Assembly: GCA_031081715.1 (NCBI GenBank)
Contig: JAVHMA010000019.1
Location: 1 to 64,000, forward strand
Reading direction: 5' to 3'
Length of the DNA: 64,000 nucleotides
Source: Armatimonadota bacterium
GTDB lineage: Bacteria; Sysuimicrobiota; Sysuimicrobiia; Sysuimicrobiales; Humicultoraceae
The notes beneath the pieces were generated by a model. That model did no database searches and was not told the DNA's origin. It saw only the letters and a list, made by a program, of their open reading frames with translations. This document shows positions 1 through 64,000 of the stretch, piece after piece. Numbering within the stretch: position 1 is the first letter of the stretch; every line of letters starts with the position of its first letter. A program made the position numbers and the translations under genes.

Positions 1-26
1 GCGACGCCCTCGACCCGCGACTCTGA
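1..26 (+). CDS. C-terminal end of a dipeptide-type ABC permease (partial)
   Basis: Only the last seven codons and the TGA (24-26) lie in the window, reading DALDPRL. The same ending occurs in the two complete DppC-type permeases here (DALDPSLKL near 7.5 kb and DLLDPRLRRGV near 59.4 kb), so this is probably a third DppC-like inner-membrane permease subunit. The next gene starts 11 bases later, so the two are probably co-transcribed. So short a tail gives suggestive evidence only. Confidence 0.45.
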
Positions 27-37
27 GGAGGCCCGGC

Positions 38-2077
38 ATGCCGCGTCCCGCCATCACGCTCGACGACGTCCTGGCCATCACGTTCACCTCGGCGCACGCC
101 TGGTCGCCGGACAGCCGATGGCTCGCGTTCATCCACGACGACGGCGGCCGCTACACGCTGCGGGCGGTCGAGGCCGCCTCCGACCGGGTCGCGCAGATCT
201 CCGACGGCGAGACGCCGGTCACCCAGTTCGACTGGGCGCCCGACGGCTCGCTCGCCTACGTCCAGGGCGGCCGGGTGGTCACGGCGGCCCTGGGGCCGGG
301 CGGCTGGGCGCAACGCACGCTGTACGAAGGACGGGCGCCCGCGTCCGCCGTGGCCTGGTCGCCGGCCGGCGTGCTCGCCTACGTGGCCGGCGGCCGGCCG
401 TGGGTGCTGGACCCGGCGGGCCCGTCGCTACGCGAGGTGGACGTCCCCGGCCGCGTGGCCGCGCTCGGCCACGAGCCGGCGCTCGCGTGGGCGCCCGACG
501 GGTCCGCGCTCGCGCTGACGTTCGAGGACGGCGGGTGGTGGGACCTGGCTACGGCCGACGCGTCGGGCCGGTGCCTGTGGCGCTCGCGTACCGAGAATCT
601 CGAGGGGCCCCTCGCCTGGCTGCGCCCCGGCCGCCTGCTGTTCGCGCGGCCGGCCACCTCGTACACGGCGCAGGAGTGGCTCGTGCTCGATCTCCCCGGC
701 GGCCGGCTGCGTGTCGTGCACCGCGAGGAGGAGCCCGACGGGCTCGGCGCCGTCTTCGCCCCGCAGCCCCACCCCGACGGTCGCCACGCGGTCATGGTGC
801 TCCGCCACGAGGGATGGTGGCACCTCTACCTGCTCGACACCGAGACCGGCCACCTGCAGACACTGACCGACGGGAGTTGCGAGGACGTGGGCCACACGTA
901 CGACCATCCCCGGATCAGTCCAGACGGCCGCGAGGTGGTCTTCGCCACCAACCGGGTGGACGCGGGGATGCGCCACCTCTTCAGCGTCGATCTGGCGAGC
1001 GCGGCGCTGCGGCGGGTCGTGGGCGCGGCCGGCACCAGCGTGGAGCCCGCCTGGTCGCCCGACGGCCGGCGCATCGCCTTCAAGCACAGCACGGTGCGGC
1101 ACGCACCGGAGCTGTGGGTGGTCGGTCGTGACGGCGACGGCCCGCGGCGCCTGGTGGCGTCCATGCCACCCGGGGTCGAGGCCGACCGCTTCCCGCTGCC
1201 TCGCTTCACCCGAACGCCAGGCGCCGCGGGCTGGGAGATTCCGGGCTACCTCCTGGCGCCGCGCGACCTCGAGCCGGGCCGGCGGTACCCTGCGCTCGTC
1301 TACGTCCACGGCGGCGGGATGCGGCAGATGCGCGAGGGGTTCCCGCCGCTGGAGACCTACGCGTTCTTCTACGCGGTCTCGCTCTGGCTCGCCGAGCAGG
1401 GCGTGGTCTCCTACCTGGTCAACTACCGCGGGGGTATCGGGTACGGCCGGACTTTCGAGCAGGGCAACGCGGGCGGGCTCGCGGTGCTGGAGTGCGAGGA
1501 TTGCGTCCGCGCGGGCGAGTACCTGAAGACGCTGCCGTTCGTGGACCCCGCCCGGGTTGGCGTCTGGGGCATCAGCTACGGTGGCTGGCTGACGCTGGCC
1601 TCGCTGTGCCGGTTTCCGGAGACGTTCGCGCTGGGGATCAACATCGCGGGCATCTGGGATTTCGACCGCTGGATGGCGTGGGCGAAGGCGTCCTACCGGC
1701 CGGCATACGACTACTTCCTCGGCCGCGCCCGTGGGCCGCGCGACGCGCACCCGGACGTGTGGGACGCCGCGTCCCCGCGGCACCTGGTCGCGCGGATGCG
1801 CGCGCCGGTCGTCAACTTCCACGGCACGAAGGACGCCGCGGTGCCCTTCGAGCAGATGGACCTGCTGGTGGGGGACCTGGTGGCGCACGGGAAGGCGTTC
1901 GAGGCGCACTACTACCCCGACGAGACCCACCTGTTCACCCACCGCGCGACCTGGCGCGACGTCCTGGGCAAGGTGACGGCGGCGCTCGTTCGCTATCTCG
2001 GGCCCGAGCGCGCGACCGCCGACCCGGCGGCGCTGCTGCTCGACGGGCGCGCGGCGCCGGGCGGCGGCTTCTACTGA
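38..2077 (+). CDS. S9 family prolyl oligopeptidase / acylaminoacyl-peptidase
   Basis: This 679-residue serine peptidase has an N-terminal TolB/WD40-like beta-propeller (about residues 1-400, with repeated SPDGR-type motifs) and a C-terminal alpha/beta-hydrolase domain. The nucleophile lies in GISYGG (Ser513). The other likely triad members are Asp599 (GTKDAAVPF) and His631 (DETHLF). S9 enzymes cleave short peptides or release acylated N-terminal residues. No signal peptide is visible, so it is probably cytoplasmic. A GAGGAGG-type ribosome site sits just before the ATG. It directly follows a DppC-like permease end, which fits a role in hydrolysing imported peptides. Family assignment is firm; substrate is unknown. 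Confidence 0.9.
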   Translation: MPRPAITLDDVLAITFTSAHAWSPDSRWLAFIHDDGGRYTLRAVEAASDRVAQISDGETPVTQFDWAPDGSLAYVQGGRVVTAALGPGGWAQRTLYEGRAPASAVAWSPAGVLAYVAGGRPWVLDPAGPSLREVDVPGRVAALGHEPALAWAPDGSALALTFEDGGWWDLATADASGRCLWRSRTENLEGPLAWLRPGRLLFARPATSYTAQEWLVLDLPGGRLRVVHREEEPDGLGAVFAPQPHPDGRHAVMVLRHEGWWHLYLLDTETGHLQTLTDGSCEDVGHTYDHPRISPDGREVVFATNRVDAGMRHLFSVDLASAALRRVVGAAGTSVEPAWSPDGRRIAFKHSTVRHAPELWVVGRDGDGPRRLVASMPPGVEADRFPLPRFTRTPGAAGWEIPGYLLAPRDLEPGRRYPALVYVHGGGMRQMREGFPPLETYAFFYAVSLWLAEQGVVSYLVNYRGGIGYGRTFEQGNAGGLAVLECEDCVRAGEYLKTLPFVDPARVGVWGISYGGWLTLASLCRFPETFALGINIAGIWDFDRWMAWAKASYRPAYDYFLGRARGPRDAHPDVWDAASPRHLVARMRAPVVNFHGTKDAAVPFEQMDLLVGDLVAHGKAFEAHYYPDETHLFTHRATWRDVLGKVTAALVRYLGPERATADPAALLLDGRAAPGGGFY

Positions 2078-2165
2078 GGCGCTGCCCGCCGACGAGGGAG
2101 CCCCGCGCGTGCCACCGAAGGTCTCCGGGGGAGCGTCCCGACCGCGCCCCCGGGAGGCGACGTTC

Positions 2166-3689
2166 ATGATCCGCATCCTCGCGCTGCTGCTCGCCCTGCT
2201 GCTCGCGGGCGCCGCGACCGCGGCGGGCCAGGCGCCCCGGGTCCAGCTCACGATCCTGCACACCAGCGAGCACCACGGCAACGTCCTACCGTTCGACACG
2301 CCGGCCGCGCGCGGCGTCGGCGGGGTGGCGGGCCGGGCGACGGTAATCGCGCGTGTCCGGCAGGAGGTCGCCAACGTGCTCCTGCTCGACTCCGGCGACA
2401 TCATGCTCGGGACGACGATGTCCTCGGTGTTCCGCGGCGAGCCGGACGTCGAGGCCATGAACCTGATGGGCTACGACGCGATGGCCGCGGGCAACCACGA
2501 GTTCGACTACGGGCTCGACCACTTCCGCCGGCTGCAGCGGATGGCGCGGTTTCCCATCATCTCCACGTCGATCCGCGGCCGGGGCCAGGAGATCGCGCCG
2601 CTCTTCGTCCAGAAGCGCGTGGGCGGCCTGCGCATCCTGATCTTCAGCGGCATCGACGAGCAGACGTTCCCCGACAGCATCCACCCCAATGTCGTCCGCG
2701 AGCTCGAGTACTTCGACCCGGTCGGCAGCGCGCGCGGCATCCTGCGCGGGCTGGGGCCGCAGGCCGACCTGGTGATCGCGCTGACGCATATGGAGATCGG
2801 TCAGGACCTGGCGCTCATGCGCGAGGTGCCGCAGATCTCGGTGATCGTCGGCGGGCACACCGAGGGGTTCGACGGGCTGCTCACCCCGGCGGGTGGCCGC
2901 CCCTCCGAGGCCGCCGACAGTCCCCGCACCGTCTACGTCAAGACGCACCGCATGGGCGCGACCGTGGGCCGGCTCGACCTGACGATCGAGGGCGGGCGGG
3001 TGCGCCGGGCCGTCGCCCGCAACCTGCCGGTCAACGCGCAGGTGCCGCCGGACCCGCGCGTCGCCGCGCTGGTCCGGGACTACGAGGCCCGCTTGCAGGC
3101 GCGGTTCGCGGAGACGATCGGCCGGGCGGCCGCGCTGCTCGACGGCGAGCGCGACAACGTTCGCACCCGGGAGACGAACCTCGGCAACCTCATCGCCGAC
3201 GTGATGCGGGAGTTCGCGCGCTCGGACGTGGCGCTGATGAACGGCGGCGGGATCCGGGGGTCGTTCCGAGAAGGCCCGATCACGCTGGGGGACACCTTCC
3301 GCGTGCTGGCCTTCGACAACACGGTCGTCGTGCTGCGCGTCACCGGCGCGCAGCTCCGCGAGGCGCTCGAGAACGGGGTGAGCCAGGTCGAGCAGGCCGG
3401 CGGGCGATTCCCCCAGGTCTCGGGGCTGGCCTTCACCTATGAGCGCGCCCGGCCGGCCGGGCAGCGCGTGACCGACGTCCGTGTCGGCGGCGCGCCGCTC
3501 GACCCGGCGCGCACCTACCTGGTCGCCACCAACGACTTCGTGGCCGGCGGCGGCGACGGCTATACGGTTTTCCGGGCCGGCCGCGACGTGCGCGACACCC
3601 AGGTGCTGCTCCGCGACCTCTTCATCGAGCACGTGCGGCGTGTGGGCACGCTCGCCGCGCGCGTCGAGGGGCGCATCACCGGTCGGTAG
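2166..3689 (+). CDS. 5'-nucleotidase / UshA-like metallophosphoesterase, exported
   Basis: This 507-residue protein opens with a clear signal peptide (about residues 1-22). An N-terminal metallophosphoesterase domain follows (LLDSGD, GNHEFDYG, GGHTEG), then a C-terminal 5'-nucleotidase domain (TNLGNLIAD, LMNGGGIRGSF, GDGYTVF) that binds the nucleotide. It should act outside the cytoplasm on nucleotides or related phosphate esters. The first metal motif, normally D-x-H, reads SEHHG, so Glu35 replaces the usual Asp. The ATG at 2166 is preferred over the GTG at 2109 because it has a GGGAGG ribosome site and starts exactly at the signal peptide. It follows the S9 peptidase gene in the same direction. 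Confidence 0.88.
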   Translation: MIRILALLLALLLAGAATAAGQAPRVQLTILHTSEHHGNVLPFDTPAARGVGGVAGRATVIARVRQEVANVLLLDSGDIMLGTTMSSVFRGEPDVEAMNLMGYDAMAAGNHEFDYGLDHFRRLQRMARFPIISTSIRGRGQEIAPLFVQKRVGGLRILIFSGIDEQTFPDSIHPNVVRELEYFDPVGSARGILRGLGPQADLVIALTHMEIGQDLALMREVPQISVIVGGHTEGFDGLLTPAGGRPSEAADSPRTVYVKTHRMGATVGRLDLTIEGGRVRRAVARNLPVNAQVPPDPRVAALVRDYEARLQARFAETIGRAAALLDGERDNVRTRETNLGNLIADVMREFARSDVALMNGGGIRGSFREGPITLGDTFRVLAFDNTVVVLRVTGAQLREALENGVSQVEQAGGRFPQVSGLAFTYERARPAGQRVTDVRVGGAPLDPARTYLVATNDFVAGGGDGYTVFRAGRDVRDTQVLLRDLFIEHVRRVGTLAARVEGRITGR

Positions 3690-3701
3690 GCGCGCCCGGC
3701 G

Positions 3702-4235
3702 CTAACCCACCTTCACCCGCGCCAGCGCCTCCACGAGCGCGCGCGCGAACGCCGGCAGGTCCGGCGGCGTGCGCGACGTGATGAGGTTGCCGTCCACGAC
3801 GACCTCGCGGTCCACCCACGTCGCGCCCGCGTTGGTTAGGTCGTCCTTGATGGCCGCCACGCTGGTGACCGTGCGGCCGCGCACGATGCCCGCGGAGATC
3901 GGCACCCAGCCGGCGTGGCAGATGAAGGCGATGGGCTTTCCCGCCTCGTGCAGGGCGCGCACGAACGCCAGCATCGCGGGGTGCCGGCGCATCCGGTCGG
4001 GCGCGTACCCGCCCGGGATCACCAGCCCGTCGAACTGCGCGGGGTCGGCCTCCACCATCCCCACGTCGGCCTTCGCGGGATAGCCGTGCTTGCTCTTGTA
4101 GGTCTCGCCGGCGCGCGGGCCGACGAGTGCCACCTCGGCCCCGGCCTCGCGCAGGCGGAGGACCGGGTACCAGAGCTCCAGGTCCTCGTAGAGCTCCTCC
4201 ACCAGCGCCGCCACGCGGACTCCCTGCAGTTCCAT
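3702..4235 (-). CDS. DJ-1/PfpI family protein (type 1 glutamine amidotransferase-like)
   Basis: This 177-residue protein has the DJ-1/PfpI fold along its whole length. The nucleophile-elbow cysteine is Cys106 in FICHAGW, followed by His107, and the conserved acidic residue is Glu17 in YEDLELWYP. PfpI relatives have been reported as intracellular proteases, deglycases or stress proteins, and the sequence does not separate these. It converges with the 5'-nucleotidase gene, 12 bases away. It follows the M20 gene on the same strand after about 100 bases and may have its own promoter. Confidence 0.88.
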   Translation of the reverse strand: MELQGVRVAALVEELYEDLELWYPVLRLREAGAEVALVGPRAGETYKSKHGYPAKADVGMVEADPAQFDGLVIPGGYAPDRMRRHPAMLAFVRALHEAGKPIAFICHAGWVPISAGIVRGRTVTSVAAIKDDLTNAGATWVDREVVVDGNLITSRTPPDLPAFARALVEALARVKVG

Positions 4236-4343
4236 TCACCGCACCTCCTCGTCGGGTTCCCACCCCCGAGTATACCGGAGCGCCGGCGCCAGGACGCGGG
4301 ACGACCTGCCTGAGAAGCGATCTGCCCCTAGCGTCGCCCGGCG

Positions 4344-5717
4344 CTACGCCGCCGCGAACTCGGTGATGAACCGCGCGACCGACTTCTCGAAGAGGCGCAT
4401 CCCGGCCACCGTGGCGTACTCGTTCGGGCTGTGCGGCCGGCCGCCGTGGCCCAGGCCGCCCATGACGAACGGCTGGCCGAGCACCCGACGGAACAGGTAG
4501 AACGGCGCCGAGCCGGCCAGGTGCGGCCAGACCTCGGGCTCGTAGCCGAGTGCCCGGCAGGCACGGATGAGCGCCTGCACCGCGGGCTCGCTCGCACTCG
4601 TCTTCGCGGGCGGGTAGCCCTCGTAGAAGTGGACCTCGATGTCGTCCCGGCCGATCCGCTCGAGGTGCGCGCGGATGCGCGCCCTGACGCGCTCGGGTTC
4701 CATGTTCGGGACCAGCCGCACGTCCATCTTGACCTTCACCTCGTAGGGCAACAGCGTCTTCATGCCGGGCCCGGTGTAGCCGCCCCAGATGCCGTCGATG
4801 TTCAGCGTCGGGTCATAGAGGTAGCGCCGGAGCAGCTCGGCGCCGGCGGCATCGTGTTTGAACCGCTCCGCGTCCCACATCCAGAGCTCGGTGGCCGGGT
4901 CGAAGGTCCTGGCGAGCTCCGCGAGCAGCGCCTCGTCCTCGGCGCTGGGCGGTGCGACGTCGTCGTAGAAGCCGTCGATGGTGATCCGCTCGCGGTCGTC
5001 CATCATCGTCGCCAGCGCGCGCAGCAGGCGCCACGCCGGGCTGCCCACCCAGACCGCGTTGCTGCCATGCACGCCGCGCGTGCGCGGGCCGCCCCAGGCG
5101 CCGCCGCGGCAGGTGACCTCGAAGTACTGGATGCCCTTGACGCCCAGCCACAGCTTCGGCCGGCCGCGCCGGTCCTGGCAGTAGAAGGCGAAGTAGGTCG
5201 CGTCCGCGCCCAGCCGGTCGCGGTAGCGCTCGATGAAGCCGGGCAGGTGCGCGCTGCCGAGCTCCTCCTCCCCCTCGACGACGAACTTGAGGTTGACCGG
5301 CAAGCCGCCGGTCGCCCGGAAGGCCTCGAGCACGTTGAACAGGCCGGCGAGCGGCCCCTTGGTGTTGTAGACCCCGCGGGCGACCACGCTCGGCCCGAAC
5401 TCGGGAAGGTCCACGATCTCCCCGGCGAACGGCGGGACCAGCCAGTCCTCGCCCTCGACCGGCTGGACGTCGTACATGCCGTAGAGCAGCAGGGTCCTGG
5501 GCCGGCCCGCGTCCACCGCGCCAGTAACCACGGGCCAGCCCTCGGTGGGAACGATCTCGACGGCGCCGCCGAGTCGGCGGATGCTGTCGGCGACCATCTC
5601 CGCCATCTCGGCCATGCCCGCGCCCTCGCCGCTGATGCTGGGCTGGCGGACGTAGGCGCGCACGCGCTCGAGATGCGCGTCGGCGTGGGCGTCCAGGTAG
5701 GCGTCCAGGTCGTCCAT
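4344..5717 (-). CDS. M20 family dipeptidase-like protein with altered metal ligands
   Basis: This 457-residue protein aligns along its length with M20 dipeptidases (carnosinase/PepV type). The catalytic EGEEELGS motif (Glu150-Glu151) and the C-terminal metal His429 (GGRPHSPNEY) are present. The usual GHYDVQP motif reads GMYDVQP, so the first zinc-binding His is Met81. The usual bridging Asp in the D-x-K-G motif is Asn118 (GVYNTKGPL). Two of the standard dinuclear-zinc ligands are therefore replaced. It may use one metal, have changed chemistry, or bind without hydrolysing. It follows a dipeptide-type binding protein on the same strand. The family is certain; activity is doubtful. Confidence 0.87.
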   Translation of the reverse strand: MDDLDAYLDAHADAHLERVRAYVRQPSISGEGAGMAEMAEMVADSIRRLGGAVEIVPTEGWPVVTGAVDAGRPRTLLLYGMYDVQPVEGEDWLVPPFAGEIVDLPEFGPSVVARGVYNTKGPLAGLFNVLEAFRATGGLPVNLKFVVEGEEELGSAHLPGFIERYRDRLGADATYFAFYCQDRRGRPKLWLGVKGIQYFEVTCRGGAWGGPRTRGVHGSNAVWVGSPAWRLLRALATMMDDRERITIDGFYDDVAPPSAEDEALLAELARTFDPATELWMWDAERFKHDAAGAELLRRYLYDPTLNIDGIWGGYTGPGMKTLLPYEVKVKMDVRLVPNMEPERVRARIRAHLERIGRDDIEVHFYEGYPPAKTSASEPAVQALIRACRALGYEPEVWPHLAGSAPFYLFRRVLGQPFVMGGLGHGGRPHSPNEYATVAGMRLFEKSVARFITEFAAA

Positions 5718-5793
5718 GGGGCACAGCCTCCGGCCGAGGGGGGTCGGACACGGTCGGGGCGGCGGCGCCAGCGCGCCGCCGCCCCCGACACCG

Positions 5794-7407
5794 CTACTGC
5801 AGCGCGGCCGTCCAGGCGAAGGGCTGGAACCAGTAGAAGCCCTGGACGCCGTAGTTCACGTCGCTCATCCGGCGGGCGACCGCCGCGCGCGACTTCTCGT
5901 AGTACAGCACCACGTAGGGCAGCTCGTCCGCGAACACTTCCTGGAACCGGTTGTAGATCTGGCGCCGGCGGGCCTGATCGGCCGTGGCCGCGCCCTCGTC
6001 CAGCAACTGGTCGATCTGCTGGTTGGACATGTGAATCAACCGCGTGTAGGTCGCGCCGGTGCGGAACTGCGAGGAGACGTCCGGGTCCACGCCACCCGAC
6101 CACCCCACCAGGCCGATGTCGTAGTTGGCCGCGTACAGCGCCGCCAGATGCGTCGGGAAGTCGGACTTCTGGATCTCGACGCGGACGCCGGCGGCGATCA
6201 GGTTCTCGCGAATCACGTCCGCGGACCGCTCGCGCAGGATGTTCCCCGTGGGCACGCGCAGGATGAGGGTCCGGGTGAAGTCCCACCCGGCCTCCTGCAG
6301 CAGCGCGCGCGCCCGCGCAGTGTCGAAGGCCCACGGCCGCACGGCCCTGTTGAAGTAGGGATTGTTCGGGGGGATCGGCCCCTCGGCCAGCTCGCCCTCG
6401 CCCTTGAGGAGCTGGCTGACCAGCAGCGGCCGGTTGATCGCGTGGGCCATCGCGCGGCGGACACGCTTGTCCTGCAGGTAGGCGCGCTGGAAGTTGAACG
6501 CCATGAACTGGTAGCCGGGGGCGGAGTAGGAGACGGCCTGCACGTGCGGGATGGCCTTCACCCGGTCCCAGTCGTCGATCAGGATCGAGCCGATCCCGCC
6601 GCCCGCGGTGACGTCCAGGTCGCGGCGCTCGAGCTGCGCCATCATGGTGGTCGGCGGGATGATGCGCACGAACAGCCGGCGGATGTTCGGGGCGCCCAGG
6701 TGGTAGCTCTCGTTCGCCACGAACTCCACGTACTGATCGGTCTTGTACTGGACGAACTTGAACGGCCCGTTGCCGACCGTGGGGTTCTGGAAGAAGGGAT
6801 GGCGGGCCAGCTGGTCGGGCGCCACGCCGCCCAGCACGTGCTTGGGCAGGATGTACATGTCGTAGCCGAACCGCTCGAACACGAAGTTCGGGTCCACCGG
6901 CTTGGCCGTCCGGATCTCGAACTCCTTGGGGCCCAGGATGCGGAACCCGATCTGCGCACCCCCCGCCCGCTTGCCGGTCGCGTCCATACCCGCGATGAAC
7001 GCGACGCTCGCGCCGCGGTTCGTCTGCGTGCGCGGGTCACTGATGGTCATCACGGTGAACTCGACGTCCTCCGCGGTCACCGGCCGGCCGTCGTGCCAGG
7101 ACGCCCGGGGATGGAGCGTGAACCGGTAGGTCTGGTTGTCGGCGGCCACCGACCACCGGCTGGCGAGCATCGGGTAGAGCTTGAGCTGGTTGTTCTCCAG
7201 CCGCGACTCGAGCAGCGAACCGAACATGAACCGCACGGCGTAGTAGCCGTACGCGCTGTCCGTGTTGATCGGGCTGAAGTTGTTGGGCGGGCTCCACATC
7301 CCCGAGACCGCCACCAGGCTCGACCGCGGCTGACCGGCGACCGTGGCCGGCAGCAGCAGGGCGGCGGCCAGCGCGAGGGCGATCACCGCCCGCAGACGTG
7401 TCGACAT
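5794..7407 (-). CDS. ABC transporter substrate-binding protein, dipeptide/oligopeptide family (SBP_bac_5)
   Basis: This 537-residue exported protein has a signal peptide (MSTRLRAVIALALAAALLL) and the SBP_bac_5 fold of DppA/OppA/NikA-type receptors. Typical segments include WSVAADNQTYRFTLHPRASW near the N-terminus and HAINRPLL in the middle. It captures solute outside the membrane and delivers it to the DppB/DppC pair encoded just upstream. A purine-rich GGGGGAGAG site precedes the ATG at 7407, which fits the signal peptide. The ligand cannot be read from sequence. Because the permease genes follow nagZ and nagA, muropeptides or amino-sugar oligomers are possible ligands besides peptides. No ATPase subunit is encoded nearby. 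Confidence 0.9.
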   Translation of the reverse strand: MSTRLRAVIALALAAALLLPATVAGQPRSSLVAVSGMWSPPNNFSPINTDSAYGYYAVRFMFGSLLESRLENNQLKLYPMLASRWSVAADNQTYRFTLHPRASWHDGRPVTAEDVEFTVMTISDPRTQTNRGASVAFIAGMDATGKRAGGAQIGFRILGPKEFEIRTAKPVDPNFVFERFGYDMYILPKHVLGGVAPDQLARHPFFQNPTVGNGPFKFVQYKTDQYVEFVANESYHLGAPNIRRLFVRIIPPTTMMAQLERRDLDVTAGGGIGSILIDDWDRVKAIPHVQAVSYSAPGYQFMAFNFQRAYLQDKRVRRAMAHAINRPLLVSQLLKGEGELAEGPIPPNNPYFNRAVRPWAFDTARARALLQEAGWDFTRTLILRVPTGNILRERSADVIRENLIAAGVRVEIQKSDFPTHLAALYAANYDIGLVGWSGGVDPDVSSQFRTGATYTRLIHMSNQQIDQLLDEGAATADQARRRQIYNRFQEVFADELPYVVLYYEKSRAAVARRMSDVNYGVQGFYWFQPFAWTAALQ

Positions 7408-7505
7408 GACGCTCTCCCCCTTTGAGTCTGTCGTCGCTCGGATACGCACCGTGGGAACGCGAGTAAGGAAGTTTCGGTTCCCCAAACCTCCCTCCTTCCA
7501 ATGCT

Positions 7506-8411
7506 TCACAGCTTCAGGCTCGGATCCAGGGCGTCCCGCAGCCCGTCGCCCACGAAGTTGATGACCAGCACGGACAGTAGGATCATGAAGCCCGGCGGCA
7601 CCCACAGCCAGGGCATCTGCTCCAGCACGGTGAGCGACTGGGCGTCGGTGAGCATGTTTCCCCACGACGGCGTGGGAGGCTGCACGCCGAGCCCCAGGAA
7701 CGACAGCGCCGCCTCGATGAGGATCGCGTTCGCCGTCCCGAAGGTCGCGGCCACCAGCACCGGCGCCATGGCGTTGGGGAGCAGGTGCCGGAGGATCAGA
7801 CGCACGTCGCCGGCCCCCATCGCGCGCGCGGCGTGCACGAACTCCTGCTGGCGGAGCGCCAGCACCTGTCCGCGCACGAGCCGGGCTACCGGCGGCCACC
7901 CGAGCAGCCCCAGCACCAAAATGACGTTCCAGAGGCTGGGCCGGCCGAAGACGCTCACGGCGAAGAGGATGATGATGAGCGGCGGGAACGAGAGCACGAT
8001 ATCCATCAGCCGGCTCAGCACCAGGTCCACGGTGCCGCCGTGGTAGGCGGCGGCCGCCCCCACCGCTGTCCCGATGACGACGTACATGGTGACCGCCAGC
8101 AGCCCGACGCTCAGCGAGACCCGGCTGGCGTAGACCAGGCGGCTGAGCACGTCGCGCCCGACGCTGTCGGTGCCAAGCGGGTGGACCGCCGACGGGGCGG
8201 CGCGGAAGGCGGTGGCGTCGATGGCCGTGGGGTTGTGGGGCGCCAACACCCCCGCCAGCACAGCCATCGCGGCGATCGCCGCGAGGACCGCCAGGCCCGC
8301 GACCGCCACGCGATGACGGAGGAAGCGGCGGGCGGCGAGCGTCCAGTACGACTGCGGACGGTCGAGCCGCGCGCCCCGCGTGGTAACCGCGGCGGAGATC
8401 GCGCTAGTCAT
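7506..8411 (-). CDS. ABC transporter permease, DppC family
   Basis: This 301-residue inner-membrane protein has an N-terminal OppC-type segment, about six membrane spans, and the EAA loop that contacts the ATPase (EFVHAARAMGAGD, about residues 203-226). It ends with the DALDPSLKL motif typical of DppC proteins. The ATG at 8411 overlaps the stop of the upstream dppB-like gene by eight bases, which favours it over an ATG further upstream at 8432. It forms the translocation pore with the DppB partner. The binding-protein gene follows 98 bases downstream. Confidence 0.9.
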   Translation of the reverse strand: MTSAISAAVTTRGARLDRPQSYWTLAARRFLRHRVAVAGLAVLAAIAAMAVLAGVLAPHNPTAIDATAFRAAPSAVHPLGTDSVGRDVLSRLVYASRVSLSVGLLAVTMYVVIGTAVGAAAAYHGGTVDLVLSRLMDIVLSFPPLIIILFAVSVFGRPSLWNVILVLGLLGWPPVARLVRGQVLALRQQEFVHAARAMGAGDVRLILRHLLPNAMAPVLVAATFGTANAILIEAALSFLGLGVQPPTPSWGNMLTDAQSLTVLEQMPWLWVPPGFMILLSVLVINFVGDGLRDALDPSLKL

Positions 8412-9354
8412 ACCGGATGCGCGGGTCCACAACCGAGTAGGTGATGTCGGCGAGCAGGTTGCCGAGCGCGACGAAGACCGCTGTGATCAGCGTGATCCCC
8501 ATGAGCACCGGGTAGTCCCGCTGGTTGATCGCCTCGATGGTCAGCCGGCCCATGCCGGGCCACTCGAAGACCTGCTCGGTGATCACCGCGCCGGCCAGCA
8601 GGGCCGGGATCTGCAGGCCGGCCAGCGTCACGACCGGGATCAGGGCGTTGCGGAGCGCGTGCCGGCGTACCACGAGGCGCTCCGCCAGTCCCTTCGCGTG
8701 CGCCGTGCGCACGTAGTCCTGGCCCAACACCTCGAGCATGCTCGACCGCACGTAGCGCGTGAGCGCGCCCGCCCCGGCCGCGGCCAGGACGGTCGCCGGC
8801 AGGACCAGGTGGTGCAGCGCGTCGAGCAGCCCGCCGTCGCCGCCCAGCGTCTGCGTGCCGCCCACCGGCAGCCAGCGTAGCCGCAGCGCGAAGATGTAGA
8901 TGCCGGCCAGGCCCAGGAAAAACGTCGGCAGGCTGATGCCCAGGAACGCGACGAACGTGGCGACGTAGTCCACCCACGTGTACCGGCGCGTCGCGGCCAC
9001 CATGCCCACCGGCACGGCGACCGCGTACGACAGCACGAGCGCGGTCACGGTCAGCGTCAACGTCGGCAGCACGCGCTCGCCGATCCGGCGCGCCACCGGC
9101 GCGCCGGTGCTGAACGAGTAGCCCAGGTTGCCGCGCAGCACCTCGCCCAGCCACTTCACGTAGCGGACCGCGATGGGGTCGTTGAGCCCGAGCTCGCGGC
9201 GCCGGATCTCCAGGTCGGCCTGCGTCGCGTTGGGGTCGATGAGCATCTGCACCGGATCGCCGGGCGTGAGCGAGAGGATCAGGTAGCTCAGCACCGTGAT
9301 GCCGAGCAGGATGGGAACGGTGATCAGGAGCCGGCGTGCGAGGTATCGCTGCAT
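8404..9354 (-). CDS. ABC transporter permease, DppB family
   Basis: This 316-residue integral membrane protein starts with the characteristic DppB/OppB segment (RRLLITVPILLGIT, then PGDPVQML). It carries about six membrane helices and the EAA loop (QDYVRTAHAKGL, residues 211-235), and ends VVDPRIRYD. It pairs with the adjacent DppC protein to form the pore of a peptide- or nickel-type importer. It lies downstream of nagA on the same strand with a gap of 21 bases, so it is probably part of the long htrA-glpX-nagZ-nagA operon. Confidence 0.9.
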   Translation of the reverse strand: MQRYLARRLLITVPILLGITVLSYLILSLTPGDPVQMLIDPNATQADLEIRRRELGLNDPIAVRYVKWLGEVLRGNLGYSFSTGAPVARRIGERVLPTLTLTVTALVLSYAVAVPVGMVAATRRYTWVDYVATFVAFLGISLPTFFLGLAGIYIFALRLRWLPVGGTQTLGGDGGLLDALHHLVLPATVLAAAGAGALTRYVRSSMLEVLGQDYVRTAHAKGLAERLVVRRHALRNALIPVVTLAGLQIPALLAGAVITEQVFEWPGMGRLTIEAINQRDYPVLMGITLITAVFVALGNLLADITYSVVDPRIRYD

Positions 9355-9375
9355 GCCGTCCGCCGCCGCGCCGGC

Positions 9376-10602
9376 TCACCCGGACGACGGGGCGGCCCGC
9401 GGCACGCCGGACTGTTCGGGGTCCCCCGGACCGACCCCTGCCCTGCGCCAGGCCACCGCGCCGGCCACGACGGTCGCCGCGGGCACGAGCGCGCGGTCCA
9501 GCGCCACCAGGTCGGCGAGCCGGCCCACGCGGATCTCGCCGGCGTCCAGACCGAGCACGCGCGCGGGCGTCGCCGCGGCCATCGTCACCGCACCGGGCAG
9601 CCCGGCGCGGCCGGCGACCAGACGGCGCACCGCCTCATCCATCGTCAGCACGCTTCCGGCAAGCGTGCCGTCGGCGAGGCGCGGCGCGCCGTCGGCGAGG
9701 CGCACCGTGCGGTCGCCCAGCGTGGCGGTGTCCGCCGGCGCGCCAGCCGCGCTGATGGCGTCAGTGATGAGCGCCGCGCCGCGCGGGCCCTTCACCGCGA
9801 TGACCAGGTCGAGCACCGCCGGGTGCAGGTGCACGCCGTCGGCGATCACGGTGCAGACGACCTCGGGCCGCCCCAGCGCTGCCAGCGCGATGCCCGGCTC
9901 GCGGTGGTGCGCTGGCCGCATCGCGTTGAACAGGTGGGTCGCCACGCGCACACCCTCGTCGAAGGCCGCGACCGCCTGGGCGTAGGTGGCGTCCGTGTGG
10001 CCCGCTGCGACGACGACCCCGCGCGCCCGCAGCGCCTCGATGACCGGCAGCGCGCCGACGAGCTCGGGCGCGAGCGTGACCATCCGGACGAGCCCGGGGA
10101 ACTCGTCGAGCAACCCACTGATCCACGCCACCGACGGAGGCCGCAGGTGCTCCGGGGAGTGCGCGCCCGGCCGGAGCGGCGAGAGGAACGGCCCCTCCAG
10201 GTGCACGCCGGCCAGCCGCGGCGCGCCGCCTCGGGCCGCGCGCTCCGCGAAAAATCCGAGCGCCGCGCGCAACGCGGGCTCCGGTGCGGAGATGAGCGTG
10301 GCCAGATAGGCCGTGGTGCCACCGCGGAGCATGTGCGCCTCGGCCGCGGCCAGGTCGTCGGGGTCGGGCGCCAGGAAGTCGCACCCCGCCGCGCCGTTGA
10401 TCTGGAGATCGATGAATCCTGGGGCCAGCACGCCGTCCGGCCACGCCTCGTCCGGGTTCGGGTGCGTCCCCTGGGCGACGCGGGTGATCACGCCGTCTTC
10501 CACGGTCACGAATCCGGGCCGGGCCACGCCCTCAGGGAGCAGGACCGCGCCGGCCTGGAGCACCAGGTCGGCGCGCCGCGCACGCGGCGCGTGCCCGCTC
10601 AC
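9376..10602 (-). CDS. nagA: N-acetylglucosamine-6-phosphate deacetylase
   Basis: This 408-residue amidohydrolase removes the acetyl group from GlcNAc-6-phosphate to give glucosamine-6-phosphate, the first committed step of amino-sugar catabolism and murein or chitin recycling. The N-terminal motif PGFIDLQINGAAG has the Gln seen in NagA in place of the usual HxH. Metal ligands are Glu136 (HLEGPF), His202 (GHTDAT) and His223 (HLFNAM). Catalytic Asp281 sits in LITDAISAAG. Its ATG overlaps the nagZ stop by four bases. No nagB is visible in the window. Confidence 0.93.
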   Translation of the reverse strand: MSGHAPRARRADLVLQAGAVLLPEGVARPGFVTVEDGVITRVAQGTHPNPDEAWPDGVLAPGFIDLQINGAAGCDFLAPDPDDLAAAEAHMLRGGTTAYLATLISAPEPALRAALGFFAERAARGGAPRLAGVHLEGPFLSPLRPGAHSPEHLRPPSVAWISGLLDEFPGLVRMVTLAPELVGALPVIEALRARGVVVAAGHTDATYAQAVAAFDEGVRVATHLFNAMRPAHHREPGIALAALGRPEVVCTVIADGVHLHPAVLDLVIAVKGPRGAALITDAISAAGAPADTATLGDRTVRLADGAPRLADGTLAGSVLTMDEAVRRLVAGRAGLPGAVTMAAATPARVLGLDAGEIRVGRLADLVALDRALVPAATVVAGAVAWRRAGVGPGDPEQSGVPRAAPSSG

Positions 10603-12251
10603 GGGCGGACGGTCTCGCTTGCCGGCCCGCTGGTCGCGGCCGGCAGTGCCACGGGCAGCCGGCCGACAGAACGCAACAGGCCGAGCAACACCCGCGCCGC
10701 GGCGTCGAGGCTCGCGGGGTCCGTGCCGTAGGTAGCGAGCGCCGCCGCCTCCCGGGGAGCCTGCGCGACGTCGTAGGGGTCACCGGTCGCAACCAGCGCC
10801 ATCGCGCCGCGCGTCCGCGCCGCCACCTCCCGCACGACCGCGACGGCGTCCGGTACCAGTGGACCGCGCGACCGCGTGACCACGACCACGTGCCCGGAGG
10901 CGCCTGCGTCGGCCGCGGCGCGGCTGCGCGCACGGCCGCCGTGGCGCCGCAGCGCCGCCGCCAGCGCCTCGGCCGGGGCTTCCGGGGAAGCAGCCACGAC
11001 GTCGATGGGCGAGCGGGCCAGGGGCAGCACGCCGGGGTCGCGCACGAGCGTGACCGCGGCCTCGGCGATCCGGGCGGCCAGCCGCCGGTGCGCCTCGGTG
11101 CCGATCGCGGCCTCCAGGTCCGCTGGAGGCGGGGGCGGCGGCCCGCCAGCCACCCAGCGCGCCGCGGCCGCCTCCACCCGGGCGAGCGCCTCCGCGACGC
11201 GCGCGGCCGGCAGCGCGCCGCGCTCGACCGCGCGCGCGAGCCCATCGAGGATCTCGTCCTGCATCGCGTCGGGGCCCAGCGCGAGCAGCAGGTCGCAGCC
11301 CGCGGCCACGGCGGCTACCGCGGCCTCGCCCGGGCCCGTGTGGTCGGTCACAGCGCGCATGCCCAGCGCGTCGCTGCACACAAGGCCGCTGTACCCCCAC
11401 CCCGTGCGCAGCAGCTCGGTGAGCACCGGCGCCGACATCGTGGCCGGACGGCCGGTCGGGTCGAGCGCGGGCACGACGACGTGCGCGGTCATGACCGCGG
11501 CGACGGCCGCCCGTACCGCGGCACGGAACGGTGGCAGCGCCACCGCCTCCAGCCGGTCGCGGGCATCGGCGACGACGGGCAGAGCAACGTGCGAGTCCAC
11601 GGCAACGCCGCCGTGCCCCGGGAAGTGCTTGGCCGTCGCGGCCACGCCCTCGGCCTGCAGCCCGCGCAGGTAGGCGACCCCCATCGCGGTCACCAGCGGT
11701 GGTGCGTCGCCGAACGCGCGCGCGCCGATGATGGGGTTGGCCGGGTCGGTGTTCACGTCCATCACCGGCGCGAAGTTGAGGTTGATCCCGAGCGCGCGCA
11801 ACTCCCGGCCGGCGACCCCGCCGGCGGCGTGAGCGAGCTCGGGGTCGCCGGCGGCACCGAGCGCCATGGCCGACGGCAGCCGGGTGGGACGAGGCTCTCC
11901 GCCGCTGGCGGAGTCGTCACGGCTGGCGTCGTCCGAGGCGTGCTGGCGCGCGCCCCGGCCCGCGTCGGTCCGGTCGGCGTCGTCGGGCGCGAAGCGGTCC
12001 ACGGCGCCGCCCTCGTGGTCGATGGCAATCCACGGCAGGGAGGCGCGCGCGCCGTGCGCGACCCGGCGGAGCGCGGCGGTCAGCGCGGCCACCTGCGGAC
12101 CGCCGGCGACGTTCTTGCGAAAGAGCACCACGCCGGCGAGGTGGTCATCGGCGATGAGCCGCTCCACGCGCGCGGTTGGGGAGCGACCCGGGAAGTCCAC
12201 CAGGCAGAGCCGGGCCGCGGCGCGCCGGGCGTCCCGGCCCGGAGCGATCAC
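10599..12251 (-). CDS. nagZ: beta-N-acetylhexosaminidase, glycoside hydrolase family 3 (NagZ-like)
   Basis: This 550-residue protein has an N-terminal GH3 barrel with the NagZ signature [14 protein letters not shown] (residues 208-221; catalytic His213 in the acid/base loop) and nucleophile Asp294 in VCSDALGM. A further C-terminal alpha/beta domain follows, as in larger GH3 enzymes. It should release GlcNAc from muropeptides or chitooligosaccharides. Between RFAPDD and LPSAMALG there is an acidic, low-complexity insert (about residues 90-122) that standard NagZ lacks. No signal peptide is seen. The GTG at 12251 overlaps the glpX stop by four bases, which sets the start. It feeds nagA immediately downstream. 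Confidence 0.9.
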
Positions 12252-13219
12252 AGCAGAATGGCGCCCGCCTTGCTCCGGTCGGTGAGGTAGATGCCGTCCA
12301 CGAAGCGGATCTCGCCGGTGCGGCGGGTCATCACCAGCGAGTGGGTGCGGGCACCCCCGCCGAAGAAGCGGACCCCGCGGAAGAGGTCGCCGTCGGTGAT
12401 GCCGGTCGCCACGAACACCACGTTGTCGCCCGGGACCAGGTCCATGGTGTCGAAGACCCGGTCCGGGTCGGCGACGCCCATCCGCTGCACGCGGGCGCGC
12501 TCCTCCTCGTCGCGGAACCAGAAGCGCCCCTGCATCGCACCACCCAGACACCGCAGCGCCGCGGCGGCGAGCACCCCCTCGGGGGCGCCGCCGATCCCCA
12601 TCACCGCGTGTACCCCGGTGCCGCGGACCGCGGCCGCGATGGCAGCCGAGACGTCGCCGTCGGAGATGAGCTTGATGCGCGCGCCCGCGGCCCGGACCCG
12701 AGCGATCAGCTCGCCGTGGCGCGGCCGGTCGAGGATGGTGATGGTCAGGTCGCCGACCGACCGGTTGAACGCGGCCGCCATGGCCCGGAGGTTCTCTTCG
12801 ACCGGACGGCGGATGTCCACGTGGCCCGCGGCCGTGGGCCCCACGATCAGCTTGTCCATGTAGATGTCCGGCGCATGGAGGATGCCGCCGCGCTCGGTGA
12901 CCGCCAGGACCGAGATCGCGCCCGGGAGCCCCTTGGCGACCAGGTTCGTCCCCTCCAGCGGGTCGACCGCGATGTCCACCTCGTGCGGCCCGCCGCCGCC
13001 GACGACCTCGCCGATGTAGAGCATGGGCGCCTCGTCCCGCTCGCCCTCGCCGATGACAATGGTGCCGTGCAGGTCGAGCAGGCTCATCGCCCCGCGCATC
13101 GCCTCCACCGCCGCCCGGTCGGCCGCGGTGTTATCGCCCTGCCCCATGTGGTGCGCGGCCGCGAGCGCCGCGGCTTCGGTCACGCGGACGAAGTCGAGGA
13201 TGAGCTGGCGTTCCATCAT
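12248..13219 (-). CDS. glpX: class II fructose-1,6-bisphosphatase
   Basis: This 323-residue protein hydrolyses fructose-1,6-bisphosphate to fructose-6-phosphate, the gluconeogenic step. Family motifs are clear: [15 protein letters not shown] (residues 57-71), the metal-binding DPLEGT (86-91), and the Gly-rich GIGGAPEGV near residue 205. Fructose-6-phosphate is also the precursor of amino sugars, which may explain its place between htrA and nagZ. Its ATG overlaps the htrA stop by four bases and its own stop overlaps the nagZ start, so the three genes are translationally coupled. Confidence 0.94.
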
Positions 13220-14418
13220 GCCCGGACGCCGCCGGGCCGCTCGCTCCGCAGCTCGGTCAGGGTCACCGTGAGGGTCAGCCGCCGGCCGTCGCGCACCACC
13301 TCCACGCGCACCGCGTCGCCGGGGCGTTTGCGGAACAACTCGCGGCGCAGGTCGCCGATCGTGGCCACGCGCGTGCCGTCCACGGCGACGATGATGTCCT
13401 GCGCGCGCATGCCGGCCCGCTCGGCCGGGCTGCCCGGCTGCGGCACGACCACGACCCCATGGTCCACGGGCAGCCGGTAGGCGCGCGCCGTGTTGGCGTC
13501 GATCTCGCCGCGGATCTCGACGCCCAGCGCCGGGCGCACCACGCGCCCGGCCGAGACGAGCTGGTCCATGACGGCGCGGGCGTAGTCCACCGGGATCGCG
13601 AAGCCGATGCCCTGCGCGTCACGGATGATCGCCGTGTTGACGCCGATCAGCCGCCCGCCCGAGTCGAGCAGCGCGCCGCCGCTGTTGCCGGGGTTGATCG
13701 CAGCGTCGGTCTGGATCAGGTTTTCGATCACGAAGTCGGGCCCGGCCTGGATGCTGCGGTTCAGCGCGCTGACGACGCCGACCGTGACCGTGCTGCCCAG
13801 GCCGAAGGGGTTGCCGATCGCGATGGCCACCTGGCCCACCTGCAGCGCCGACGAGTTGCCCAGCTCCACCGCGGGCAGTGGCGTCGGGCTGTCCACCTTC
13901 ACCACGGCGAGGTCGGAGAACCGGTCCGCGCCGAGCACGCGACCGCGCAGGGTCTGGCCGGAGAGCAGGGTGACGGTGATCTCTTGCGCGCCCTGGATGA
14001 CGTGGTTGTTGGTCAAGATCAGCCCGTCGGACCGGACGATGACCCCGGAGCCCTGGCCCTGCTGCGGGAACAGGCCGAACGGCGTCGCAACCTGCGCGCG
14101 CACGTTGATGTTGACCACCGCGGGCCGCGCCTGCTGCACGACCCGGATGACGGCCGACTCCTCGCGCTCGAGCACGCGGGTCGCGCCGGGCGCGCCGGCC
14201 TGGGGCGCGGGGCCGGCCGGCGGCAGGGTGCCGCCCGGGGGCGCCGCGGGCGCGGGTTGGGCTTCCGGCGCCGGCGCCGTCCCCGGCGCCCATCCGGCAA
14301 GAGAGAGGCCCAGGCTCGGGGCGAGCACGCCTCCCAGCAGGCCGCCCGCGACCAGCACGGCCAGCAGGCTCAGGCCGCGATTGCCGGACCGACCACGCAG
14401 CGGACGCTCGGTGGACAC
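13216..14418 (-). CDS. HtrA/DegP-type trypsin-like serine protease with one PDZ domain
   Basis: This 400-residue envelope protease has an N-terminal membrane anchor (about residues 17-38), a Pro/Ala/Gly-rich linker to about residue 80, a trypsin-like domain, and a C-terminal PDZ domain (about 295-390, with the [12 protein letters not shown] segment). The catalytic triad is His139 (TNNHV), Asp169 (SDLAVVKV) and Ser246 (NPGNSGGAL). It degrades or refolds misfolded extracytoplasmic proteins. It is the first gene of the minus-strand block leading through glpX, nagZ and nagA to the dpp-like genes, so this block is probably transcribed from just upstream of 14418. Confidence 0.93.
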
Positions 14419-14476
14419 GATAGGTACGCCTCCTGTTCTCTTCCAAATGCGCGCCGCCCGTGGCGGCGGGTCTTCA

Positions 14477-15229
14477 TTATAGCAATCCAGGCGCGCCGGC
14501 TGCCCCGAACAAGGCCGGCAGGTCGGCGCGGAGGCTGGCGATGTGCTCGCGCATGGCGTCCTCGGCGCGGCGACCGTCGCGGACCCGCATCGCCGCCACG
14601 AGACGGGCCATCTCCTTCAGCGACTTGGCCGCACGCCCCCGCACGCGGAACGTGCGCAGACGGACGGCATGGATCTGTCCGCGCACCGTCCGCAGCACCT
14701 GGTCGAGCCGCCCGTTGCCCGACATCTCCGCAACCGCCGCGTGGATCTCCAGGTCGAGGCTCAGCATGGCATCGTGGTCCTCCCGTTTCAGCGCCGCGCC
14801 GAACGCCCGGATGAGCGCGTTGAGCCTTGCGTGGAACTCGGGCGTGGCGCGCTGCGCCGCGCGGCGGGCCGCCCGGCTCTCCAACACCTCGCGCAGCTCG
14901 TAAAGCTCGTCGAGGTCGGCCAGGCTGAGCACCGGCACCATCACCCCGCGGCCAGGGAGTGCCTGTACCAGCCCCTCGGCCTCCAGCCGACGCAGGGCGT
15001 CGCGGATCGGCGTGCGGCTCACCTGCCAGGCGCGCGCCAGCTCGAGTTCGTTGACGCGCGCGCCCATCGGCAGGTCGCCGCGGAGGATCGCCTCCCGCAG
15101 CTGGCGGTACGCCGCCGCCCCCACGGTCTCTCGGGCCGGCAGCGGGCCCCAGAACGGGCTCACCGTGGGAAACGCAGCCGGGCCGCGGGGGAGTTCCGGC
15201 GCATCGGGAGGAAGACGACCCGAGTTCAT
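14477..15229 (-). CDS. GntR family transcriptional regulator, FCD (FadR) subfamily
   Basis: This 250-residue regulator has an N-terminal winged helix-turn-helix (about residues 35-100; VSRTPIRDALRRLEAEGLV is the recognition region) and a C-terminal FCD ligand-binding domain (about 105-235). The FCD metal or ligand residues appear in LDLEIHAAV and MREHIASLR. It is divergent from the ferredoxin-accDABC block across about 150 bases and could control that block, itself, or both. FCD regulators respond to organic acids, acyl-CoAs or sugars acids; the effector here is unknown. Confidence 0.9.
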   Translation of the reverse strand: MNSGRLPPDAPELPRGPAAFPTVSPFWGPLPARETVGAAAYRQLREAILRGDLPMGARVNELELARAWQVSRTPIRDALRRLEAEGLVQALPGRGVMVPVLSLADLDELYELREVLESRAARRAAQRATPEFHARLNALIRAFGAALKREDHDAMLSLDLEIHAAVAEMSGNGRLDQVLRTVRGQIHAVRLRTFRVRGRAAKSLKEMARLVAAMRVRDGRRAEDAMREHIASLRADLPALFGAAGAPGLL

Positions 15230-15242
15230 CGAGTCTAAGTGT

Positions 15243-15253
15243 GTACTGCATAC
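15243..15253. promoter_or_regulatory. possible GntR operator between divergent genes
   Basis: GTACTGCATAC has GTA and TAC arms around a five-base centre, the GT...AC symmetry that FCD-type GntR regulators often recognise. It lies 14 bases upstream of the gntR start, in the gap shared with the ferredoxin gene. It is short and is a weak call. Confidence 0.25.
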
Positions 15254-15382
15254 TGCGTGCCGTCAACAAGCTCTTTGGCCGCTGTCCGGGCATGGCCGGG
15301 CGGCTTGCCGGGGCCGCCGGCCCCGGAGTACGGTGGCCCTGGAGGCCGGCGCCCCTCAGGCCGGCCCGCGGAGGACGACCGG

Positions 15383-15751
15383 ATGACGTACATCATCGCC
15401 GAGCCGTGCATCAACACCAAGGACCGGGCCTGCGTGGAAGTGTGCCCCGTGGACTGCATCTACGAGTACGTCGAGGAGGTGGGGGCCTTCGTCGTCCCGG
15501 ACCCCAGCACGGGCAGCGGCATGGACAAGACGGTCATCCCGCGCGGACAGTCCGTGCACCTGCCCGGCCCCAACGTCCCGAAGGACAAGCTGCTCTCGAT
15601 GCTCTTCATCCACCCCGACGAGTGCATCGACTGCGGGGCGTGCGAGTCGGTCTGCCCGGTGACCGCGATCTTCGCGGAGTCGGACGTGCCCGACCAGTGG
15701 AAGGAGTACATCCCGCTGCAGTACGCGGCGTTCGGGCTCGAGAAGAAGTAG
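15383..15751 (+). CDS. seven-iron-type ferredoxin (FdxA-like) with an inserted loop
   Basis: This 122-residue electron-transfer protein starts like FdxA (MTYIIAEPCI). Cys9 and Cys17 are placed as 3Fe-4S ligands, Cys21 (VEVCPVDC) as a ligand of the 4Fe-4S cluster, and Cys81, Cys84, Cys87 and Cys91 (CIDCGACESVCP) form the second half. Between the halves there is an insert of about 45 residues (roughly 30-75) rich in Gly, Pro and Val that standard FdxA lacks. A GGAGG site precedes the ATG at 15383. It lies divergent from gntR and upstream of accD, though accD appears to have its own promoter. Confidence 0.88.
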   Translation: MTYIIAEPCINTKDRACVEVCPVDCIYEYVEEVGAFVVPDPSTGSGMDKTVIPRGQSVHLPGPNVPKDKLLSMLFIHPDECIDCGACESVCPVTAIFAESDVPDQWKEYIPLQYAAFGLEKK

Positions 15752-15805
15752 CCCGATCGCGCTTCCGCCGGGGCGCGCCGCGTGGCGCGCCCCGGCACCC
15801 TGGGG

Positions 15806-15841
15806 TATAATCCCACCACGGCCCGGCGGGCTGCGCCGGGC
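15806..15841 (+). promoter_or_regulatory. probable promoter and leader hairpin of the acc operon
   Basis: A perfect TATAAT (15806-15811) stands out in this GC-rich sequence, 60 bases before the accD start. No good -35 box is visible. Just after it, GCCCGGC (15821-15827) and GCCGGGC (15835-15841) can form a seven-base-pair hairpin in the leader RNA. Confidence 0.5.
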
Positions 15842-15871
15842 GCAGGATGCCGTCACCTCTTTGGGGCGCAC

Positions 15872-16765
15872 ATGCTGAACTGGCTGCGCCGTCCCAAGTA
15901 CGGAGCCGTGGAACGTCGCGACATCCCCCCGGGGGTGTGGGCCAAGTGCCCGAAGTGCGGCGCCACGGTCTACCATCGGGACCTGGTGCGCAACCTCAAG
16001 GTCTGTCCGACCTGCGGCTTCCACCACCGCCTGACCGCCGAGGAGCGCCTGGCCGTCACCGTGGACGAGGGGACGTTCGAGGAGCACGACGCCGGCGTGG
16101 TCTCCGGCGACCCGCTGCGGTTCGAGGGCTACGCAGACAAGCTCCGCGAGGCGCGCGAGAAGACCGGCGCTGCCGACGCGGTGATCACCGGCCTGGGCGC
16201 CGTGGAGGGGTCGCGCGTGGCGCTCGCAGCGCTGGACTTCGCGTTCATGGGCGGCTCCATGGGGTCGGTCGTGGGCGAGAAGATCGCGCGCATCGCCGAG
16301 CGCGCGGTGGAGCACCGCTTGCCGCTCGTCGTCTTCTCGGCCTCGGGCGGCGCGCGCATGCAGGAGGGCGCGCTCTCGCTGATGCAGCTCGCCAAAACCA
16401 GCGCGGCGATCGCGCGGCTGCACGAGGCCCGGTTGCCCTACCTCTCGGTGATGTGCGACCCGACCACGGGCGGGGTCACCGCGAGCTTCGCGTTCCAGGG
16501 CGACGTGATCCTGGCGGAGCCCGGCGCGATGATCGGCTTCGCGGGCCGCCGGGTCATCGAACAGACCATCCGCCGCAAGCTGCCCGACCACTTCCAGACC
16601 GCCGAGTTCTGCCTGGAGCACGGCCTGATCGACATGGTCGTGCCGCGGCCGGCCATGCGCGCCACGTTGGGGCGGCTGCTCCGGTTCTTCGGGGCGCCGC
16701 GACTCCCCGCGCGCGAGGCGGTGGCCGCGCCGGCGGGCGAGGCGCCGGCGGACGGCGGGGCCTGA
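15872..16765 (+). CDS. accD: acetyl-CoA carboxylase carboxyltransferase subunit beta
   Basis: This 297-residue protein is the beta half of the carboxyltransferase that moves CO2 from carboxybiotin to acetyl-CoA, giving malonyl-CoA for fatty-acid synthesis. The N-terminal zinc ribbon has Cys26, Cys29 (CPKC), Cys45 and Cys48 (CPTC). The acyl-CoA-binding crotonase core includes SASGGARMQEG and GRRVIEQTIR. The ATG at 15872 gives the standard AccD N-terminus (MLNWLRRPKYG); the open frame continues further upstream but that part is not AccD-like. accA follows after a four-base gap, so the two partner subunits are made from one message. Confidence 0.95.
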   Translation: MLNWLRRPKYGAVERRDIPPGVWAKCPKCGATVYHRDLVRNLKVCPTCGFHHRLTAEERLAVTVDEGTFEEHDAGVVSGDPLRFEGYADKLREAREKTGAADAVITGLGAVEGSRVALAALDFAFMGGSMGSVVGEKIARIAERAVEHRLPLVVFSASGGARMQEGALSLMQLAKTSAAIARLHEARLPYLSVMCDPTTGGVTASFAFQGDVILAEPGAMIGFAGRRVIEQTIRRKLPDHFQTAEFCLEHGLIDMVVPRPAMRATLGRLLRFFGAPRLPAREAVAAPAGEAPADGGA

Positions 16766-16769
16766 GCCC

Positions 16770-17765
16770 GTGTCGGCAATCCTGCCCGAACGCGACCGCG
16801 CGGCCGAGGCGCGCGCGCAGGAGCTCGAGGCGCGGCTCGCCGAGCTGTCGCGGGAGATTGCCGGGCTGCGGCGGCGCGGCGAGAAGGAGCAGCTCGACGT
16901 CGGCCGCCTGATCGGCGACCTCGAGGCGCGCGCGGACGAGCTGCGCCGGGAGCTGCTCGACCTGCGCCCGGCCTGGCAGGCCGTGGCGCTCGCGCGCCAC
17001 CCGCAGCGGCCCAAGGCGCAGGAGATCGTCGCTGCGCTCATCGAGGAGTTCACCGAGCTCCACGGCGACCGGCTCTTCCGCGACGACCCGGCACTGCTGG
17101 CCGGGGTCGGCTGGTTCGACGGCCGCCCCGTGGTGGCCATCGCGCCGCGCAAGGGCCGCGACACGCGCGAGAACCTGGCGTTCAACTTCGGCATGCCCTA
17201 TCCCGAGGGGTACCGCAAGGCGCTCCGCGCGATGAAGCTCGCGGAGAAGTTCGGCTATCCGGTCCTCAGCGTGGTGGACACCCCGGCCGCCTACCCGGGC
17301 GACGCCGCCGAGGAGCGCGGCCAGGCCGAGGCGATCGCGCGCAACATCCTGGAGATGACGCGCCTGCGCACGCCGATCGCGGTGGTGATCACGGGCGAGG
17401 GCGGCAGCGGCGGGGCGCTCGCGGTGGCGGTCGGCGACGCCGTGCTCATGCTCGAGCACGCGATCTACACCGTGATCCCGCCCGAGGGCTGCGCCGCGAT
17501 CCTGTGGCGCGACGCGGGGCGGTCGCGCGAGGCGGCCGCGGCGCTGCGCCTGACCGCCTCGGACCTCGTGGCGCTGGGCGTGGTGGACGAGATCATCCCC
17601 GAGCCCCCCGGCGGCGCGCACCTGGACCCGGCGGCGGCGATCGCCGCCGTGGGCGAGGTGCTGCGGCGCCACCTGCGCGCGGCGGCCGGCGTGCCGGTTG
17701 AGACCCTGCTCCAGCGCCGGTACGCGAAGTACCGGGCGATGGGGTATCATGAGGAGCGGGCATGA
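16770..17765 (+). CDS. accA: acetyl-CoA carboxylase carboxyltransferase subunit alpha
   Basis: This 331-residue protein pairs with AccD in the carboxyltransferase. It has the usual N-terminal helical region (residues 8-70), then the conserved HPQRPKAQE, LHGDRLFRDD, GRDTRENLAFNFGMPYPEGY and GEGGSGGALA segments. It starts at GTG (16770) four bases after accD, and its stop overlaps the accB start by four bases. Full length for the family. Confidence 0.95.
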   Translation: MSAILPERDRAAEARAQELEARLAELSREIAGLRRRGEKEQLDVGRLIGDLEARADELRRELLDLRPAWQAVALARHPQRPKAQEIVAALIEEFTELHGDRLFRDDPALLAGVGWFDGRPVVAIAPRKGRDTRENLAFNFGMPYPEGYRKALRAMKLAEKFGYPVLSVVDTPAAYPGDAAEERGQAEAIARNILEMTRLRTPIAVVITGEGGSGGALAVAVGDAVLMLEHAIYTVIPPEGCAAILWRDAGRSREAAAALRLTASDLVALGVVDEIIPEPPGGAHLDPAAAIAAVGEVLRRHLRAAAGVPVETLLQRRYAKYRAMGYHEERA

Positions 17766-18235
17766 CGGAGCGCATCGACGCCGAGCAGGTCCGCGAGATC
17801 GTGCGCATCGCCGAGGAGGCTGGCCTGGCCGAGCTCGAGGTGGCCACCCCCGCCCTCACCGTCCGGGTCCGGCGCGCCGTCGACGGCGGGCCGCGCGCGG
17901 CGGCCGGCGAGGTCGCCGCGGCGACCTCGGGCGGCACGGCGCCGGCGCTGGACACCGCGCTGCCGGCGGCCGCGGCGAACCACCTGGAGCCGCTCGTCGC
18001 GCCGATGGTCGGCACCTTCTACCGCGCCGCCACCCCGGACGCGCCGCCGTTTGTCTCCGAAGGCGACTACGTGACCGAGGGGCAGGTCGTCTGCATCATC
18101 GAGGCGATGAAGCTCTTCAACGAGATCCAGGCCGAGCGCGCGGGGCGCGTGGCCCGCGTGCTCGTGGAGAACGCTTCCCCGGTCGAGTACGGCCAGCCCC
18201 TGTTCCTGATCGACCCCACCGCCCGGCGGGACTAG
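17762..18235 (+). CDS. accB: biotin carboxyl carrier protein of acetyl-CoA carboxylase
   Basis: This 157-residue carrier swings biotin between the carboxylase and the carboxyltransferase. The N-terminal segment (residues 1-40) is followed by an Ala/Pro-rich linker and the biotinyl domain (about 77-153). The biotinylated lysine is Lys117 in EAMKL, with the thumb region PMVGTFYRAATPDAPPF typical of AccB. The ATG overlaps the accA stop by four bases and accC follows four bases after the stop. Confidence 0.95.
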   Translation: MTERIDAEQVREIVRIAEEAGLAELEVATPALTVRVRRAVDGGPRAAAGEVAAATSGGTAPALDTALPAAAANHLEPLVAPMVGTFYRAATPDAPPFVSEGDYVTEGQVVCIIEAMKLFNEIQAERAGRVARVLVENASPVEYGQPLFLIDPTARRD

Positions 18236-18239
18236 CCGC

Positions 18240-19592
18240 GTGTTCCGCAAGGTCCTGATCGCCAACCGCGGGGAGATCGCGGTCCGCGTCATCCGGGCCT
18301 GCCACGAACTCGGCGTGCGGACCGTGGCCGTCTACTCCGAGGCGGACCGCGGCTCGCTGCACGTGCGGCTGGCAGACGAGGCGTTCTGCATCGGCCCGCC
18401 GCCGACGGCGGCCTCCTACCTCAACGTCCCCAACATCATCGGCACCGCGGAGCTGCTCGGGGTGGACGCCATCCACCCTGGCTACGGCTTCCTGGCCGAG
18501 AACGCGCGCTTCGCCGAGGTCGTGGCCGACTGCAAGATGACGTTCATCGGCCCGCCCCCCCAGGCGATCGCGCTGATGGGCGACAAGGCCGCCGCCCGCG
18601 AACAGATGAAGCGCGCCGGCGTGCCGGTCGTCCCGGGCAGCCCCGGGCCGGTGCGCTCCGAGGCCGAGGCGCGCGAGGCCGCGCGCGAAACCGGCTACCC
18701 GCTGATCATCAAGGCCGCGGCCGGCGGCGGCGGCCGCGGCATGCGGACGGTGCACGGGCCCGACGAGCTCCCGCGCGCGCTGGCCACCGCGCAGCAGGAG
18801 GCCGAGGCCGCGTTCGGCGACGGGCGCGTCTACGTCGAGAAGTACATCGAGGAGCCGCGCCACGTGGAGGTGCAGGTGCTCGCCGACCGTCACGGCACGG
18901 TCCTCCACCTGGGCGAGCGCGACTGCTCCATTCAGCGCCGCCACCAGAAGCTCATCGAGGAGGCCCCCCCACCCCGGCTGCGCGAGCGTACGCTCGCGGC
19001 GCTGGCGCGGGCCGCGATCCGCGCGGCGCAGGTGATCGGCTACACCAACGCGGGGACCGTCGAGTTCCTGGTGGACGCCCACGAGAACATCTACTTCATG
19101 GAGATGAACACGCGCATCCAGGTCGAGCACCCGGTCACCGAAATGGTGACCGGCATCGACCTGGTCAAGGAGCAGATCCGCATCGCGGCCGGGGAACGGC
19201 TGGGCTACGGCCAGCGCGACATCCAGGTGCGCGGCTGCGCGATCGAGTGCCGCGTCAACGCCGAGGACCCGCGCCACGGCTTCCGGCCGTCGGCCGGCAC
19301 GCTCACCGCGTTCCACCCGCCCGGCGGCCCCGGCGTGCGCGTGGACACGCACTGCTTCCCCGGCTATACCATCCCGCCCTACTACGACTCGCTGGTCGCC
19401 AAGGTGATCGCCTGGGGGCGCACGCGCGACGAGGCGATCGCGCGGATGCGCCGCGCGCTCGTCGAGTTCGAGATCGCCGGTGTGGCGACCACGATCCCAT
19501 TCCACCTGCGCGTGCTCGACAACGCCTTCTTCCGACGAGGCGAGGTCTACACGAACTTCATCCACCGGCGGCTCGATCCCGAGGCCTCCTGA
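18240..19592 (+). CDS. accC: acetyl-CoA carboxylase biotin carboxylase subunit
   Basis: This 450-residue ATP-grasp enzyme carboxylates the biotin on AccB using bicarbonate and ATP. It shows the N-terminal domain (KVLIANRGEIAVRVIRA), the glycine-rich ATP loop (AAAGGGGRGM), the bicarbonate/biotin-site segment QRRHQKLIEEAP, and MNTRIQVEHPVTEM. It begins at GTG 18240 and is full length. It completes a four-gene accDABC set in one place, whereas many bacteria split accBC from accA and accD. Confidence 0.95.
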   Translation: MFRKVLIANRGEIAVRVIRACHELGVRTVAVYSEADRGSLHVRLADEAFCIGPPPTAASYLNVPNIIGTAELLGVDAIHPGYGFLAENARFAEVVADCKMTFIGPPPQAIALMGDKAAAREQMKRAGVPVVPGSPGPVRSEAEAREAARETGYPLIIKAAAGGGGRGMRTVHGPDELPRALATAQQEAEAAFGDGRVYVEKYIEEPRHVEVQVLADRHGTVLHLGERDCSIQRRHQKLIEEAPPPRLRERTLAALARAAIRAAQVIGYTNAGTVEFLVDAHENIYFMEMNTRIQVEHPVTEMVTGIDLVKEQIRIAAGERLGYGQRDIQVRGCAIECRVNAEDPRHGFRPSAGTLTAFHPPGGPGVRVDTHCFPGYTIPPYYDSLVAKVIAWGRTRDEAIARMRRALVEFEIAGVATTIPFHLRVLDNAFFRRGEVYTNFIHRRLDPEAS

Positions 19593-19685
19593 GTCCCCCG
19601 TCGGCCGGCGCCCGCCGGAGGAAGCCCCGCGCGACGACCAGAAGTAGAAGGCGCACACCCGTCACAGAGTGCAGGAGGTGCGGGC

Positions 19686-20564
19686 ATGCCCGAGACTGGG
19701 TTCCCGGTCATCGTCGCCCTGATCCTGGTCGTGGTCTGGGCGCTGTACCTGGGGATCAAGATTGTGCGCGAGTACCAACGCCTGGTGGTGTTCCGCTTCG
19801 GCAAGTACAACGCCACCAAGGGCCCGGGGATCGTCTACCTAATCCCGATCATCGACCGCGCGGTGTGGGTGGACCTCCGCGAGGTCTTCCTCGAAATCCC
19901 CTCGCAGACGTGCATCACGCGTGACAACGCGCCGATCAACATCGACTTCCTCATCTACTGGAAGGTCGTGGATCCCGAGAGCTCGGTCATCCAGGTCGGC
20001 GACTTCGCGGGCGCGGCGCGCGGCATCGCCACCACGACGCTGCGCGCGGTGATCGGCGACATCCTGCTCGACGACGTCCTCGCGCGCCGCGAGCAGATCA
20101 ACCAGGTGCTGCGCACCAAGCTCGACGAGGTCACCGAGCGCTGGGGCGTCAAGATCACCACGGTGGAGATCCGCGAGATCCTGCCGCCCAAGGACGTGCA
20201 GGAGGCGATGACCCGGCAGATGTCCGCGGAGCGCTCGCGCCGCGCGGTGGTCACCGAGGCCGATGGCAAGAAGCAGGCCACGATCACCGTGGCCGAGGGC
20301 GACAAGCAGTCGGCGATCCTGCGCGCCGAGGGCGACCGGCAGGCCGCGATCCTGCGGGCCGAGGGCTTCGCCATGGCGCTGGATACGATCTTCAAGGTGG
20401 CGCAGGCCGTGGACAGCAAGACCATGCTCCTCCAGTACCTGGACGCGCTCAAGGCGCTGGGCGCCGGGCCGGCCACGAAGTTCATCTTCCCGATGGAGTT
20501 CACGAAGCTGCTGGGGCCGCTGGTCGAGATGGCCGACCGGGGGCTCAAGGAGAAGGGCGCATAG
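19686..20564 (+). CDS. SPFH/stomatin-like (slipin) membrane protein
   Basis: This 292-residue protein has one N-terminal membrane helix (about residues 7-23), an SPFH/band-7 domain (about 27-190, including RFGKYNATKGPG and VWVDLREV), and a charged coiled region with repeats of ILRAEGDRQAA type. Slipins form oligomeric membrane scaffolds and often partner with an NfeD protease-like protein, but no nfeD is adjacent. An AGGAGGT ribosome site lies seven bases before the ATG. It follows accC by about 90 bases on the same strand. Its cellular role here is unknown. Confidence 0.9.
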   Translation: MPETGFPVIVALILVVVWALYLGIKIVREYQRLVVFRFGKYNATKGPGIVYLIPIIDRAVWVDLREVFLEIPSQTCITRDNAPINIDFLIYWKVVDPESSVIQVGDFAGAARGIATTTLRAVIGDILLDDVLARREQINQVLRTKLDEVTERWGVKITTVEIREILPPKDVQEAMTRQMSAERSRRAVVTEADGKKQATITVAEGDKQSAILRAEGDRQAAILRAEGFAMALDTIFKVAQAVDSKTMLLQYLDALKALGAGPATKFIFPMEFTKLLGPLVEMADRGLKEKGA

Positions 20565-20621
20565 GGGCGCCGGGGCCGGTGGTCGGGTAGCGGCGCGACC
20601 GCGGGGCGCCCCGGTCCCTAT
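20561..20621. terminator. probable bidirectional terminator hairpin
   Basis: Between two convergent genes, ATAGGG (20561-20566) and CCGGGGC (20570-20576) pair with GCCCCGG (20608-20614) and CCCTAT (20616-20621). This makes a stem of about 13 pairs with a small bulge. Both stop codons lie inside the arms, so the hairpin could end transcription from both sides. No clear U-tract follows. Confidence 0.45.
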
Positions 20622-22168
20622 CCCGGCCCGGCGCGCACCGGCCGGCCGGCACGGGTGTCGCGGCGGAGCCCGCGCGGGTCCTTCACCACGCGGCCTCCGA
20701 CCAGCACGTAGTCGATACCGGTGGAGAACTGGTTCGGCCGCTCGACCGTCGCATGGTCCGCGACCGTTGCGGGGTCGAAGACCACGAGGTCGGCGTCCGC
20801 GCCCACCTGGAGCCGGCCCTTGCGACGCAGCGCCGCCGCGCATGCCTCCAGCCGCCGGGCCGGCATGATGGTCATCTTGGCCAGCGCCTCCATCAGCCCG
20901 AGCACCTGCCGCTCGCGGACGTAGACGCGCAGGGTCCGGGCGAAGGTGCCGGCGGCGCGCGGGTGGTTGTTGTTGCCGGGTTCGAGGATCGCGTCGCTGC
21001 CGATCATGACCAGGGGCGAACGCAGCGCGGCCACCAGGTCATCCTCGGGGATCGCGTAGGCGACCGCGACCTTGCCCTCGCGCCGGTAGCGGGCGAAGCT
21101 GGTCGGGGTCAGGCGCTCCGTGGACCCTGCGAGCTGGAGGTCGCCATAGTCGATGCGGAAGCGCCGCTGCCAGCCGGGGTCGAAGCGCGCCGAGCTCAGG
21201 TAGGTGGCCCAGAACGCGTACGGGTAGACGCACGCGGTGACGTCCACCCCCTCGGCGCGGGCCTCGTCGAGCAGCCGCAGGGAGGCGGCCATGGAGAACG
21301 TGCCGCCGGTGCTGTGGATGTGATTGATGTGGACCGCCGCGCCGGTCCGCCTGGCGGCCCCGAGGACCTCGCGCAGCGCGTCCAGGTTGGTCCCGGGCGG
21401 CTCCATGTCGGAGTAGCGCACGTGCACGGAGAAGAGCACGCGGTGCGCCGCCGCGACCCGCATCATGGCCTCGATCTCGGCCGTGCTGGTGCCGGGCACG
21501 TACTCCGGGCTCATGGAGATGCCAAGCGCCCCTTCGCGGACCGCCCGGGCCGCCTGCTCCGACAGCCGGGCGATGTGCTCCGCGCGCGCCGGGGCGTAGC
21601 GCCCGATGCCGAGCCGCGCGCGCGCCGCCCCGTAGTAGAAGGCCCCGCCGAAGTGCACCGGCGGGCGGGCGCGCTCGTAGGCGCGGTACCACGCGCCCAT
21701 CTCCGCGGAGGCGCCGTGCATCGCCAGGTTGGTCGTGACACCGTCGGCGAGCTTGTACCACACACCGTACGCGTTGGGATCATACGAGAGGATGTCGATG
21801 AAGCCCGGGGCTACGACGCGGCCGCCCGCGTCGATCTCCCATCGGCCGCGCACCGGGGCGCGCGTGATGGCGGCGATGCGCGCCCCGCGGACGGCGACCG
21901 CGACCCCTGCCTCGTCGGCGCCGGTGGCCGGGTCCATGGCGCGGGCGTTGCGGATCACGAGATCGTAGGCCGCGCCGGCGCCGGCCGCCCGGGCCTCCGG
22001 GGGCGGCGTGAGCGCGCACGCGGCCCCGACCGCGACCGCCGTCTTGCGCCCCAGGGCGGCCACCCCGAGCGCGGCCGCGCTCCCCAGCAACCGCCGCCGG
22101 GTGAGGCGCATCGCGCCGCTCACGCGGCCGGAACGTGCCGCGCCACCGCGCGCCGCACCCCCGATCAC
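20618..22168 (-). CDS. D-aminoacylase-like amidohydrolase lacking the HxH metal motif, Tat-exported
   Basis: This 516-residue protein resembles N-acyl-D-amino-acid deacylases (ALGISMSPEYVPGTS, VHINHIHSTGGTF, VYPYAFW, GSDAILEP, then HPRAAGTFARTL). A twin-arginine signal (LTRRRLLGSAAALG) begins at residue 21, so it is probably exported folded. The usual metal motif GFIDxHxHD reads GFIDILSYD, with Leu127 and Tyr129 in place of both histidines. The cysteine ligand that normally follows GVTT is replaced near His151. The late Asp in GSDA is kept. Activity is therefore uncertain. The GTG at 22168 overlaps the TRAP permease stop by four bases; an ATG at 22111 would give a shorter leader. Confidence 0.8.
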   Translation of the reverse strand: MIGGAARGGAARSGRVSGAMRLTRRRLLGSAAALGVAALGRKTAVAVGAACALTPPPEARAAGAGAAYDLVIRNARAMDPATGADEAGVAVAVRGARIAAITRAPVRGRWEIDAGGRVVAPGFIDILSYDPNAYGVWYKLADGVTTNLAMHGASAEMGAWYRAYERARPPVHFGGAFYYGAARARLGIGRYAPARAEHIARLSEQAARAVREGALGISMSPEYVPGTSTAEIEAMMRVAAAHRVLFSVHVRYSDMEPPGTNLDALREVLGAARRTGAAVHINHIHSTGGTFSMAASLRLLDEARAEGVDVTACVYPYAFWATYLSSARFDPGWQRRFRIDYGDLQLAGSTERLTPTSFARYRREGKVAVAYAIPEDDLVAALRSPLVMIGSDAILEPGNNNHPRAAGTFARTLRVYVRERQVLGLMEALAKMTIMPARRLEACAAALRRKGRLQVGADADLVVFDPATVADHATVERPNQFSTGIDYVLVGGRVVKDPRGLRRDTRAGRPVRAGPG

Positions 22169-24186
22169 GGCCCGAGCGCCGGGGCCGTGGGGGACGCCGG
22201 CGCCCCGGCCCGGCGGGTGAACCGCTGGAGCAGGTACACCGCGGCGATGAGCCCGGCGCCCAGCAGGTCGGTCGCCAGGCCCGGCTTGATGAGCGCCAGG
22301 GCGGCGCCGATCAGCATCGCGCGCTCGTACCAGGTCGAGCGTCGCAGCAGGTACCCCGTCGTCCCCGACACGAACGCCAGCATGCCGACGGTCGCCGTCA
22401 GGATCACGTGGGCGCCGTGGGCGACGCCGCCCACGTTGATCAACAGCAGCTCATGGTTGAAGAAGAAGAGGAACGGCAGGATTGCGGTCCGCATGTCGTA
22501 GACGAAGCCCTGGATGCCGGTCTTGATCGGGTCGGAGCGCGCGATAGCGGCGGCGGCGTAGGCCGCGAGCCCCACCGGCGGCGTGTCGTCCGCCAGGATG
22601 CCGAAGAAGAAGACGAACAGGTGGATGGCGACGAGCGGGACGTCCAACCCAGCGGCGCGCGCCAGGTTCTGCACGACCGGCGCCACGAGCGCCGCCATGA
22701 TGATGTAGTTGGCCGTGGTCGGTACGCCCATCCCCAGGATGAGCGACGCTACCGCAGCCAGGCCGAGCACGATCCAGATGTTGCCGCCCGACAGCGCGCG
22801 GACCAGGTCGGTGAGCCCGAAGCCCAGCCCGGTCATCGTGACGATGCCGACGATGATCCCCGCGGCGCCAGTCGCGATCGCGATGGTCACCATGTTGCGG
22901 CCGCCAGCCTCGAAGCCGCCCAGCACCGCGGCGGCGGCCCGTCGCACGCCGACGAGCAGGCCCGCACCCGCCCGGATGGCGCGCACCATCTCCTGCACGG
23001 CGATCAGGACCACCAGCACGACCGTGGCGTTGAGCGCGCTGCGCTCCGGTGTCAGCCGGACCACGATGAGCATGTACAGCAGGACGCCGACCGGGATCAG
23101 GTAGTGCAGGCCCGAGATCAGTGTCGTCCCAAACGGCGGGAGCTCGCTGCGCGGCAGCCCGCGGAGGTCCAGCTTCAACGCCTCGAAGTGCGTCACCGCG
23201 AAGAGCCCGATGTAGCTCACCACCGCGGGCACGATCGCGTGCATGATGATCTGGGCATACGGCAGGCCCAGAAAGTCGGCCATGACGAAGGCCGCGGCGC
23301 CCATCACGGGCGGCATAAGCTGGCCGTTGGTCGACGCGGCCACCTCGGTGGCGCCGGCTTTCTCCGGCGGATAGCCCACGCGCTTCATCAGCGGAATGGT
23401 GAACGTGCCGGTCGTGACCACGTTGGCGATCGAGGAGCCCGAGATGATGCCGGTGAGCATGCTGCCCACGACCGCCGCCTTCGCCGGCCCGCCGCGGAAC
23501 GTCCCGAGCAGGCTGTAGGCTAAATCCACGAAGAACTTGCCGGCGCCCGCCCGATCCAGCAGCGCGCCGAAGAGAACGAACAGGAACACGAAGGTCGCCG
23601 ACACGCGGATGGGCGTGCCCCAGATGCCCTCGCTGGTCAGGTAGAGCTGCTGGACGATCTGGCTCCACTGGTAGCCAGCGTGCAGGAAGAGAACCTCGGG
23701 CGGCCGGAACGGCAGGATGCCCCGCGGCCCGGTCGCGGCGTAGGCGATGAGCACCGCGGCGATCACCGGCAGCGCCGGGCCCACGACGCGGAAGGCCGCC
23801 AGCAGTAGCAGCAGCAGCGTGACGGTCCCCATCGCGGTATCAGCGGCGTTGGGGATGCCCCCGCGGACGGCCACGATGCTGTAGTACTCGACGACGACGT
23901 AGAGCGCGCCCGCCACCGCCGCGGCGCCCAGAAGCCAGTCCAGGGCCGGAATGCGGTCGCGGGGGCCGCGGCGCGAGGGATAGACGAGGAATGCGAGCGC
24001 GAACCCGAACGCCAGGTGGAGCGGACCCAGCCGCAGCGGGTCGAGGCGGCCGGCCCACGTGGCGTACACCTGGAAGGCGCTCCAGACGACCGCCAGCCCG
24101 TAGAGCACTGCGCGCTGCCAGGCGGCGGCCGGCTCGCGCGCGCCGTACTCGACGCGCTTCAGGATCTCCGAGGCGTCCTGGGCCAT
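22165..24186 (-). CDS. TRAP transporter fused permease (TAXI family, DctQ-DctM fusion)
   Basis: This 673-residue protein with many membrane helices carries the small (4TM-type) and large (DctM-type) subunits fused in one chain. DctM hallmarks include GSMLTGIISGSSIANVVTTG, EVAASTNGQLMPPVMGAAAF and GMGVPTTANYIIMAALVAP. It is a sodium- or proton-driven importer that works with the TAXI receptor gene just upstream. The ligand is unknown; TAXI systems are reported to take up organic acids or amino acids. The gene ends by overlapping the D-aminoacylase-like gene by four bases. Confidence 0.93.
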   Translation of the reverse strand: MAQDASEILKRVEYGAREPAAAWQRAVLYGLAVVWSAFQVYATWAGRLDPLRLGPLHLAFGFALAFLVYPSRRGPRDRIPALDWLLGAAAVAGALYVVVEYYSIVAVRGGIPNAADTAMGTVTLLLLLLAAFRVVGPALPVIAAVLIAYAATGPRGILPFRPPEVLFLHAGYQWSQIVQQLYLTSEGIWGTPIRVSATFVFLFVLFGALLDRAGAGKFFVDLAYSLLGTFRGGPAKAAVVGSMLTGIISGSSIANVVTTGTFTIPLMKRVGYPPEKAGATEVAASTNGQLMPPVMGAAAFVMADFLGLPYAQIIMHAIVPAVVSYIGLFAVTHFEALKLDLRGLPRSELPPFGTTLISGLHYLIPVGVLLYMLIVVRLTPERSALNATVVLVVLIAVQEMVRAIRAGAGLLVGVRRAAAAVLGGFEAGGRNMVTIAIATGAAGIIVGIVTMTGLGFGLTDLVRALSGGNIWIVLGLAAVASLILGMGVPTTANYIIMAALVAPVVQNLARAAGLDVPLVAIHLFVFFFGILADDTPPVGLAAYAAAAIARSDPIKTGIQGFVYDMRTAILPFLFFFNHELLLINVGGVAHGAHVILTATVGMLAFVSGTTGYLLRRSTWYERAMLIGAALALIKPGLATDLLGAGLIAAVYLLQRFTRRAGAPASPTAPALGP

Positions 24187-24228
24187 GCCGGCTCCCCCGT
24201 CCCCGCGCGGGCGGCACCGCGCCGAACA

Positions 24229-24261
24229 GATGAGCCCGGCCCTCCTCGAGCCGGGCTCATC
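24229..24261 (-). terminator. intra-operon hairpin between TRAP receptor and permease genes
   Basis: GATGAGCCCGGC (24229-24240) and GCCGGGCTCATC (24250-24261) form a perfect 12-base-pair stem with a nine-base loop, in the 93-base gap between the receptor and permease genes. There is no strong U-tract. It could partly terminate transcription or protect the 3' end of the receptor message, making more receptor than permease. Confidence 0.6.
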
Positions 24262-24279
24262 GTGCCGGCCGTGCGAGCG

Positions 24280-25266
24280 CTACCGCGCCTCGATCCCGGC
24301 CGGGATCGGAATGCGCTTCTCGCGGTAGAAGAGCTGCGCGCCCGCGTGCAAGGGAATGGCCATGCCGTCGAGCGACCGCTCGAGGTCGAAGTACCGCTCC
24401 AGGTTGGCGTGGATCTTCTTGAAGTCGGCCAGCTTCTCGTCGAAGAGCAGGCGCATCACGTTGTAGACGGTCGAGGTGTCGATGTCGGTGCTCGTCGCGA
24501 GCTGGGCGAGCACGGTGACGGTAGCCACCGGCGCGTTCACGCCGCGGTAGGCGCCGGCGGGAATCGTGAAGGCGGTCAGGAACGGGTACTTCTGGCGGAG
24601 TTGGGCGATGCGCGCGGGCTCCAGGCCCAGGAACGTCACCGGCGCGGTGAGCGCTGCCTGCGTGATCGCCGCGTTACCCAGGCCGACCGTGTAGAACATG
24701 CCGTCGATACGACCGTCCTGGAGCAGCTGCGCCCCGGCCGTGGCCGACCCGCGGACGGGCTCGGCGAGGTCGTCGACCTTGAGCCCGAAGGCCTCGAGGA
24801 CCTGCATCGAGTTCTGTTCGGCGCCGCTGCCGACGTCGCCGACGTACACGCGCTTGCCCTTGAAGTCGGCCACCGACCGGATGTTGCGGTCACTGCGGGC
24901 GAGGATGTGGATCGGCTCGGGGTAGAGCACCGCCATGCCCCGGAGTTTGGGCGTCGGCCGGCCGCGGAAGGCCTCCACGACCAGGCCACGGTAGGCGTAG
25001 TAGGCGATATCGTTCTGCACCAGCGCCATCTGGAGCTCGCCGCTCTGGATGGCCCCGATATTGAACACGCTGCCGCCGGTGGAGCGCGCGTTCGCGCGGT
25101 AGCCCAGGTTGGCGTCGTTGATCATCCGCGCGACGCCGGTAGCGATCGGGAAGTAGACGCCGGTCGTGGCGCCTGAGCCGATGGTGATGAACCCCGCCTG
25201 GGCGGATGCACCCGCGGCCAGGGCCCCGACCAGGAGGAGCGCGAGCAGAGCCGTCTTCACCTTCAT
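24280..25266 (-). CDS. TAXI family TRAP transporter solute-binding receptor
   Basis: This 328-residue protein has a signal peptide (about residues 1-22) and the TAXI receptor fold, with the family-typical opening ITIGSGATTGVYFPIATGVARM and the segment RSTGGSVFNIGAIQSGELQMALVQND. It binds the solute outside the membrane for the fused TRAP permease downstream. A strong AGGAGGTGA ribosome site lies just before the ATG, inside a 13-base palindrome (25269-25281). The ligand cannot be read from sequence. Confidence 0.93.
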   Translation of the reverse strand: MKVKTALLALLLVGALAAGASAQAGFITIGSGATTGVYFPIATGVARMINDANLGYRANARSTGGSVFNIGAIQSGELQMALVQNDIAYYAYRGLVVEAFRGRPTPKLRGMAVLYPEPIHILARSDRNIRSVADFKGKRVYVGDVGSGAEQNSMQVLEAFGLKVDDLAEPVRGSATAGAQLLQDGRIDGMFYTVGLGNAAITQAALTAPVTFLGLEPARIAQLRQKYPFLTAFTIPAGAYRGVNAPVATVTVLAQLATSTDIDTSTVYNVMRLLFDEKLADFKKIHANLERYFDLERSLDGMAIPLHAGAQLFYREKRIPIPAGIEAR

Positions 25267-25341
25267 CCGGAGGTCACCTCCTGACGTGTCGGTCGATCAC
25301 AGTCTGCAGTCCCACCGTCAATTGTATCGGACGAGTGCGCT

Positions 25342-26442
25342 TTAGACGATGGCGGCGTGCGTCTGCGGATCGAACAGGTGCATCTTGCGGAGGTTGAACA
25401 CGACCTCGGCCTCCTGTCCCATGCGCGCCTGGCTGTGCGCGTCCACCCGCGCGACGATCGAGTGGTCCCCGCTGCTCAGGTAGAGGATGACGTCGGAACC
25501 GAGCGGCTCGTGCACCTCCACCATGGCGCGCAGCGCCCACGCGTGGTTCGCATCCCGGGCGTAGGCTCGGTCCTGGATGTCCTCGGGCCGGATGCCGAAG
25601 ATCACCTGGCGGCCCACCCACTCCTGCACGTGGGGCACCAGGTCGGCGGGCACCTCCATCGCGAACGACCCGGCGTCCAGGACGACACCGCCGTTGCGGC
25701 GGGCCAGGCGGGCCTCGATGAAGTTCATCGCCGGGCTGCCGATGAACCCCGCAACGAACAGGTTGGCCGGCTTCTCGTAGAGGTTCAGCGGGCTGTCCAC
25801 CTGTTGCACCACGCCGTCGCGCATCACGACGATGCGGTCGCCCATGGTCATGGCCTCGACCTGATCGTGGGTGACGTAGACGGTCGTCGTCTGGAGCCGC
25901 GCCTGGAGCTTCTTGATCTCCGCGCGCGTCTGCACGCGGAGCTTGGCGTCCAGGTTGGACAGCGGCTCGTCCATCAGGAACACCTGCGGCTCCCGCACGA
26001 TCGCGCGGCCGAGCGCCACCCGCTGGCGCTGGCCGCCGGAGAGTTGCTTGGGCTTGCGGTCGAGCAGCCCGCCGATGCCTAGCAGCGCGGCCGCCTCCTT
26101 GACGCGGCGGTCGATCTCGGCGCGCGGGTACCGGCGCAGGCGCAGCCCGAACGCCATGTTATCGTAGACCGACATATGCGGGTACAGCGCGTAGTTCTGG
26201 AACACCATCGCGATGTCGCGGTCCTTGGGGGCAACGTCGTTGACGCGGCGCTCACCGATGTAGATGCTCCCGCTGGTCGCCTCCTCGAGCCCCGCGATCA
26301 GGCGCAGCGCGGTCGTCTTCCCGCACCCCGACGGCCCGACCAGCACGGTGAACTGCCGGTCGGGAATCTCCAGCGTGACGTCGTTGACCGCCGTGACGTT
26401 GGCGAACTTCTTGGTGACGCCCTCCAGGTACACCCGCGCCAT
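25342..26442 (-). CDS. ABC transporter ATP-binding protein, MsmK/UgpC (sugar) type
   Basis: This 366-residue ATPase has Walker A GPSGCGKTT (Lys42), signature LSGGQRQRV (134-142), Walker B VFLMDEP (Asp158, Glu159) and a C-terminal TOBE domain (about 240-360) typical of sugar-importer ATPases. No sugar permease or binding protein is adjacent, so it may be a shared ATPase serving carbohydrate importers elsewhere, as MsmK does in some bacteria. The neighbouring isomerase gene upstream on the same strand supports a sugar context. The ATG at 26442 gives the standard N-terminus (MARVYLEGVTKKF). Confidence 0.92.
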   Translation of the reverse strand: MARVYLEGVTKKFANVTAVNDVTLEIPDRQFTVLVGPSGCGKTTALRLIAGLEEATSGSIYIGERRVNDVAPKDRDIAMVFQNYALYPHMSVYDNMAFGLRLRRYPRAEIDRRVKEAAALLGIGGLLDRKPKQLSGGQRQRVALGRAIVREPQVFLMDEPLSNLDAKLRVQTRAEIKKLQARLQTTTVYVTHDQVEAMTMGDRIVVMRDGVVQQVDSPLNLYEKPANLFVAGFIGSPAMNFIEARLARRNGGVVLDAGSFAMEVPADLVPHVQEWVGRQVIFGIRPEDIQDRAYARDANHAWALRAMVEVHEPLGSDVILYLSSGDHSIVARVDAHSQARMGQEAEVVFNLRKMHLFDPQTHAAIV

Positions 26443-26512
26443 GTTTCGCCTCCGGACAACTCCCGCCCACGCGCTGAACACTTCTGCACCGCCGCGCCCG
26501 GGCTCCTGCCCG

Positions 26513-27574
26513 CTACGGCCCGGCCAGCAGCCGCTTGACGCGGTCGATCGCCGCGACCGGGGTCGGGTCCACGCCACCCAGCACCGCCAGGTAGGCGCTG
26601 ACGAAGTCGCCGAGCAGGACGAGCGAGAGCAGCCGCTCGAGCCGGTCGGCACCCTGGGACCAGACCTCGGCGAAGGGCCGCGCGCGGTCGCCCAGCAGCG
26701 TCCGGACGGCCTCCACGCGCACCCCGGCGCGGGGGCCGTCGTCGGCGTCGCGGAGGACGATCACGGCCTCGGGCGCGCCGGGCCCACCCTCCCAGCCGAC
26801 GACCTCGTTGTGCGCGATCTCGGGCAGGGCTCCCCAGACCGCGGGCCGCTTCGCGTTCTCGTTGATTTGCGTCTTCCACCGCAGCGCCACGGGCTCGGTG
26901 GCCGGCGACGCCGCGTAGATGGCCGGGAGGCCGGAGGCCGCCGCGGCCAACCGCTTCGCCGCATTCTCGGCAACCGGCACCGCGGGCCCCCATCGGGCCG
27001 CGAGCCCGTCGAGCAGCGCGCGGGCACGCCCGATCTGCGGCTCGGGGGCACCGAGCCCGAGCTCGCAGGCCAGGCGCACCAGGGGGAGGAGCAGTAGCGC
27101 GACCGCGGCCCGAGGCTGCAGACCGCCCGGCACCGCCACGACCGGGTGGCCGTGCGCGCGCGCGCGCGCTGCCAGCTCCCCGCCCGAGGTCACAACCACG
27201 ACAGACGCCTGGCGCGCCCGGGCTGCGCCGTAGGCCGCGAGGGTTTCCTCGGTGTTGCCGGAGTACGAGCAGGCGACGACCAGGGTCTGCGGGCCGACAA
27301 ACGCCGGCAGGCGCTCGTCGCGGACCACGACCACGGGGACCGGCGCGTCCGGCATGAGCAGCGCCCGCAACAGGTCGCCGCCGATCGCCGACCCACCCAT
27401 GCCGGCGACGAGGAGCACCGATGGCGCGCGCGACGGGCGTACCAAGCCCGCGGCCGCGTCCCAACCCTCGGCGACCATCGCGCCCAACCGCGCGATGGCG
27501 TCCAGCATGCCCGAGGGATCGAGACGCCCGATTCGCTCGGCGTCGTCGAGCACCGCGCTCGCCGCCTCCGCCAT
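26513..27574 (-). CDS. bifunctional glucose-6-phosphate / mannose-6-phosphate isomerase (SIS domains)
   Basis: This roughly 353-residue protein has two SIS domains, with GMGGSAIGGDLL (59-69) and the sugar-phosphate loop CSYSGNTEETL (102-112). Glu239 (INENAKRP) and His255 (EIAHNEV) match the catalytic pair of archaeal-type PGI/PMI enzymes, including their 16-residue spacing. It interconverts glucose- or mannose-6-phosphate with fructose-6-phosphate. This family replaces the classical PGI in archaea and some bacteria. The ATG at 27574 is chosen because an earlier ATG (27658) would run past the start of the divergent small gene. No good ribosome site was seen at either. Confidence 0.88.
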   Translation of the reverse strand: MAEAASAVLDDAERIGRLDPSGMLDAIARLGAMVAEGWDAAAGLVRPSRAPSVLLVAGMGGSAIGGDLLRALLMPDAPVPVVVVRDERLPAFVGPQTLVVACSYSGNTEETLAAYGAARARQASVVVVTSGGELAARARAHGHPVVAVPGGLQPRAAVALLLLPLVRLACELGLGAPEPQIGRARALLDGLAARWGPAVPVAENAAKRLAAAASGLPAIYAASPATEPVALRWKTQINENAKRPAVWGALPEIAHNEVVGWEGGPGAPEAVIVLRDADDGPRAGVRVEAVRTLLGDRARPFAEVWSQGADRLERLLSLVLLGDFVSAYLAVLGGVDPTPVAAIDRVKRLLAGP

Positions 27575-27650
27575 CACGACGGGGGTTCGGCCGGGCCGCG
27601 ACCAATCCCTCGCCGGGAGGGCGGGCGCGGACCGACGCGAACCTACCACG

Positions 27651-27974
27651 ATGGTCATGCGCCCCGACCGGCCCTCGCGCCAGCTCAGCGGATCCGAGTT
27701 GCGGGAACTCCTCGTGCTGCGCGCCCGCCTGCGCGAGACCGCGGTCGGGCTGCCGCGTGCGGCACTACATGCCGCCCTTGTCGCCATGGAGCAGGCGCAC
27801 GCCGGCCGGCCGCCGCGGCCGGTCGCCCTGATGACGGGCGCCGAGCTGCTCCGCGAACTGAAGTGGCGCCTGGAGACCGCCTCACCGGCCGAGCTGCGGG
27901 CCGGCGCGGCGAGCGTCGAGCGCGCGCGGCGCGCGCGGGCCCGCCGGGAAGCGCGGAGGGCGGCGAGGGCGTGA
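27651..27974 (+). CDS. hypothetical small Arg/Ala-rich protein coupled to mscS
   Basis: This 107-residue, basic, mostly helical protein (ELRELLVLRARLRETAVGL, then an Arg/Ala-rich tail) is not recognised. It is divergent from the isomerase gene. Its TGA overlaps the mscS ATG (TGATG at 27972-27976), so it is probably translated and coupled. A second in-frame ATG at 27657 is possible. The Arg/Ala tail could partly reflect GC-rich composition. Confidence 0.5.
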   Translation: MVMRPDRPSRQLSGSELRELLVLRARLRETAVGLPRAALHAALVAMEQAHAGRPPRPVALMTGAELLRELKWRLETASPAELRAGAASVERARRARARREARRAARA

Positions 27975-28879
27975 TGCGTGAAGCCGGCGTGCTCGAGCGG
28001 GCGCTTTGGGCCCTGCTCGAACCCCACCGTATCGAGGCGGCCATCGAGACCGCGGTCGCGGTCGTCCTGATCCTGGGCGCCACCCGGCTGGCGCTGCGCG
28101 CGGCGGTCGCCGTGCTCCGGCGGTGGATGCGCGCGAGCGACGCGCACCGGCCCGCCGACCGGCGCGCGCAGGTCCACACGCTCGTCCCACTCGCCGAGAG
28201 CGTGCTGCGCTACGTCCTCTACTTCGCGGCGCTCGTGTTGATCCTCGACCGCCTGGGCTTCAACGTCTCGGCGCTCGTCGCCAGCGCCGGGCTGGCCGGC
28301 GTCGCGCTGGGCTTCGCGGCGCAGCCATTGATCCGCGACTTCCTGTCCGGGTTCCTCATGCTGTTCGAGAACCTGATCCAGGTCGGCGACGTCGTCCGCA
28401 TCGGCGACGTCACCGGCGAGGTCGAGCGCGTGGGGCTGCGTACGACGCTCGTGCGCCGCTACAGCGGCGAGCTGGTCACCTTCCCCAACGGGCAGATCCT
28501 CCAGTTCGGGAACATGAGCCGGCGCTTCATGCGCGCGATCGTCCGCGTGGGTGTCGCCTACGAGGCGGACGTGCAACGGGCCATGACCATCATGGCCCGC
28601 GTCGGCCGCGAGTGGGCGGAGGCGCACCCGCAGGCGGCGCTGGGCGCGCCCGAGGTGCAGGGCATCCAGGAGTTCGGTGCCTCCGGAATCGTCACGCAGC
28701 TCGCGGTCATGGTCGCCCCCGGCGCGGTCGGCGCCGCCGAGCAGGAGCTGCGCCTGCGGCTGAAGCAGGCATTCGACGCCGAGGGCGTGGCGATGGCGTC
28801 GCCACAGCGTGTGGTCTACAGCGGGACGCCGCCCGCTGGCCGCGATGCAGCCGCCGGCGCGCAGCGGGGAGGGACCTAG
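27974..28879 (+). CDS. mscS: small-conductance mechanosensitive ion channel (MscS family)
   Basis: This 301-residue membrane protein has about three helices. The pore-lining Gly/Ala-rich helix is ALVASAGLAGVALGFAAQPLIRDFLSGF, split here as ALVASAGLAGVALG and FAAQPLIRDFL. The MscS beta domain follows (GDVVRIGDVTGEVERVGLRTT, TFPNGQILQFGNMSR). It opens under membrane tension to release solutes during hypo-osmotic shock. It sits in an operon-like run with the small upstream gene and the epimerase gene, four bases downstream. Confidence 0.92.
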   Translation: MREAGVLERALWALLEPHRIEAAIETAVAVVLILGATRLALRAAVAVLRRWMRASDAHRPADRRAQVHTLVPLAESVLRYVLYFAALVLILDRLGFNVSALVASAGLAGVALGFAAQPLIRDFLSGFLMLFENLIQVGDVVRIGDVTGEVERVGLRTTLVRRYSGELVTFPNGQILQFGNMSRRFMRAIVRVGVAYEADVQRAMTIMARVGREWAEAHPQAALGAPEVQGIQEFGASGIVTQLAVMVAPGAVGAAEQELRLRLKQAFDAEGVAMASPQRVVYSGTPPAGRDAAAGAQRGGT

Positions 28880-28883
28880 CCGC

Positions 28884-29807
28884 ATGCGCGTGCTCATCAC
28901 CGGCGGCGCCGGGTTCATCGGCTCGCAGGTCGCGGACGCCCACATCGCGCGGGGCGACGAGGTCGTCGTCGTGGACTCGCTCGCCTCTGGCCGGCGCGAG
29001 TACGTGCCGGCCGGGGCCCGCTTCTACGAGATGGACATCCGGGATGTCGGGCTCCGCGAGGTCTTCGCGCGCGAACGGCCCCAGCTCGTCAGCCACCACG
29101 CCGCGCAGGCGTCGGTGAGCGCGTCGGTGCGCGATCCCGCCTGGGACGCCGACGTCAATGTGCTCGGCACGATCCGCGTCGCGGCGCTCGCCGCGGAGTA
29201 CGGCGCCGAGCACCTGATCTTCGCCTCCACCGGCGGCGCGCTCTACGGCGAGCCCGCCCGCCTGCCCGCGGACGAGTCCACCCCGATTTTGCCGCTCTCG
29301 CCGTACGGGTGCGCGAAGGCGTGCGCGGAGCGCTACCTGGACCTCTTCGGCCGGCTCGGCGGCCTGCGCGCCTGCAGCCTGCGCTACGCCAACGTCTACG
29401 GCCCGCGGCAGGACCCGCACGGCGAGGCGGGCGTGGTCGCGATCTTCGCCCGGGCCCTGCTCGACGGCCGGCAGGCGACGATCCACGGCGACGGCGAGCA
29501 GACGCGCGACTTCGTGTTTGTCGACGACGTGGTGCGCGCGAACCTGCTCGCCGCCGAGCGGCGCGCGCAGGGCGCGTTCAACATCGGCACGGGCGTGGGC
29601 ACGAGCGTCAACGCGATCTACCGGACGCTGGCACGCCTGACCGGGAGCACGGCCGCGCCGCGGCACGGCCCACCCCGCGCGGGCGACGTGCGCCACATCA
29701 CGCTGGCCGCCGACGCCGCGGCCGCCGCGCTCGGCTGGCGCCCGGCGGCTTCGCTCGACGACGGCCTCGCCGCGACCGTCGCCTGGTTTGCCCGGCGCCA
29801 GCGATAG
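28884..29807 (+). CDS. NAD-dependent epimerase/dehydratase (UDP-glucose 4-epimerase-like)
   Basis: This 307-residue extended short-chain dehydrogenase binds NAD through GGAGFIG (residues 7-13). The catalytic Ser115 lies in ASTGGALYG, and the YxxxK pair is Tyr141 and Lys145 (SPYGCAK). The segment YANVYGPRQDP and a HGDGEQTRDFVFVDD stretch are typical of UDP-hexose epimerases and dehydratases. It probably acts on a nucleotide sugar; UDP-glucose to UDP-galactose is the likeliest reaction. Its position just upstream of alpha-glucan genes fits. The ATG at 28884 starts exactly at the Rossmann fold. Confidence 0.87.
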   Translation: MRVLITGGAGFIGSQVADAHIARGDEVVVVDSLASGRREYVPAGARFYEMDIRDVGLREVFARERPQLVSHHAAQASVSASVRDPAWDADVNVLGTIRVAALAAEYGAEHLIFASTGGALYGEPARLPADESTPILPLSPYGCAKACAERYLDLFGRLGGLRACSLRYANVYGPRQDPHGEAGVVAIFARALLDGRQATIHGDGEQTRDFVFVDDVVRANLLAAERRAQGAFNIGTGVGTSVNAIYRTLARLTGSTAAPRHGPPRAGDVRHITLAADAAAAALGWRPAASLDDGLAATVAWFARRQR

Positions 29808-29854
29808 CGCGCCGGGAGGATTTCCCCCGACACCGGCCAAGTGAGGCAGAGGCG

Positions 29855-31573
29855 ATGGCCCCTGCCCGCGGACGGTTTCTGCTGACCCTCCACTCCCATC
29901 TCCCGCTCGTCCTGGGGCACGGCCGGTGGCCGCACGGCAGTGACTGGCTGTGCGAGGTCACCGCCGGCTGCTACCTGCCGCTGCTCGAAGTGTTCGAGCG
30001 CCTGGCCGCGGACGGCCGCCGCGATCTGGCCACGCTCACGCTCTCGCCCGTGCTGTGCGAACAGCTGGCGCACCCATCGTATCGGCCGGAGGTCGAGACA
30101 TTCCTCGAGGGGCGGCTGCGGTCGGCGCGGGAGAACCGCGGCCAGTTCGAGGCCGCGGGTGAGGACGCGCTCGCCGCGCTCACCCGCGTCTGGGAGGCCG
30201 AGTACGGCCGCCTGCTCGCGCGGTTCCGCGCGCTCGACGGCGACGTGCTGGGCGCGTTCCGGCGGCTCGCGGCCGCCGGCGTGGTGGAGCTCATCACCAG
30301 CGCCGCGACGCACGGCTACCTGCCGCTGCTCGGCCGCGAGGAATCGGTGGACCTGCAGCTCCGCCTGGGCGCTGCCTCGCACGCCCGGCACTTCGGGGCC
30401 GCGCCGCGCGGCGCCTGGCTGCCCGAATGCGGGTACCGGCCGCGGTACGAGTGGAGTCCGCCCGCCGGGCCGCTGCGCGGCAAGGTGCGTCGCCGACGCC
30501 GCGGCATCGAGGAGCACCTGGCGCGGCTGGGGCTCCGGTACTTCGTCACGGACGCGCACTTGCTGCGCGGCGGCGAGCCGTACTCGGCCTACCGCGACTA
30601 CTACCCGGCGCTGCGGACGGTCGCGGCCGGCGCGGACCAGCCGGCCTACCAGCGCGATCGCACCCCCTACCGCCCGTACCTGGTCGCGTCGCGGGGCGGC
30701 GAGGGCGCGGCCGCCGTGTTCACGCGCGACCCGCGCACCACGCTCCAGGTCTGGAGCCGCGAGCTCGGCTACCCCGGTGACGGGCGCTACCTCGAGTTCC
30801 ACAAGAAGCACGCCCCCGGCGGTATCCGCTACTGGCGGGTCACCGACCCGCGCGGCGACCTGAGCGCGAAGGCCCCCTACGTTCCCGAGGCCGCGCGCGA
30901 GGCCGCCGCGAGTCACGCGGCGCACTTCGTGAAGCTCGTCGCCGACGTGCTCGAGGCCGAGGGCCGGCGCGCGCCGCCGCCGCCGGTGGTCTGCAACCCC
31001 TATGACACCGAACTGTTCGGCCACTGGTGGTTCGAGGGCCCGGTGTTCCTGGACGGGGTGCTGCGACGCCTGCCTGAAGAGGGCGTGAGGCCGCAGACGC
31101 TCGGCGCCGCGCTGGACGAGCACCCGCCCGGCGAGGCGATCACCCTGCTCGAGGGCTCGTGGGGCGAGGGTGGTGACCACCGCGTCTGGCTGAATCGCGA
31201 GACCGAGTGGACGTGGGAGATGGCGTACGCGGCCGAGGAGGAGTTCTGGACGCTGGCGGGCGGCCTCCAATGGACCGGGCACGCGCTGCTGGAGCGAGTG
31301 ATGGCGCAGCTCGCGCGCGAGCTGCTGCTTCTGCAGGCCTCGGACTGGGCATTCCTCATCACGACGTGGGCCGCGCGCAACTACGCCGAGACCCGGTTCA
31401 CCGAGCACTACGCCCACTTCACGCGCCTGGCCAACCTGATCCGCCGCGCCGCGGAGGGTCAGGCCCCCACCGCCGACGACGAGGGGTTCCTGGCCGCGCG
31501 CGAGGCGGCGGACTTCCCGTTCCCGGACGTGCTGCCGCACGTGCGCGCTGCCTGCGAGGTCCGCCCGCCATGA
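29855..31573 (+). CDS. 1,4-alpha-glucan branching enzyme, glycoside hydrolase family 57 (DUF1957)
   Basis: This 572-residue protein matches GH57 branching enzymes of the TK1436/TTHA1902 type. It opens with LTLHSHLPLVLGHGRWPHG. The nucleophile Glu191 lies in WLPECGY and the acid/base Asp384 in PYDTELFGHWWFEG, followed by the C-terminal DUF1957 helical domain. It cuts alpha-1,4 linkages and reattaches chains as alpha-1,6 branches in glycogen. Its stop overlaps the glgC start by four bases, tying branching to precursor supply. Confidence 0.9.
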   Translation: MAPARGRFLLTLHSHLPLVLGHGRWPHGSDWLCEVTAGCYLPLLEVFERLAADGRRDLATLTLSPVLCEQLAHPSYRPEVETFLEGRLRSARENRGQFEAAGEDALAALTRVWEAEYGRLLARFRALDGDVLGAFRRLAAAGVVELITSAATHGYLPLLGREESVDLQLRLGAASHARHFGAAPRGAWLPECGYRPRYEWSPPAGPLRGKVRRRRRGIEEHLARLGLRYFVTDAHLLRGGEPYSAYRDYYPALRTVAAGADQPAYQRDRTPYRPYLVASRGGEGAAAVFTRDPRTTLQVWSRELGYPGDGRYLEFHKKHAPGGIRYWRVTDPRGDLSAKAPYVPEAAREAAASHAAHFVKLVADVLEAEGRRAPPPPVVCNPYDTELFGHWWFEGPVFLDGVLRRLPEEGVRPQTLGAALDEHPPGEAITLLEGSWGEGGDHRVWLNRETEWTWEMAYAAEEEFWTLAGGLQWTGHALLERVMAQLARELLLLQASDWAFLITTWAARNYAETRFTEHYAHFTRLANLIRRAAEGQAPTADDEGFLAAREAADFPFPDVLPHVRAACEVRPP

Positions 31574-32802
31574 TTCGCGCCGCGCCGGGCCGCCGCCGCA
31601 TCCTGGCGTTCATCCTGGCCGGCGGCCGCGGCGAACGCCTGCAGCCGCTGACGCGCGAGCGGAGCAAGCCGTCGGTCCCCTTCGGGGGTAAGTACCGCAT
31701 CATCGACTTCGTGCTCTCCAACTTCGTGAACTCCGGCATCTACGCGATCTACTGCCTGGTCCAGTACAAGGCGCAGTCGCTGATCGAGCACCTGCGCGTG
31801 GGGTGGCGGTTCGGCGGGCTGCCCGACCACTTCATCATCGCGGTGCCGCCGCAGATGCGCTGGGGCGAGACCTGGTACCGCGGGACGGCCGACGCCATCT
31901 ACCAGAACCTGAACCTGGTGCGCGACTTCAACCCTGACATCGTGATGATCTTCGGGGCCGACCACGTCTACCGGATGGACATCAACCAGATGCTGGCGTT
32001 CCACCTGGCGCGCGACGCCCAGGTCACGGTGGCCACGCTGCCGGTGCGCCTGGAGGAGGCCTCGGGGTTCGGCATCGTCGAGGCCGACACCGGCGGCCGC
32101 GTGGTCGGCTTCGAGGAGAAGCCCGCGCACCCCAGGCCGATGCCGACCGACCCGACGCGCGCGCTCTCCTCGATGGGCAACTACATCTTCAACCGCGACA
32201 TCCTCGTGGAGGCCCTGATCGAGGACGCCCGGCGGAGCACCGACCACGACTTCGGCCGCACGATCATCCCCGAGCTGGTCCCCTACGCCGGGGTGTTCGC
32301 GTACAACTTCCTGGCCAACGAGGTCCCGGGCACCAAGCCCTATGAGGAACAGGGCTACTGGCGCGACGTCGGCTCGATCGGCGCCTACTGGCAGGCACAC
32401 ATGGATCTGCTCGGCCCACAGCCGGTCTTCGACCTGGACAACCCGCAGTGGCCCATCCTGAGCGCGCCGTACGGTGGCCCGACGGCGCGCGTGATCGGCG
32501 GCGAGCTGTCCGACGTCATCATGGGCCAGGGCACCCGCATCGACCACGCGAGGGTCCGGCGCTCGATTCTGGGCCGGGGCGTGCGCGTCGAGCGCGACGC
32601 CGAGATCGAGGAGTCGATCGTGATGGATCACACGGTCGTCGGGCGCGGCGCGCGGCTGCGGCGCGTGATCGTGGACCGGCACAACCTGATCCCCGATGGC
32701 GATGCCATCGGCATCGATCCCGCGCGCGACGCCCAGGTGCACCACGTGGATCCCTCGGGCATCGTCGTGCTGCCCCGGGGGCTCACGCGCTACAGCACGT
32801 GA
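31570..32802 (+). CDS. glgC: glucose-1-phosphate adenylyltransferase (ADP-glucose pyrophosphorylase)
   Basis: This 410-residue enzyme makes ADP-glucose from glucose-1-phosphate and ATP, the committed step of bacterial glycogen synthesis. It shows ILAGGRGERLQPLT, RSKPSVPFGGKYRIIDF, WYRGTADAIYQN, IFGADHVYRMD and the sugar-phosphate site FEEKP, with a C-terminal left-handed beta-helix. The ATG overlaps the branching-enzyme stop (ATGA), and the stop overlaps the next GH57 gene (GTGA). No glycogen synthase gene is seen in this window. Confidence 0.95.
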   Translation: MIRAAPGRRRILAFILAGGRGERLQPLTRERSKPSVPFGGKYRIIDFVLSNFVNSGIYAIYCLVQYKAQSLIEHLRVGWRFGGLPDHFIIAVPPQMRWGETWYRGTADAIYQNLNLVRDFNPDIVMIFGADHVYRMDINQMLAFHLARDAQVTVATLPVRLEEASGFGIVEADTGGRVVGFEEKPAHPRPMPTDPTRALSSMGNYIFNRDILVEALIEDARRSTDHDFGRTIIPELVPYAGVFAYNFLANEVPGTKPYEEQGYWRDVGSIGAYWQAHMDLLGPQPVFDLDNPQWPILSAPYGGPTARVIGGELSDVIMGQGTRIDHARVRRSILGRGVRVERDAEIEESIVMDHTVVGRGARLRRVIVDRHNLIPDGDAIGIDPARDAQVHHVDPSGIVVLPRGLTRYST

Positions 32803-35180
32803 GCGCCTCGATCTGTCTCCACGGCCACTTCTACCAGCCGGCCCGCGAGCATCCCTGGCTGGACGCGGTCGAGATCCAGGACTCGGCGGCGCCGGCGCAC
32901 GACTGGAACGCGCGCATCACCGCGGAATGCTACGGCCCCAACGCCGCGGCGCGCATCCTCGACGGCCGCGGCCGCATCGCGCGGTTGGTCAACAACTACG
33001 AGGCGATCTCTTTCAACGTGGGGCCGACGCTGGCCCGGTGGCTTCGGCGAGCGGCCCCGGGAGTCCTGGAGGCCATGGTCGCCGCGGACCGCCGCAGCCG
33101 TGCCGCGCGCGGGTGGGGCAACGCGATCGCGCAGGCCTACAACCACGTCATCCTGCCGCTCGCCTCACCGCACGACCGGCTCACGCAGGTGCGCTGGGGC
33201 GTCGCGGACTTCGCGCGGCGGTTCGGCCGACCACCCGACGGCCTCTGGCTACCCGAGACCGCGGTCGACAACCCCACGCTGGCCGCGCTCTGCGCCTGCG
33301 GCATTCGGTTCACGATTCTGGCCCCGCACCAGGCCGCGCGCGTCCGGCCGCTGGGGGAGGGGCCGTGGACCGACCTCGGGCCGGAGGGGCCCGATGTCGG
33401 GCGCGCCTACCTGTGCCGGCCGGCCGTCGGCTGCGAGATCGTGGTGTTCTTCTACCACGGCCCGCTCTCGCACGCGATCGCCTTCGGCCCGCTCCTCGAG
33501 AATGGCGAGGCCCTGGCCAGCCGGCTGCTGGAGGCGGCCGCGCGGTCCGGCGGCGGGCTCGTGCACGTGGCGACCGACGGGGAGACCTACGGCCACCACC
33601 ACCGCTTCGGGGAGATGGCCCTGGCCGTGGCGGCCGACCGGCTGGCGCGCGAGGGTCGGCTGACGAACTATGCCGCGTTCCTGGCCGCGCACCCGCCGGC
33701 GGACGAGGTCGAGATTCGGGAGCGCACTTCCTGGTCCTGTGCGCACGGCGTGGAGCGGTGGCGCGCCGACTGCGGGTGTCGCACGCGCGCCGAATGGCAC
33801 CAGCGCTGGCGCGCGCCACTGCGCGAGGCGCTTGACTGGCTGAAGGCCGAGCTGGACGCGCTGTTCGACGGCGCGGGCGCGCGGGTGTTGCACGCTCCGT
33901 GGACCGCCCGCGACGCGTATGTGGAGGTCCTGCTCGACCAGGCCGCCGCGCCCGCCTTCCTCGAAGCGCACGCGCGCGAGCCCCACCGTCCCCAGGAGCG
34001 GGTGGCCGCGATGCGGCTGCTGGAAATGCAGCGCCACGGGATGCTGATGTTCACCTCGGACGGATGGTTCTTCGACGACGTCACGGGCATCGAGACTGTC
34101 CAGGTGCTGCGCCACGCGGCGCGGGCGGTCCAGCTCGCCCGCGGGTTCGGCCCAGACCTGGAGCCGGCCCTGGTCGCGCGCCTGCGCGCCGCCGAGAGCA
34201 ACGTGCCGTCGTTCGGCGACGGCGCCGGGGTGTGGGCCCGGCTCGTCCGGCCCGACGTGGTGGACGGCCGGCGGGTCGCGGCACACGCGGCGATGCTGTC
34301 GCTGTTCGCGCAGGTGCCCGATGACGCGCGGGTCTACGCCTACCGGGTCGTCCGCCGCCGGGGGCGGCGGCTGGCGCGCGGGCCGCAGGTGTTGATCACC
34401 GGCCGCGCAGACGTCACCGACACCGCCACGGGCGAGACCGAGGCGCTCTCCTACGCGTCGCTCCACCTCGGCAGCGACGTCCACTGCGCGGTGGCTGGAG
34501 ACTGGGACGAGGCGCGTCACGACGCCGAGGTGGACGCCCTGGCTGCGGCGTTCGAGCACGGCACGCTCGCCGACACCGTGCGCCGGATGGACGCGGCCTT
34601 CGGCCGAGACGCCTTCGGGCTGCGCGACCTGTTCGTCGAAGAGCGCCGCCGGGTGCTCGCGCGCTTGACCGAGGACGCGGTGCGCCACCTCGAGACCTCC
34701 TACCGGCGCCTCTACGAGGAGAGCCGCGGCCTGGCCGAGACCCTGCGGCAGGCGGCCGTACCGCCACCGCGCGAGTTCCTGCTGGCCGCGGAGTTCGTGC
34801 TGGCCACGGACCTGCGGCGAGCACTCGTGTCGCCCGCGCCCCTGCCTGACGCGGCGTGGGCGCTGGTCGAGGAAGCCCGGGCGTGGGGCGTGACGCTGCC
34901 GGCCGCGGAGCTCGAGCAACTCCTGGCGGAGCGGGTCGAGGCCCACCTGCGCGCGGCCGACAGCCTGTTCCTGGTCGAGCACCTGCGCGAGGCCCTTCGG
35001 GCCCTGGAGTTCGCGCGCGACGCGGGCCTGACCCCAAACCTCTGGGAGGCGCAGAATCTCTTCGCCCAGCGGCTGGCGCCGCGTCTGGCCAGCACGCGGG
35101 CCGACGAGCGGAGGACGCTCGAGGCCGTCGCCGAGCGGCTGCACTTCAGCCCCGACGCGTTCGACGCGGCGGCGCGATGA
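32799..35180 (+). CDS. GH57 family glycoside hydrolase with DUF3536 (alpha-glucan-active)
   Basis: This 793-residue protein has an N-terminal GH57 catalytic barrel that opens SICLHGHFYQPAREHPW. The predicted nucleophile is Glu153 in LWLPETAVD, and the predicted acid/base is Asp260 in ATDGETYGHHH. A long helical C-terminal region of DUF3536 type follows. It is probably an alpha-amylase-like or alpha-glucan-modifying enzyme; the exact reaction is not established from sequence. The GTG at 32799 overlaps the glgC stop by four bases and the gene's own stop overlaps the CoA-binding protein start. That places it in the glycogen operon, perhaps for turnover. Confidence 0.87.
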   Translation: MSASICLHGHFYQPAREHPWLDAVEIQDSAAPAHDWNARITAECYGPNAAARILDGRGRIARLVNNYEAISFNVGPTLARWLRRAAPGVLEAMVAADRRSRAARGWGNAIAQAYNHVILPLASPHDRLTQVRWGVADFARRFGRPPDGLWLPETAVDNPTLAALCACGIRFTILAPHQAARVRPLGEGPWTDLGPEGPDVGRAYLCRPAVGCEIVVFFYHGPLSHAIAFGPLLENGEALASRLLEAAARSGGGLVHVATDGETYGHHHRFGEMALAVAADRLAREGRLTNYAAFLAAHPPADEVEIRERTSWSCAHGVERWRADCGCRTRAEWHQRWRAPLREALDWLKAELDALFDGAGARVLHAPWTARDAYVEVLLDQAAAPAFLEAHAREPHRPQERVAAMRLLEMQRHGMLMFTSDGWFFDDVTGIETVQVLRHAARAVQLARGFGPDLEPALVARLRAAESNVPSFGDGAGVWARLVRPDVVDGRRVAAHAAMLSLFAQVPDDARVYAYRVVRRRGRRLARGPQVLITGRADVTDTATGETEALSYASLHLGSDVHCAVAGDWDEARHDAEVDALAAAFEHGTLADTVRRMDAAFGRDAFGLRDLFVEERRRVLARLTEDAVRHLETSYRRLYEESRGLAETLRQAAVPPPREFLLAAEFVLATDLRRALVSPAPLPDAAWALVEEARAWGVTLPAAELEQLLAERVEAHLRAADSLFLVEHLREALRALEFARDAGLTPNLWEAQNLFAQRLAPRLASTRADERRTLEAVAERLHFSPDAFDAAAR

Positions 35181-35581
35181 ACCGGGAGGCGATCGGCGCG
35201 ATCCTGTCCAAATCCCGGACGATCGCGGTGGTCGGGCTCTCGGACAACCCGGCGCGCCCCAGCCACCAGGTCGCAGGCTATCTCCAGCGCGCCGGGTACC
35301 GCATCATCCCGGTGAACCCGCACGTGACGCGCGTCCACGGCGAGACCGCGGTCGCCTCCCTGCGCGAGGTGCCAGGACCGGTGGACGTGGTCCTCATCTT
35401 TCGTCGGCCCGAGCACGTGCCGGCCATCGTCGAGGACGCCATCGCGATCGGGGCAAGGGCCGTGTGGATGCAGAGTGGCATCAGGCATTCTGCCGCGGCC
35501 GCGCGCGCCCGGGCGGCCGGCCTGGCCGTGGTCGAGGACGCCTGCATGATGGTCGAGCACCGGATGCGAGCCGGAGGTTGA
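35177..35581 (+). CDS. CoA-binding domain protein (YccU-like)
   Basis: This 134-residue single-domain protein has a Rossmann CoA-binding fold (TIAVVGLSDNPARPSHQVAGY, written here as VVGLSDNPARPSHQV; PVDVVLIFRRPEHVP; VWMQSGIRH; DACMMVEHRM). Such proteins are widespread and related to the CoA-binding part of acyl-CoA synthetases, with no agreed function. It overlaps the GH57 gene by four bases and appears to be the last gene of the glycogen run. Confidence 0.88.
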   Translation: MNREAIGAILSKSRTIAVVGLSDNPARPSHQVAGYLQRAGYRIIPVNPHVTRVHGETAVASLREVPGPVDVVLIFRRPEHVPAIVEDAIAIGARAVWMQSGIRHSAAAARARAAGLAVVEDACMMVEHRMRAGG

Positions 35582-35604
35582 CACGGGAACGGGTAGCCGA
35601 TATA

Positions 35605-35618
35605 TTGACATTCGTCGA
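35605..35618. promoter_or_regulatory. possible ArsR operator/promoter region
   Basis: An unusually AT-rich tract (about 35600-35626) sits just before the arsR gene. In it, TTGAC (35605-35609) and GTCGA (35614-35618) form an imperfect dyad around ATTC. ArsR repressors commonly bind such AT-rich dyads over their own promoter. TTGACA also looks like a -35 box, but no matching -10 box is clear. Confidence 0.4.
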
Positions 35619-35638
35619 TTTATTAACCGGAGGACGCC

Positions 35639-35989
35639 GTGACCGCACTCCAGACCGAGACCGCCCGCGCCATCTGTCCGCAGTGCGGGGTGCGCGACCA
35701 CGCCGCCGCGCTCGATCACGCGGCGGTCGAGCGCGCGGCCGAGTCACTGGCCGCCCTGGGCGACCCCACCCGACTGGGCATCGTGACCCTGCTCGCGTCC
35801 CACGACAGACTGTGCGTCTGCGACATCGCCGCAGCCTTCCCGGTCGGGCAGCCGACGGTTTCCCACCACCTCCGGGTGCTGCGCGAGGCCGGGCTGGTGG
35901 ACGTCATCCGCCACGGGCAGTGGGCGTACTACGGGCTGCGCCGCGACGCGCTCAAGGGCGTGGTGAGCGGGCTGGTGGCGCTGCTGTGA
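35639..35989 (+). CDS. arsR: ArsR family metalloregulator
   Basis: This 116-residue winged-helix repressor contains RLCVCDIAAAFPVGQPTVSHHLRVL, with the CVC pair at the start of helix three that binds As(III) in classical ArsR. A further CPQC pair lies near the N-terminus. It should release DNA when arsenite binds, inducing this operon. The GTG at 35639 has a GGAGG site six bases upstream. Its stop overlaps the next gene by four bases. Confidence 0.92.
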   Translation: MTALQTETARAICPQCGVRDHAAALDHAAVERAAESLAALGDPTRLGIVTLLASHDRLCVCDIAAAFPVGQPTVSHHLRVLREAGLVDVIRHGQWAYYGLRRDALKGVVSGLVALL

Positions 35990-36501
35990 GACAATCGACT
36001 CCCGTCAATCAACGAGGCCCCTCCGCGCAACCGGAGATCGCCGCCGCCACGGCCGCGGACGTCGAGGCGATCCGCGCGCTGCTGGTCGCAAGCGGCCTGG
36101 CCGCCGATCGGGTGGCCGATCGCCTGGACGGGTTTTTGGTCGTGCGCGAGGGGGGCCGCGTGGTGGCGTGCGCGTGTCTGGACGACCACGGTGAGGCCGG
36201 GCTGCTGCGCTCGGTCGCGGTCGCTCCCGAGCGCCGCGGCAGCGGGCTGGCCCGCGCGCTCGTCGCAGCGTTGCTCGCCCGCGCTCGGCGCCGCGGCCAT
36301 GTCGCGGTCTACCTGCTCACCTCCACCGCGGAGGGCTACTTCACGCGCTTCGGGTTCCGGCCAGTGGAGCGTGCGCGGGTCCGCCCGGCGGTTCTGACGT
36401 CGGACCAGTTCGCCGAGCGCGGCGGCTGTACCACCTCGACCGTCATGGTGCTCGAGTTCGCCCACCATCCCGACCATCCAGAAGGAGGAACCGGACGATG
36501 A
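35986..36501 (+). CDS. arsN2: GNAT acetyltransferase of the ArsN2 (arsenic-resistance) type
   Basis: This 171-residue GNAT protein has the acetyl-CoA loop VAPERRGSGLARALV, followed by LLTSTAEGYFTRFGFRPVER, typical of the ArsN2 group found in ars operons. ArsN-type enzymes have been linked to acetylating organoarsenicals; ArsN2 itself is less well defined. The arsR overlap at the start and the arsM overlap at the end (both four bases) support an arsenic role here. Confidence 0.82.
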   Translation: MRQSTPVNQRGPSAQPEIAAATAADVEAIRALLVASGLAADRVADRLDGFLVVREGGRVVACACLDDHGEAGLLRSVAVAPERRGSGLARALVAALLARARRRGHVAVYLLTSTAEGYFTRFGFRPVERARVRPAVLTSDQFAERGGCTTSTVMVLEFAHHPDHPEGGTGR

Positions 36502-37277
36502 CCGTACCGACGATCGCCATGGACCCGCAGGCGATCCGCGACGCCGTGCGCGAGCGCTACGCGCGCGCCGCGACGCGGACAAGCGGGTGCTGCGCGCCCG
36601 CGCCAGAGGCGTCGTGCTGCGGGAACGCGGGCCCCGACCCCTGCGGCGGGGAGGTGCCCGTCGCGTTCACCGACGGCCGCGCGCTCCCCGGCGACCTGGC
36701 GTCAGCGTCGCTAGGGTGCGGCGCGCCGCTGGAGGCCGCGGCCCTGCGGCCCGGGGAGACCGTGGTGGACCTCGGCAGCGGCGCGGGCCTGGACGTCTTC
36801 TTCGCGGCTGACCGCGTCGGCCCAGCCGGCCGCGCCATCGGCGTGGACATGACGCCCGAGATGGTGGCGAAGGCGCGCGCGAACCGCGAGCGGCTGGGCA
36901 TCGCGCAGGCCGAGTTCCGACTGGGTGAAATCGAGCACCTGCCCGTGGCCGATGCGACGGCGGATGTGGTCATCAGCAACTGTGTGATCAACTTGCTGCC
37001 CGACAAGCGACCGGCGTTCGGCGAGGCCCATCGAGTCCTGCGGCCGGGCGGCCGGCTGGTCGTCTCCGACATCGTCAGCCGCGAACCGTTGCCCGAGGCG
37101 TATCGCACCGCCGAGCGTTGGACCGCGTGCTTGGGTGGCGCGATTCCGGAGGACGAGTACCTCGCGCTGGTGCGCGAGGCCGGGTTCGAAGCCGTGGAGG
37201 TCGTCGCGCGACGGCCGTACGCCGACGGCCGGTTGTTCAGCGTCACCGTGCGCGGCCACAAGCCCGTGCGCGCGTGA
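36498..37277 (+). CDS. arsM: arsenite S-adenosylmethionine methyltransferase
   Basis: This 259-residue class I methyltransferase binds SAM through VVDLGSGAGLDVF. The three cysteines that bind As(III) in ArsM enzymes are present as Cys74 (SLGCG), Cys162 (SNCVINL) and Cys211 (TACLGGA). Extra cysteines cluster near the N-terminus (SGCCAP, EASCCGN). It should methylate arsenite to mono- to trimethyl forms that may volatilise. Its ATG overlaps arsN2 and its stop overlaps the lytic transglycosylase start. Confidence 0.94.
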   Translation: MTVPTIAMDPQAIRDAVRERYARAATRTSGCCAPAPEASCCGNAGPDPCGGEVPVAFTDGRALPGDLASASLGCGAPLEAAALRPGETVVDLGSGAGLDVFFAADRVGPAGRAIGVDMTPEMVAKARANRERLGIAQAEFRLGEIEHLPVADATADVVISNCVINLLPDKRPAFGEAHRVLRPGGRLVVSDIVSREPLPEAYRTAERWTACLGGAIPEDEYLALVREAGFEAVEVVARRPYADGRLFSVTVRGHKPVRA

Positions 37278-39364
37278 CGCGCTGGCGAGTGGGTCGCGGC
37301 ATGGGCCGCGGGGGGATCGTGGCCCCGGGTGCGCTGCTCGCGTGCCTGATCGTTGCAGCGCCGCTCGGGGCACCGGCGGCGCAGACCGCGCCGGGAGGAG
37401 AGCCCGGCACCCTGGCACGCCGCGCCCGGGCTGAAGGGTGCGCGGCGGTGTCATCGGCGCTGCGCGCGCTGGCCGAGGGCACCGGAGCCGACGCGCAGCG
37501 CGCGAGCCTGGTGCTCGGATCGTGCCGGCTGCAGGACGGTCAGCCGGCGGCGGCCGCGGATGCGTTCGCGGCCGCCGCCGCGCATGCGACGCTAGCGCTG
37601 CACGCGCGACTCCACCAGGGCCGGGCGCTGGCCGCGGCGGGCCGTGCCGGTGAAGCGGTCGACGTGCTGCGCGAGGTGGCCGGCGGCGCGCGCGGGCGCG
37701 TGCGCGGCCGCGCACTCGCCGCGCTGGCCGAGGCCTACCGCGCGCAGGGCCGGACGCGGGAGGCCGCCGAGGCGCTCGCGTCCGCCGCAGAGCTCATCGG
37801 CGACGACCCGGCGCTCTGGCTGCGCGCCGGCGAGGTGGCCCAGGCCGCAGGCCGGCGCGACGCGGCGCGCCGCGCGTACGCCCGTGCCGCCTGGGCGTTT
37901 CCTGGCGACCGGCGCGCGCAGGCCGCGCGCGTCGCTCTCGCCCGTCTGTTGGGACGCCCGCCCCTCGCCTCCGACATGGACCCGGCCTCGCGTCTGGCAC
38001 GCGCGCGCGCCCTCACGCGCACCGGCGCCTGGGCCGAGGCCGAGGCCGAACTGCGCGCGGTCACCATGGCCCTGCGCGCCGGGCCCGTGGCCGCTGAGGC
38101 GTGGTTTCGGCTCGGCGAGCGCGTGCTCGCGACCGATCCGCGCGGCGCGCACGCGGCGTTCCGGCGCGCTGCCGCGCTGGGGTGGGACGCGGGCGCGGTC
38201 TGGTACTGGGCCGGGGTCGCCGCGCGCCGCGCGGGCCTGGCTGCGGCGGCCCGTGAGGCGACCGATGCGCTGCTGCGCGCGGCGCCGGAGGGCGAGTGGC
38301 CGGCACGGTACTGGTACGGCCTCGGGCTGCGGGCCGAGGCCGCGGGCCGCAGCGCCGACGCGGAGGTGGCGTACCGCCGCGCGGGCGCCGCGGCGCGCGA
38401 CACCGGCGCCGCGGTCGAGGCGCGGTGGCGTCTGGGATGGATTGCGCTGCGTGCGCAGCGCCCGGCGGAGGCGGCCACGCGCTTCCGTGCCGCCGCCGAG
38501 GCCGCGCCGTGGCGCGGCGAGGCGGCGCGTGCCTGGTACTGGCACGCGAAGGCGATCGAGGCGTCCGGCGCCGCTCGCGCGGAGGTCACCGCGGTCCTGC
38601 GCATGGTGGCCGAGCGGTATCCGGTAACGTTCTACGGCCAGCGGGCGCGCGACCGCCTGGGCCTCGGCCCGGCGGACCCCGCGCCGCCGCCCGAGGAGGC
38701 CGGGGAGGGGCCCGCCCCGGCGTACGACGAGCTGCTCCACCTCGGCTTCGACGCCGACGCCGCGGACGCCGCGACGGACGCGTTCGAGCCCGACCGCGAC
38801 CCCAGGGTCGCGCGCGCGCTCGCCGTGGCCTGGGACCGCCTGGGCGACGTCGTCGCCTCGGTGCGCTTCGCGGAAGACGCCCTGGCCGGCGGGGTGCGCG
38901 ACCGTGAGACCTGGCGGCTCGCCTACCCGCGCGCGTACTGGCCGCAGGTACAGGCCGCGGCCACCGCCGCGGGCCTGGACCCCTACCTTCTGCTGGCCCT
39001 CGTCCGCGAGGAGAGCCGCTACGAGGCGGCCGTGGTCTCGCCCGCGCGCGCGGTCGGTCTGGCGCAACTCCTGCCGTCCACGGCCTCGGGCCTGCACGGC
39101 CGGACGGTCACCCTGCGCGACCTGCAGGACCCCTCCCTCAACCTGCGCCTGGGCGCCCGCTACCTGCGCGCGCAACTCGACCGATTCCGCGGCGATCTCG
39201 TCTTCGCCATAGCCGCCTACAACGCGGGGCCAGGCGCGGCCGCGCGCTGGACGGCCCTCGATCGGGACCCGGACTACCTGGTGGAGCGCATTCCGTACGC
39301 CGAGACGCGCGCCTACGTCCGGCGCGTGCTCGGCTCCTACGGCGTCTATCGCTGGCTCTACTGA
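37274..39364 (+). CDS. soluble lytic murein transglycosylase (Slt-type) with TPR-like N-terminus
   Basis: This 696-residue exported protein has a hydrophobic signal segment (about residues 14-36), a long Ala/Arg-rich helical solenoid of TPR type (about 45-520), and a C-terminal SLT goose-lysozyme domain. The catalytic Glu580 lies in VREESRYE, followed by ARAVGLAQLLPSTA and IAAYNAGPGAAARW. It cleaves peptidoglycan, releasing anhydromuropeptides that NagZ in this window could process. The GTG at 37274 overlaps the arsM stop by four bases; an ATG at 37301 is the alternative. Its 3' end overlaps the convergent GH57 gene by seven bases. Confidence 0.9.
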   Translation: MTRWRVGRGMGRGGIVAPGALLACLIVAAPLGAPAAQTAPGGEPGTLARRARAEGCAAVSSALRALAEGTGADAQRASLVLGSCRLQDGQPAAAADAFAAAAAHATLALHARLHQGRALAAAGRAGEAVDVLREVAGGARGRVRGRALAALAEAYRAQGRTREAAEALASAAELIGDDPALWLRAGEVAQAAGRRDAARRAYARAAWAFPGDRRAQAARVALARLLGRPPLASDMDPASRLARARALTRTGAWAEAEAELRAVTMALRAGPVAAEAWFRLGERVLATDPRGAHAAFRRAAALGWDAGAVWYWAGVAARRAGLAAAAREATDALLRAAPEGEWPARYWYGLGLRAEAAGRSADAEVAYRRAGAAARDTGAAVEARWRLGWIALRAQRPAEAATRFRAAAEAAPWRGEAARAWYWHAKAIEASGAARAEVTAVLRMVAERYPVTFYGQRARDRLGLGPADPAPPPEEAGEGPAPAYDELLHLGFDADAADAATDAFEPDRDPRVARALAVAWDRLGDVVASVRFAEDALAGGVRDRETWRLAYPRAYWPQVQAAATAAGLDPYLLLALVREESRYEAAVVSPARAVGLAQLLPSTASGLHGRTVTLRDLQDPSLNLRLGARYLRAQLDRFRGDLVFAIAAYNAGPGAAARWTALDRDPDYLVERIPYAETRAYVRRVLGSYGVYRWLY

Positions 39365-41562
39365 CCGCGGGCGGCCGGCGACTCGTCGATCGCGAACGAG
39401 AGGCGGGCCTCCCACCGCGCCCCGGCCTCGAGGGCCAACGGCCACACGACGAGCACGGAGACGCCCTGGAACGTGCGCTCGAACCCGGCCTCCGATGCCG
39501 AGACCACCTCGATCGGCACGATCCACAGCCGCGGCCGGGCGTCGGAGGCCGCGTGGACGGTTGCGGTCGCCCGCCACCGGGGATCGGCGAGCACGAACCC
39601 ACCGACGTCGGCGCACTGCCGCAAATCCCCGACACGCGTCGCCTCGCCGGTATGCGTTCCCTCGTCCGCGGGCGACGCCTGGCCCGCGCCGGGCCTACCG
39701 GCCCCGGCCGCCGCGGCGATCGGCGCGACCAGCGCATCCGGGCCCGAGGTACCCCAGCACGTCTCCACCGCGAAGTCGGCGGCCACCGCCGCCGCTCCGG
39801 CGTTCGTGACCTCGTAGACGACCTCGAGCGCGGATAAGCCCGCGGGCACGGTCAGGGTCTTGGCCACCCGCACCGGCACGACCGCGCCGGCGATCCGCAC
39901 CGGGCCCTCGCGCACGAGCCGGACCGCAGCGCGGCGGCCCGCGCGCGCGATCGCCGCCTGGTAGGGCCGGCCGGCGAACTCCCCGATCTCGGCGACCTCG
40001 CCGCGCGCGAAGGCCTGCGGGTCCCCACCGCCGGCCAGCACGTGGTCCACGAACGACGCGCGCCGGTAGCGGTCTGCGATCAGGAAGCGCTCGAGTCCCC
40101 ACTCCCTGACGCGCACGCGGTCGGTGTGGATGCTCTCCACGTCCTCGAAGACCGCCAGCACCGCCTCGCCGCGCGCCGCCGCCGCGCGGAGCGTCTCGTG
40201 GTATCCCTCGGCGTGCCGGGTCATCACGTTGACCAGATTGACTCGCACGCCGCGCAGGTCCCAGGCCACCACGCTCCCACCCTCGTCCGGGTCGATCGAC
40301 AGCACCTGGCGGCCGCTAGCGACCAGCACCTCCGGCCGGCCGTCCGCGTCCAGGTCTTCGCGCCGCGCGCGCACCGCGCCAGCGGCCGCCTGACCATCGG
40401 CCAGCCGCTCGGCCGCGATCAGGTGCGAGGCGGTCGCCGCGCGGATGTGCCCCAGGTAGACGCCGCCGAAAACGCCGTGCCAGTAGGGGCAGTTGCACTG
40501 CGCCTGCCAGAGGTGGTCGAGCGCCCGGTCGCGCCCGGGCCCGGGCCGCATCCGCCAGACCTTGCGGCTGGTCCGCAGCATCGCCTTGTGCAGGGTGTTC
40601 ACCTCGGGGTACTTGACCAGGAAGTGGCGCCAGAACCCGCCATGGAGGAAGGCCAGCACGTCCTCACGGCCCGCCGCGGCGAGCTCGTGCTTGAGGGCCG
40701 GGAGCCGGGCCGCCGCGCGCGCGGGCAGCGCCCACTCGGTCATCTCGTCGTACGACGCCGTGGGCAGGTAGACGCGGCCGCGCGCCGGCCGCGTGCGCAC
40801 CCACTCGCCGGGTGGGAGCACCTCGAGCCACTCCTCCGCGGCCTCGAGCGCGCCGAAGAACGCCTCGACCCAGCCGCGCTCCCAGGCGTGGGTGTAGGTG
40901 GTGGGCCACAGGCCGAACTTCTCGCCGTCGTCGCCCATGACCAGCACGCCGTCGCTGGCCTGCGCACGCAGCCAGGCCATCAGCTCGTCCACCGGCGCCC
41001 AGGGAATCCGGTAGCGCAGCGCCTTCGCGCTCGGCAGGATGGCGAGCCGCGCGCCTTGCTCCTCGGTGATGAAGTGTCCGCGGAGCTCGCTCTCCTCGAG
41101 CCCGACGTGGAGGAAGTGCGTATCGTCCACGATCGTGTAGGCGACGCCGGCCCGCGCGATCGGCCGGGGCAGATGCGGCTCCCACACGCGCTCGGCCAGC
41201 CACAGGCCGCTCGGCGCGGTCCCGAAGTGGCGCGCCACCGCGCGGTTCATCTTGAGGATCTGCCCGCGCTTGTCGCGGTCCGGGATGGCCGGCAGGATCG
41301 GCTCGTAGTAGCCGCCTGTCATCATCTCCACCTGCCCGCGTGCGACCAGGGCCCGCACGCGGGCGACGAACGCGGGGTGCTCGGCCAGCAGCCAGTCGAG
41401 CAGCGGCCCCGAGTAGTGCAGCGCGACGCGCACCCGCGGGTGGCGTTCCAGGGCTGCGACCATGGGCTCGTACGCGCGGCGGTAGGCGCGCTCGAGCACC
41501 CAGCCGAAGTTGCCCACGGGCTGATGGTTGTGGAGGGCCAGGGCCAGGGCTAGCCGTGCCAT
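39358..41562 (-). CDS. GH57 4-alpha-glucanotransferase / alpha-amylase-type enzyme
   Basis: This 734-residue protein resembles the Thermococcus litoralis GH57 4-alpha-glucanotransferase. It opens ALALHNHQPVGNFGWVLERAY; the nucleophile is Glu124 in GLWLAERVWEP, and the acid/base Asp is in VMGDDGEKFGLWP (Asp211 or Asp212). C-terminal DUF1925- and DUF1926-like beta domains follow. It should disproportionate or trim alpha-1,4-glucans. It lies opposite the other alpha-glucan genes, converging on the lytic transglycosylase gene. No signal peptide is visible, so it is probably cytoplasmic. Confidence 0.88.
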   Translation of the reverse strand: MARLALALALHNHQPVGNFGWVLERAYRRAYEPMVAALERHPRVRVALHYSGPLLDWLLAEHPAFVARVRALVARGQVEMMTGGYYEPILPAIPDRDKRGQILKMNRAVARHFGTAPSGLWLAERVWEPHLPRPIARAGVAYTIVDDTHFLHVGLEESELRGHFITEEQGARLAILPSAKALRYRIPWAPVDELMAWLRAQASDGVLVMGDDGEKFGLWPTTYTHAWERGWVEAFFGALEAAEEWLEVLPPGEWVRTRPARGRVYLPTASYDEMTEWALPARAAARLPALKHELAAAGREDVLAFLHGGFWRHFLVKYPEVNTLHKAMLRTSRKVWRMRPGPGRDRALDHLWQAQCNCPYWHGVFGGVYLGHIRAATASHLIAAERLADGQAAAGAVRARREDLDADGRPEVLVASGRQVLSIDPDEGGSVVAWDLRGVRVNLVNVMTRHAEGYHETLRAAAARGEAVLAVFEDVESIHTDRVRVREWGLERFLIADRYRRASFVDHVLAGGGDPQAFARGEVAEIGEFAGRPYQAAIARAGRRAAVRLVREGPVRIAGAVVPVRVAKTLTVPAGLSALEVVYEVTNAGAAAVAADFAVETCWGTSGPDALVAPIAAAAGAGRPGAGQASPADEGTHTGEATRVGDLRQCADVGGFVLADPRWRATATVHAASDARPRLWIVPIEVVSASEAGFERTFQGVSVLVVWPLALEAGARWEARLSFAIDESPAARGQ

Positions 41563-41605
41563 GCGCCTCTCATCAGCATCGCGCTTCTCATCGGCCGCGC
41601 GTCGC

Positions 41606-42922
41606 TCACAGGCGTGAGACGAACCGGCCGGGGCTCAGCGTCCCGCGCGGGTCGAAGGCGCGCTTCACCTCGCGCATCAGCGCCAGCGCCCGCGCCTGTG
41701 GCCCTGGTGTCCAGACCTCGTGCGCCGCCTTCAGCGCCGCCGGCGCCCGGGCCAGCAGCAGGTGGCCCGCGGCCCGTTCCACCAGCGGGCGCAGGAGCGC
41801 GATCAACACGGCTGCGTCCGCGGCCGGCGCCTCGAGCCAGAGCGTACCCACGCCCGGGTGGACGACCATCGCGGTGCCCTCGGGCAGCGCGCGCGCCAGC
41901 GCCACGGCCAGGTCGGCCGCGGCCCCTGGTGGAACGCTCGCGCGCAGCGCAACCCCGGTGTCCTCCCACCACCCTACGTCGCGGACGACCTTCCAGAGCG
42001 CGGTCTCTGCCTCGCCCTCGAACGCCTCGGTCTCCATGCCAACCGCCGCGGCCCAGGCGCCGATGTCGCGCTCGTGGCGCCGCACCGCCGGCTCCACCCC
42101 CTCCGAGCGGACCAGCAGCCCCGCGGCTCCGCGGCCCGCGCGCGCGGCCGCGTGGGCATTGACCCCGACCACCGCGACCGGGGTGAGCGCGGAGTCGAAG
42201 ACGCGGCGCGCCAGCGCGGCCACCGCGGCCATGTCGCTGGCCCAGGCGGCGAGCGTCCGCGACGACTCGGGCCGCGGAATCAGGCGGAACGTGAGCTCGG
42301 TCAGCACGCCCAGCGTGCCCAGCGACCCGACGACCAGCTTGCCCAGGTCGTAGCCAGCCACGTTCTTCACCGTCTTCCCGCCACAGGCCACGACCGTGCC
42401 CTGCGCGAGCGCGGCGCGCGCGCCGATCACCAGGTCGCGCGCCGAGCCGTAGGCCAGGCGGCGCGGCCCGCCCAGGCCGGAGGCCACGGCACCGCCAGCG
42501 GTGGCGCGCTCCGCGAGCGGGGGCTCCAGCGGCAACCACTGCCCGTGCGCGCCGAGCACCTCCTGGAGCCGCCGTAGCGCGATGCCCGCGCCCACGGTCA
42601 CGGTCAGGTTGGACGGATCGTGGTCGATGATGGCGTCCAGTCGCTCGGTCCGCAGCACAACGTCGGCTCGGGCGGGCGGATACCCCAACGTCATGGCGGT
42701 ACCGCCGCCCCAGGGCACGACCGCGGCACCGGCCTGGTCGCAGACCCGCAGCACCGCCGCGACCTGGTCCGCGTCCGCCGGAAGGACCACGGCGCGCGGG
42801 ACTACCCCGTCGGTCGCCCAGGCCTCGCACCCCGCGGTCGTCACCGCGCCGGCGCCCAGCAGCGACTCCAGGCGCGCGGCCACGGGCGTCGGATCCGCGC
42901 GCGGGGCGGGCGGCCCGCTCAC
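41606..42922 (-). CDS. glcE: glycolate oxidase FAD-binding subunit (GlcE-like)
   Basis: This 438-residue protein has the PCMH-type FAD-binding domain (VVPWGGGTAMTLGYP; LPLEPPLAERATAGG; CGGKTVKNVAGYDLGKLVVGSLGTLG) and the shorter C-terminus typical of GlcE. With GlcD and GlcF it forms the membrane-associated oxidase that turns glycolate into glyoxylate. Its ATG overlaps the upstream glcD stop by four bases. It is the last gene of this minus-strand operon. Confidence 0.9.
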   Translation of the reverse strand: MSGPPAPRADPTPVAARLESLLGAGAVTTAGCEAWATDGVVPRAVVLPADADQVAAVLRVCDQAGAAVVPWGGGTAMTLGYPPARADVVLRTERLDAIIDHDPSNLTVTVGAGIALRRLQEVLGAHGQWLPLEPPLAERATAGGAVASGLGGPRRLAYGSARDLVIGARAALAQGTVVACGGKTVKNVAGYDLGKLVVGSLGTLGVLTELTFRLIPRPESSRTLAAWASDMAAVAALARRVFDSALTPVAVVGVNAHAAARAGRGAAGLLVRSEGVEPAVRRHERDIGAWAAAVGMETEAFEGEAETALWKVVRDVGWWEDTGVALRASVPPGAAADLAVALARALPEGTAMVVHPGVGTLWLEAPAADAAVLIALLRPLVERAAGHLLLARAPAALKAAHEVWTPGPQARALALMREVKRAFDPRGTLSPGRFVSRL

Positions 42923-44295
42923 ATCGGCACCAGCTTGTCGGGATTCATCAGGTTCAGCGGGTCGAGCGCGCGCTTGATCGCGCGCATGACCTCGAGGGCC
43001 TCGCCGTGCTCCTCGGCCATGAACCCGAGCTTACCGAGCCCCACGCCATGCTCGCCGGTGCAGGTACCGCCCATGGCGAGCGCACGTCGCACCAGCCGCT
43101 CGCCGAGCCGCTTCGCCTCGGCGAGCTCCGCGGGCACGTTCGGGTCGATCACGTAGACCAGGTGGAAGTTGCCGTCGCCCACGTGGCCCACGAGCGGCAC
43201 GACCAGCGGCGAGCCGGCGAGGTCGCGCTTGGTCTCAACGATGCACTCGGCCAGATGCGAGATCGGCACGCAGACGTCGGTGGTGACGCCCACCGCGCCG
43301 GGCCGCAGGGCCAGCGCTGCGAAGTAGGCGTCGTGGCGCGCCTTCCACAGGCGCGCGCGCTCCTCGGGCGCCTGGGCCCAGCGGAACTCGCCGCCGCCAT
43401 GGCCAGCCGCGATGCGCCGCACCAGCTCGGCCTGCTCGACGACGCTGCCCTCCGACGGACCGTGGAACTCGAAGAACAGGGTCGGCGCCACGGGATACGC
43501 CAGGCCCGCGTAGCGGTTGACGGCGTCCACCTGGACCTCGTCCAGCAACTCGATGCGCGCCACCGGCACGCCGAGCTGCACCGCGGTGATCACCGTCGCC
43601 ACCGCGCCCTCGATGGTCGCGAACGGGCAGGTGGCCACCGAGACGGCCTCGGGCAGGCCGTGCAGCCGGACCGTGACCTCGGTGATGATCCCGAGCGTGC
43701 CCTCCGAGCCCACGAACAAGCGGGTGAGGTCGTACCCCGACGCTGACTTGCGCGCGCGGCCGCCGGTGCGGATCAAGCGGCCGTCGGCGAGCACCACGGC
43801 CAGGGCGAGCACCGCCTCACGCATCGTCCCGTAGCGCACCGCGGTGGTGCCAGAGGCACGGGTGGCCGCCATACCGCCGAGCGTCGCGTCCGCGCCGGGG
43901 TCCACCGAGAAGAACAGCCCGCGGCCCTCCAGGTGGCGGTTGAGCTGGCGGTGGGTGACCCCGGCCTCGACCGTCGCGTCCAGGTCCTCGAAGCTGACGC
44001 GCAGGATGCGGTTCATGCGGCTCATGTCCAGGCAGACGCCGCCTCGTACCGCGGCGACGTGGCCCTCGAGCGACGTGCCGGCGCCGAACGGCACGACCGG
44101 CACCCGGTGGCGCGCGCATGCGCGCACCAGCGCCTGGACCTCGGCGGCGCTCTCAGGGAACACCACCGCGTCCGGCGGGTAGGAGGGCAGGTAGGACTCC
44201 CCGCGGCCGTGCTGCTCGCGGGCCGCGGCCGACGTGGTGAGCCGGTCGCCCACCACCGCGCGCAGCTCGTCCAGCAGGCCCGCGGCCACGGTCAT
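42919..44295 (-). CDS. glcD: FAD-linked oxidase GlcD / D-lactate dehydrogenase family (paralogue 1)
   Basis: This 458-residue flavoprotein has an N-terminal PCMH FAD domain (VVPFGAGTSLEGH, SVDPGADATLGGMAATRASGT, ASGYDLTRLFVGSEGTLG) and the C-terminal FAD-oxidase domain (GHVGDGNFH, CTGEHGVGLGKLGF, LNLMNPDK). It most resembles the D-lactate dehydrogenase (cytochrome) branch, so it may oxidise D-lactate or another 2-hydroxy acid. The ATG at 44295 overlaps the glcF stop (ATGA). It and the second glcD-type gene flank glcF. Confidence 0.88.
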   Translation of the reverse strand: MTVAAGLLDELRAVVGDRLTTSAAAREQHGRGESYLPSYPPDAVVFPESAAEVQALVRACARHRVPVVPFGAGTSLEGHVAAVRGGVCLDMSRMNRILRVSFEDLDATVEAGVTHRQLNRHLEGRGLFFSVDPGADATLGGMAATRASGTTAVRYGTMREAVLALAVVLADGRLIRTGGRARKSASGYDLTRLFVGSEGTLGIITEVTVRLHGLPEAVSVATCPFATIEGAVATVITAVQLGVPVARIELLDEVQVDAVNRYAGLAYPVAPTLFFEFHGPSEGSVVEQAELVRRIAAGHGGGEFRWAQAPEERARLWKARHDAYFAALALRPGAVGVTTDVCVPISHLAECIVETKRDLAGSPLVVPLVGHVGDGNFHLVYVIDPNVPAELAEAKRLGERLVRRALAMGGTCTGEHGVGLGKLGFMAEEHGEALEVMRAIKRALDPLNLMNPDKLVPM

Positions 44296-45593
44296 GCGCC
44301 GGCGTCGTCCAGCACGTCCATCAGGTGCCGCACCTGCACGGGCACGCCGAACCGCCGGGCGCCGTAGCGGAGCTGGAGCATGCACCCCGGGTTCGGCGCC
44401 ACGACCACGGGCGCGCCGGTCGCGCGGATCGCGTCCATCTTCTCCCGTAGCAGCGCCTCAGCCATCTCGGGCTGGAGCACGTTGTAGATGCCGGCGCTGC
44501 CGCAGCAGCGGTCGGCCGCGACCATCTCGACCAGCACCAGGCCCGGGATCGCGCCGAGCAGCGCCCGGGGCTGCGCGCGCACGCGCTGGCCGTGGGCCAG
44601 GTGGCACGGGTCCTGATAGGTGACGGTCTGCGGCGCGCGGGCCGGCGTCGTCCGCAGCCCGAGGGCGGCCAGGAACTCGGCCGCGTCCCGCACGCGCGCG
44701 GCGAATCGCGCGGCGCGGCCGGCGTCCGGTGTGCCGGCCAGCAGGTGGCCGTACTCCTTCATCGCCGCCCCGCAGCCCGCGGCGTTGGTGACGACGGCGT
44801 CCACGTCCTCGGGAAACGCGTCGAGGTTGGCCTGGGCCATGGCGCGGGCGCTGGCCAGCTCGCCGTTGTGACTGTTGAGTGCCCCGCAGCAGACCTGCCC
44901 GCGCGGGACGACGACCTCGCAGCCGTTGCGCCGCAGCACGCGCACGGTGGCCTCGTTCACCTCGGCGAAGAACAGACTCATCGCGCACCCGGCGAGAAAG
45001 CCGACGCGGGCGCGACGTTCGCCGAGCGCGGGCAGCACCTCCGCCGGCGGCTCGTAGGCGCGGGGCGATGGCGCGGGTAGCAGCGCGAGCCGCTGCCGCA
45101 GCGCCGGCGGCAGCACGCGCTCGAGCGCCCGCACGAGCCCGCTGCGTTGCAGAGCGCCGATCGCCGCGGCGGCCACGCGCAGGCGGCCCGGGAAGGGCAT
45201 CAGGTGGCGCAGGGCGAGACGCACCAGCGCGCGTGCGAGCGGCGGACCCGGCGGGCCGAGCACCCCGCGTACCGCCTCGGCGATCCGACCGTACTGCACG
45301 CCCGAGGGGCACGCGGTCTCGCACGCGCGGCACATCAGGCATAGGTAGAGGTGGCCCGCCACCCCCTGGTCGAGCGGCAGCCGGCCCTGCGAGACCGCCT
45401 CCACCAGCGCGATCCGACCGCGAGGTGACTCGGCCTCGAGCCGTGTCACGCGGTAGGTAGGGCACTGGTTGAGACAGAGCCCGCAGTGGACGCAGGCGTC
45501 GAGCTCGGGGATCGGCGGCAGGAGGCGCGCGGCCGGGGCGCCTGAGGCCCCTCCGGCGCCCGGGGCCGCCGCCACTGCGGGCACGCCGGTCAC
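44292..45593 (-). CDS. glcF: glycolate oxidase iron-sulfur subunit (GlcF-like)
   Basis: This 433-residue protein carries two 4Fe-4S motifs (Cys34, 37, 40, 44 in CVHCGLCLNQC and Cys85, 88, 91, 95 in CLMCRACETAC), then two cysteine-rich CCG domains (GCAMSLFF ... QVCCGALNSHNGE and DPCHLAHGQR ... DRCCGSAG). It passes electrons from the flavin subunits to the respiratory chain. The GTG at 45593 overlaps the upstream glcD-type stop, and its own stop overlaps the next glcD start. Confidence 0.93.
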   Translation of the reverse strand: MTGVPAVAAAPGAGGASGAPAARLLPPIPELDACVHCGLCLNQCPTYRVTRLEAESPRGRIALVEAVSQGRLPLDQGVAGHLYLCLMCRACETACPSGVQYGRIAEAVRGVLGPPGPPLARALVRLALRHLMPFPGRLRVAAAAIGALQRSGLVRALERVLPPALRQRLALLPAPSPRAYEPPAEVLPALGERRARVGFLAGCAMSLFFAEVNEATVRVLRRNGCEVVVPRGQVCCGALNSHNGELASARAMAQANLDAFPEDVDAVVTNAAGCGAAMKEYGHLLAGTPDAGRAARFAARVRDAAEFLAALGLRTTPARAPQTVTYQDPCHLAHGQRVRAQPRALLGAIPGLVLVEMVAADRCCGSAGIYNVLQPEMAEALLREKMDAIRATGAPVVVAPNPGCMLQLRYGARRFGVPVQVRHLMDVLDDAGA

Positions 45594-47029
45594 GCCGTGT
45601 CCCCTCCGGCGGGCGCCGGGGCACCGTGCACCGGCCGGCCGGTCGGGAAGATCTTGTCGGGGTTGAGAACGCCCTGAGGATCGAAGGCGTCCTTGACGCG
45701 CCGCATCGCGGCCAGGTCGTCGGCGGAGAACAGCCAGGGCAGGTACTCGCGCTTCTCGATGCCCACGCCGTGCTCACCGGTGATCGTGCCGCCCAGGCGC
45801 ACGCACGCGCGCATGATGTCCTCGGTCGCGCCCACCACCCGCGCGAACTGCGGGTCGGTGGGCTCGAAGTCGAAGAGCAGATTGGGGTGCAGGTTGCCGT
45901 CGCCCGCGTGAAAGAAGTTGGAGATGCGCACGTCCCACCGCCGGCCGGCTTCGGCGACCGCGCGCATCGCCTCGACCAGCCGGGAGCGCGGCGCGCAGAC
46001 ATCGAGCATGATGGCGTTGCGCGCGAGCACCCCGAGCGAGCCGTAGGCGTGCTTGCGCCCCTTCCAGAGATTCTGCCGTTCTTCCGCGCTCGCCGCGGTC
46101 TGGACCCGGCGCGCGCCGCCGGCGCGGCAGAGCGCCTCGATTCGCTCCATGACCGCGGGGACGGCGTCGGTGACCCCCTCCACCTCGACCAGCAGCGCGG
46201 CCTCGGCGTCTTCGGGGAATCCGGCGTGCAGGGTCCGGTTCACGGCGCGCATGGTCACGCCGTCGATGATCTCGAGCGCCTCGGGCACGATACCCGTGGC
46301 GATGATTGCCGAGGTGGCGGCGCAGGCCGCGTCCATTGTCTCGTAGATCGCGAGCAGCGTGCGCACGGCCTCGCGCCGCCGCAGCAGGCGCACCGCGATC
46401 TTGGTGATAATGCCCAGCGTGCCCTCCGAGCCTGTGAGCACCCCGGCCAGGTCGTAGCCCGGCGCGTCCCAGCCACGGCTCCCGACCCAGGCCACGGTGC
46501 CGTCCGCCAGCACGACTTCCAGGCCCAGCACGTGGTTGCCGGTCACGCCGTAGGCCAGGCAGTGGGGGCCGCCCGAGTTGTTGGCGACGTTGCCGCCGAT
46601 GGTCGAGGCCACCTGGCTGCCGGGGTCGGGCGCGAAGAACAGGTTCCAGCGAGCGAGCATCGTCGTGAACTCGGCGTTGACCAGCCCGGGCTCCACCACC
46701 GCGGTGCGGCCCTCGGGGTCGAGCTCGAGCACCCGCGTCATGCGGGTCAGCGCGACGACGACCCCGCCGCGCTCGGGAATCGCGCCGCCCGAGAGCCCGG
46801 TGCCCGCCCCGCGGGGGACGACGGGCAGGCCCGCCTCGCGCGCCAGGCGCACGACCGCCGCGACCTGCTCCGCACCGTCCGGCAGCACGACCACGTCGGG
46901 GAGGTGCCGGTTGACCATGATGGCGTCCTGCTCGTAGACCAGAAGATCGTCGGGCCGGTGCAGGACGTAGGGCTCGCCGACGATGGACTGCAGGCGGCGA
47001 ATGAGCGCGGGCCGGTCCACGTGTGGCAT
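45590..47029 (-). CDS. glcD: FAD-linked oxidase, GlcD family (paralogue 2)
   Basis: This 479-residue flavoprotein is the canonical GlcD type: VVPRGAGTGLSGGAIP, PGSQVASTIGGNVANNSGGPH, APGYDLAGVLTGSEGTLG, then NFFHAGDGNLHPNLLF, ITGEHGVGIEKREYL and LNPDKIFPTGR. It probably forms the glycolate-oxidising core with GlcF and GlcE. The start is taken as the ATG at 47029. A TATAAT motif on this strand (47033-47028) overlaps that ATG, so a leaderless start at the GTG codon at 47020 is also possible. Confidence 0.9.
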   Translation of the reverse strand: MPHVDRPALIRRLQSIVGEPYVLHRPDDLLVYEQDAIMVNRHLPDVVVLPDGAEQVAAVVRLAREAGLPVVPRGAGTGLSGGAIPERGGVVVALTRMTRVLELDPEGRTAVVEPGLVNAEFTTMLARWNLFFAPDPGSQVASTIGGNVANNSGGPHCLAYGVTGNHVLGLEVVLADGTVAWVGSRGWDAPGYDLAGVLTGSEGTLGIITKIAVRLLRRREAVRTLLAIYETMDAACAATSAIIATGIVPEALEIIDGVTMRAVNRTLHAGFPEDAEAALLVEVEGVTDAVPAVMERIEALCRAGGARRVQTAASAEERQNLWKGRKHAYGSLGVLARNAIMLDVCAPRSRLVEAMRAVAEAGRRWDVRISNFFHAGDGNLHPNLLFDFEPTDPQFARVVGATEDIMRACVRLGGTITGEHGVGIEKREYLPWLFSADDLAAMRRVKDAFDPQGVLNPDKIFPTGRPVHGAPAPAGGDTA

Positions 47030-47138
47030 TATACCGCCCCGCGCCGCACCGGCGCACCGCCCGCGCCGCGCGCAAGGAGGCCGGTGACGGCGGGGCGAAT
47101 GGCGACCCCACGGCGATGCCACCAGGGGAGGTGAGATC

Positions 47139-48215
47139 GTGAAACGCGCGACCGTCCTGCTGGTCCTGGGGCTCCTCGCGCTCGCGCCGCTTGGGGCGCG
47201 CGCGCAGCAGCCGTACTACGCCGGGAAGACCATCGAGCTCATCGTGCCGTTCGGGCCGGGCGGCGGGACCGACATCGAGGCCCGGTTCATGGCACCGTTC
47301 TTCGAGAAGCACATCCCGGGCAATCCACGCTTCCTGGTGCGCAACATGCCCGGGGGCGGCAGCATCCTGGGGGCGAACTGGTTTGCGCAGAACGCGAAGC
47401 CCGACGGGCTGACGCTGCTGGCCACCTCGGGCTCGACCATCATCCCCTACATCCTGGGCGTCTCCCAGGTACGCTACGACTTCGCGAAGTGGAAGCTGGT
47501 GAAGGTCAACGGGGTGGGCGGCGCCGTCTATGTCTCCCCCCGCACCGGGATCACCAAAGCCGCCGACGTCCTGCGACCGCAGGTGCCACTGGTCTACGGC
47601 GGCATCAGCGCCGTCGGCCTGGACCTGACCACGCTCCTGCTCTTCGAGGTCCTGGGCATGAACGTGCGGGTGGTCATGGGCTTCGAGGGGCGCGGGCCGG
47701 CCCGGCTGGCGTTCGAGCGCGGCGAGACCAATATCGACTACCAGACCACGCCCGCCTACCTGACGCAGGTGGTGCCGCTCATCCGCGAGGGCAAGGCGGT
47801 CGCGGTGATGTCCATGGGGTTCGTCAACGACCGCGGCCAGATGGTCCGCGACCCCGCGGCACCGGACCTGCCGACGCCGTACGAGGTCTACCAGACACTC
47901 TACAACCGGAAGCCCGACGGGCTGTTGCGGTGGAAGGCCTATCAGGCCGCGGTGGCCGCCAGCTTCAGCTACCAGAAAGCGTTCTGGGCGCCCGAGGGCA
48001 CGCCCGAGGAGGCGCTGCGCGCGCTGCGCGAGGCGATCGACCGGATGAAGCGCGACCCGGCGTTTCGCCAGGAGGCGCAGAAGATTCTGGAGGGCTACGA
48101 GATCTTCCGCGGCGACCAGGGCGAGGCCGCGGTCCACCGCTCGATGCGGATCACGCTCGACGTGAAGAAGTACATCGTGGACCTGGTCACCGGAAAGTAC
48201 AGCGCCAGGCTGTAG
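47139..48215 (+). CDS. tripartite tricarboxylate transporter (TctC/Bug-type) solute-binding protein
   Basis: This 358-residue exported protein has a signal peptide (about residues 1-23) and the Bug/TctC fold, with the typical IELIVPFGPGGGTDIEARF opening and MPGGGSILGANWF segment. It is a high-affinity receptor for carboxylates or similar solutes. A strong GGGGAGGTGAG ribosome site precedes the GTG start. The fused TctA-TctB permease gene follows 33 bases after its stop. It is divergent from the glcD operon, so the ligand may be a related organic acid, though that is only an inference. Confidence 0.92.
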   Translation: MKRATVLLVLGLLALAPLGARAQQPYYAGKTIELIVPFGPGGGTDIEARFMAPFFEKHIPGNPRFLVRNMPGGGSILGANWFAQNAKPDGLTLLATSGSTIIPYILGVSQVRYDFAKWKLVKVNGVGGAVYVSPRTGITKAADVLRPQVPLVYGGISAVGLDLTTLLLFEVLGMNVRVVMGFEGRGPARLAFERGETNIDYQTTPAYLTQVVPLIREGKAVAVMSMGFVNDRGQMVRDPAAPDLPTPYEVYQTLYNRKPDGLLRWKAYQAAVAASFSYQKAFWAPEGTPEEALRALREAIDRMKRDPAFRQEAQKILEGYEIFRGDQGEAAVHRSMRITLDVKKYIVDLVTGKYSARL

Positions 48216-48248
48216 CGTGTCCGGCGTGGGGCGCGGAGGGCCGCCGCG

Positions 48249-50201
48249 GTGAACGAGGCGCTCTCCGCCGCCCTGGCGCTGTTCCTCGACCCGTCGCGCC
48301 TGAGCATGATGCTGCTCGGCGTGGCGGTCGGCCTGGTGGTGGGCGTCCTGCCCGGCATGGGTGGGATCGTCTCGGTCGCCATCCTGCTGCCGTTCATCAC
48401 GCGGCTGGACCCGGTGGCCAGCCTGGCGATGATCACCGGCTCGCTCGCGGTCGTCCACACCTCGGATACCATCACCTCGGTGTTGATCGGCGCCCCGGGC
48501 TCGGCCGCCGCGGTGCCGACCATGATCGAGGGCCATCCGCTGGCGCGGCAGGGCCAGGCCGCCCGCGCGCTGTCCGCGGCCTACGCCGCCTCGCTCGTCG
48601 GCGGCTTGATCGGCGCGCTCGGGCTCACGCTGTCCATCCCCATCGCGCGGCCGCTTGTGCTGTCGTTCGGCTCGCCGGAGCTGTTCATGCTGACCGTGCT
48701 CGGGGTCTCCTACGCCGGCAGCCTGCTCGGCAAGGAGGCGCGGCGCGGCATCTTAGCCGGCCTGCTTGGGCTGCTGCTGGGCGCGGTGGGGCCGGCGCCT
48801 GCGGCGGCCGAGGTCCGCTTCGCGTTCGACCAGGTATACCTGACCGACGGGCTCGACCTGGCGATCGTGGCGCTCGGGCTCTTCGGCGTCGCCGAGGTGG
48901 TGGGCCTGCTCGCGCGCGGCGGCGCGGTCGCCGAGACGACCGAGCTGGGGCGGGGCTGGCTCCAGGGCCTGCGCGACGTGGTGCAGCACCGCTGGCTGGT
49001 GCTGCGCGGCGCGCTGATCGGCATGTGGGCGGGCGTGCTGCCCGCGCTGGGGGCCACGGCCGGCACGCTGATGGCCTACGGCCACGTGGTCAGCTCCAGC
49101 CGCGACCGCAGCCGCTTCGGCAAGGGCGACATCCGCGGCATCATCGCGCCGGAGGCCGCCAACAACGCGGTCGAGGCGGGCGACCTGATCCCCACGCTAC
49201 TGTTCAGCGTGCCGGGCAGCGCGCCCACCGCCATCATTCTCGGCGCGCTGCTCGCGTACGGGATCGTGCCGGGCCCGCGCATCGTCACCGACCACCTCGA
49301 CCTGGTGTACACGATCGTCTGGTCGTTCGCCGCGGCCAACTTCATCGGCGCGGGGATCATGTTCGCGGCGAGCCCCCTGCTCGCGCGCGCGGCGTCGGTA
49401 CCGTTCGACCGCCTCGCGCCCGCGGTCGTCCTGGCGATGGTGCTGGCGTCCTACCAGGAGACGCGGCACTTCGGGGATATCCTGACCCTGCTCGCCCTGG
49501 GCCTGGTGGGCTACGCGATGAAGGTCACCGGGTGGCCGCGGGCGCCGCTGCTGATCGGGTTCGTGCTGGCCGGCCCGTTGGAGCGCTACTACTTCCTGAC
49601 GATCAATCTCTACCAGCGTCCGGCGGACTGGCTGCTGCGGCCGGGCGTGGTCGTGCTGGCGGTGCTGCTGGTGGCGCCGTTTGTGTGGGGGGCCGTGCGC
49701 GCCGTGCGCGAGCGCGCCGCGGGTCGGCCTTCGGCGGCCACCGCACCCGCGGGGTTCCGACCCGTTACCCTCGTCAGCCTGTTCGTGCTGGCGATCTTCG
49801 CCGCCGCGGCCCTGGTCGCGCGGGAGTTCCTGCCCGGCGCGGCGCTCATGCCGCTGTCGGTGGCGGTGGCGGGCACGGTGCTGGCCGCGGTCCAGCTCGC
49901 GCAGGAGCTCCGCGGCCGCGGCGGACTCGCCGCCGACGACGAGGCCGACGCTGCGCTGGCCCGGCCCGAGGCGCTGCGCCGCGCGGGCTGGCTGCTGGCG
50001 GGTCTGTGCGGCTACGCCGGGTCCATCTGGCTGGTCGGGATGCGGGCCGCATCCGGCCTGTGGGTGCTCGGCTTCCTGCTCGGCGTCGCGCGCCTGCGCC
50101 CGGCCACCGCGCTGCTCTACACCGCCGCCGCGCTGGCGGGCGCCGAGGTCCTCAGCCGGGTCTTGGGCGTGCGCCTGCCACCCGGCGTGCTCCTGCGCTG
50201 A
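48249..50201 (+). CDS. tripartite tricarboxylate transporter permease, TctA fused to a TctB-like domain
   Basis: This 650-residue membrane protein has a complete TctA (about residues 1-490: GVLPGMGGIVSVAILLPF, GAPGSAAAVPTMIEGHPLA, GIIAPEAANNAVEAGDLIPT). After a short linker, a TctB-like block of about four helices follows (about 500-650). In classical systems TctB is a separate small protein; here both permease parts are in one chain. It imports organic acids using an ion gradient with the TctC-type receptor just upstream. It starts at GTG 48249. Confidence 0.88.
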   Translation: MNEALSAALALFLDPSRLSMMLLGVAVGLVVGVLPGMGGIVSVAILLPFITRLDPVASLAMITGSLAVVHTSDTITSVLIGAPGSAAAVPTMIEGHPLARQGQAARALSAAYAASLVGGLIGALGLTLSIPIARPLVLSFGSPELFMLTVLGVSYAGSLLGKEARRGILAGLLGLLLGAVGPAPAAAEVRFAFDQVYLTDGLDLAIVALGLFGVAEVVGLLARGGAVAETTELGRGWLQGLRDVVQHRWLVLRGALIGMWAGVLPALGATAGTLMAYGHVVSSSRDRSRFGKGDIRGIIAPEAANNAVEAGDLIPTLLFSVPGSAPTAIILGALLAYGIVPGPRIVTDHLDLVYTIVWSFAAANFIGAGIMFAASPLLARAASVPFDRLAPAVVLAMVLASYQETRHFGDILTLLALGLVGYAMKVTGWPRAPLLIGFVLAGPLERYYFLTINLYQRPADWLLRPGVVVLAVLLVAPFVWGAVRAVRERAAGRPSAATAPAGFRPVTLVSLFVLAIFAAAALVAREFLPGAALMPLSVAVAGTVLAAVQLAQELRGRGGLAADDEADAALARPEALRRAGWLLAGLCGYAGSIWLVGMRAASGLWVLGFLLGVARLRPATALLYTAAALAGAEVLSRVLGVRLPPGVLLR

Positions 50202-50258
50202 GGACGGGCCGCCCGCCCGCGGCCAGGAGCGCGCCTGCCGACCAGCGAACCCCACAGC

Positions 50259-51230
50259 GTGCTCTCCGGAATGCTCGCTACTGCGGCGATCGCCGCGGTC
50301 GCCTGGGTCGTCGGCGGGGCGGTCCCGCTGATCGGCGCGCCCGTGCTGGCCATGTTGCTCGGCGTCGCGGCCCGTACCGCCACCGGGCTGCCCGCGGCGC
50401 TGCGGCCCGGCGTGGACTTCACCCTCAAACGCCTGCTGCGGCTGGCCATCATCCTGTTCGGGGCCACCCTGAGCTTCGCGGACGTGGTCCGCATCGGCGG
50501 GGCGTCGGTCGTCGTCGTCGGCGCGACCGTGGCGCTGGCGCTCGCGCTCACGGCGCTCATCGGCCGGGCGCTGCGCGCGCCCGAGGGCCTCGTGGGCCTG
50601 ATCGGCGTGGGCACGGCGATCTGCGGCGCCACGGCGATTCTCACCGTCGGGCCGATCGTGGACGCGCGCGAGGAGGAGATCGCGTTCGCGGTGACCACGA
50701 TCTTCCTCTTCAACATGCTGGCGGTCGTAGTCTACCCGCTGCTCGGGCACGGGCTGGCGCTGCCGGACGCGACCTTCGGCGTCTGGGCCGGCGCCGCGAT
50801 CCACGACACCTCGTCGGTGCTCGCGGCCGCGTTCGCGTACAGCGAGGCCTCCGGGCAGACCGCGACCGTGGTCAAGCTCACCCGCACCCTCGTGCTCGTG
50901 CCGCTGGCCCTCGCGTACGGGATCGCGCACAGCGCCCGCACCGCGGGCCGGGGCGGCCGCGTGCACCTGACGAAGATCTTCCCCTGGTTCATCCTCTGGT
51001 TCGCCGCCGCCGCGCTGCTCAACACCGCGGGCGCCATCGGCCCGGGGGCGGAGCGCGCGGCCGCGCTGGCCGGCCGGTTCCTGGTGGTGATGGTGATGGC
51101 CGCGGTCGGGCTGAGCGCGGACCTGGCCCGGATGCGGGCGATCGGGCCGCGGCCGCTCTACGTCGGGCTGGCGGCGTCGGTGGTGATCGCCCTGACGAGT
51201 ATTGTCTTGATCCGCGCCCTCATGGGCTGA
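50259..51230 (+). CDS. YeiH/UPF0324 family membrane protein (putative sulfate/anion exporter)
   Basis: This 323-residue protein has about ten membrane helices and the YeiH family pattern: LKRLLRLAIILFGATLSF, GVGTAICGATAILTVGPI, AGAAIHDTSSVLAAAF and VVKLTRTLVLVPLAL. Members have been suggested to export sulfate or similar anions, with limited experimental support. It follows the transporter permease by 57 bases on the same strand and could share its transcript. The GTG at 50259 is the likely start. Confidence 0.88.
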   Translation: MLSGMLATAAIAAVAWVVGGAVPLIGAPVLAMLLGVAARTATGLPAALRPGVDFTLKRLLRLAIILFGATLSFADVVRIGGASVVVVGATVALALALTALIGRALRAPEGLVGLIGVGTAICGATAILTVGPIVDAREEEIAFAVTTIFLFNMLAVVVYPLLGHGLALPDATFGVWAGAAIHDTSSVLAAAFAYSEASGQTATVVKLTRTLVLVPLALAYGIAHSARTAGRGGRVHLTKIFPWFILWFAAAALLNTAGAIGPGAERAAALAGRFLVVMVMAAVGLSADLARMRAIGPRPLYVGLAASVVIALTSIVLIRALMG

Positions 51231-51250
51231 GGCGCCCGGCACGCGCCAAC

Positions 51251-51280
51251 TTGACCTCATGTGATCAATGTGTCTACAAT
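51251..51280 (+). promoter_or_regulatory. sigma-70-type promoter of vapBC
   Basis: TTGACC (51251-51256) and TACAAT (51275-51280) are separated by 18 bases, a good match to the standard promoter pattern in an otherwise GC-rich sequence. Transcription would start near 51287, inside the adjoining palindrome. Confidence 0.65.
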
Positions 51281-51295
51281 TATTATGTAGGCACA
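51269..51295. promoter_or_regulatory. palindromic operator overlapping the vapBC promoter
   Basis: TGTGTCTACA (51269-51278) and TGTAGGCACA (51286-51295) are inverted repeats matching at nine of ten positions around the spacer ATTATTA. The palindrome covers the -10 box and the likely start point. That is where an antitoxin or antitoxin-toxin complex would bind to shut off its own operon. Confidence 0.7.
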
Positions 51296-51319
51296 ATGTC
51301 TCTATCCAGGAGACGCCTC

Positions 51320-51604
51320 ATGCGGACGGGGCGAGCCGGGGTGCGTGAAGCCAGAGCCCGGCTGAGCCATCTCATTCGGGACGTGCAGCGCGGCGGCCAG
51401 TGGGTGATCACGCAGCATGGGAAGCCGATCGCGCGGCTCGTGCCCGTGGGGGAGGAGTCGCTGTCCCTGGAGGAGCGGATCCGCCGGCTGGAGGAGGCCG
51501 GAGTGCTGGAGCCCCTCGGCCAAGCCCCTCATCCTCTTCCCCCGCCTCTGCCATTGGGGAAGAACCTGGCCCAGCGGTGGCTGCGGGAGGACCGCGACCG
51601 ATGA
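51320..51604 (+). CDS. antitoxin of the Phd/YefM type (VapB partner)
   Basis: This 94-residue protein has the Phd/YefM N-terminal fold (AGVREARARLSHLIRDVQ, then GGQWVITQHGKPIARLVPV), which dimerises and binds DNA. A charged C-terminal region follows, likely to wrap the toxin. The ATG at 51320 is preferred because it has an AGGAG site eight bases upstream; an in-frame ATG at 51296 lies at the edge of the operator palindrome. Its stop overlaps the toxin start by four bases. Confidence 0.88.
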   Translation: MRTGRAGVREARARLSHLIRDVQRGGQWVITQHGKPIARLVPVGEESLSLEERIRRLEEAGVLEPLGQAPHPLPPPLPLGKNLAQRWLREDRDR

Positions 51605-52041
51605 GGCCGCCCCGACAGGGCGTGCTCTACTGGGACAGCTCTGCGGTCCTGTCGCTGCTCTTTCAGGACGCGCACAGCCGGCGCGCGGCGGCCGCGGTGC
51701 GGAAGTCGGCGGTCCACCTGCTCTCCACGCTGGCCTGGGCCGAGGTGCATGCGGTAATCGCCCGGGCCAGGCGAGAGCGTGCCCTGGCTGATGTCCTGAT
51801 CGACGCCGCCCGCGAGGCGCTGGACCGGGGACCGTGGCGGCGGGCGAACATCTCGCCCGAGTGGGGCATGGTCCGCGAGATGGCATCCCGGTGGGCACTG
51901 CGGGGAGCCGACCTGTGGCACCTCTGCGCGGCCAAGACGCTCAAGGCCGACCTGCCAGAACTCGAGCTGCTCACCTTCGACGCACGGCTTCGAGCGGCGG
52001 CCCGGGCGGAGAGGCTCGCCCGTGGCGCCCGCGACAACTGA
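51601..52041 (+). CDS. vapC: VapC-type toxin, PIN-domain ribonuclease
   Basis: This 146-residue PIN-domain protein retains the expected acidic active-site residues: Asp12 (YWDSSAV), Glu48 (LAWAEVH), Asp104 (LRGADLWHL) and Asp127 (LLTFDARL). VapC toxins are magnesium-dependent RNases that cut tRNA or rRNA and halt translation until antitoxin is restored. All four residues look intact, so it is probably active. It is coupled to the antitoxin gene by a four-base overlap. Confidence 0.9.
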   Translation: MRPPRQGVLYWDSSAVLSLLFQDAHSRRAAAAVRKSAVHLLSTLAWAEVHAVIARARRERALADVLIDAAREALDRGPWRRANISPEWGMVREMASRWALRGADLWHLCAAKTLKADLPELELLTFDARLRAAARAERLARGARDN

Positions 52042-52261
52042 CCCCGGCTCGCACGCGTCAGGGGCTTCGGACGCGGCGCTCTGCGTGCGCTCGGCTTCGC
52101 GCTGCTCGCGGTACTCCTCGCCAGCCCTACGAGATGCCGGGCTTCGAGCCCTCGGAGGCCGTGCCGTCGGTGCCGTTGCCCGTGGCGTGCGGGCCCAGGC
52201 AATCAAGCGACGGTTATCTGTTCGGTTGCTCGGACGATCTTACTTTGCCCACTACACGCCG

Positions 52262-52468
52262 TTATTTCTTGCGGGTGGAAAGCCCGAATGGCAGATACGT
52301 TGGGCAAAAACCAATGACACTGGTGACGACAAAGGCGACGGCTACAACACCCAAGATGATAGCCGCCAGTCCGGAGAGATTGCCTGTCAAGTAGAGCACA
52401 GCGATGAGAGCGGCAATCACCAGCCGAATGGCACGGTCGAGCGTTCCCATGTTCTTGTTGAGTTTCAT
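52262..52468 (-). CDS. DUF2892 (YgaP-like) inner-membrane protein
   Basis: This 68-residue protein has the DUF2892 pattern: MKLNKNMGTLDRAIRLVIA, then two membrane helices ending VTSVIGFCPTYLPFGL. The CPTYLPFGL end is characteristic. Its role is unknown; members are often linked to rhodanese proteins, none of which is seen here. An excellent GGAGGTGA ribosome site lies just upstream. It follows a 34-residue membrane peptide gene by 18 bases on the same strand. GC is clearly lower than in the flanking regions. Confidence 0.88.
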   Translation of the reverse strand: MKLNKNMGTLDRAIRLVIAALIAVLYLTGNLSGLAAIILGVVAVAFVVTSVIGFCPTYLPFGLSTRKK

Positions 52469-52486
52469 TGCGTCACCTCCTTTGTT

Positions 52487-52591
52487 TCATCGGGCGAGAA
52501 ATTGAATGAGCAAAGCCACTCCGGTAGCCAGCCCAACACAGATCAAGCAGGCCACAGCCAGTTTCAGCAGCTTACGTTTCGTTTCATCCAT
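52487..52591 (-). CDS. predicted 34-residue single-pass membrane peptide
   Basis: This short open frame encodes 34 residues: a basic N-terminus (MDETKRKLLK), a single hydrophobic helix (about residues 10-31), and a short tail (FLAR). The positive-inside pattern suggests a real small membrane protein. Its ATG overlaps the last codons of the broken gene upstream by eight bases, and DUF2892 follows after 18 bases. Only a weak ribosome site is visible, so translation may depend on coupling. No family is recognised. Confidence 0.5.
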   Translation of the reverse strand: MDETKRKLLKLAVACLICVGLATGVALLIQFLAR

Positions 52592-53175
52592 CGCTGCCCT
52601 GTTTCTGCGTCGCAGCCCTCAAGAACCGGCCATCTGGCAACCGCGATTCCCTCTTGAGGTCCTTGAGCGCCGTCTCCACCAACGCGCCTTCGGTGCCCAC
52701 GAGCACGAAGCAAGCATGCGACACATAGGCGATGCCGTGAATACCCTGCACCGCAACACTCGATAACTTGCGTTCGAGTTGTCGCCGCTCAGCGCCCCTC
52801 GCAAGCGACTGGTCGGACACTAGCGTCAGCCTTTTCGGGCGCGCGGTCGCAATGTCACCAGCTCGGCACCGAAAACATACCCCGGTGCCCTTTTTCCATT
52901 CGTGGGATCGAGTCTGATCCCGGTGTCGGGATCGAGGAATACGTGATCGTCGCACTCACGGGCCGGAGCCAAGTAGGCGTCACGACAACTTTGGACGTAA
53001 GGACGTCGCGGGAGAGGACGCGGGTGCCCAAAAGCTGAGCGTAGGCGTCCACCTGCTGTGGCGGGACGGAATCGGTGAACAGGGGATGAGTTGCCCAAGG
53101 GCCCATGGAGGCAAGCCAGCGCAGAAGGCTTTGCTTCACAATATCGTAGGAGTCCCCGAGGAACTCGAGCTTCAC
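52584..53175 (-). pseudogene. unknown protein gene split across three reading frames
   Basis: Three consecutive minus-strand frames each carry protein-like sequence that joins end to end. The first runs from a GTG at 53175 (VKLEFLGDSYDIVKQSLL ... VLSRDVLTSK). The second begins near 52990 (RDAYLAPARECDDHVFLD ... YVFGAELVTL). The third begins near 52833 (RLTLVSDQSLARGAERRQ ... ESRLPDGRFL) and ends at 52584. Adding one base near 52984-52994 and one in the AAAA run near 52831-52835 would restore a single frame of about 197 codons. I do not recognise the family. It may be a true pseudogene, or a live gene with base-calling errors. Confidence 0.6.
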
Positions 53176-53262
53176 CTGCCTGCCCCACGTCGTCCGCAGA
53201 ACGGCCCGGCTAAGCGGCCGGGTGACAGCCGGTCCGCTCAAGCCGGTGGTTATCCGTCCCCT

Positions 53263-53496
53263 TCACGCCGACCGACGGTACGGCCGTACCGCCACCAAGT
53301 CGTCGTCCGAAACCGGTCGTACGTCCTGGACGTTCAGGGTGATCAGTGCCTCAGTTCTGCCGGACGCCGTGACGAACTCCACCTCAAGGCCATTGGACTC
53401 GTATACCTGCACCACGACACCCAGGTCACCCCGGCAGAGGTTCCGCTCGGGCAGGTCCCTGTCGAGCACAACGGTATCGAGAATGTGATAACTCAT
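53263..53496 (-). CDS. DUF4926 domain protein
   Basis: This 77-residue protein has the DUF4926 pattern: YHILDTVVLDRDLPERNL, then GDLGVVVQVYESNGLEVEFV and a C-terminal ALITLNVQDVRPVSDDDL. It looks like a small SH3-like beta barrel. Its ATG overlaps the DUF6883 gene stop by four bases, so the two are made together. DUF4926 proteins are often next to small uncharacterised partners, which suggests an antitoxin- or immunity-like role, but this is inference. Confidence 0.82.
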   Translation of the reverse strand: MSYHILDTVVLDRDLPERNLCRGDLGVVVQVYESNGLEVEFVTASGRTEALITLNVQDVRPVSDDDLVAVRPYRRSA

Positions 53497-53834
53497 CTCT
53501 CGCCTCCCGGGTAAGCCGTCACGAACCGCGGGAAGTCCTCGTCCGTGAGGACGACCCACACGCTGACGACCTCGGCCGAGTGGCCTGCGGGCCCGACCAG
53601 CGGTGCCCGGATCTCGTACTTCTGACCGTACGGACTCGTCTCCACCGCCGTTGCCTCTTGGGTCAGATGCTGAGCCCTCAGGTCCGCCTCCAGCCGTTGC
53701 CACTCCTTTCCAGAATAACCCAAACCGAAGAAGAACGCGGCCTTGAATCTACCCACCGGATGGCTCTCCGAGAGAAGATACCTGTGCAGCTTCGCATGCT
53801 CGATCACCGCACGGGCCGCGTTCGGTATCCTCAC
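53493..53834 (-). CDS. DUF6883 domain protein
   Basis: This 113-residue protein matches DUF6883 end to end: an N-terminal IPNAARAVIEHAKLHRYLL helix, then HPVGRFKAAFFFGLGYSG, and ETSPYGQKYEIRAPLVGPAG with VWVVLTDEDFPRFVTAYPG at the end. In larger proteins this domain is found at the C-terminus of secreted polymorphic toxins; here it stands alone with a DUF4926 partner. It starts at GTG 53834. The compact two-gene layout resembles toxin-antitoxin modules, but no activity is known to me. Confidence 0.82.
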   Translation of the reverse strand: MRIPNAARAVIEHAKLHRYLLSESHPVGRFKAAFFFGLGYSGKEWQRLEADLRAQHLTQEATAVETSPYGQKYEIRAPLVGPAGHSAEVVSVWVVLTDEDFPRFVTAYPGGER

Positions 53835-54226
53835 TCCGATAGCCCCTTCCCCAACCCGTCACAGACGCGTCAGAAGGAGAAGCGGTGCGGATAACTCTTG
53901 CCAGTCTAACACCCCGACCCTGTCAGCCTATCACGACTGGCCCGAGGAACACGCTCACAAACAATCACAATCATCCGTAGGGTTGCCGTGGCCCCCTGGT
54001 GGTTCCCATGCCAGGTGTTGTACGGAGCTTATCTATCAGTCTACCATCCTGGCATCGGCGCGCAGAACCCGGCTCAGCATCCATCCGTCGGACTTCTCAC
54101 GCCGTGCGGCCCTGGCTCAGCCCATGAGGGGCGTGTCTCCAATGGGAAGGGCTCGCCCCATGCCCCTGCTCTCCGCGACCACGGGGTGAGCGAGGCGAGG
54201 ACATCTGTGTTATCCTGCACCTGCGT
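53835..54226. other. gene-free 392-base spacer at the edge of the lower-GC segment
   Basis: No coding frame, tRNA, repeat array or clear terminator was seen here. Composition is intermediate between the low-GC segment to the left and the GC-rich P1 peptidase gene to the right. A GTCTAAC at 53904-53910 was examined as a possible attC box, but no partner box follows. Confidence 0.5.
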
Positions 54227-55204
54227 ATGCCCTCGCTCACCGACATCCCCGGGCTCCGAGTCGGCCACGCCACCGATCCCGTGGGCCTCACCGGCTGCAC
54301 GGTCGTGCTCTGCGAGGGGGGTGCGGTCGCCAGCGTGGACATCCGGGGGGCCGCGCCCGGCACGCGCGAGACGGCGCTGCTCGCCCCGGGAGCGCTTGTT
54401 GAACGTATCCACGCCGTGCTGCTGACCGGCGGCAGCGCCTTCGGGCTGGCGGCCGCCGACGGCGTCATGCGCTTCCTCGAGGAGCGAGGCGCCGGCTTCG
54501 AGACCGGCGTCGCGAGGGTGCCGATCGTGCCGGCCGCGGTGCTCTTCGATCTGGCCGTGGGCGACCCGGGCGCGCGGCCCGACGCCGCCATGGGCTACGC
54601 CGCCTGCCAGGCGGCGCACGACGGCCCGGTGGAGGAAGGTAGCGTGGGCGCCGGTACGGGCGCGACGCTGGGCAAGGTGCTGGGCCCGCAGTGCGCGATG
54701 AAAGGCGGGGTCGGTTCGTGGAGCATCCGTCTGCCCGAGGGGCCCACGGTCGCGGCCCTGGTGGTGGTCAACGCGCTCGGCGACGTCATCGACGACGTGA
54801 CCGGCGCGATCCTGGCCGGCGCGCGGGCCGACGGCCGGTTCGCCCGCGCCTCCGACACGGTGCTGGCCGGGGCGCTGCAGGCCGCCTTCGGCGCCAACAC
54901 CACGCTCGCGGTGATCGCCACCGATGTGGCGCTGACGCGCGAGCAAGCGTCGCGCCTGGCAGTGCAGGGCCAGGCCGGGCTGTCGCGCACGATCGTCCCG
55001 TCGCACACGGTCTACGACGGCGACACGGTGTTCGCGCTCGCGACGGGCGCGCGACCGGCCGCCGGCGACGCCGCGGGCCTGCCGCTGCGTCTCGGCGAGG
55101 CCGCGGCGCGGGCCGCGGCCGAGTCCGTCAAGCGGGCGGTGCGCGCCGCCGCGGGCCTGGGCGGGGTGCCGTGCTGGGCCGACCTCCAGCGCGGCGGGGC
55201 ATGA
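54227..55204 (+). CDS. P1 family peptidase (DmpA/aminopeptidase-like, self-processing)
   Basis: This 325-residue N-terminal-nucleophile hydrolase family member has the P1 pattern: TDIPGLRVGHATD, LLTGGSAFGLAAADGVM, VGAGTGATLGK and the autocleavage site GANTTLAVIATD. Chain cleavage would occur between Asn224 and Thr225, freeing Thr225 as the catalytic nucleophile. Relatives act as D- or L-aminopeptidases or beta-peptidases. No signal peptide is visible. It precedes an epimerase-like gene and a dipeptide importer, which fits peptide or amino-amide use. Confidence 0.9.
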   Translation: MPSLTDIPGLRVGHATDPVGLTGCTVVLCEGGAVASVDIRGAAPGTRETALLAPGALVERIHAVLLTGGSAFGLAAADGVMRFLEERGAGFETGVARVPIVPAAVLFDLAVGDPGARPDAAMGYAACQAAHDGPVEEGSVGAGTGATLGKVLGPQCAMKGGVGSWSIRLPEGPTVAALVVVNALGDVIDDVTGAILAGARADGRFARASDTVLAGALQAAFGANTTLAVIATDVALTREQASRLAVQGQAGLSRTIVPSHTVYDGDTVFALATGARPAAGDAAGLPLRLGEAAARAAAESVKRAVRAAAGLGGVPCWADLQRGGA

Positions 55205-55224
55205 CACGGCGCCTTCACGCACCC

Positions 55225-55257
55225 TTGACCTCGGGGGCCGGCGGCCGATGGTATGAT
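55225..55257 (+). promoter_or_regulatory. probable promoter of the 55.3-59.5 kb operon
   Basis: A TATGAT -10 box (55252-55257) carries the extended TGn motif just before it (55249-55251). TTGACC at 55225-55230 could be a -35 box, but the 21-base spacing is long, so the extended -10 probably does most of the work. Confidence 0.5.
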
Positions 55258-55304
55258 GGTCGCAGGTTGCGGGGGCTCGTCAGGTCGTGACGCGGGAGGC
55301 ACCC

Positions 55305-56111
55305 GTGCAGCTCGGCGTGTCGAGTTACGCGGTCATCCGACGGCCGCTGGCCGAGGCGGCGGCCGACCTGCGCGCTCTGGGGATCGCGGTCGAGATCATG
55401 TGCGAGCCGCCCCACGCTTGGCCGGCGCCCGTCCCGTGGACCGATGGTCGGCCGCTCGCGCTGCACATGCCGATCCTCGGCATCAACATCGCCGCCACGA
55501 ACCCCGGCATCCGGCGCGAAGCGGTCCGCCAAATCACCGAGACGATCGGCGAGGCCGCGCGCCTGGGGGCGGCCGGCGTGGTCGTCCACCCCGGAAGCCC
55601 GCCGTACGAGGAGGTCTTCCCGCGGGCGCACGGTCTGCCGCACGCCGTGGATTCGTTGCGCCGGCTGGCCGATGCCGCCGGCGCCGCGGGCGTCGAGCTC
55701 TACCTGGAGAACATGCCCGATGTCGCGCCTGGCCCCGGGCAGCCCCGCGTGGGCCACCGGATCATCTTCGGCGTCCGCTACGACGAGCTGCGCGAACTCT
55801 TCGACCGCGTCGGCCACCCGGCGCTGCGGCTGTGCCTCGACCTCGGCCACGCCTTCCTGGCGGGCCGCGAGACGCTGCAGGCGCTGCTGCGCGACCGCGA
55901 CGTGGTCCACGTGCATGTCAGCGACAACCGCGGCTGGCGGGACGACCACCTGGCGTGGGGTGACGGCGAGATCGCCTCGACCGTGGACCTGGCGCGCGAC
56001 CTGCCGCCGTCGGTCAGGCACGTGGTGCTCGAGGTCCATTCCCTGGAGGCGGCGCGCGTCTCGCTCGAACGCGTCGCCGGCACACTCCGTCCCAAGGAGG
56101 TAGGCGCATGA
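55305..56111 (+). CDS. TIM-barrel sugar-phosphate isomerase/epimerase family protein
   Basis: This 268-residue protein has the xylose-isomerase-like TIM barrel. Likely metal ligands are in LYLENMPD (Glu), LCLDLGHAF (Asp and His), VHVHVSDN (His) and VVLEVHS (Glu). Such enzymes epimerise or isomerise sugars, inositols or related hydroxyketones; the substrate is unknown. The GTG at 55305 is preferred because GGGAGG lies seven bases upstream; another GTG lies at 55287. Its stop overlaps the binding-protein start by four bases, so it is part of the transporter operon. Confidence 0.85.
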   Translation: MQLGVSSYAVIRRPLAEAAADLRALGIAVEIMCEPPHAWPAPVPWTDGRPLALHMPILGINIAATNPGIRREAVRQITETIGEAARLGAAGVVVHPGSPPYEEVFPRAHGLPHAVDSLRRLADAAGAAGVELYLENMPDVAPGPGQPRVGHRIIFGVRYDELRELFDRVGHPALRLCLDLGHAFLAGRETLQALLRDRDVVHVHVSDNRGWRDDHLAWGDGEIASTVDLARDLPPSVRHVVLEVHSLEAARVSLERVAGTLRPKEVGA

Positions 56112-57640
56112 GGTCCACCACTCCGCGTGGCCCGGCCGCCCGATGGCGGCTGGCCCTGCTCATCCTGGCCGCGGCCCTGGCAGCCGTGGGGGTCCCCGCG
56201 GGCGCGCAGACCCCGCGCGACCGGTTCACCTTTGCCCTCTCCGGCAGCCCCGACACCCTGGACCCGCAGGGGACCGCGGCCACGCTCGCGTTCCAGGTGA
56301 ACAAGAGTCTCTTCGACACCCTCGTCGAGCCCGACGACGAGGGGCGCATCGTGCCGAGCCTGGCGGAGTCGTGGACCACCTCCGCCGACGGGCTGACCTG
56401 GACCTTCCGGCTGCGGCCGAACGTCCGATTCCACCACGGCAAGACGCTGGATGCCGGCGACGTGAAGGCCACGTTCGAGCGCATTCTCAACCCGGCCACG
56501 CGCTCGCCCAAGCGCAGCGACTTCGCGGCGATCCGGTCGATCGAGGCGGTGGATCCGCTGACGGTGCGGTTCGTGCTGGGCGAGCGGTTCGCGCCGTTCC
56601 TGGCGACGCTGGCGCACGGCTGGGGTGCGATCCTCCCCGCGGACCTGATCGCGCGGAACCACGAGTTCGCCACCCGGCCGGTCGGCACCGGCCCGTTCAC
56701 CGTCGCGGAGTGGCAGCGCGACTCGCTCATCCGTCTGAGCCGGTTCGACGGCTACTGGATCCAGGGCGAACCGCGGCTGCGCGAGGTGCTCATCCGGTTC
56801 GTGCCCGAGTCCGCGGTGAAGGTGGCGGGGCTGCTCGCCGGTGAGTTCGACGCCATCGACGCGGTCGCGTTCCTCGACCTCCCGCGGGTCCGCGCGAACC
56901 CCAACGTCCGCGTCATCCGCCAGGTCACCAGCCTGGTGAACGTGGTGGCGATCAACACGAGCCGGCCCGCGCTGCGCGACGTGCGGGTGCGGCGGGCGCT
57001 GTGGCACGCCATCGACCGCCGGCAAGTGCTGCAGACCGCCTACGGCCAGGAGTCGGTGCCGGTCAACGTCTTCATGGACGTCGTGAGCCCCTACTACGTC
57101 TCGATCCCGGACCCGTTCCCCTACGACCCGGAGCGGGCGCGCCGCCTGCTCTCCGAGGCCGGGGCGAGCGGGCTCACGCTGGACCTGGCGCTGCCGCAGC
57201 CCTACCCGGCGCACATTGAGGCCGGCCAGCTCGTGCAGGCGATGCTGCAGCGCGTGGGCGTCACGGCCCGGCCGCGGGTCGTGGAGTGGGGCTTCTGGCT
57301 CTCGCGCGTGTTCGCGGGCGGCGAGTACGACCTGACGATCATCGGGCACACCGGCAAGCTCGACCCCGACGGCCGGCTGGCGGGGTACGGCACGGCGGGC
57401 CGCAACTACGTCCGCTACGAGAACCCCAAAGTGGAAGACCTGATCCTGGCGGGCCGGATCACGACGAACCCCGAGCTGCGCAAGCGCATCTACGCCGAGG
57501 CCCTCAAGATGATGGCCGAGGACGCGCCGATGGTCTACCTGGGAACCCCGGTGCTGTACATGGCGACCCGGCAGGGCGTCCGGAACTTCCGGCAGCTCTA
57601 CGCGATCGACACGTTCGACTTTCGCAAGACCACCAAGTAA
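56108..57640 (+). CDS. ABC transporter substrate-binding protein, dipeptide/oligopeptide family
   Basis: This 510-residue exported protein has a signal peptide (about residues 1-34) and the SBP_bac_5 fold (SGSPDTLDPQGTAATLAF, SLAESWTTSADGLTWTFRLR, VGTGPFTVAEWQRDS, LWHAIDRRQVL). It gathers peptides or other small solutes for the DppB/DppC pair encoded immediately downstream. The ATG overlaps the epimerase-like gene by four bases. Confidence 0.91.
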   Translation: MRSTTPRGPAARWRLALLILAAALAAVGVPAGAQTPRDRFTFALSGSPDTLDPQGTAATLAFQVNKSLFDTLVEPDDEGRIVPSLAESWTTSADGLTWTFRLRPNVRFHHGKTLDAGDVKATFERILNPATRSPKRSDFAAIRSIEAVDPLTVRFVLGERFAPFLATLAHGWGAILPADLIARNHEFATRPVGTGPFTVAEWQRDSLIRLSRFDGYWIQGEPRLREVLIRFVPESAVKVAGLLAGEFDAIDAVAFLDLPRVRANPNVRVIRQVTSLVNVVAINTSRPALRDVRVRRALWHAIDRRQVLQTAYGQESVPVNVFMDVVSPYYVSIPDPFPYDPERARRLLSEAGASGLTLDLALPQPYPAHIEAGQLVQAMLQRVGVTARPRVVEWGFWLSRVFAGGEYDLTIIGHTGKLDPDGRLAGYGTAGRNYVRYENPKVEDLILAGRITTNPELRKRIYAEALKMMAEDAPMVYLGTPVLYMATRQGVRNFRQLYAIDTFDFRKTTK

Positions 57641-57642
57641 CC

Positions 57643-58584
57643 ATGCCGCTGGTCGCAAGGCGGCTGCTGGCGGTGGCGCCCACGGTCCTCGTGGTCGCCA
57701 CCGTCACGTTTCTCGCGCTCCAGGTCATCCCCGGCGACATCGCCCAGGTCATGCTGGGGGTGGATGCCCGACCCGAGGACCTGGCGCGGCTGCGGCGCGA
57801 GTTCGGTCTGGACCGGCCGCTCGTGCTCCGCTACCTCGAGTGGCTGGGCCACCTGGCCCGGGGCGACCTCGGAACCTCCATCACCTACCGCGAGCCCGTG
57901 GCCCGGCTGATCGTGGCGCGGATGCCCGTGACGCTCTCGGTGGCGTTGGGAGCCATGGTGGTCGCGGTCGGTGTGGCCCTACCGCTCGGAGTCATCGCGG
58001 CGCGGCGAGCGTGGTCGCCCGGCGACCTGGCCGTGCTCGCGGGCTCGCAGCTCGGGCTGGCGATCCCGACGTTCTGGCTGGGCATCCTCCTGCTGCTCGG
58101 CCTGGCCGCGGCCGTGCCCCTGTTCCCGCTGCAGGGCTACGCGGCCTTCAGCGCCGGCCCGGCCGAGTGGCTGCGCCACCTGACCCTGCCGGCGGTCGCG
58201 CTCGGCACCGAGCGCGCGGCCGCGCTCGTACGGCTCGTCCGCGGCTCGGTGCTCGAGGAGATGACGCGCGACTATGTGCGCACCGCCCGCGGCAAGGGGC
58301 TCGCCGCCGCCGTGGTGCTCCGCCGCCACGTGCTGCGCAACGCGCTCATCCCGGTGCTCACCGTGGCCGGGCTGCAGCTCGGCTATCTGATGGGCGGGAC
58401 CATCGTCATCGAGCAGGTCTTCGGTCTGCCCGGCCTGGGCCGCCTGCTCCTGCAGGGCATCTACGCGCGCGACCTGGTGGTGGTGCAGGGCGCGGTGATC
58501 ACCATCGCGCTCACCTTCGCCCTCCTCAACCTGGCCATCGACCTGCTCTACACCGCGGTGGACCCGCGGATCACCTACGACTGA
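57643..58584 (+). CDS. ABC transporter permease, DppB family
   Basis: This 313-residue inner-membrane protein has the DppB opening (VARRLLAVAPTVLVVATVTF, QVIPGDIAQVMLG), about six membrane helices and the EAA loop (MTRDYVRTARGKGL). It ends TAVDPRITYD. It starts two bases after the binding-protein stop. It pairs with the DppC protein, whose ATG overlaps this stop as TGATG. Confidence 0.91.
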   Translation: MPLVARRLLAVAPTVLVVATVTFLALQVIPGDIAQVMLGVDARPEDLARLRREFGLDRPLVLRYLEWLGHLARGDLGTSITYREPVARLIVARMPVTLSVALGAMVVAVGVALPLGVIAARRAWSPGDLAVLAGSQLGLAIPTFWLGILLLLGLAAAVPLFPLQGYAAFSAGPAEWLRHLTLPAVALGTERAAALVRLVRGSVLEEMTRDYVRTARGKGLAAAVVLRRHVLRNALIPVLTVAGLQLGYLMGGTIVIEQVFGLPGLGRLLLQGIYARDLVVVQGAVITIALTFALLNLAIDLLYTAVDPRITYD

Positions 58585-59471
58585 TGGCGCTGCTCGAGCG
58601 GGAGGGCTGGCCGACCTCTTCGCTGGCGCCGCCCGCGCCCGCCCGGGCCCCTCGCCGGCGCGCCAACCTGCCGCTCCTGGTGGGTGCCGCGCTCGTCGCG
58701 TGCATCGCGGTCTCGGCGGCGCTCGCACCCTGGCTCGCCCCGCGCGATCCCACCGCGATCGACCCGGCCGCCCGGCTCCTGCCGCCGGGCCCGGGGCACC
58801 CGCTCGGCACCGACCGGCTCGGCCGCGACGTGCTGAGTCGCATCCTCTACGGCGGCCGCGTTGCGGTGGTCGTGGGCGCGGTGGCCGTGGCGATCGGCGC
58901 CGGCGCCGGGGTCACGCTCGGACTGGTCTCCGGCTACCGGGCCGGGTGGCTCGACGCCCTGCTCATGCGTGCCATCGACGGGTTGATGGCCTTCCCGGCA
59001 CTGCTACTCGCCATCCTGGTGGTCGCCTCGCTCGGGCCCGGGCACGTGCAGGCGATGACGGCCATCGGGATCGTGCTCATCCCGGTCTTCGCGCGCCTGG
59101 CCCGCGCGCAGGCACTGGCCGCGCGGGCGCAGGAGTTCGTGCTAGCGGCGCGCGCGGTGGGCGCGCGCGACCTGCGGATCATCGCGGTCCACATCCTGCC
59201 CAACATCGCCGGCCCGCTGCTGATTCAGGCCACGGTCGCGTTCTCCGGCGCGGTGCTCGCCGAAGCGTCGCTCTCCTACCTGGGGCTGGGCACGCAGCCC
59301 CCGACACCGAGTTGGGGCGGGATGCTCCAGGAGGCGCGGGACGTGCTGTTCGTCGGCGCGTGGATGGCCGTCTGGCCTGGGCTCGCGATCGCGGCCGCGG
59401 TGCTCGGCTGGAACCTGCTCGGCGACGGCCTGCGCGACCTGCTCGACCCGCGCCTGCGGCGCGGGGTCTGA
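58584..59471 (+). CDS. ABC transporter permease, DppC family
   Basis: This 295-residue inner-membrane protein has the OppC-type N-terminal helix, the GTDRLGRDVLSRILYG motif, an EAA loop (EFVLAARAVGARDLRI) and ends GDGLRDLLDPRLRRGV. It completes the pore of the dipeptide-type importer. As with the other such system in this window, no dppD or dppF ATPase gene follows. Confidence 0.91.
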   Translation: MALLEREGWPTSSLAPPAPARAPRRRANLPLLVGAALVACIAVSAALAPWLAPRDPTAIDPAARLLPPGPGHPLGTDRLGRDVLSRILYGGRVAVVVGAVAVAIGAGAGVTLGLVSGYRAGWLDALLMRAIDGLMAFPALLLAILVVASLGPGHVQAMTAIGIVLIPVFARLARAQALAARAQEFVLAARAVGARDLRIIAVHILPNIAGPLLIQATVAFSGAVLAEASLSYLGLGTQPPTPSWGGMLQEARDVLFVGAWMAVWPGLAIAAAVLGWNLLGDGLRDLLDPRLRRGV

Positions 59472-59561
59472 GCCCCAGGGGACGGCGCCGCGCGCCGAGA
59501 ATGTAGCACCCGCTGGACGAGGCCGTCCGCCCGTCCGCCAAGTCCACCAAGGAGGACCGGC

Positions 59562-60938
59562 GTGTCCACACGCATCGAGACCGGCGCGCTCAGCCCGCAG
59601 ACCATCAGGGATTGGACGCGCACGCACGTGCTCACGTCGTGGTCGGCGCAGCGCGCGGTGAACCCCCTGCCCATCGCCGAAGCGCGGGGCGCCACGCTGG
59701 TGGGCGCCGACGGGAAGACCTACCTCGACTTCTCCTCGGGCCTCGTCAACGTCAACCTGGGCCACGGCCACCCGCGCGTGGTTCGCGCCATCCAGGAGCA
59801 GGCCGCGCGCCTGTGCTACGTGACGCCGAGCTTCGGCAACGACGCGCGCGCCGCGCTCGCGCGGGCCCTCCACGAGGTCTCGCCCGGCCGGGCGCTCACG
59901 CGCACGCTGTTCACCAACGGCGGGGCCGAGGCGAACGAGAACGCGGTCAAGATGGCGCGCGCGGTGACCGGCCGGCACAAGATCCTGACCGCGTACCGCT
60001 CCTACCACGGCGCGACTTACGGCGCGATCACGCTCACTGGCGACAACCGGCGCTGGCCGGCCGAGCCCGGCATCCCGGGCGTGGTGCACTTCTTCGCGCC
60101 CTATCCGTATCGGAGCCCGTTCGGCGCGCCGCCGGAGCAAGAGGCCGCGGCCGCGCTCCGCCACCTGGAGCAGGTCATCGAGAGCGAGGGGCCGGCGACC
60201 GTCGCGGCGGTGCTGCTCGAGCCCATCGTGGGCACCAATGGCGTGATCGTGCCCCCCAACGGCTACCTCCAGGGCGTGCGCGCGCTGTGCGACCACTACG
60301 GCATCCTGCTGATCATCGACGAGGTCATGACCGGGTTCTGCCGCACGGGCCGCTGGTGGGCGAGCGAGCACTGGGGCATCGTCCCGGACATGCTGACGTT
60401 CGCCAAGGGCGTCACCTCGGGCTACGTGCCGCTGGGCGGCGTGAGCGTCAGCGAGAAGATCGGAAGCTACTTCGACGACCACGTGCTCTGGGGCGGGCTC
60501 ACCTATAGCGGCCACCCGCTCGCCTGCGCGGCCGGGGTCGCCTCCGTGGCGGCCTACCAGGAGGAGCGGCTGGCCGAGCGCGCGCAGCGCGTCGGCGCGA
60601 CGCTCCGGGATGCGCTCGGGAACCTGGCGGAGCGCCATCCGAGCATCGGTGAGGTCCGGGGGCTCGGGCTCTTCTACGGCGTCGAGCTGGTGCGCGACCG
60701 GGGCACGCGCGAGCCGCTGGTCCCGTGGAACAGTCCCTCACAGGGCGCGGCGGGCGAGATGCTGCGCGACCTCATGGAGCGCGGGGTCTACCTGTTCTCG
60801 CGCTGGAACATCCTGATCGTGGCGCCGCCGCTGGTCGTCACCGAGGACGAGATCGGCCGCGCGATCGAGGCCCTGGACGCCTCGCTCGTCATCGCCGACC
60901 GCGCCGCCGCCGACCGCGCGGACCCCGCCCGGGCGTGA
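59562..60938 (+). CDS. class III PLP-dependent aminotransferase
   Basis: This 458-residue enzyme is a fold type I, class III (omega-type) aminotransferase. PLP binds through Lys282 (TFAKGVTSGYVPLG), with Asp253 (IIDEVMTGF) at the ring nitrogen and TNGGAEANENAVKMAR upstream. It probably moves an amino group between a non-alpha amino acid (such as beta-alanine, taurine or GABA) and a keto acid; which one is not clear. An AAGGAGG site lies seven bases before the GTG. Its stop overlaps the M20 gene start by four bases. Confidence 0.9.
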   Translation: MSTRIETGALSPQTIRDWTRTHVLTSWSAQRAVNPLPIAEARGATLVGADGKTYLDFSSGLVNVNLGHGHPRVVRAIQEQAARLCYVTPSFGNDARAALARALHEVSPGRALTRTLFTNGGAEANENAVKMARAVTGRHKILTAYRSYHGATYGAITLTGDNRRWPAEPGIPGVVHFFAPYPYRSPFGAPPEQEAAAALRHLEQVIESEGPATVAAVLLEPIVGTNGVIVPPNGYLQGVRALCDHYGILLIIDEVMTGFCRTGRWWASEHWGIVPDMLTFAKGVTSGYVPLGGVSVSEKIGSYFDDHVLWGGLTYSGHPLACAAGVASVAAYQEERLAERAQRVGATLRDALGNLAERHPSIGEVRGLGLFYGVELVRDRGTREPLVPWNSPSQGAAGEMLRDLMERGVYLFSRWNILIVAPPLVVTEDEIGRAIEALDASLVIADRAAADRADPARA

Positions 60939-62188
60939 ACGCCGGGCCGCGCGCGGCGGCCGCGCTCGACGCGCGCGCCGCGGCGGCCGCCGCGGCCGTG
61001 GACGCCGACGCCGTGGTCGCGCTCGCCGCTGACTTGGTGCGCATCCCCAGCGTCTGGCGGCCCGAGGTCCCCGGCGCGAACGAGACCGCCGTCGCGTCGT
61101 TCCTCGCCGGCCACCTGCGCGGCCTGGGCCTCGCGGTCACGGTCGCAGAGGCGGCGCCCGGCCGGCCGAATGTGGTCGCCGACTGGGAGACCGGCCGCCC
61201 CGGCCGGGGGCTCATCCTCGAGGGGCACACCGACGTCGTCACCGAGGGCGAGCCCGCGGCGTGGACCGACCCGCCGTTCGCCGGGGTCGTGCGCGACGGC
61301 CGGCTCTACGGCCGCGGGGCCGCGGACATGAAGGGCGGGCTGGCGGCCGCGGTGGGTGCGATCGACGCCGCGCGCCGCGCGTGCCCCGACCTGGCTGGCC
61401 GCGTGCGCCTGGCCGCGGTCGCCGACGAGGAAGGCCTGATGCTCGGCATCAAGGCCCTGATCCGCGCCGGCGGCGCACACGGGTTCGACGCGGCCATCGT
61501 CTGCGAGCCCGAGGAGAACGAGCTCTGCCTGCACCAGAAGGGCGCGCTGCGCGTGCTGGCCATGTTCCGCGGGCGGATGGCGCACGGCGCCATGCCGTAT
61601 GCCGGCGCCAACCCGATGCCCTCCGCGGCCCGGTTCGTCCTGGCGCTGGGCGACGAGGAGCGCCGCGAGCAGGCGCGGCTCGGCGCGCACCGCTTCCTGG
61701 GCCGGCCTTACATCACGCCGACCACGGTGCGCGCGCCGGCGCAGGGCACCCCCCAGTTCAACGTCATGGCCGGCGAGGCGCAGGTCACCGTGGACGTGCG
61801 GACCATTCCGGGGCAGGACCACGCGGCGCTGGTCGAGGCGCTGCGCGCGGCGGCCGCGCGCGCGGCCGCGCCCGATGCCGGGGTGAGCGCCGCGGTCGAG
61901 CTCGTCGAGGACCGGCCGTGGACCGAGACGCCCGCCGACGCGCCGGTGGTACAGGCGCTGGAGCGCGCCGTACGCACGGCGCTGGGCCGCGAGCCCGCCT
62001 ATGGCGGGGTGCCCGGTTCGACCGACGGCACGTTCCTGCACGCCTGGGCCGGCCTGCCGGTGGTGACCGTCGGCCCGGGTAGCCGGCAGATCCCCCACCA
62101 GGCCGACGAGCACGTCGAGATCGCCGAGCTCGTCGCCGCGGCGCGTCTATACGCCGCGGCCATCGTGTACTTCCTCGGTGAGGCCTGA
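60935..62188 (+). CDS. M20 family metallohydrolase (ArgE/DapE-type deacylase)
   Basis: This 417-residue enzyme has intact M20 metal ligands: His98 and Asp100 (GHTDVV), Asp131 (AADMKGG), Glu165 and Glu166 (ADEEG), and a C-terminal His388 (QIPHQADEH). It should hydrolyse an N-acyl amino acid or related amide. In contrast to the M20-like protein at 4.3-5.7 kb, its active site looks complete. It starts at GTG 60935, coupled to the aminotransferase gene. The pair may release and then transaminate an amino compound. Confidence 0.9.
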   Translation: MNAGPRAAAALDARAAAAAAAVDADAVVALAADLVRIPSVWRPEVPGANETAVASFLAGHLRGLGLAVTVAEAAPGRPNVVADWETGRPGRGLILEGHTDVVTEGEPAAWTDPPFAGVVRDGRLYGRGAADMKGGLAAAVGAIDAARRACPDLAGRVRLAAVADEEGLMLGIKALIRAGGAHGFDAAIVCEPEENELCLHQKGALRVLAMFRGRMAHGAMPYAGANPMPSAARFVLALGDEERREQARLGAHRFLGRPYITPTTVRAPAQGTPQFNVMAGEAQVTVDVRTIPGQDHAALVEALRAAAARAAAPDAGVSAAVELVEDRPWTETPADAPVVQALERAVRTALGREPAYGGVPGSTDGTFLHAWAGLPVVTVGPGSRQIPHQADEHVEIAELVAAARLYAAAIVYFLGEA

Positions 62189-62192
62189 GACC

Positions 62193-62984
62193 ATGGACTA
62201 CGAGCGGCTCTTCCGGCTGGACGGCCGGGCGGCGGTGGTCGTGGGCGCGGCGTCCGGCATCGGCGCGGCAGCGGCGCGCGGCCTGGCCGCGCACGGCGCG
62301 GTGGTGCTCTGCGCCGACAAGGACACCGACGGCGCGCGCGCCACGGCCGACGCGATCGTCCGCGCGGGCCAGGCCGCGGACGCTGTGCCCGTGGACATCA
62401 CCGACCCTGCTAGCGTCACCGCGCTCATCGACACCGTGCTCGTGCGCCTGCGCGCGCTCGACATCCTGGTCGTCACGCCCAGCATCAACGTGCGCAAGCC
62501 GTTGCTCCGCTACACCGACGACGAGTTTGACCGCGTCGTCGGCCTCAACCTGAAGGGGTCGTTCCGCGTGCTGCGGGCGGCCGGCGAGGTGATGGCGCGG
62601 CAGGGCCGCGGCAGCATCATCGTGCTGTCGTCCATCCGCTCGCAGGTCGTGGAGCCTGGCCAGGGCGTCTACGCCGCGACCAAGGCCGGGCTCGTGCAGA
62701 TGGCGCGGGCGCTGGCGGCGGAGCTCGCGCCGCTCGGCGTGCGGGTGAACGCGGTGGCCCCGGGCGTGGTCGAGACCCCGCTCACCCAGCCGATCAAGGC
62801 GCAGGCCGACTGGTACGAGGCGTACGCGCGGCGCTCGGCCCTGGGCCGCTGGGCGACGCCGGACGAACTGGTCGGCCCGGTGGTCTTCCTGGCCTCGGAC
62901 GCGTCGAGTTATGTGACGGGGGCGGTGTTGTTCGTGGACGGCGGGTGGACAGCGGTGGACGGGCGGTACACGCCGCCGCTGTAG
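62193..62984 (+). CDS. short-chain dehydrogenase/reductase (SDR family)
   Basis: This 263-residue classical SDR has the cofactor loop GAASGIG (residues 18-24) and the catalytic set Asn119 (NLKG), Ser147 (LSSIRS), Tyr160 and Lys164 (YAATK). The usual NNAG motif reads VTPSINV. It oxidises or reduces an alcohol, sugar or keto acid, with substrate unknown. The ATG at 62193 starts four bases after the M20 stop, so it is probably the last gene of the aminotransferase-M20 operon. Confidence 0.89.
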   Translation: MDYERLFRLDGRAAVVVGAASGIGAAAARGLAAHGAVVLCADKDTDGARATADAIVRAGQAADAVPVDITDPASVTALIDTVLVRLRALDILVVTPSINVRKPLLRYTDDEFDRVVGLNLKGSFRVLRAAGEVMARQGRGSIIVLSSIRSQVVEPGQGVYAATKAGLVQMARALAAELAPLGVRVNAVAPGVVETPLTQPIKAQADWYEAYARRSALGRWATPDELVGPVVFLASDASSYVTGAVLFVDGGWTAVDGRYTPPL

Positions 62985-63076
62985 GCAGGAGGGCGCGCGC
63001 GGTACGCGCCCCGCGACGGTACGAAGGCTGCGGACCGTAGACGCGGACGGCCGCGAGAGCTGGGACGGCGCCTAGA

Positions 63077-63134
63077 CGCTAACGCTGCCGCTCGGCGGCC
63101 GGCAGCGCGGGTCCGCTGAAGCGGCTTGTTAGAC
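63077..63134 (+). repeat. integron attC-like recombination site, upstream
   Basis: This 58-base site has CGCTAAC (63077-63083) as R'', GCCGCTCGGC (63087-63096) as L'', GCTGAAGCGGC (63115-63125) as L', and GTTAGAC (63128-63134) as a perfect GTTRRRY R' box. L' pairs with L'' with one mismatch and one unpaired extra base, the pattern integron integrases use to choose the strand. R'' deviates from the RYYYAAC consensus. Confidence 0.72.
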
Positions 63135-63155
63135 GGCGTATCCACACGGTACAGT
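63126..63155 (+). promoter_or_regulatory. possible cassette promoter overlapping attC
   Basis: TTGTTA (63126-63131) and TACAGT (63150-63155) are 18 bases apart, six bases before the antitoxin ATG. Transcription could start at or next to that ATG, giving a nearly leaderless message. The -35 box overlaps the attC R' box, so it would be rebuilt by each cassette insertion. Confidence 0.35.
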
Positions 63156-63161
63156 AGATGC

Positions 63162-63356
63162 ATGAGGCTCACCATCGACCTTTCACCTACCCAGGCTGAG
63201 CGGCTGCGCCATCAGGCGGAACTTCTCGGCATTGCACCGGAGGATCTCGCTCGCGCGGCACTTTCAGACCTCCTGGCAACCCGAGACGAAGATTTCCAGG
63301 CAGCCGCCGATCGAGTACTGCGGAAGAACGAGGAGCTGTACCGGCGCCTCGCGTGA
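63162..63356 (+). CDS. antitoxin of the Doc-associated type
   Basis: This 64-residue protein ([20 protein letters not shown] at the start, then [16 protein letters not shown] and a helical [14 protein letters not shown] tail) resembles small DNA-binding antitoxins paired with Doc toxins. The N-terminus would bind DNA and the tail would neutralise the toxin. The ATG at 63162 is close to the cassette edge, and its stop overlaps the doc start by four bases. The frame is intact. Confidence 0.82.
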
Positions 63357-63740
63357 CGCGGTATCTCACGCTGGGGGAGGTGGTTGAACTTCACCGCCTC
63401 GTCCTCGGAGCTACCCGTGGCGCCCCAGGGATTCGCGACTTGGCCGCACTGGAGTCCGCTGTCGCTCAGCCTAAGGCCACCTTCGGCGGCACCGACCTGT
63501 ATCCCACGTTGATTGAGAAGGCTGCCGCCCTGTGCTTCGCGCTGGTTCGTGGTCACCCATTTGTCGACGGCAACAAGCACCGGACACGCTGCCATGGAAA
63601 CCTTCCTGGTTCTGAACGGAGCCGAGATCGATGCCCCTGTCGATGAACAGGAGCGCCTTATGCTCGATCTGGCCGCCGGTTGGATCAACCGCAGCGATCT
63701 GACCAACTGGCTCAGTCTGCATGTGAAGCCGCCCGAGTGA
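63353..63740 (+). pseudogene. doc: Doc/Fic-family toxin, frameshifted in the catalytic motif
   Basis: The gene starts at GTG 63353 with Doc-like sequence ([44 protein letters not shown]) and reaches the Fic motif HPFVDGNK. It then shifts frame at about 63577-63580. The rest of the domain ([18 protein letters not shown] ... LAAGWINRSDLTNWL) continues in the next frame to 63740. Restoring two bases would read [15 protein letters not shown], the normal Doc sequence. As written, the product ends at 63646 without the end of the active site, so the toxin should be dead. Confidence 0.85.
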
Positions 63741-63749
63741 TTCTACGCC

Positions 63750-63808
63750 GTCTAACGCGCAGCATCAGCGGCGGCGCGGAGCGCCGGCCGCTGCATGCTG
63801 TGTTGGGC
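63750..63808 (+). repeat. integron attC site, downstream
   Basis: This 59-base site has perfect consensus outer boxes: R'' GTCTAAC (63750-63756, RYYYAAC) and R' GTTGGGC (63802-63808, GTTRRRY). The inner boxes CAGCATCAGC (63760-63769) and GCTGCATGCTG (63790-63800) pair completely except for one unpaired extra G, the hallmark extrahelical base of attC. Confidence 0.85.
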
Positions 63809-63818
63809 GGCCGTCCGG

Positions 63819-64000
63819 TCATGACGTGTTGGATGCGAAGAACTGCTGCGCCGCCTCCGGATCGTCCTCGAAGACCCGCGCCGCGGTGATGAGCCCATCA
63901 TGGACCTCGTATACGACCACGCGCAGGAACGACGGGCCGGGCGGCTTGCCGATTCGGACGAGAAGGAACGCGTGGCGGTCGCTCTCGCCGAGATCGAGGA
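63819..64000 (-). CDS. SnoaL/NTF2-like protein, C-terminal part (runs off the window)
   Basis: About 60 codons are visible, ending at a TGA (63819-63821). The sequence (RHAFLLVRIGKPPGPSFLRV, then VVYEVHDGLITAARVFEDDP and AAQQFFASN) resembles the last strands of small SnoaL/NTF2-like fold proteins. The gene is incomplete at its start. It lies just past the downstream attC site but on the opposite strand, so it is either a reversed cassette gene or flanking chromosome. Confidence 0.65.
   Translation of the reverse strand, partial: LDLGESDRHAFLLVRIGKPPGPSFLRVVVYEVHDGLITAARVFEDDPEAAQQFFASNTS

What the first reader, a model, noticed from the sequence alone, without database searches (positions are those of the whole stretch)
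53263..53834. DUF6883-DUF4926 pair as a possible new toxin-antitoxin or immunity module
Two small proteins of unknown function overlap by four bases in a lower-GC accessory segment, near a classic VapBC operon. DUF6883 is known as a C-terminal part of polymorphic toxins, and DUF4926 proteins resemble small partner proteins. A free-standing pair may be a self-contained module.
Basis: partly seen in the sequence, partly recalled or inferred. Interest (0 to 1): 0.6.

Follow-up and report, generated by a model that had tools for sequence, protein, structure and literature searches.

The report
Widespread RNase-like toxin with SH3-like antitoxin
Two tiny overlapping genes, both annotated only as 'unknown function', form a self-contained poison-and-antidote pair found across many bacterial phyla: the first looks like a tRNA-cutting enzyme used in bacterial warfare and the second its small neutralising partner.

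Summary
Window 53493-53834(-) is DUF6883 and 53263-53496(-) is DUF4926, overlapping by ATGA in a 61% GC island of a 73% GC genome. The pairing is not rare. In Thermales, Planctomycetota and Cyanobacteriales, DUF6883 genomes are nested almost completely inside DUF4926 genomes (18/18, 29/29, 135/137), with the genes adjacent wherever I checked intact copies. In 108 usable loci, DUF6883 is broken beside an intact DUF4926 23 times; an intact DUF6883 without DUF4926 was never seen. Toxin lost, antidote kept is the signature of a toxin-antitoxin pair. DUF6883 models confidently (pLDDT 92.8). Its only significant PDB matches are the CdiA-CT Kp342 toxin (6CP9), a BECR-fold tRNase, and its conserved K15, Y19, H25, R103 and T106 fit that toxin's active site. 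DUF4926 models as an SH3/KOW-like barrel. Most likely: a ribonuclease, probably tRNase, toxin restrained by a small protein antitoxin. Toxicity, substrate and binding are untested; the interface prediction was inconclusive (pTM 0.66). Unexpected: in four loci the antitoxin domain appears fused to a restriction-modification subunit, with the toxin gene directly behind. No paper in the library searched describes the pair.

The parts
53493..53834 (-). Toxin candidate (T): DUF6883, 113 aa, GTG start; predicted BECR-fold ribonuclease. K15, Y19, H25, K31, W93, R103 and T106 all present
   Evidence: Pfam E 6.7e-33; AF2 pLDDT 92.8, pTM 0.84; Foldseek to 6CP9 E 9e-5 to 2.4e-4; residue conservation
53263..53496 (-). 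Antitoxin candidate (A): DUF4926, 77 aa, ATG start; predicted SH3/KOW-like barrel with a C-terminal helix
   Evidence: Pfam E 1.2e-18; weak SH3_13/KOW matches; AF2 plus Foldseek of a homologous T-A chain
53493..53496 (-). ATGA overlap of the T stop and the A start (probable translational coupling)
   Evidence: sequence; a -4 start is available at 50 of 85 tallied T-A junctions

Best explanation
The pair is a free-standing two-gene toxin-antitoxin module. DUF6883 (T) is a metal-independent BECR-fold ribonuclease of the colicin D / CdiA-CT Kp342 kind, most likely cutting tRNA and so stopping translation. DUF4926 (A) is a small SH3/KOW-like protein made in step with T through the overlapping start. 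It binds and silences T, probably by covering the active site. If A is lost or titrated, T is freed. SHOWN computationally: the pairing, its spread across phyla, purifying selection on both genes, one-way decay (T lost, A kept), the T fold and the conserved active-site residues. INFERRED: that T is toxic, that A binds T, that the substrate is tRNA, and that the benefit is stabilisation of an element or defence.
For: 1) Pairing: Thermales T in 18 and A in 23 of 101 genomes, T never without A (P 9e-16); Planctomycetota 29 and 40 of 294, T never without A (P 2e-31), 46 of 50 T places paired and the 4 unpaired ones broken or partial; Cyanobacteriales 137 and 155 of 196, 135 shared (P 8e-24), 30 of 30 inspected loci adjacent. 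80 loci from many phyla show the same module. 2) Decay: 23 loci with T broken and A intact, 0 with T intact and A broken or absent, in 108 loci. In Thermus the carH-ldrP locus has T+A in T. parvatiensis but a deletion of most or all of T with A retained in T. thermophilus AK1, JL-18 and HB27. 3) Fold: the only significant PDB hits are 6CP9 toxin chains, for two different family members. 4) Active site: Kp342 uses K157, Y160, H170, R252, T255 (PMC9086364); the window has K15, Y19, H25, R103, T106, with the same R-x-x-T spacing; K15 and Y19 are 35/35, H25 34/35, T106 28/35 in an HMM-found set. 5) dN/dS medians 0.18 (T) and 0.11 (A). 6) T and A distances correlate, Mantel r 0.75, 0 of 2000 permutations. 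7) T fused to a MuF capsid protein with a weak A-like ORF next. 8) No conserved third neighbour.
Against: No experiment. The T-A chain model has pTM 0.66, which does not establish an interface. Sequence search finds no solved relative; the 6CP9 match is by fold only (TM 0.64-0.71, 19-22% identity). A has no recognisable DNA-binding domain, unlike many type II antitoxins. Some broken T copies may be assembly errors, though these should also hit A. Y19, H25 and K31 conservation is partly selected by the search patterns; avoids this. DUF6883 also occurs inside a ~510-aa Streptomyces protein without A.
Confidence: 0.8

Rival explanations
1. Polymorphic-toxin cassette: the pair is a silent 'orphan' toxin-immunity cassette serving a secreted or phage-borne toxin, not a self-contained intracellular module.
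For: The nearest solved fold is a CDI toxin. One T is fused to a MuF capsid protein followed by a small A-like ORF. BECR domains are common in polymorphic toxins (PMC3482391).
Against: Nearly all copies are stand-alone two-gene units with their own T start and no trafficking domain or neighbouring toxin gene. Patchy, multi-copy, often plasmid distribution.
Confidence: 0.12
2. The pair is an RNA-processing enzyme plus its chaperone or regulatory subunit with a housekeeping or stress role, not a toxin.
For: Both genes are under purifying selection. A has an SH3/KOW-like fold of the sort often met in RNA or ribosome proteins.
Against: Very patchy presence (2 of 43 genomes in its own phylum, 5 of 385 Alphaproteobacteria). 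T decays often while A stays; a working enzyme subunit should not be lost first.
Confidence: 0.06
3. DUF6883 is a BECR-fold toxin that cuts mRNA or rRNA (RelE/HigB- or ColE3-like) rather than tRNA.
For: HigB2 and RelE appear among weak fold hits. The BECR fold covers several RNA targets.
Against: Those hits are far weaker (E 0.1-0.2 against 1e-4). The conserved K-Y-H-R-T set matches the tRNases Kp342/EC3006.
Confidence: 0.25
4. Chance neighbours in an accessory island.
For: They lie in a low-GC segment with other small genes.
Against: Pairing across many phyla in both gene orders, with P from 1e-15 to 1e-31 in each surveyed clade.
Confidence: 0.01

Closest known systems
CdiA-CT/CdiI of Klebsiella pneumoniae 342 (PDB 6CP9), BECR fold, tRNA-Ile(GAU) nuclease
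   Same: Toxin fold (TM 0.64-0.71, the only E<1e-3 hits) and the K-Y-H-R-T active-site set, with R-x-x-T at the C-terminal strand
   Different: No CDI delivery protein. No detectable sequence homology. Partner is a ~75-aa SH3-like barrel, whereas CdiI-Kp342 is a nearly all-beta homodimer of nine strands.
Type II toxin-antitoxin modules with RelE/HigB/BrnT toxins (BECR fold)
   Same: Two small adjacent genes, RNase fold in the toxin, patchy and mobile distribution, inferred protein-protein neutralisation
   Different: Different sequence families; no DNA-binding domain seen in the antitoxin; active site of the colicin D/Kp342 type, not the RelE type
MuF polymorphic toxins of temperate phages (PMC5576092) and PBECR domains (PMC5512222)
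   Same: One family member (Anoxybacillus, L011) is a MuF-DUF6883 fusion followed by a small ORF; BECR fold with N-terminal His and C-terminal Thr
   Different: The window pair has no MuF or other carrier domain; Pfam finds no PBECR match for DUF6883
RM-linked tRNases such as EcoprrI-PrrC
   Same: Works-like comparison only (from memory): a predicted tRNase encoded beside restriction-modification genes in the variant loci L013, L017, L213/L230, L229
   Different: PrrC is an unrelated protein and no antitoxin domain is fused to the restriction enzyme there; the window copy is not RM-linked

Membership tests
Pfam DUF6883 (PF21814) | Profile match above the curated cut-off over full length | tested here: met
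   113.7 bits against 27; positions 1-109 of 110
Pfam DUF4926 (PF16277) | Profile match above the curated cut-off over full length | tested here: met
   66.7 bits against 29.1; positions 2-56 of 57
BECR-fold ribonucleases, colicin D / CdiA-CT Kp342 type | N-terminal helices followed by a four-stranded antiparallel sheet; structural match to a member | tested here: met
   AF2 HHH-EEEE; Foldseek 6CP9 chains E 8.8e-5 to 2.4e-4, prob 1.00; repeated with a second member
BECR-fold ribonucleases, colicin D / CdiA-CT Kp342 type | Catalytic Lys, Tyr, Thr plus His and Arg | tested here: met
   K15, Y19, H25, R103, T106 conserved and in matching order; residue-by-residue structural superposition was not available
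BECR-fold ribonucleases, colicin D / CdiA-CT Kp342 type | tRNA cleavage | not testable with these tools
   Needs biochemistry
Type II toxin-antitoxin system | Two small co-transcribed neighbouring genes, conserved as a pair across lineages | tested here: met
   (adjacency and same strand; transcription not measured)
Type II toxin-antitoxin system | Toxin cannot persist without the antitoxin | tested here: met
   Evolutionary test: 0 intact T without A against 23 broken T with intact A; Thermus deletions
Type II toxin-antitoxin system | Antitoxin is a protein that binds the toxin | tested here: inconclusive
   Chain model pTM 0.66; Mantel r 0.75; no binding data
Type II toxin-antitoxin system | Antitoxin (or complex) autoregulates through a DNA-binding domain (common, not universal) | tested here: not met
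   No DNA-binding transcription-factor family among Pfam matches of 70 antitoxins; SH3/KOW-like only
Polymorphic toxin system | Toxin domain at the C-terminus of a protein with trafficking or delivery domains | tested here: not met
   Window T is a 113-aa stand-alone protein; met only by L011 (MuF)

The most novel reading that the evidence does not exclude
The DUF4926-DUF6883 pair has been built into restriction-modification systems as a dead-man switch. In Rhizobium etli and Agrobacterium pusense plasmids and a viral contig, the antitoxin domain is appended to a complete BPTD_3080-family restriction enzyme; in a planctomycete it is appended to a MAD5-like HsdS. The toxin gene follows directly, overlapping. 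If a phage inhibitor or plasmid loss removes the restriction subunit, the antidote goes with it and the tRNase-like toxin is released.
Probability: 0.35. Interest if true: 0.8.

Novelty: new variant of a known kind. Interest (0 to 1): 0.62.

Why it matters
Two 'unknown function' families that sit in a large share of cyanobacterial genomes (up to about ten copies each) and in many other phyla gain a testable role and a named active site. It would give intracellular toxin-antitoxin modules a colicin D/CdiA-CT-like tRNase paired with an SH3-like antitoxin, a combination I found described nowhere in the library searched. The fusions of the antitoxin domain to restriction enzymes suggest a direct way for one defence layer to guard another.

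Tried and rejected
Single-protein scan of genome contigs with the window T: no relatives, patterns too specific; solved by an alignment of five closer members. Profile search of PDB sequences for T and A: nothing credible. Pfam, PADLOC and NCBIfam scans of 63 T proteins: no second family beyond chance-level hits. Two very long ORFs that seemed to carry T at their C-terminus (L211, L212) looked like spurious high-GC reading frames upstream of normal T starts and were discarded. The single-ORF T-A 'fusion' in L036 looks like a frameshifted T (C-terminal VTAYP lost), so it was not used as a complex model. Alignments A7-A9 misplaced domains or left A without rows; a read-through chain of L081 with homologous in-frame chains aligned properly, but its pTM of 0.66 does not settle the interface. 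Phage records hold no detectable relative by tblastn. No conserved third gene.

Full report
WHAT IS THERE. The stretch 53263-53834 on the minus strand holds two genes: 53493-53834, 113 aa, GTG start, DUF6883 (PF21814, E 6.7e-33), and 53263-53496, 77 aa, ATG start, DUF4926 (PF16277, E 1.2e-18), sharing ATGA. They lie in a 61% GC segment of a 73% GC window. Each family occurs once in this 2.98 Mb genome. About 1.2 kb away on the other strand is a Phd-type antitoxin (51296-51604) with a PIN toxin (51601-52041). Below, T = DUF6883 and A = DUF4926.

HOW OFTEN THEY PAIR. In the window's own phylum (43 genomes held), T occurs in 2 genomes, each time next to A; A occurs in one more. The other genome, G037, appears to be bacterium HR32 (L003 and L080 come from a contig of the same 5,584 bases), which NCBI leaves unclassified. 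Plasmid records show the same pair in Nitrosococcus, Allocoleopsis, Rubrobacter, Thermus, Meiothermus, Tolypothrix and Rahnella. A scan of 84,980 species genomes with a five-member alignment gave 80 loci in Chloroflexi, Cyanobacteria, Planctomycetes, Proteobacteria, Gemmatimonadetes, Acidobacteria, Myxococcota, Bacteroidetes, Verrucomicrobia, Deinococcota and others. Nearly all have A next to T. T first is usual, with a start codon in -4 overlap available at 50 of 85 tallied junctions. Methylobacterium relatives have the reverse order, A first. Whole-genome surveys by family profile agree. Thermales: T 18, A 23 of 101, T never without A. Planctomycetota: T 29, A 40 of 294, T never without A; 46 of 50 T places paired, the other 4 partial or interrupted. 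Cyanobacteriales: T 137, A 155 of 196, 135 shared; 30 of 30 inspected loci adjacent. Alphaproteobacteria: rare, 5 of 385. T and A distances are strongly correlated (Mantel r 0.75, 60 loci, 0 of 2000 permutations), though shared species history contributes to that.

WHICH IS THE TOXIN. Among 108 loci not cut by contig ends, both genes are intact in 77. Three more have an intact T and a divergent but in-frame A. T is broken with A intact in 23, T is broken with A absent in 5, and T is intact with A broken or absent in 0. Under random breakage, by length, about 40% of single hits should fall in A. Thermus plasmids show it in one place: T. parvatiensis has NDUFA9-T-A, whereas T. thermophilus AK1, HB27 and JL-18 lack most or all of T by a deletion while A is retained (in HB27 A then gained an N-terminal insertion). 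Intact copies are under purifying selection, median dN/dS 0.18 for T (30 pairs) and 0.11 for A (182 pairs). A gene that is freely lost while its partner is kept, and that is never kept alone, behaves as a toxin.

WHAT T LOOKS LIKE. AlphaFold2 on an alignment of 63 members gives pLDDT 92.8, pTM 0.84, three helices then four strands. Against 350,542 PDB chains the only matches with E < 0.001 are the four toxin chains of 6CP9, the CdiA-CT/CdiI complex of Klebsiella pneumoniae 342 (TM 0.64-0.71, 19-22% identity); RelE and HigB2 follow weakly. A second member, from Gemmatimonadetes (L081), gives the same top hit. The review PMC9086364 lists the Kp342 toxin's active site as K157, Y160, H170, R252, T255, a Lys-Tyr-Thr triad with a key His and Arg, and says that it cleaves uncharged tRNA-Ile(GAU), with activity stimulated by EF-Tu/EF-Ts. 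The window T has K15, Y19, H25, R103 and T106 in the same order, with the same R-x-x-T spacing. In 34 HMM-found homologues plus the window, K15, Y19 and K31 are invariant, H25 is 34/35, W93 34/35, R103 29/35, and T106 28/35 with two Ser. Sequence searches against the PDB find no relative, so this is membership by fold and active-site pattern, not by sequence.

WHAT A LOOKS LIKE. DUF4926 proteins have sub-threshold similarity to SH3_13 (RecD-like SH3) and KOW. In the modelled T-A read-through chain of L081 the A part is a five-stranded barrel with a C-terminal helix, resembling Abl SH3, NusG KOW and chromo barrels. pLDDT is 92.9 but pTM only 0.66, so the docking is not established. No DNA-binding domain of the usual antitoxin kinds was found.

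OTHER ARCHITECTURES. In an Anoxybacillus plasmid with phage structural genes, T is the C-terminus of a MuF capsid protein and a weak A-like ORF follows (E about 4e-8 with my profile). In Rhizobium etli and a viral contig, the restriction enzyme BPTD_3080 carries an extra C-terminal A domain and T follows at once; the Agrobacterium pusense locus has the same layout in an operon with a DNA methyltransferase. The NCBIfam model NF046055 covers these enzymes up to residue 938 of 1010 and 921 of 988, so the A domain is an added tail. For Agrobacterium the A domain is inferred from matching length and position and was not scored separately. In a planctomycete (L213/L230), A is the C-terminus of a MAD5-like HsdS beside an N6-methyltransferase, and T overlaps it by four bases. 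These fusions are few but involve two kinds of RM subunit. They suggest that loss of the restriction protein could release the toxin.

MOST LIKELY MECHANISM. Shown: pairing, conservation, direction of decay, fold, active-site pattern. Inferred: T cuts RNA, most likely tRNA, when free; A binds T and blocks it; coupled translation from the ATGA overlap keeps A in supply. The window copy keeps every conserved residue and both frames, so it is probably functional. What benefit it brings here (stabilising the island, phage defence) cannot be told from sequence.

COMPARISON AND NOVELTY. It works like a type II toxin-antitoxin module with a toxin of the colicin D/CdiA-CT Kp342 kind. It is not a CDI or other polymorphic toxin in the window, because it has no delivery domain. 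No paper in the searched library names DUF6883; DUF4926 is named once, only as an annotation on a cyanophage contig. The library lacks most subscription journals and preprints, so prior description elsewhere is possible. I rate it a new variant of a known kind.

Noticed in passing
L013:997-4336; L017:904-4306; L229:2816-9399; L230:932-4698 with L213:1406-3534: DUF4926 domain appended to restriction-modification subunits (BPTD_3080-family restriction enzyme; MAD5-like HsdS) with the DUF6883 gene directly downstream.
   Followed up: partly
window 51296-52041 (+): A second, different toxin-antitoxin pair: Phd/YefM-type antitoxin (51296-51604) and PIN-domain toxin (51601-52041), also with a 4-base overlap.
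   Followed up: partly
window 52826-53241 (-): Two overlapping ORFs in different frames just downstream of the pair read like one frameshifted gene; no Pfam match and no plasmid relative found.
   Followed up: partly
window 52262-52468 (-): Small YgaP-like transmembrane protein (PF11127, E 1.2e-19) in the low-GC island.
   Followed up: no
L014:3146-4681 and L018:3152-4678: About 510-aa protein with DUF6883 in its C-terminal half and no DUF4926 nearby (Streptomyces plasmid; a viral contig); role unclear.
   Followed up: partly
L036:4167-5570: Two tandem copies of the pair in a SAR324 MAG, both with a damaged DUF6883 and an intact DUF4926; the second copy reads as one fused ORF, apparently because of a frameshift.
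   Followed up: partly
Cyanobacteriales genomes G837, G880, G1011, G948, G854, G922: Up to 9 DUF6883 and 11 DUF4926 copies per genome.
   Followed up: no
L102:1905-2710 (Nostoc plasmid): DUF6883 and DUF4926 annotated about 240 bases apart, an unusually wide gap; an unannotated DUF4926 copy in between was not checked.
   Followed up: no

Follow-up and report, generated by a model that had tools for sequence, protein, structure and literature searches.

The right end of the analysed sequence very probably carries the distal part of an array of integron cassettes, the integrase gene being missing from the assembly (a CALIN), with cassettes to be read on the minus strand. The sequence, here called the window, comprises bases 1-64000 of a contig of 66,448 bases (C39), which belongs to a genome of 2.98 Mb in 49 contigs, 97.06% complete. 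From the contig end inwards the order would be an epimerase cassette, attC3, a cassette with hydrolase and SnoaL-like genes, attC2, a cassette with an antisense Doc gene, and attC1, where the array would stop beside a host SDR gene. The features are listed in Table 1.

Table 1. Integron-related features of the window, the contig end and three further contigs
Feature	Position	Strand	Details
attI-side attC	53193-53258	-	R1 28.7 bits, E 4.5e-5
Cassette at attI-like site	53202-53894	-	DUF6883 and DUF4926 genes, in sense; Pfam
attI-like site, no integrase gene adjoining	53895-53930	-	Motif at 53906-53930
attC1, last attC of array, SDR-gene side	63075-63137	-	R1 26.8 bits, E 1.4e-4
Doc cassette, in attC orientation	63083-63755	-	First base 63755; last base is G of attC1 R' box
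Antitoxin-like gene, 64 residues	63162-63356	+	Antisense to cassette
Doc/Fic gene, frame broken	63353-63740	+	First half ends 63646, second half in another frame
attC2, between Doc and hydrolase/SnoaL cassettes	63747-63811	-	R1 42.1 bits, E 1.3e-8
Next cassette, part within the window	63812-64000	-	SnoaL-like gene, stop at 63819; Pfam
attC3, past the window	contig 65132-65209	-	R1 34.6 bits
C21, two attC sites			29.4 and 25.3 bits
C32, two attC sites			38.9 and 32.1 bits
C46, two attC sites			43.9 and 30.5 bits

Structure of the cassette array

The initial annotation described two attC-like sites in one orientation that bound a cassette, and both were recovered with a covariance model (R1) as attC1 and attC2. 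Together with attC3 they lie within 2.2 kb. In attC2 and attC3 all 8 variable positions of the R'' and R' consensus (RYYYAAC and GTTRRRY) are met, with pairing at the foot of the hairpin, while the R' box of attC1 is degenerate (GTTAGCG). The paired inner boxes with a single unpaired base, which had been noted for both sites, are clean in attC2; in attC1 the sequence, read by eye, has an extra T and one A/C mismatch.

The bounds of the Doc cassette were placed on the assumption that cleavage follows the G^TT rule known from other integrons. The bottom strand of each attC, which is here the plus strand, would fold into a hairpin that the integron integrase would cut between G and TT, and the excised circle would be joined to another attC or to attI. 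As a result of such cutting and joining the start of a cassette would match its own R'' box. For each cassette, 12 bases counted from the G of the R' box before it were compared with the reverse complement of the cassette's own R'' side. All four cassettes have matched ends, with 12, 10, 10 and 10 identical bases of 12, against 5-8 of 12 in a swapped control of four starts by four R'' boxes. The complementarity reported earlier for the first 12 bases of the Doc cassette is complete, and 13 consecutive bases agree. The difference between own pairs and swapped pairs supports the site-specific capture proposed in the initial annotation. The comparison is symmetric in both directions and thus cannot set the orientation.

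The initial annotation proposed to look for further cassettes to the right of 64 kb, and these are present. Past the window follow, in order, an alpha/beta hydrolase gene, attC3, an NAD-dependent epimerase gene and half of a fourth attC, which gives two more cassettes. From the G of the fourth R' box, at 66321, there remain 127 bases to the contig end at 66448. The last 103 bases have eight matches of 71-82% identity in G008, a genome of the same family; among the 13 genomes searched there was, beyond their own place, no match outside G008. We infer that an IS-like mobile element cut the fourth attC and interrupted the assembly there.

Three other contigs (C21, C32 and C46) have two attC sites apiece, giving five clusters in the genome when the two places on C39 are included. 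Genes in or beside the cassettes of these contigs encode a NERD protein, a SnoaL-like protein and an addiction-module component, and there is a HicB-like match under the cut-off. Between attC2 and one of the C21 sites 42 bases are common at 90%. The region of the array itself has one full copy in the genome. The Doc cassette is an integron cassette, as first annotated, but one of several rather than an isolated capture.

Integrase and attI-like site

The earlier observation that no integrase is visible extends to the whole genome. With TIGR02249 and the G008 integrase as queries, a search of all 49 contigs to E 0.001 gave two Xer-like proteins and no integron integrase or fragment of one. These two tyrosine recombinases were considered as integron integrases and rejected, as they score below the TIGR02249 cut-off and lie beside what are presumably phosphopentomutase and topA/rpsB genes, the usual neighbours of XerD and XerC.

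Among the genomes searched, intI above the curated cut-off was found in 5 of 61, all five within the same order: G002, G007 and G008 of the same family (3 of 11 genomes), and G013 and G021. The G008 integrase has 51.6% identity to IntI1 over 71% of it and 62% to the IntI of Gemmatirosa. Attached to the intI genes of G007, G008, G013 and G021, just downstream, are attI-like sites. The first cassettes of G013 and G021 carry a RibD-like gene (under the cut-off) and a methyltransferase gene, the latter in G021 (L037 10578-11063, after its attI-like site) and possibly, we assume, an arsenite methyltransferase gene. Integron-integrase fragments or split genes are present in G004, G009 and G010. The intI-like fragments, split frames or in-frame stops are located, in four genomes of the family, on G004:C2, G009:C5 and C113, G010:C170, and G008:C1 and C8.

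About 130 extra N-terminal residues, ahead of the integrase domains, were observed in the integrases of G008 (L035 7612-8970) and G013 (L036 8773-10152). HARP was tried as the N-terminal part of one relative's integrase and was rejected as a weak match (E 0.073, below the cut-off). The complete G008 integrase is near a contig end, where the sequence at L035 9150-9741 resembles the 3' part of a 16S rRNA gene.

An attI-like site without an adjoining integrase gene was found in the window at 53.9 kb. The motif has a single copy in the genome, none in a reversed control and none in 100 shuffles of the window. In G007, G008, G009, G010 and G013 a similar motif follows intI or what remains of that gene; the sites after intI in G002, G004 and G021 are not matched by it. 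Read by eye against the relatives, the site in the window is short of 12-13 bases that include their left box, and for this reason it is probably damaged. The cassette at the site begins with 10 of 12 bases matching its own R'' side, and its attC has a degenerate R' box (GTTCTGC). Between the attI-like site and the gene at 54227, presumably a host gene for an S58-type peptidase, there is no intI, which a complete integron would have next to attI and its cassettes.

In a comparison with G005 the two flanks, 50265-51190 and 54224-55193, proved collinear, the intervening block being different. G005 was rejected as a clean empty site for the 51.2-54.2 kb block, with 1.8 kb between its flanks unmatched at E 1e-10. 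The block beside the attI-like site also contains a Phd-like antitoxin gene and a PIN-domain gene (51293-52038).

We infer that an integrase built the array. Given 49 contigs and a completeness of 97.06%, the absence of intI is no proof of its loss. Loss is nevertheless the outcome to which we lean, and concealment of the gene in an assembly gap has a considerable, less than even, chance. The array could then be part of a complete integron with intI that the assembler split at the IS-like element, the host still having a working integrase; this is a serious possibility, with a somewhat less than even chance. The contig does end 127 bases past the fourth R' G, inside the stretch with eight matches in G008, and three of the seven intI loci in relatives that are over the cut-off or split (G010, G013 and G021) break within about 0.7 kb on the cassette side. 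Against it, no piece of intI is found in any of the 49 contigs, and the attI-like site is followed by the peptidase gene with no intI between. The intI loci of G002 (two loci) and G007 are well inside contigs, and the contig end near that of G008 is on the side opposite the cassettes.

Orientation of the cassettes

The initial annotation implied a plus orientation, which the present results reverse. The plus strand is the predicted bottom strand, with the cassettes running along minus, as judged by strand scores, the arm that holds the unpaired bases, and folds. R1 scores attC2 at 42.1 bits on minus and 19.1 on plus, and gives attC1 no plus-strand match at E up to 10; attC1, attC2, attC3 and the attI-side attC are each best on minus. 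Extrahelical bases are by definition on the R''-L'' arm (PMC2727003), and the minus reading puts them there wholly in attC2 and mostly in attC3 (3 vs 1). In the fold of the attC2 plus strand, single unpaired bases lie on the 3' arm, and an equally good fold was found in none of 200 shuffles. For attC1 the fold has z -2.38 on plus vs -1.09 on minus, and for the attI-side attC both strands fold about equally. Minus is also the strand of the SnoaL-like, alpha/beta hydrolase, epimerase, DUF6883 and DUF4926 genes, and in these cassettes the distance from the stop of the last gene to the attC span is 7, 18 and 4 bases.

The sole exception among the cassette genes is the antitoxin-Doc pair on plus. 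The 64-residue antitoxin has no Pfam family above the cut-off and is 59% identical over 64/64 residues to the product of the gene preceding Doc in the integron of Gemmatirosa. The first half of Doc, a frame of 97 residues, matches PF02661 (E 1.5e-15), and the two halves match TIGR01550 at positions 6-73 and 75-120, both under the cut-off. The reading frame is interrupted within the Fic motif, which may be due either to mutation in the cell or to an assembly error. An intact Doc toxin with a Fic motif, as in a Phd-Doc-like type II toxin-antitoxin system, is thus not found here. The first half of Doc has matches in 339 records of a plasmid collection, the top-ranked being Gemmatirosa with 66% identity over 74 residues; the second half is 57% identical to its Gemmatirosa homologue. 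The Gemmatirosa Doc is uninterrupted, so that an intact relative exists. There the pair sits between two attC sites, in a single frame and in sense, and given this an antisense pair is unexpected and counts against the minus-strand array favoured here.

An array in plus orientation would place Doc in sense, as its Gemmatirosa homologue is, and for attC2 and attC3 either strand yields R'' and R' boxes that agree with the consensus. We consider this improbable, with a gap of 23 bits for attC2, no plus match for attC1, and the genes of the other cassettes on minus. The unpaired bases, which under the minus reading are on the R''-L'' arm, and the folds agree in opposing it by the criterion of PMC2727003, and in the Gemmatirosa integron all 77 places with a match score higher on the intI strand.

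Among 86 distinct R1 matches, 66 have G as the extra top-strand base, 11 have C, 5 T and 1 A, and 3 lack it. As every one of the ten training sites carries G at this position, the base counts lean that way. The second position, six bases on, has A in 59 of the 86, and G and A occur together in 42. On the bottom strand the pattern reads T-N6-C, an arrangement that PMC3053210 reports as well excised by IntI1. The conserved extrahelical base of described attC sites is a bottom-strand G in the account given in PMC2727003, whereas here it is mostly C. The same paper reports that a change of the conserved G to C in the VCR had little effect.

Specificity of the attC matches

A home-made attC scanner was dropped: its best scores in the window (16.8 on plus and 17.5 on minus) did not stand apart from those of shuffles (up to 17.3), and the covariance model was used instead. 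R1 was built from ten aligned attC sites of five relatives (G002, G004, G007, G008 and G009), excluding the genome under study, with a hand-set secondary structure; the attC scores given here are thus those of a self-built model trained on relatives. It was applied to the window, the end of C39 and contig C21, and the E-values of attC1 and attC2 refer to 100 kb. A fold-based script also found the right site, the third site past the window and similar hairpins near the integrases of relatives; attC1 falls below its consensus filter. Rfam at gathering thresholds gave no match within the 64-kb window.

As controls, R1 detected the aadA1 attC of a class 1 integron at 33.7 bits and missed the dfrA1 attC of the same stretch, and a Proteus stretch had no site at E up to 1. 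In 43.5 kb of the Gemmatirosa integron there were 77 matches at E up to 0.1 on the minus strand, which is the intI strand; 51 of these places match on plus too, always at a lower score.

Sites at E up to 0.01 were found in 19 of 43 genomes, the own genome counted in: 11/11 in the own family, 4/10 in f2, 0/1 in f3, 3/7 in f4, 0/1 in f5, 1/1 in f6 and 0/12 in f7, another family of the order. In this search 87 candidates were scored per genome under strict filters. It missed two weaker sites of the own genome, and the zeros of the families are therefore soft. Five of the eleven same-family genomes have just one or two matches each. One f7 genome (G038) has an integrase-like fragment at 155 bits, below the cut-off, yet no attC among its 87 candidates. 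G005 has two isolated R1 matches of 29.8 and 30.5 bits with integrase matches at Xer level only, so that a score of about 30 bits alone is no proof. attC1 and the attI-side attC score in this range and rest on matched ends and context.

The sites are very unlikely to be chance palindromes or other palindromic repeats such as REP elements or transposon ends, as the GC-rich region (R1 matches have 64-78% GC) and the isolated matches in G005 might suggest; opposed to this are the E-values of attC2 and attC1, the matched ends in every cassette, the single full copy of the region and the lack of sites in f7 as searched. The covariance check proposed in the initial annotation, run with R1, sets both sites apart from background.

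Comparison with known integrons

By the rule given in PMC9668308 and PMC9024848, attC sites that cluster without an integron integrase are classed as a CALIN. The array shares with this type at least two attC sites close together and cassettes; no integrase was found nearby or elsewhere in the assembly, in which the contig ends inside the array. It differs from the description in having an attI-like site with one cassette 9 kb off on the same contig, and three more contigs with two attC sites.

Plasmid 1 of Gemmatirosa kalamazoonensis (NZ_CP007129.1) is named among large integrons in PMC9024848. Its integron resembles the present one in having attC sites found by R1, an IntI close to that of G008 and a homologous antitoxin-Doc cassette; it differs in the 77 attC places, the presence of intI, and a Doc in one frame and in sense. 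The archaeal integrons of PMC9668308 have attI just downstream of intI, as do the attI-like sites in the relatives; in contrast, the host here is bacterial and intI was not found in its own genome. The class 1 mobile integron is similar in its aadA1 attC, found by R1, and in the identity of IntI1 to the G008 integrase, and different in its dfrA1 attC, undetected by R1.

The host is probably a bacterium of the phylum CSP1-3, which has been renamed Sysuimicrobiota, with one class and one order, in PMC11604079, and the word integron is absent from the main text of that paper. No paper joining integrons with CSP1-3 or Sysuimicrobiota was found, preprints and most subscription journals being outside the scope of the search, which agrees with the earlier remark that few integrons have been studied in the lineage. 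Armatimonadetes together with integron gave none among the matches listed; older papers may file such genomes there.

The CALIN as a kind of element is well known, and what gives the present one its value is the lineage it comes from, together with the orphan attI and a Doc cassette shared with Gemmatirosa. A reading that joins these has, in our view, a nearly even chance. According to it Sysuimicrobiota would have sedentary integrons of a family of their own, not described before, in which attI follows intI and the extrahelical bottom-strand bases of attC are mostly C and T, spaced six bases apart. The integrase would have been lost in the organism of the window, leaving a damaged attI and five cassette clusters. 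The toxin-antitoxin cassette in common with an integron of Gemmatimonadota would point to exchange between phyla, and the antisense pair would have gained its link to attC separately or been inverted.

Integrons would thereby be extended to an uncultured phylum, with integrases, attI and attC sites open to comparison. The clusters suggest that cassettes may outlast the enzyme, and the homologous Doc cassette offers a tangible starting point for tracing the movement of cassettes between Sysuimicrobiota and Gemmatimonadota. Elsewhere in the window, distant second copies (37-47% identity) of the permeases at 57.7-59.5 kb were observed at 7512-9333.
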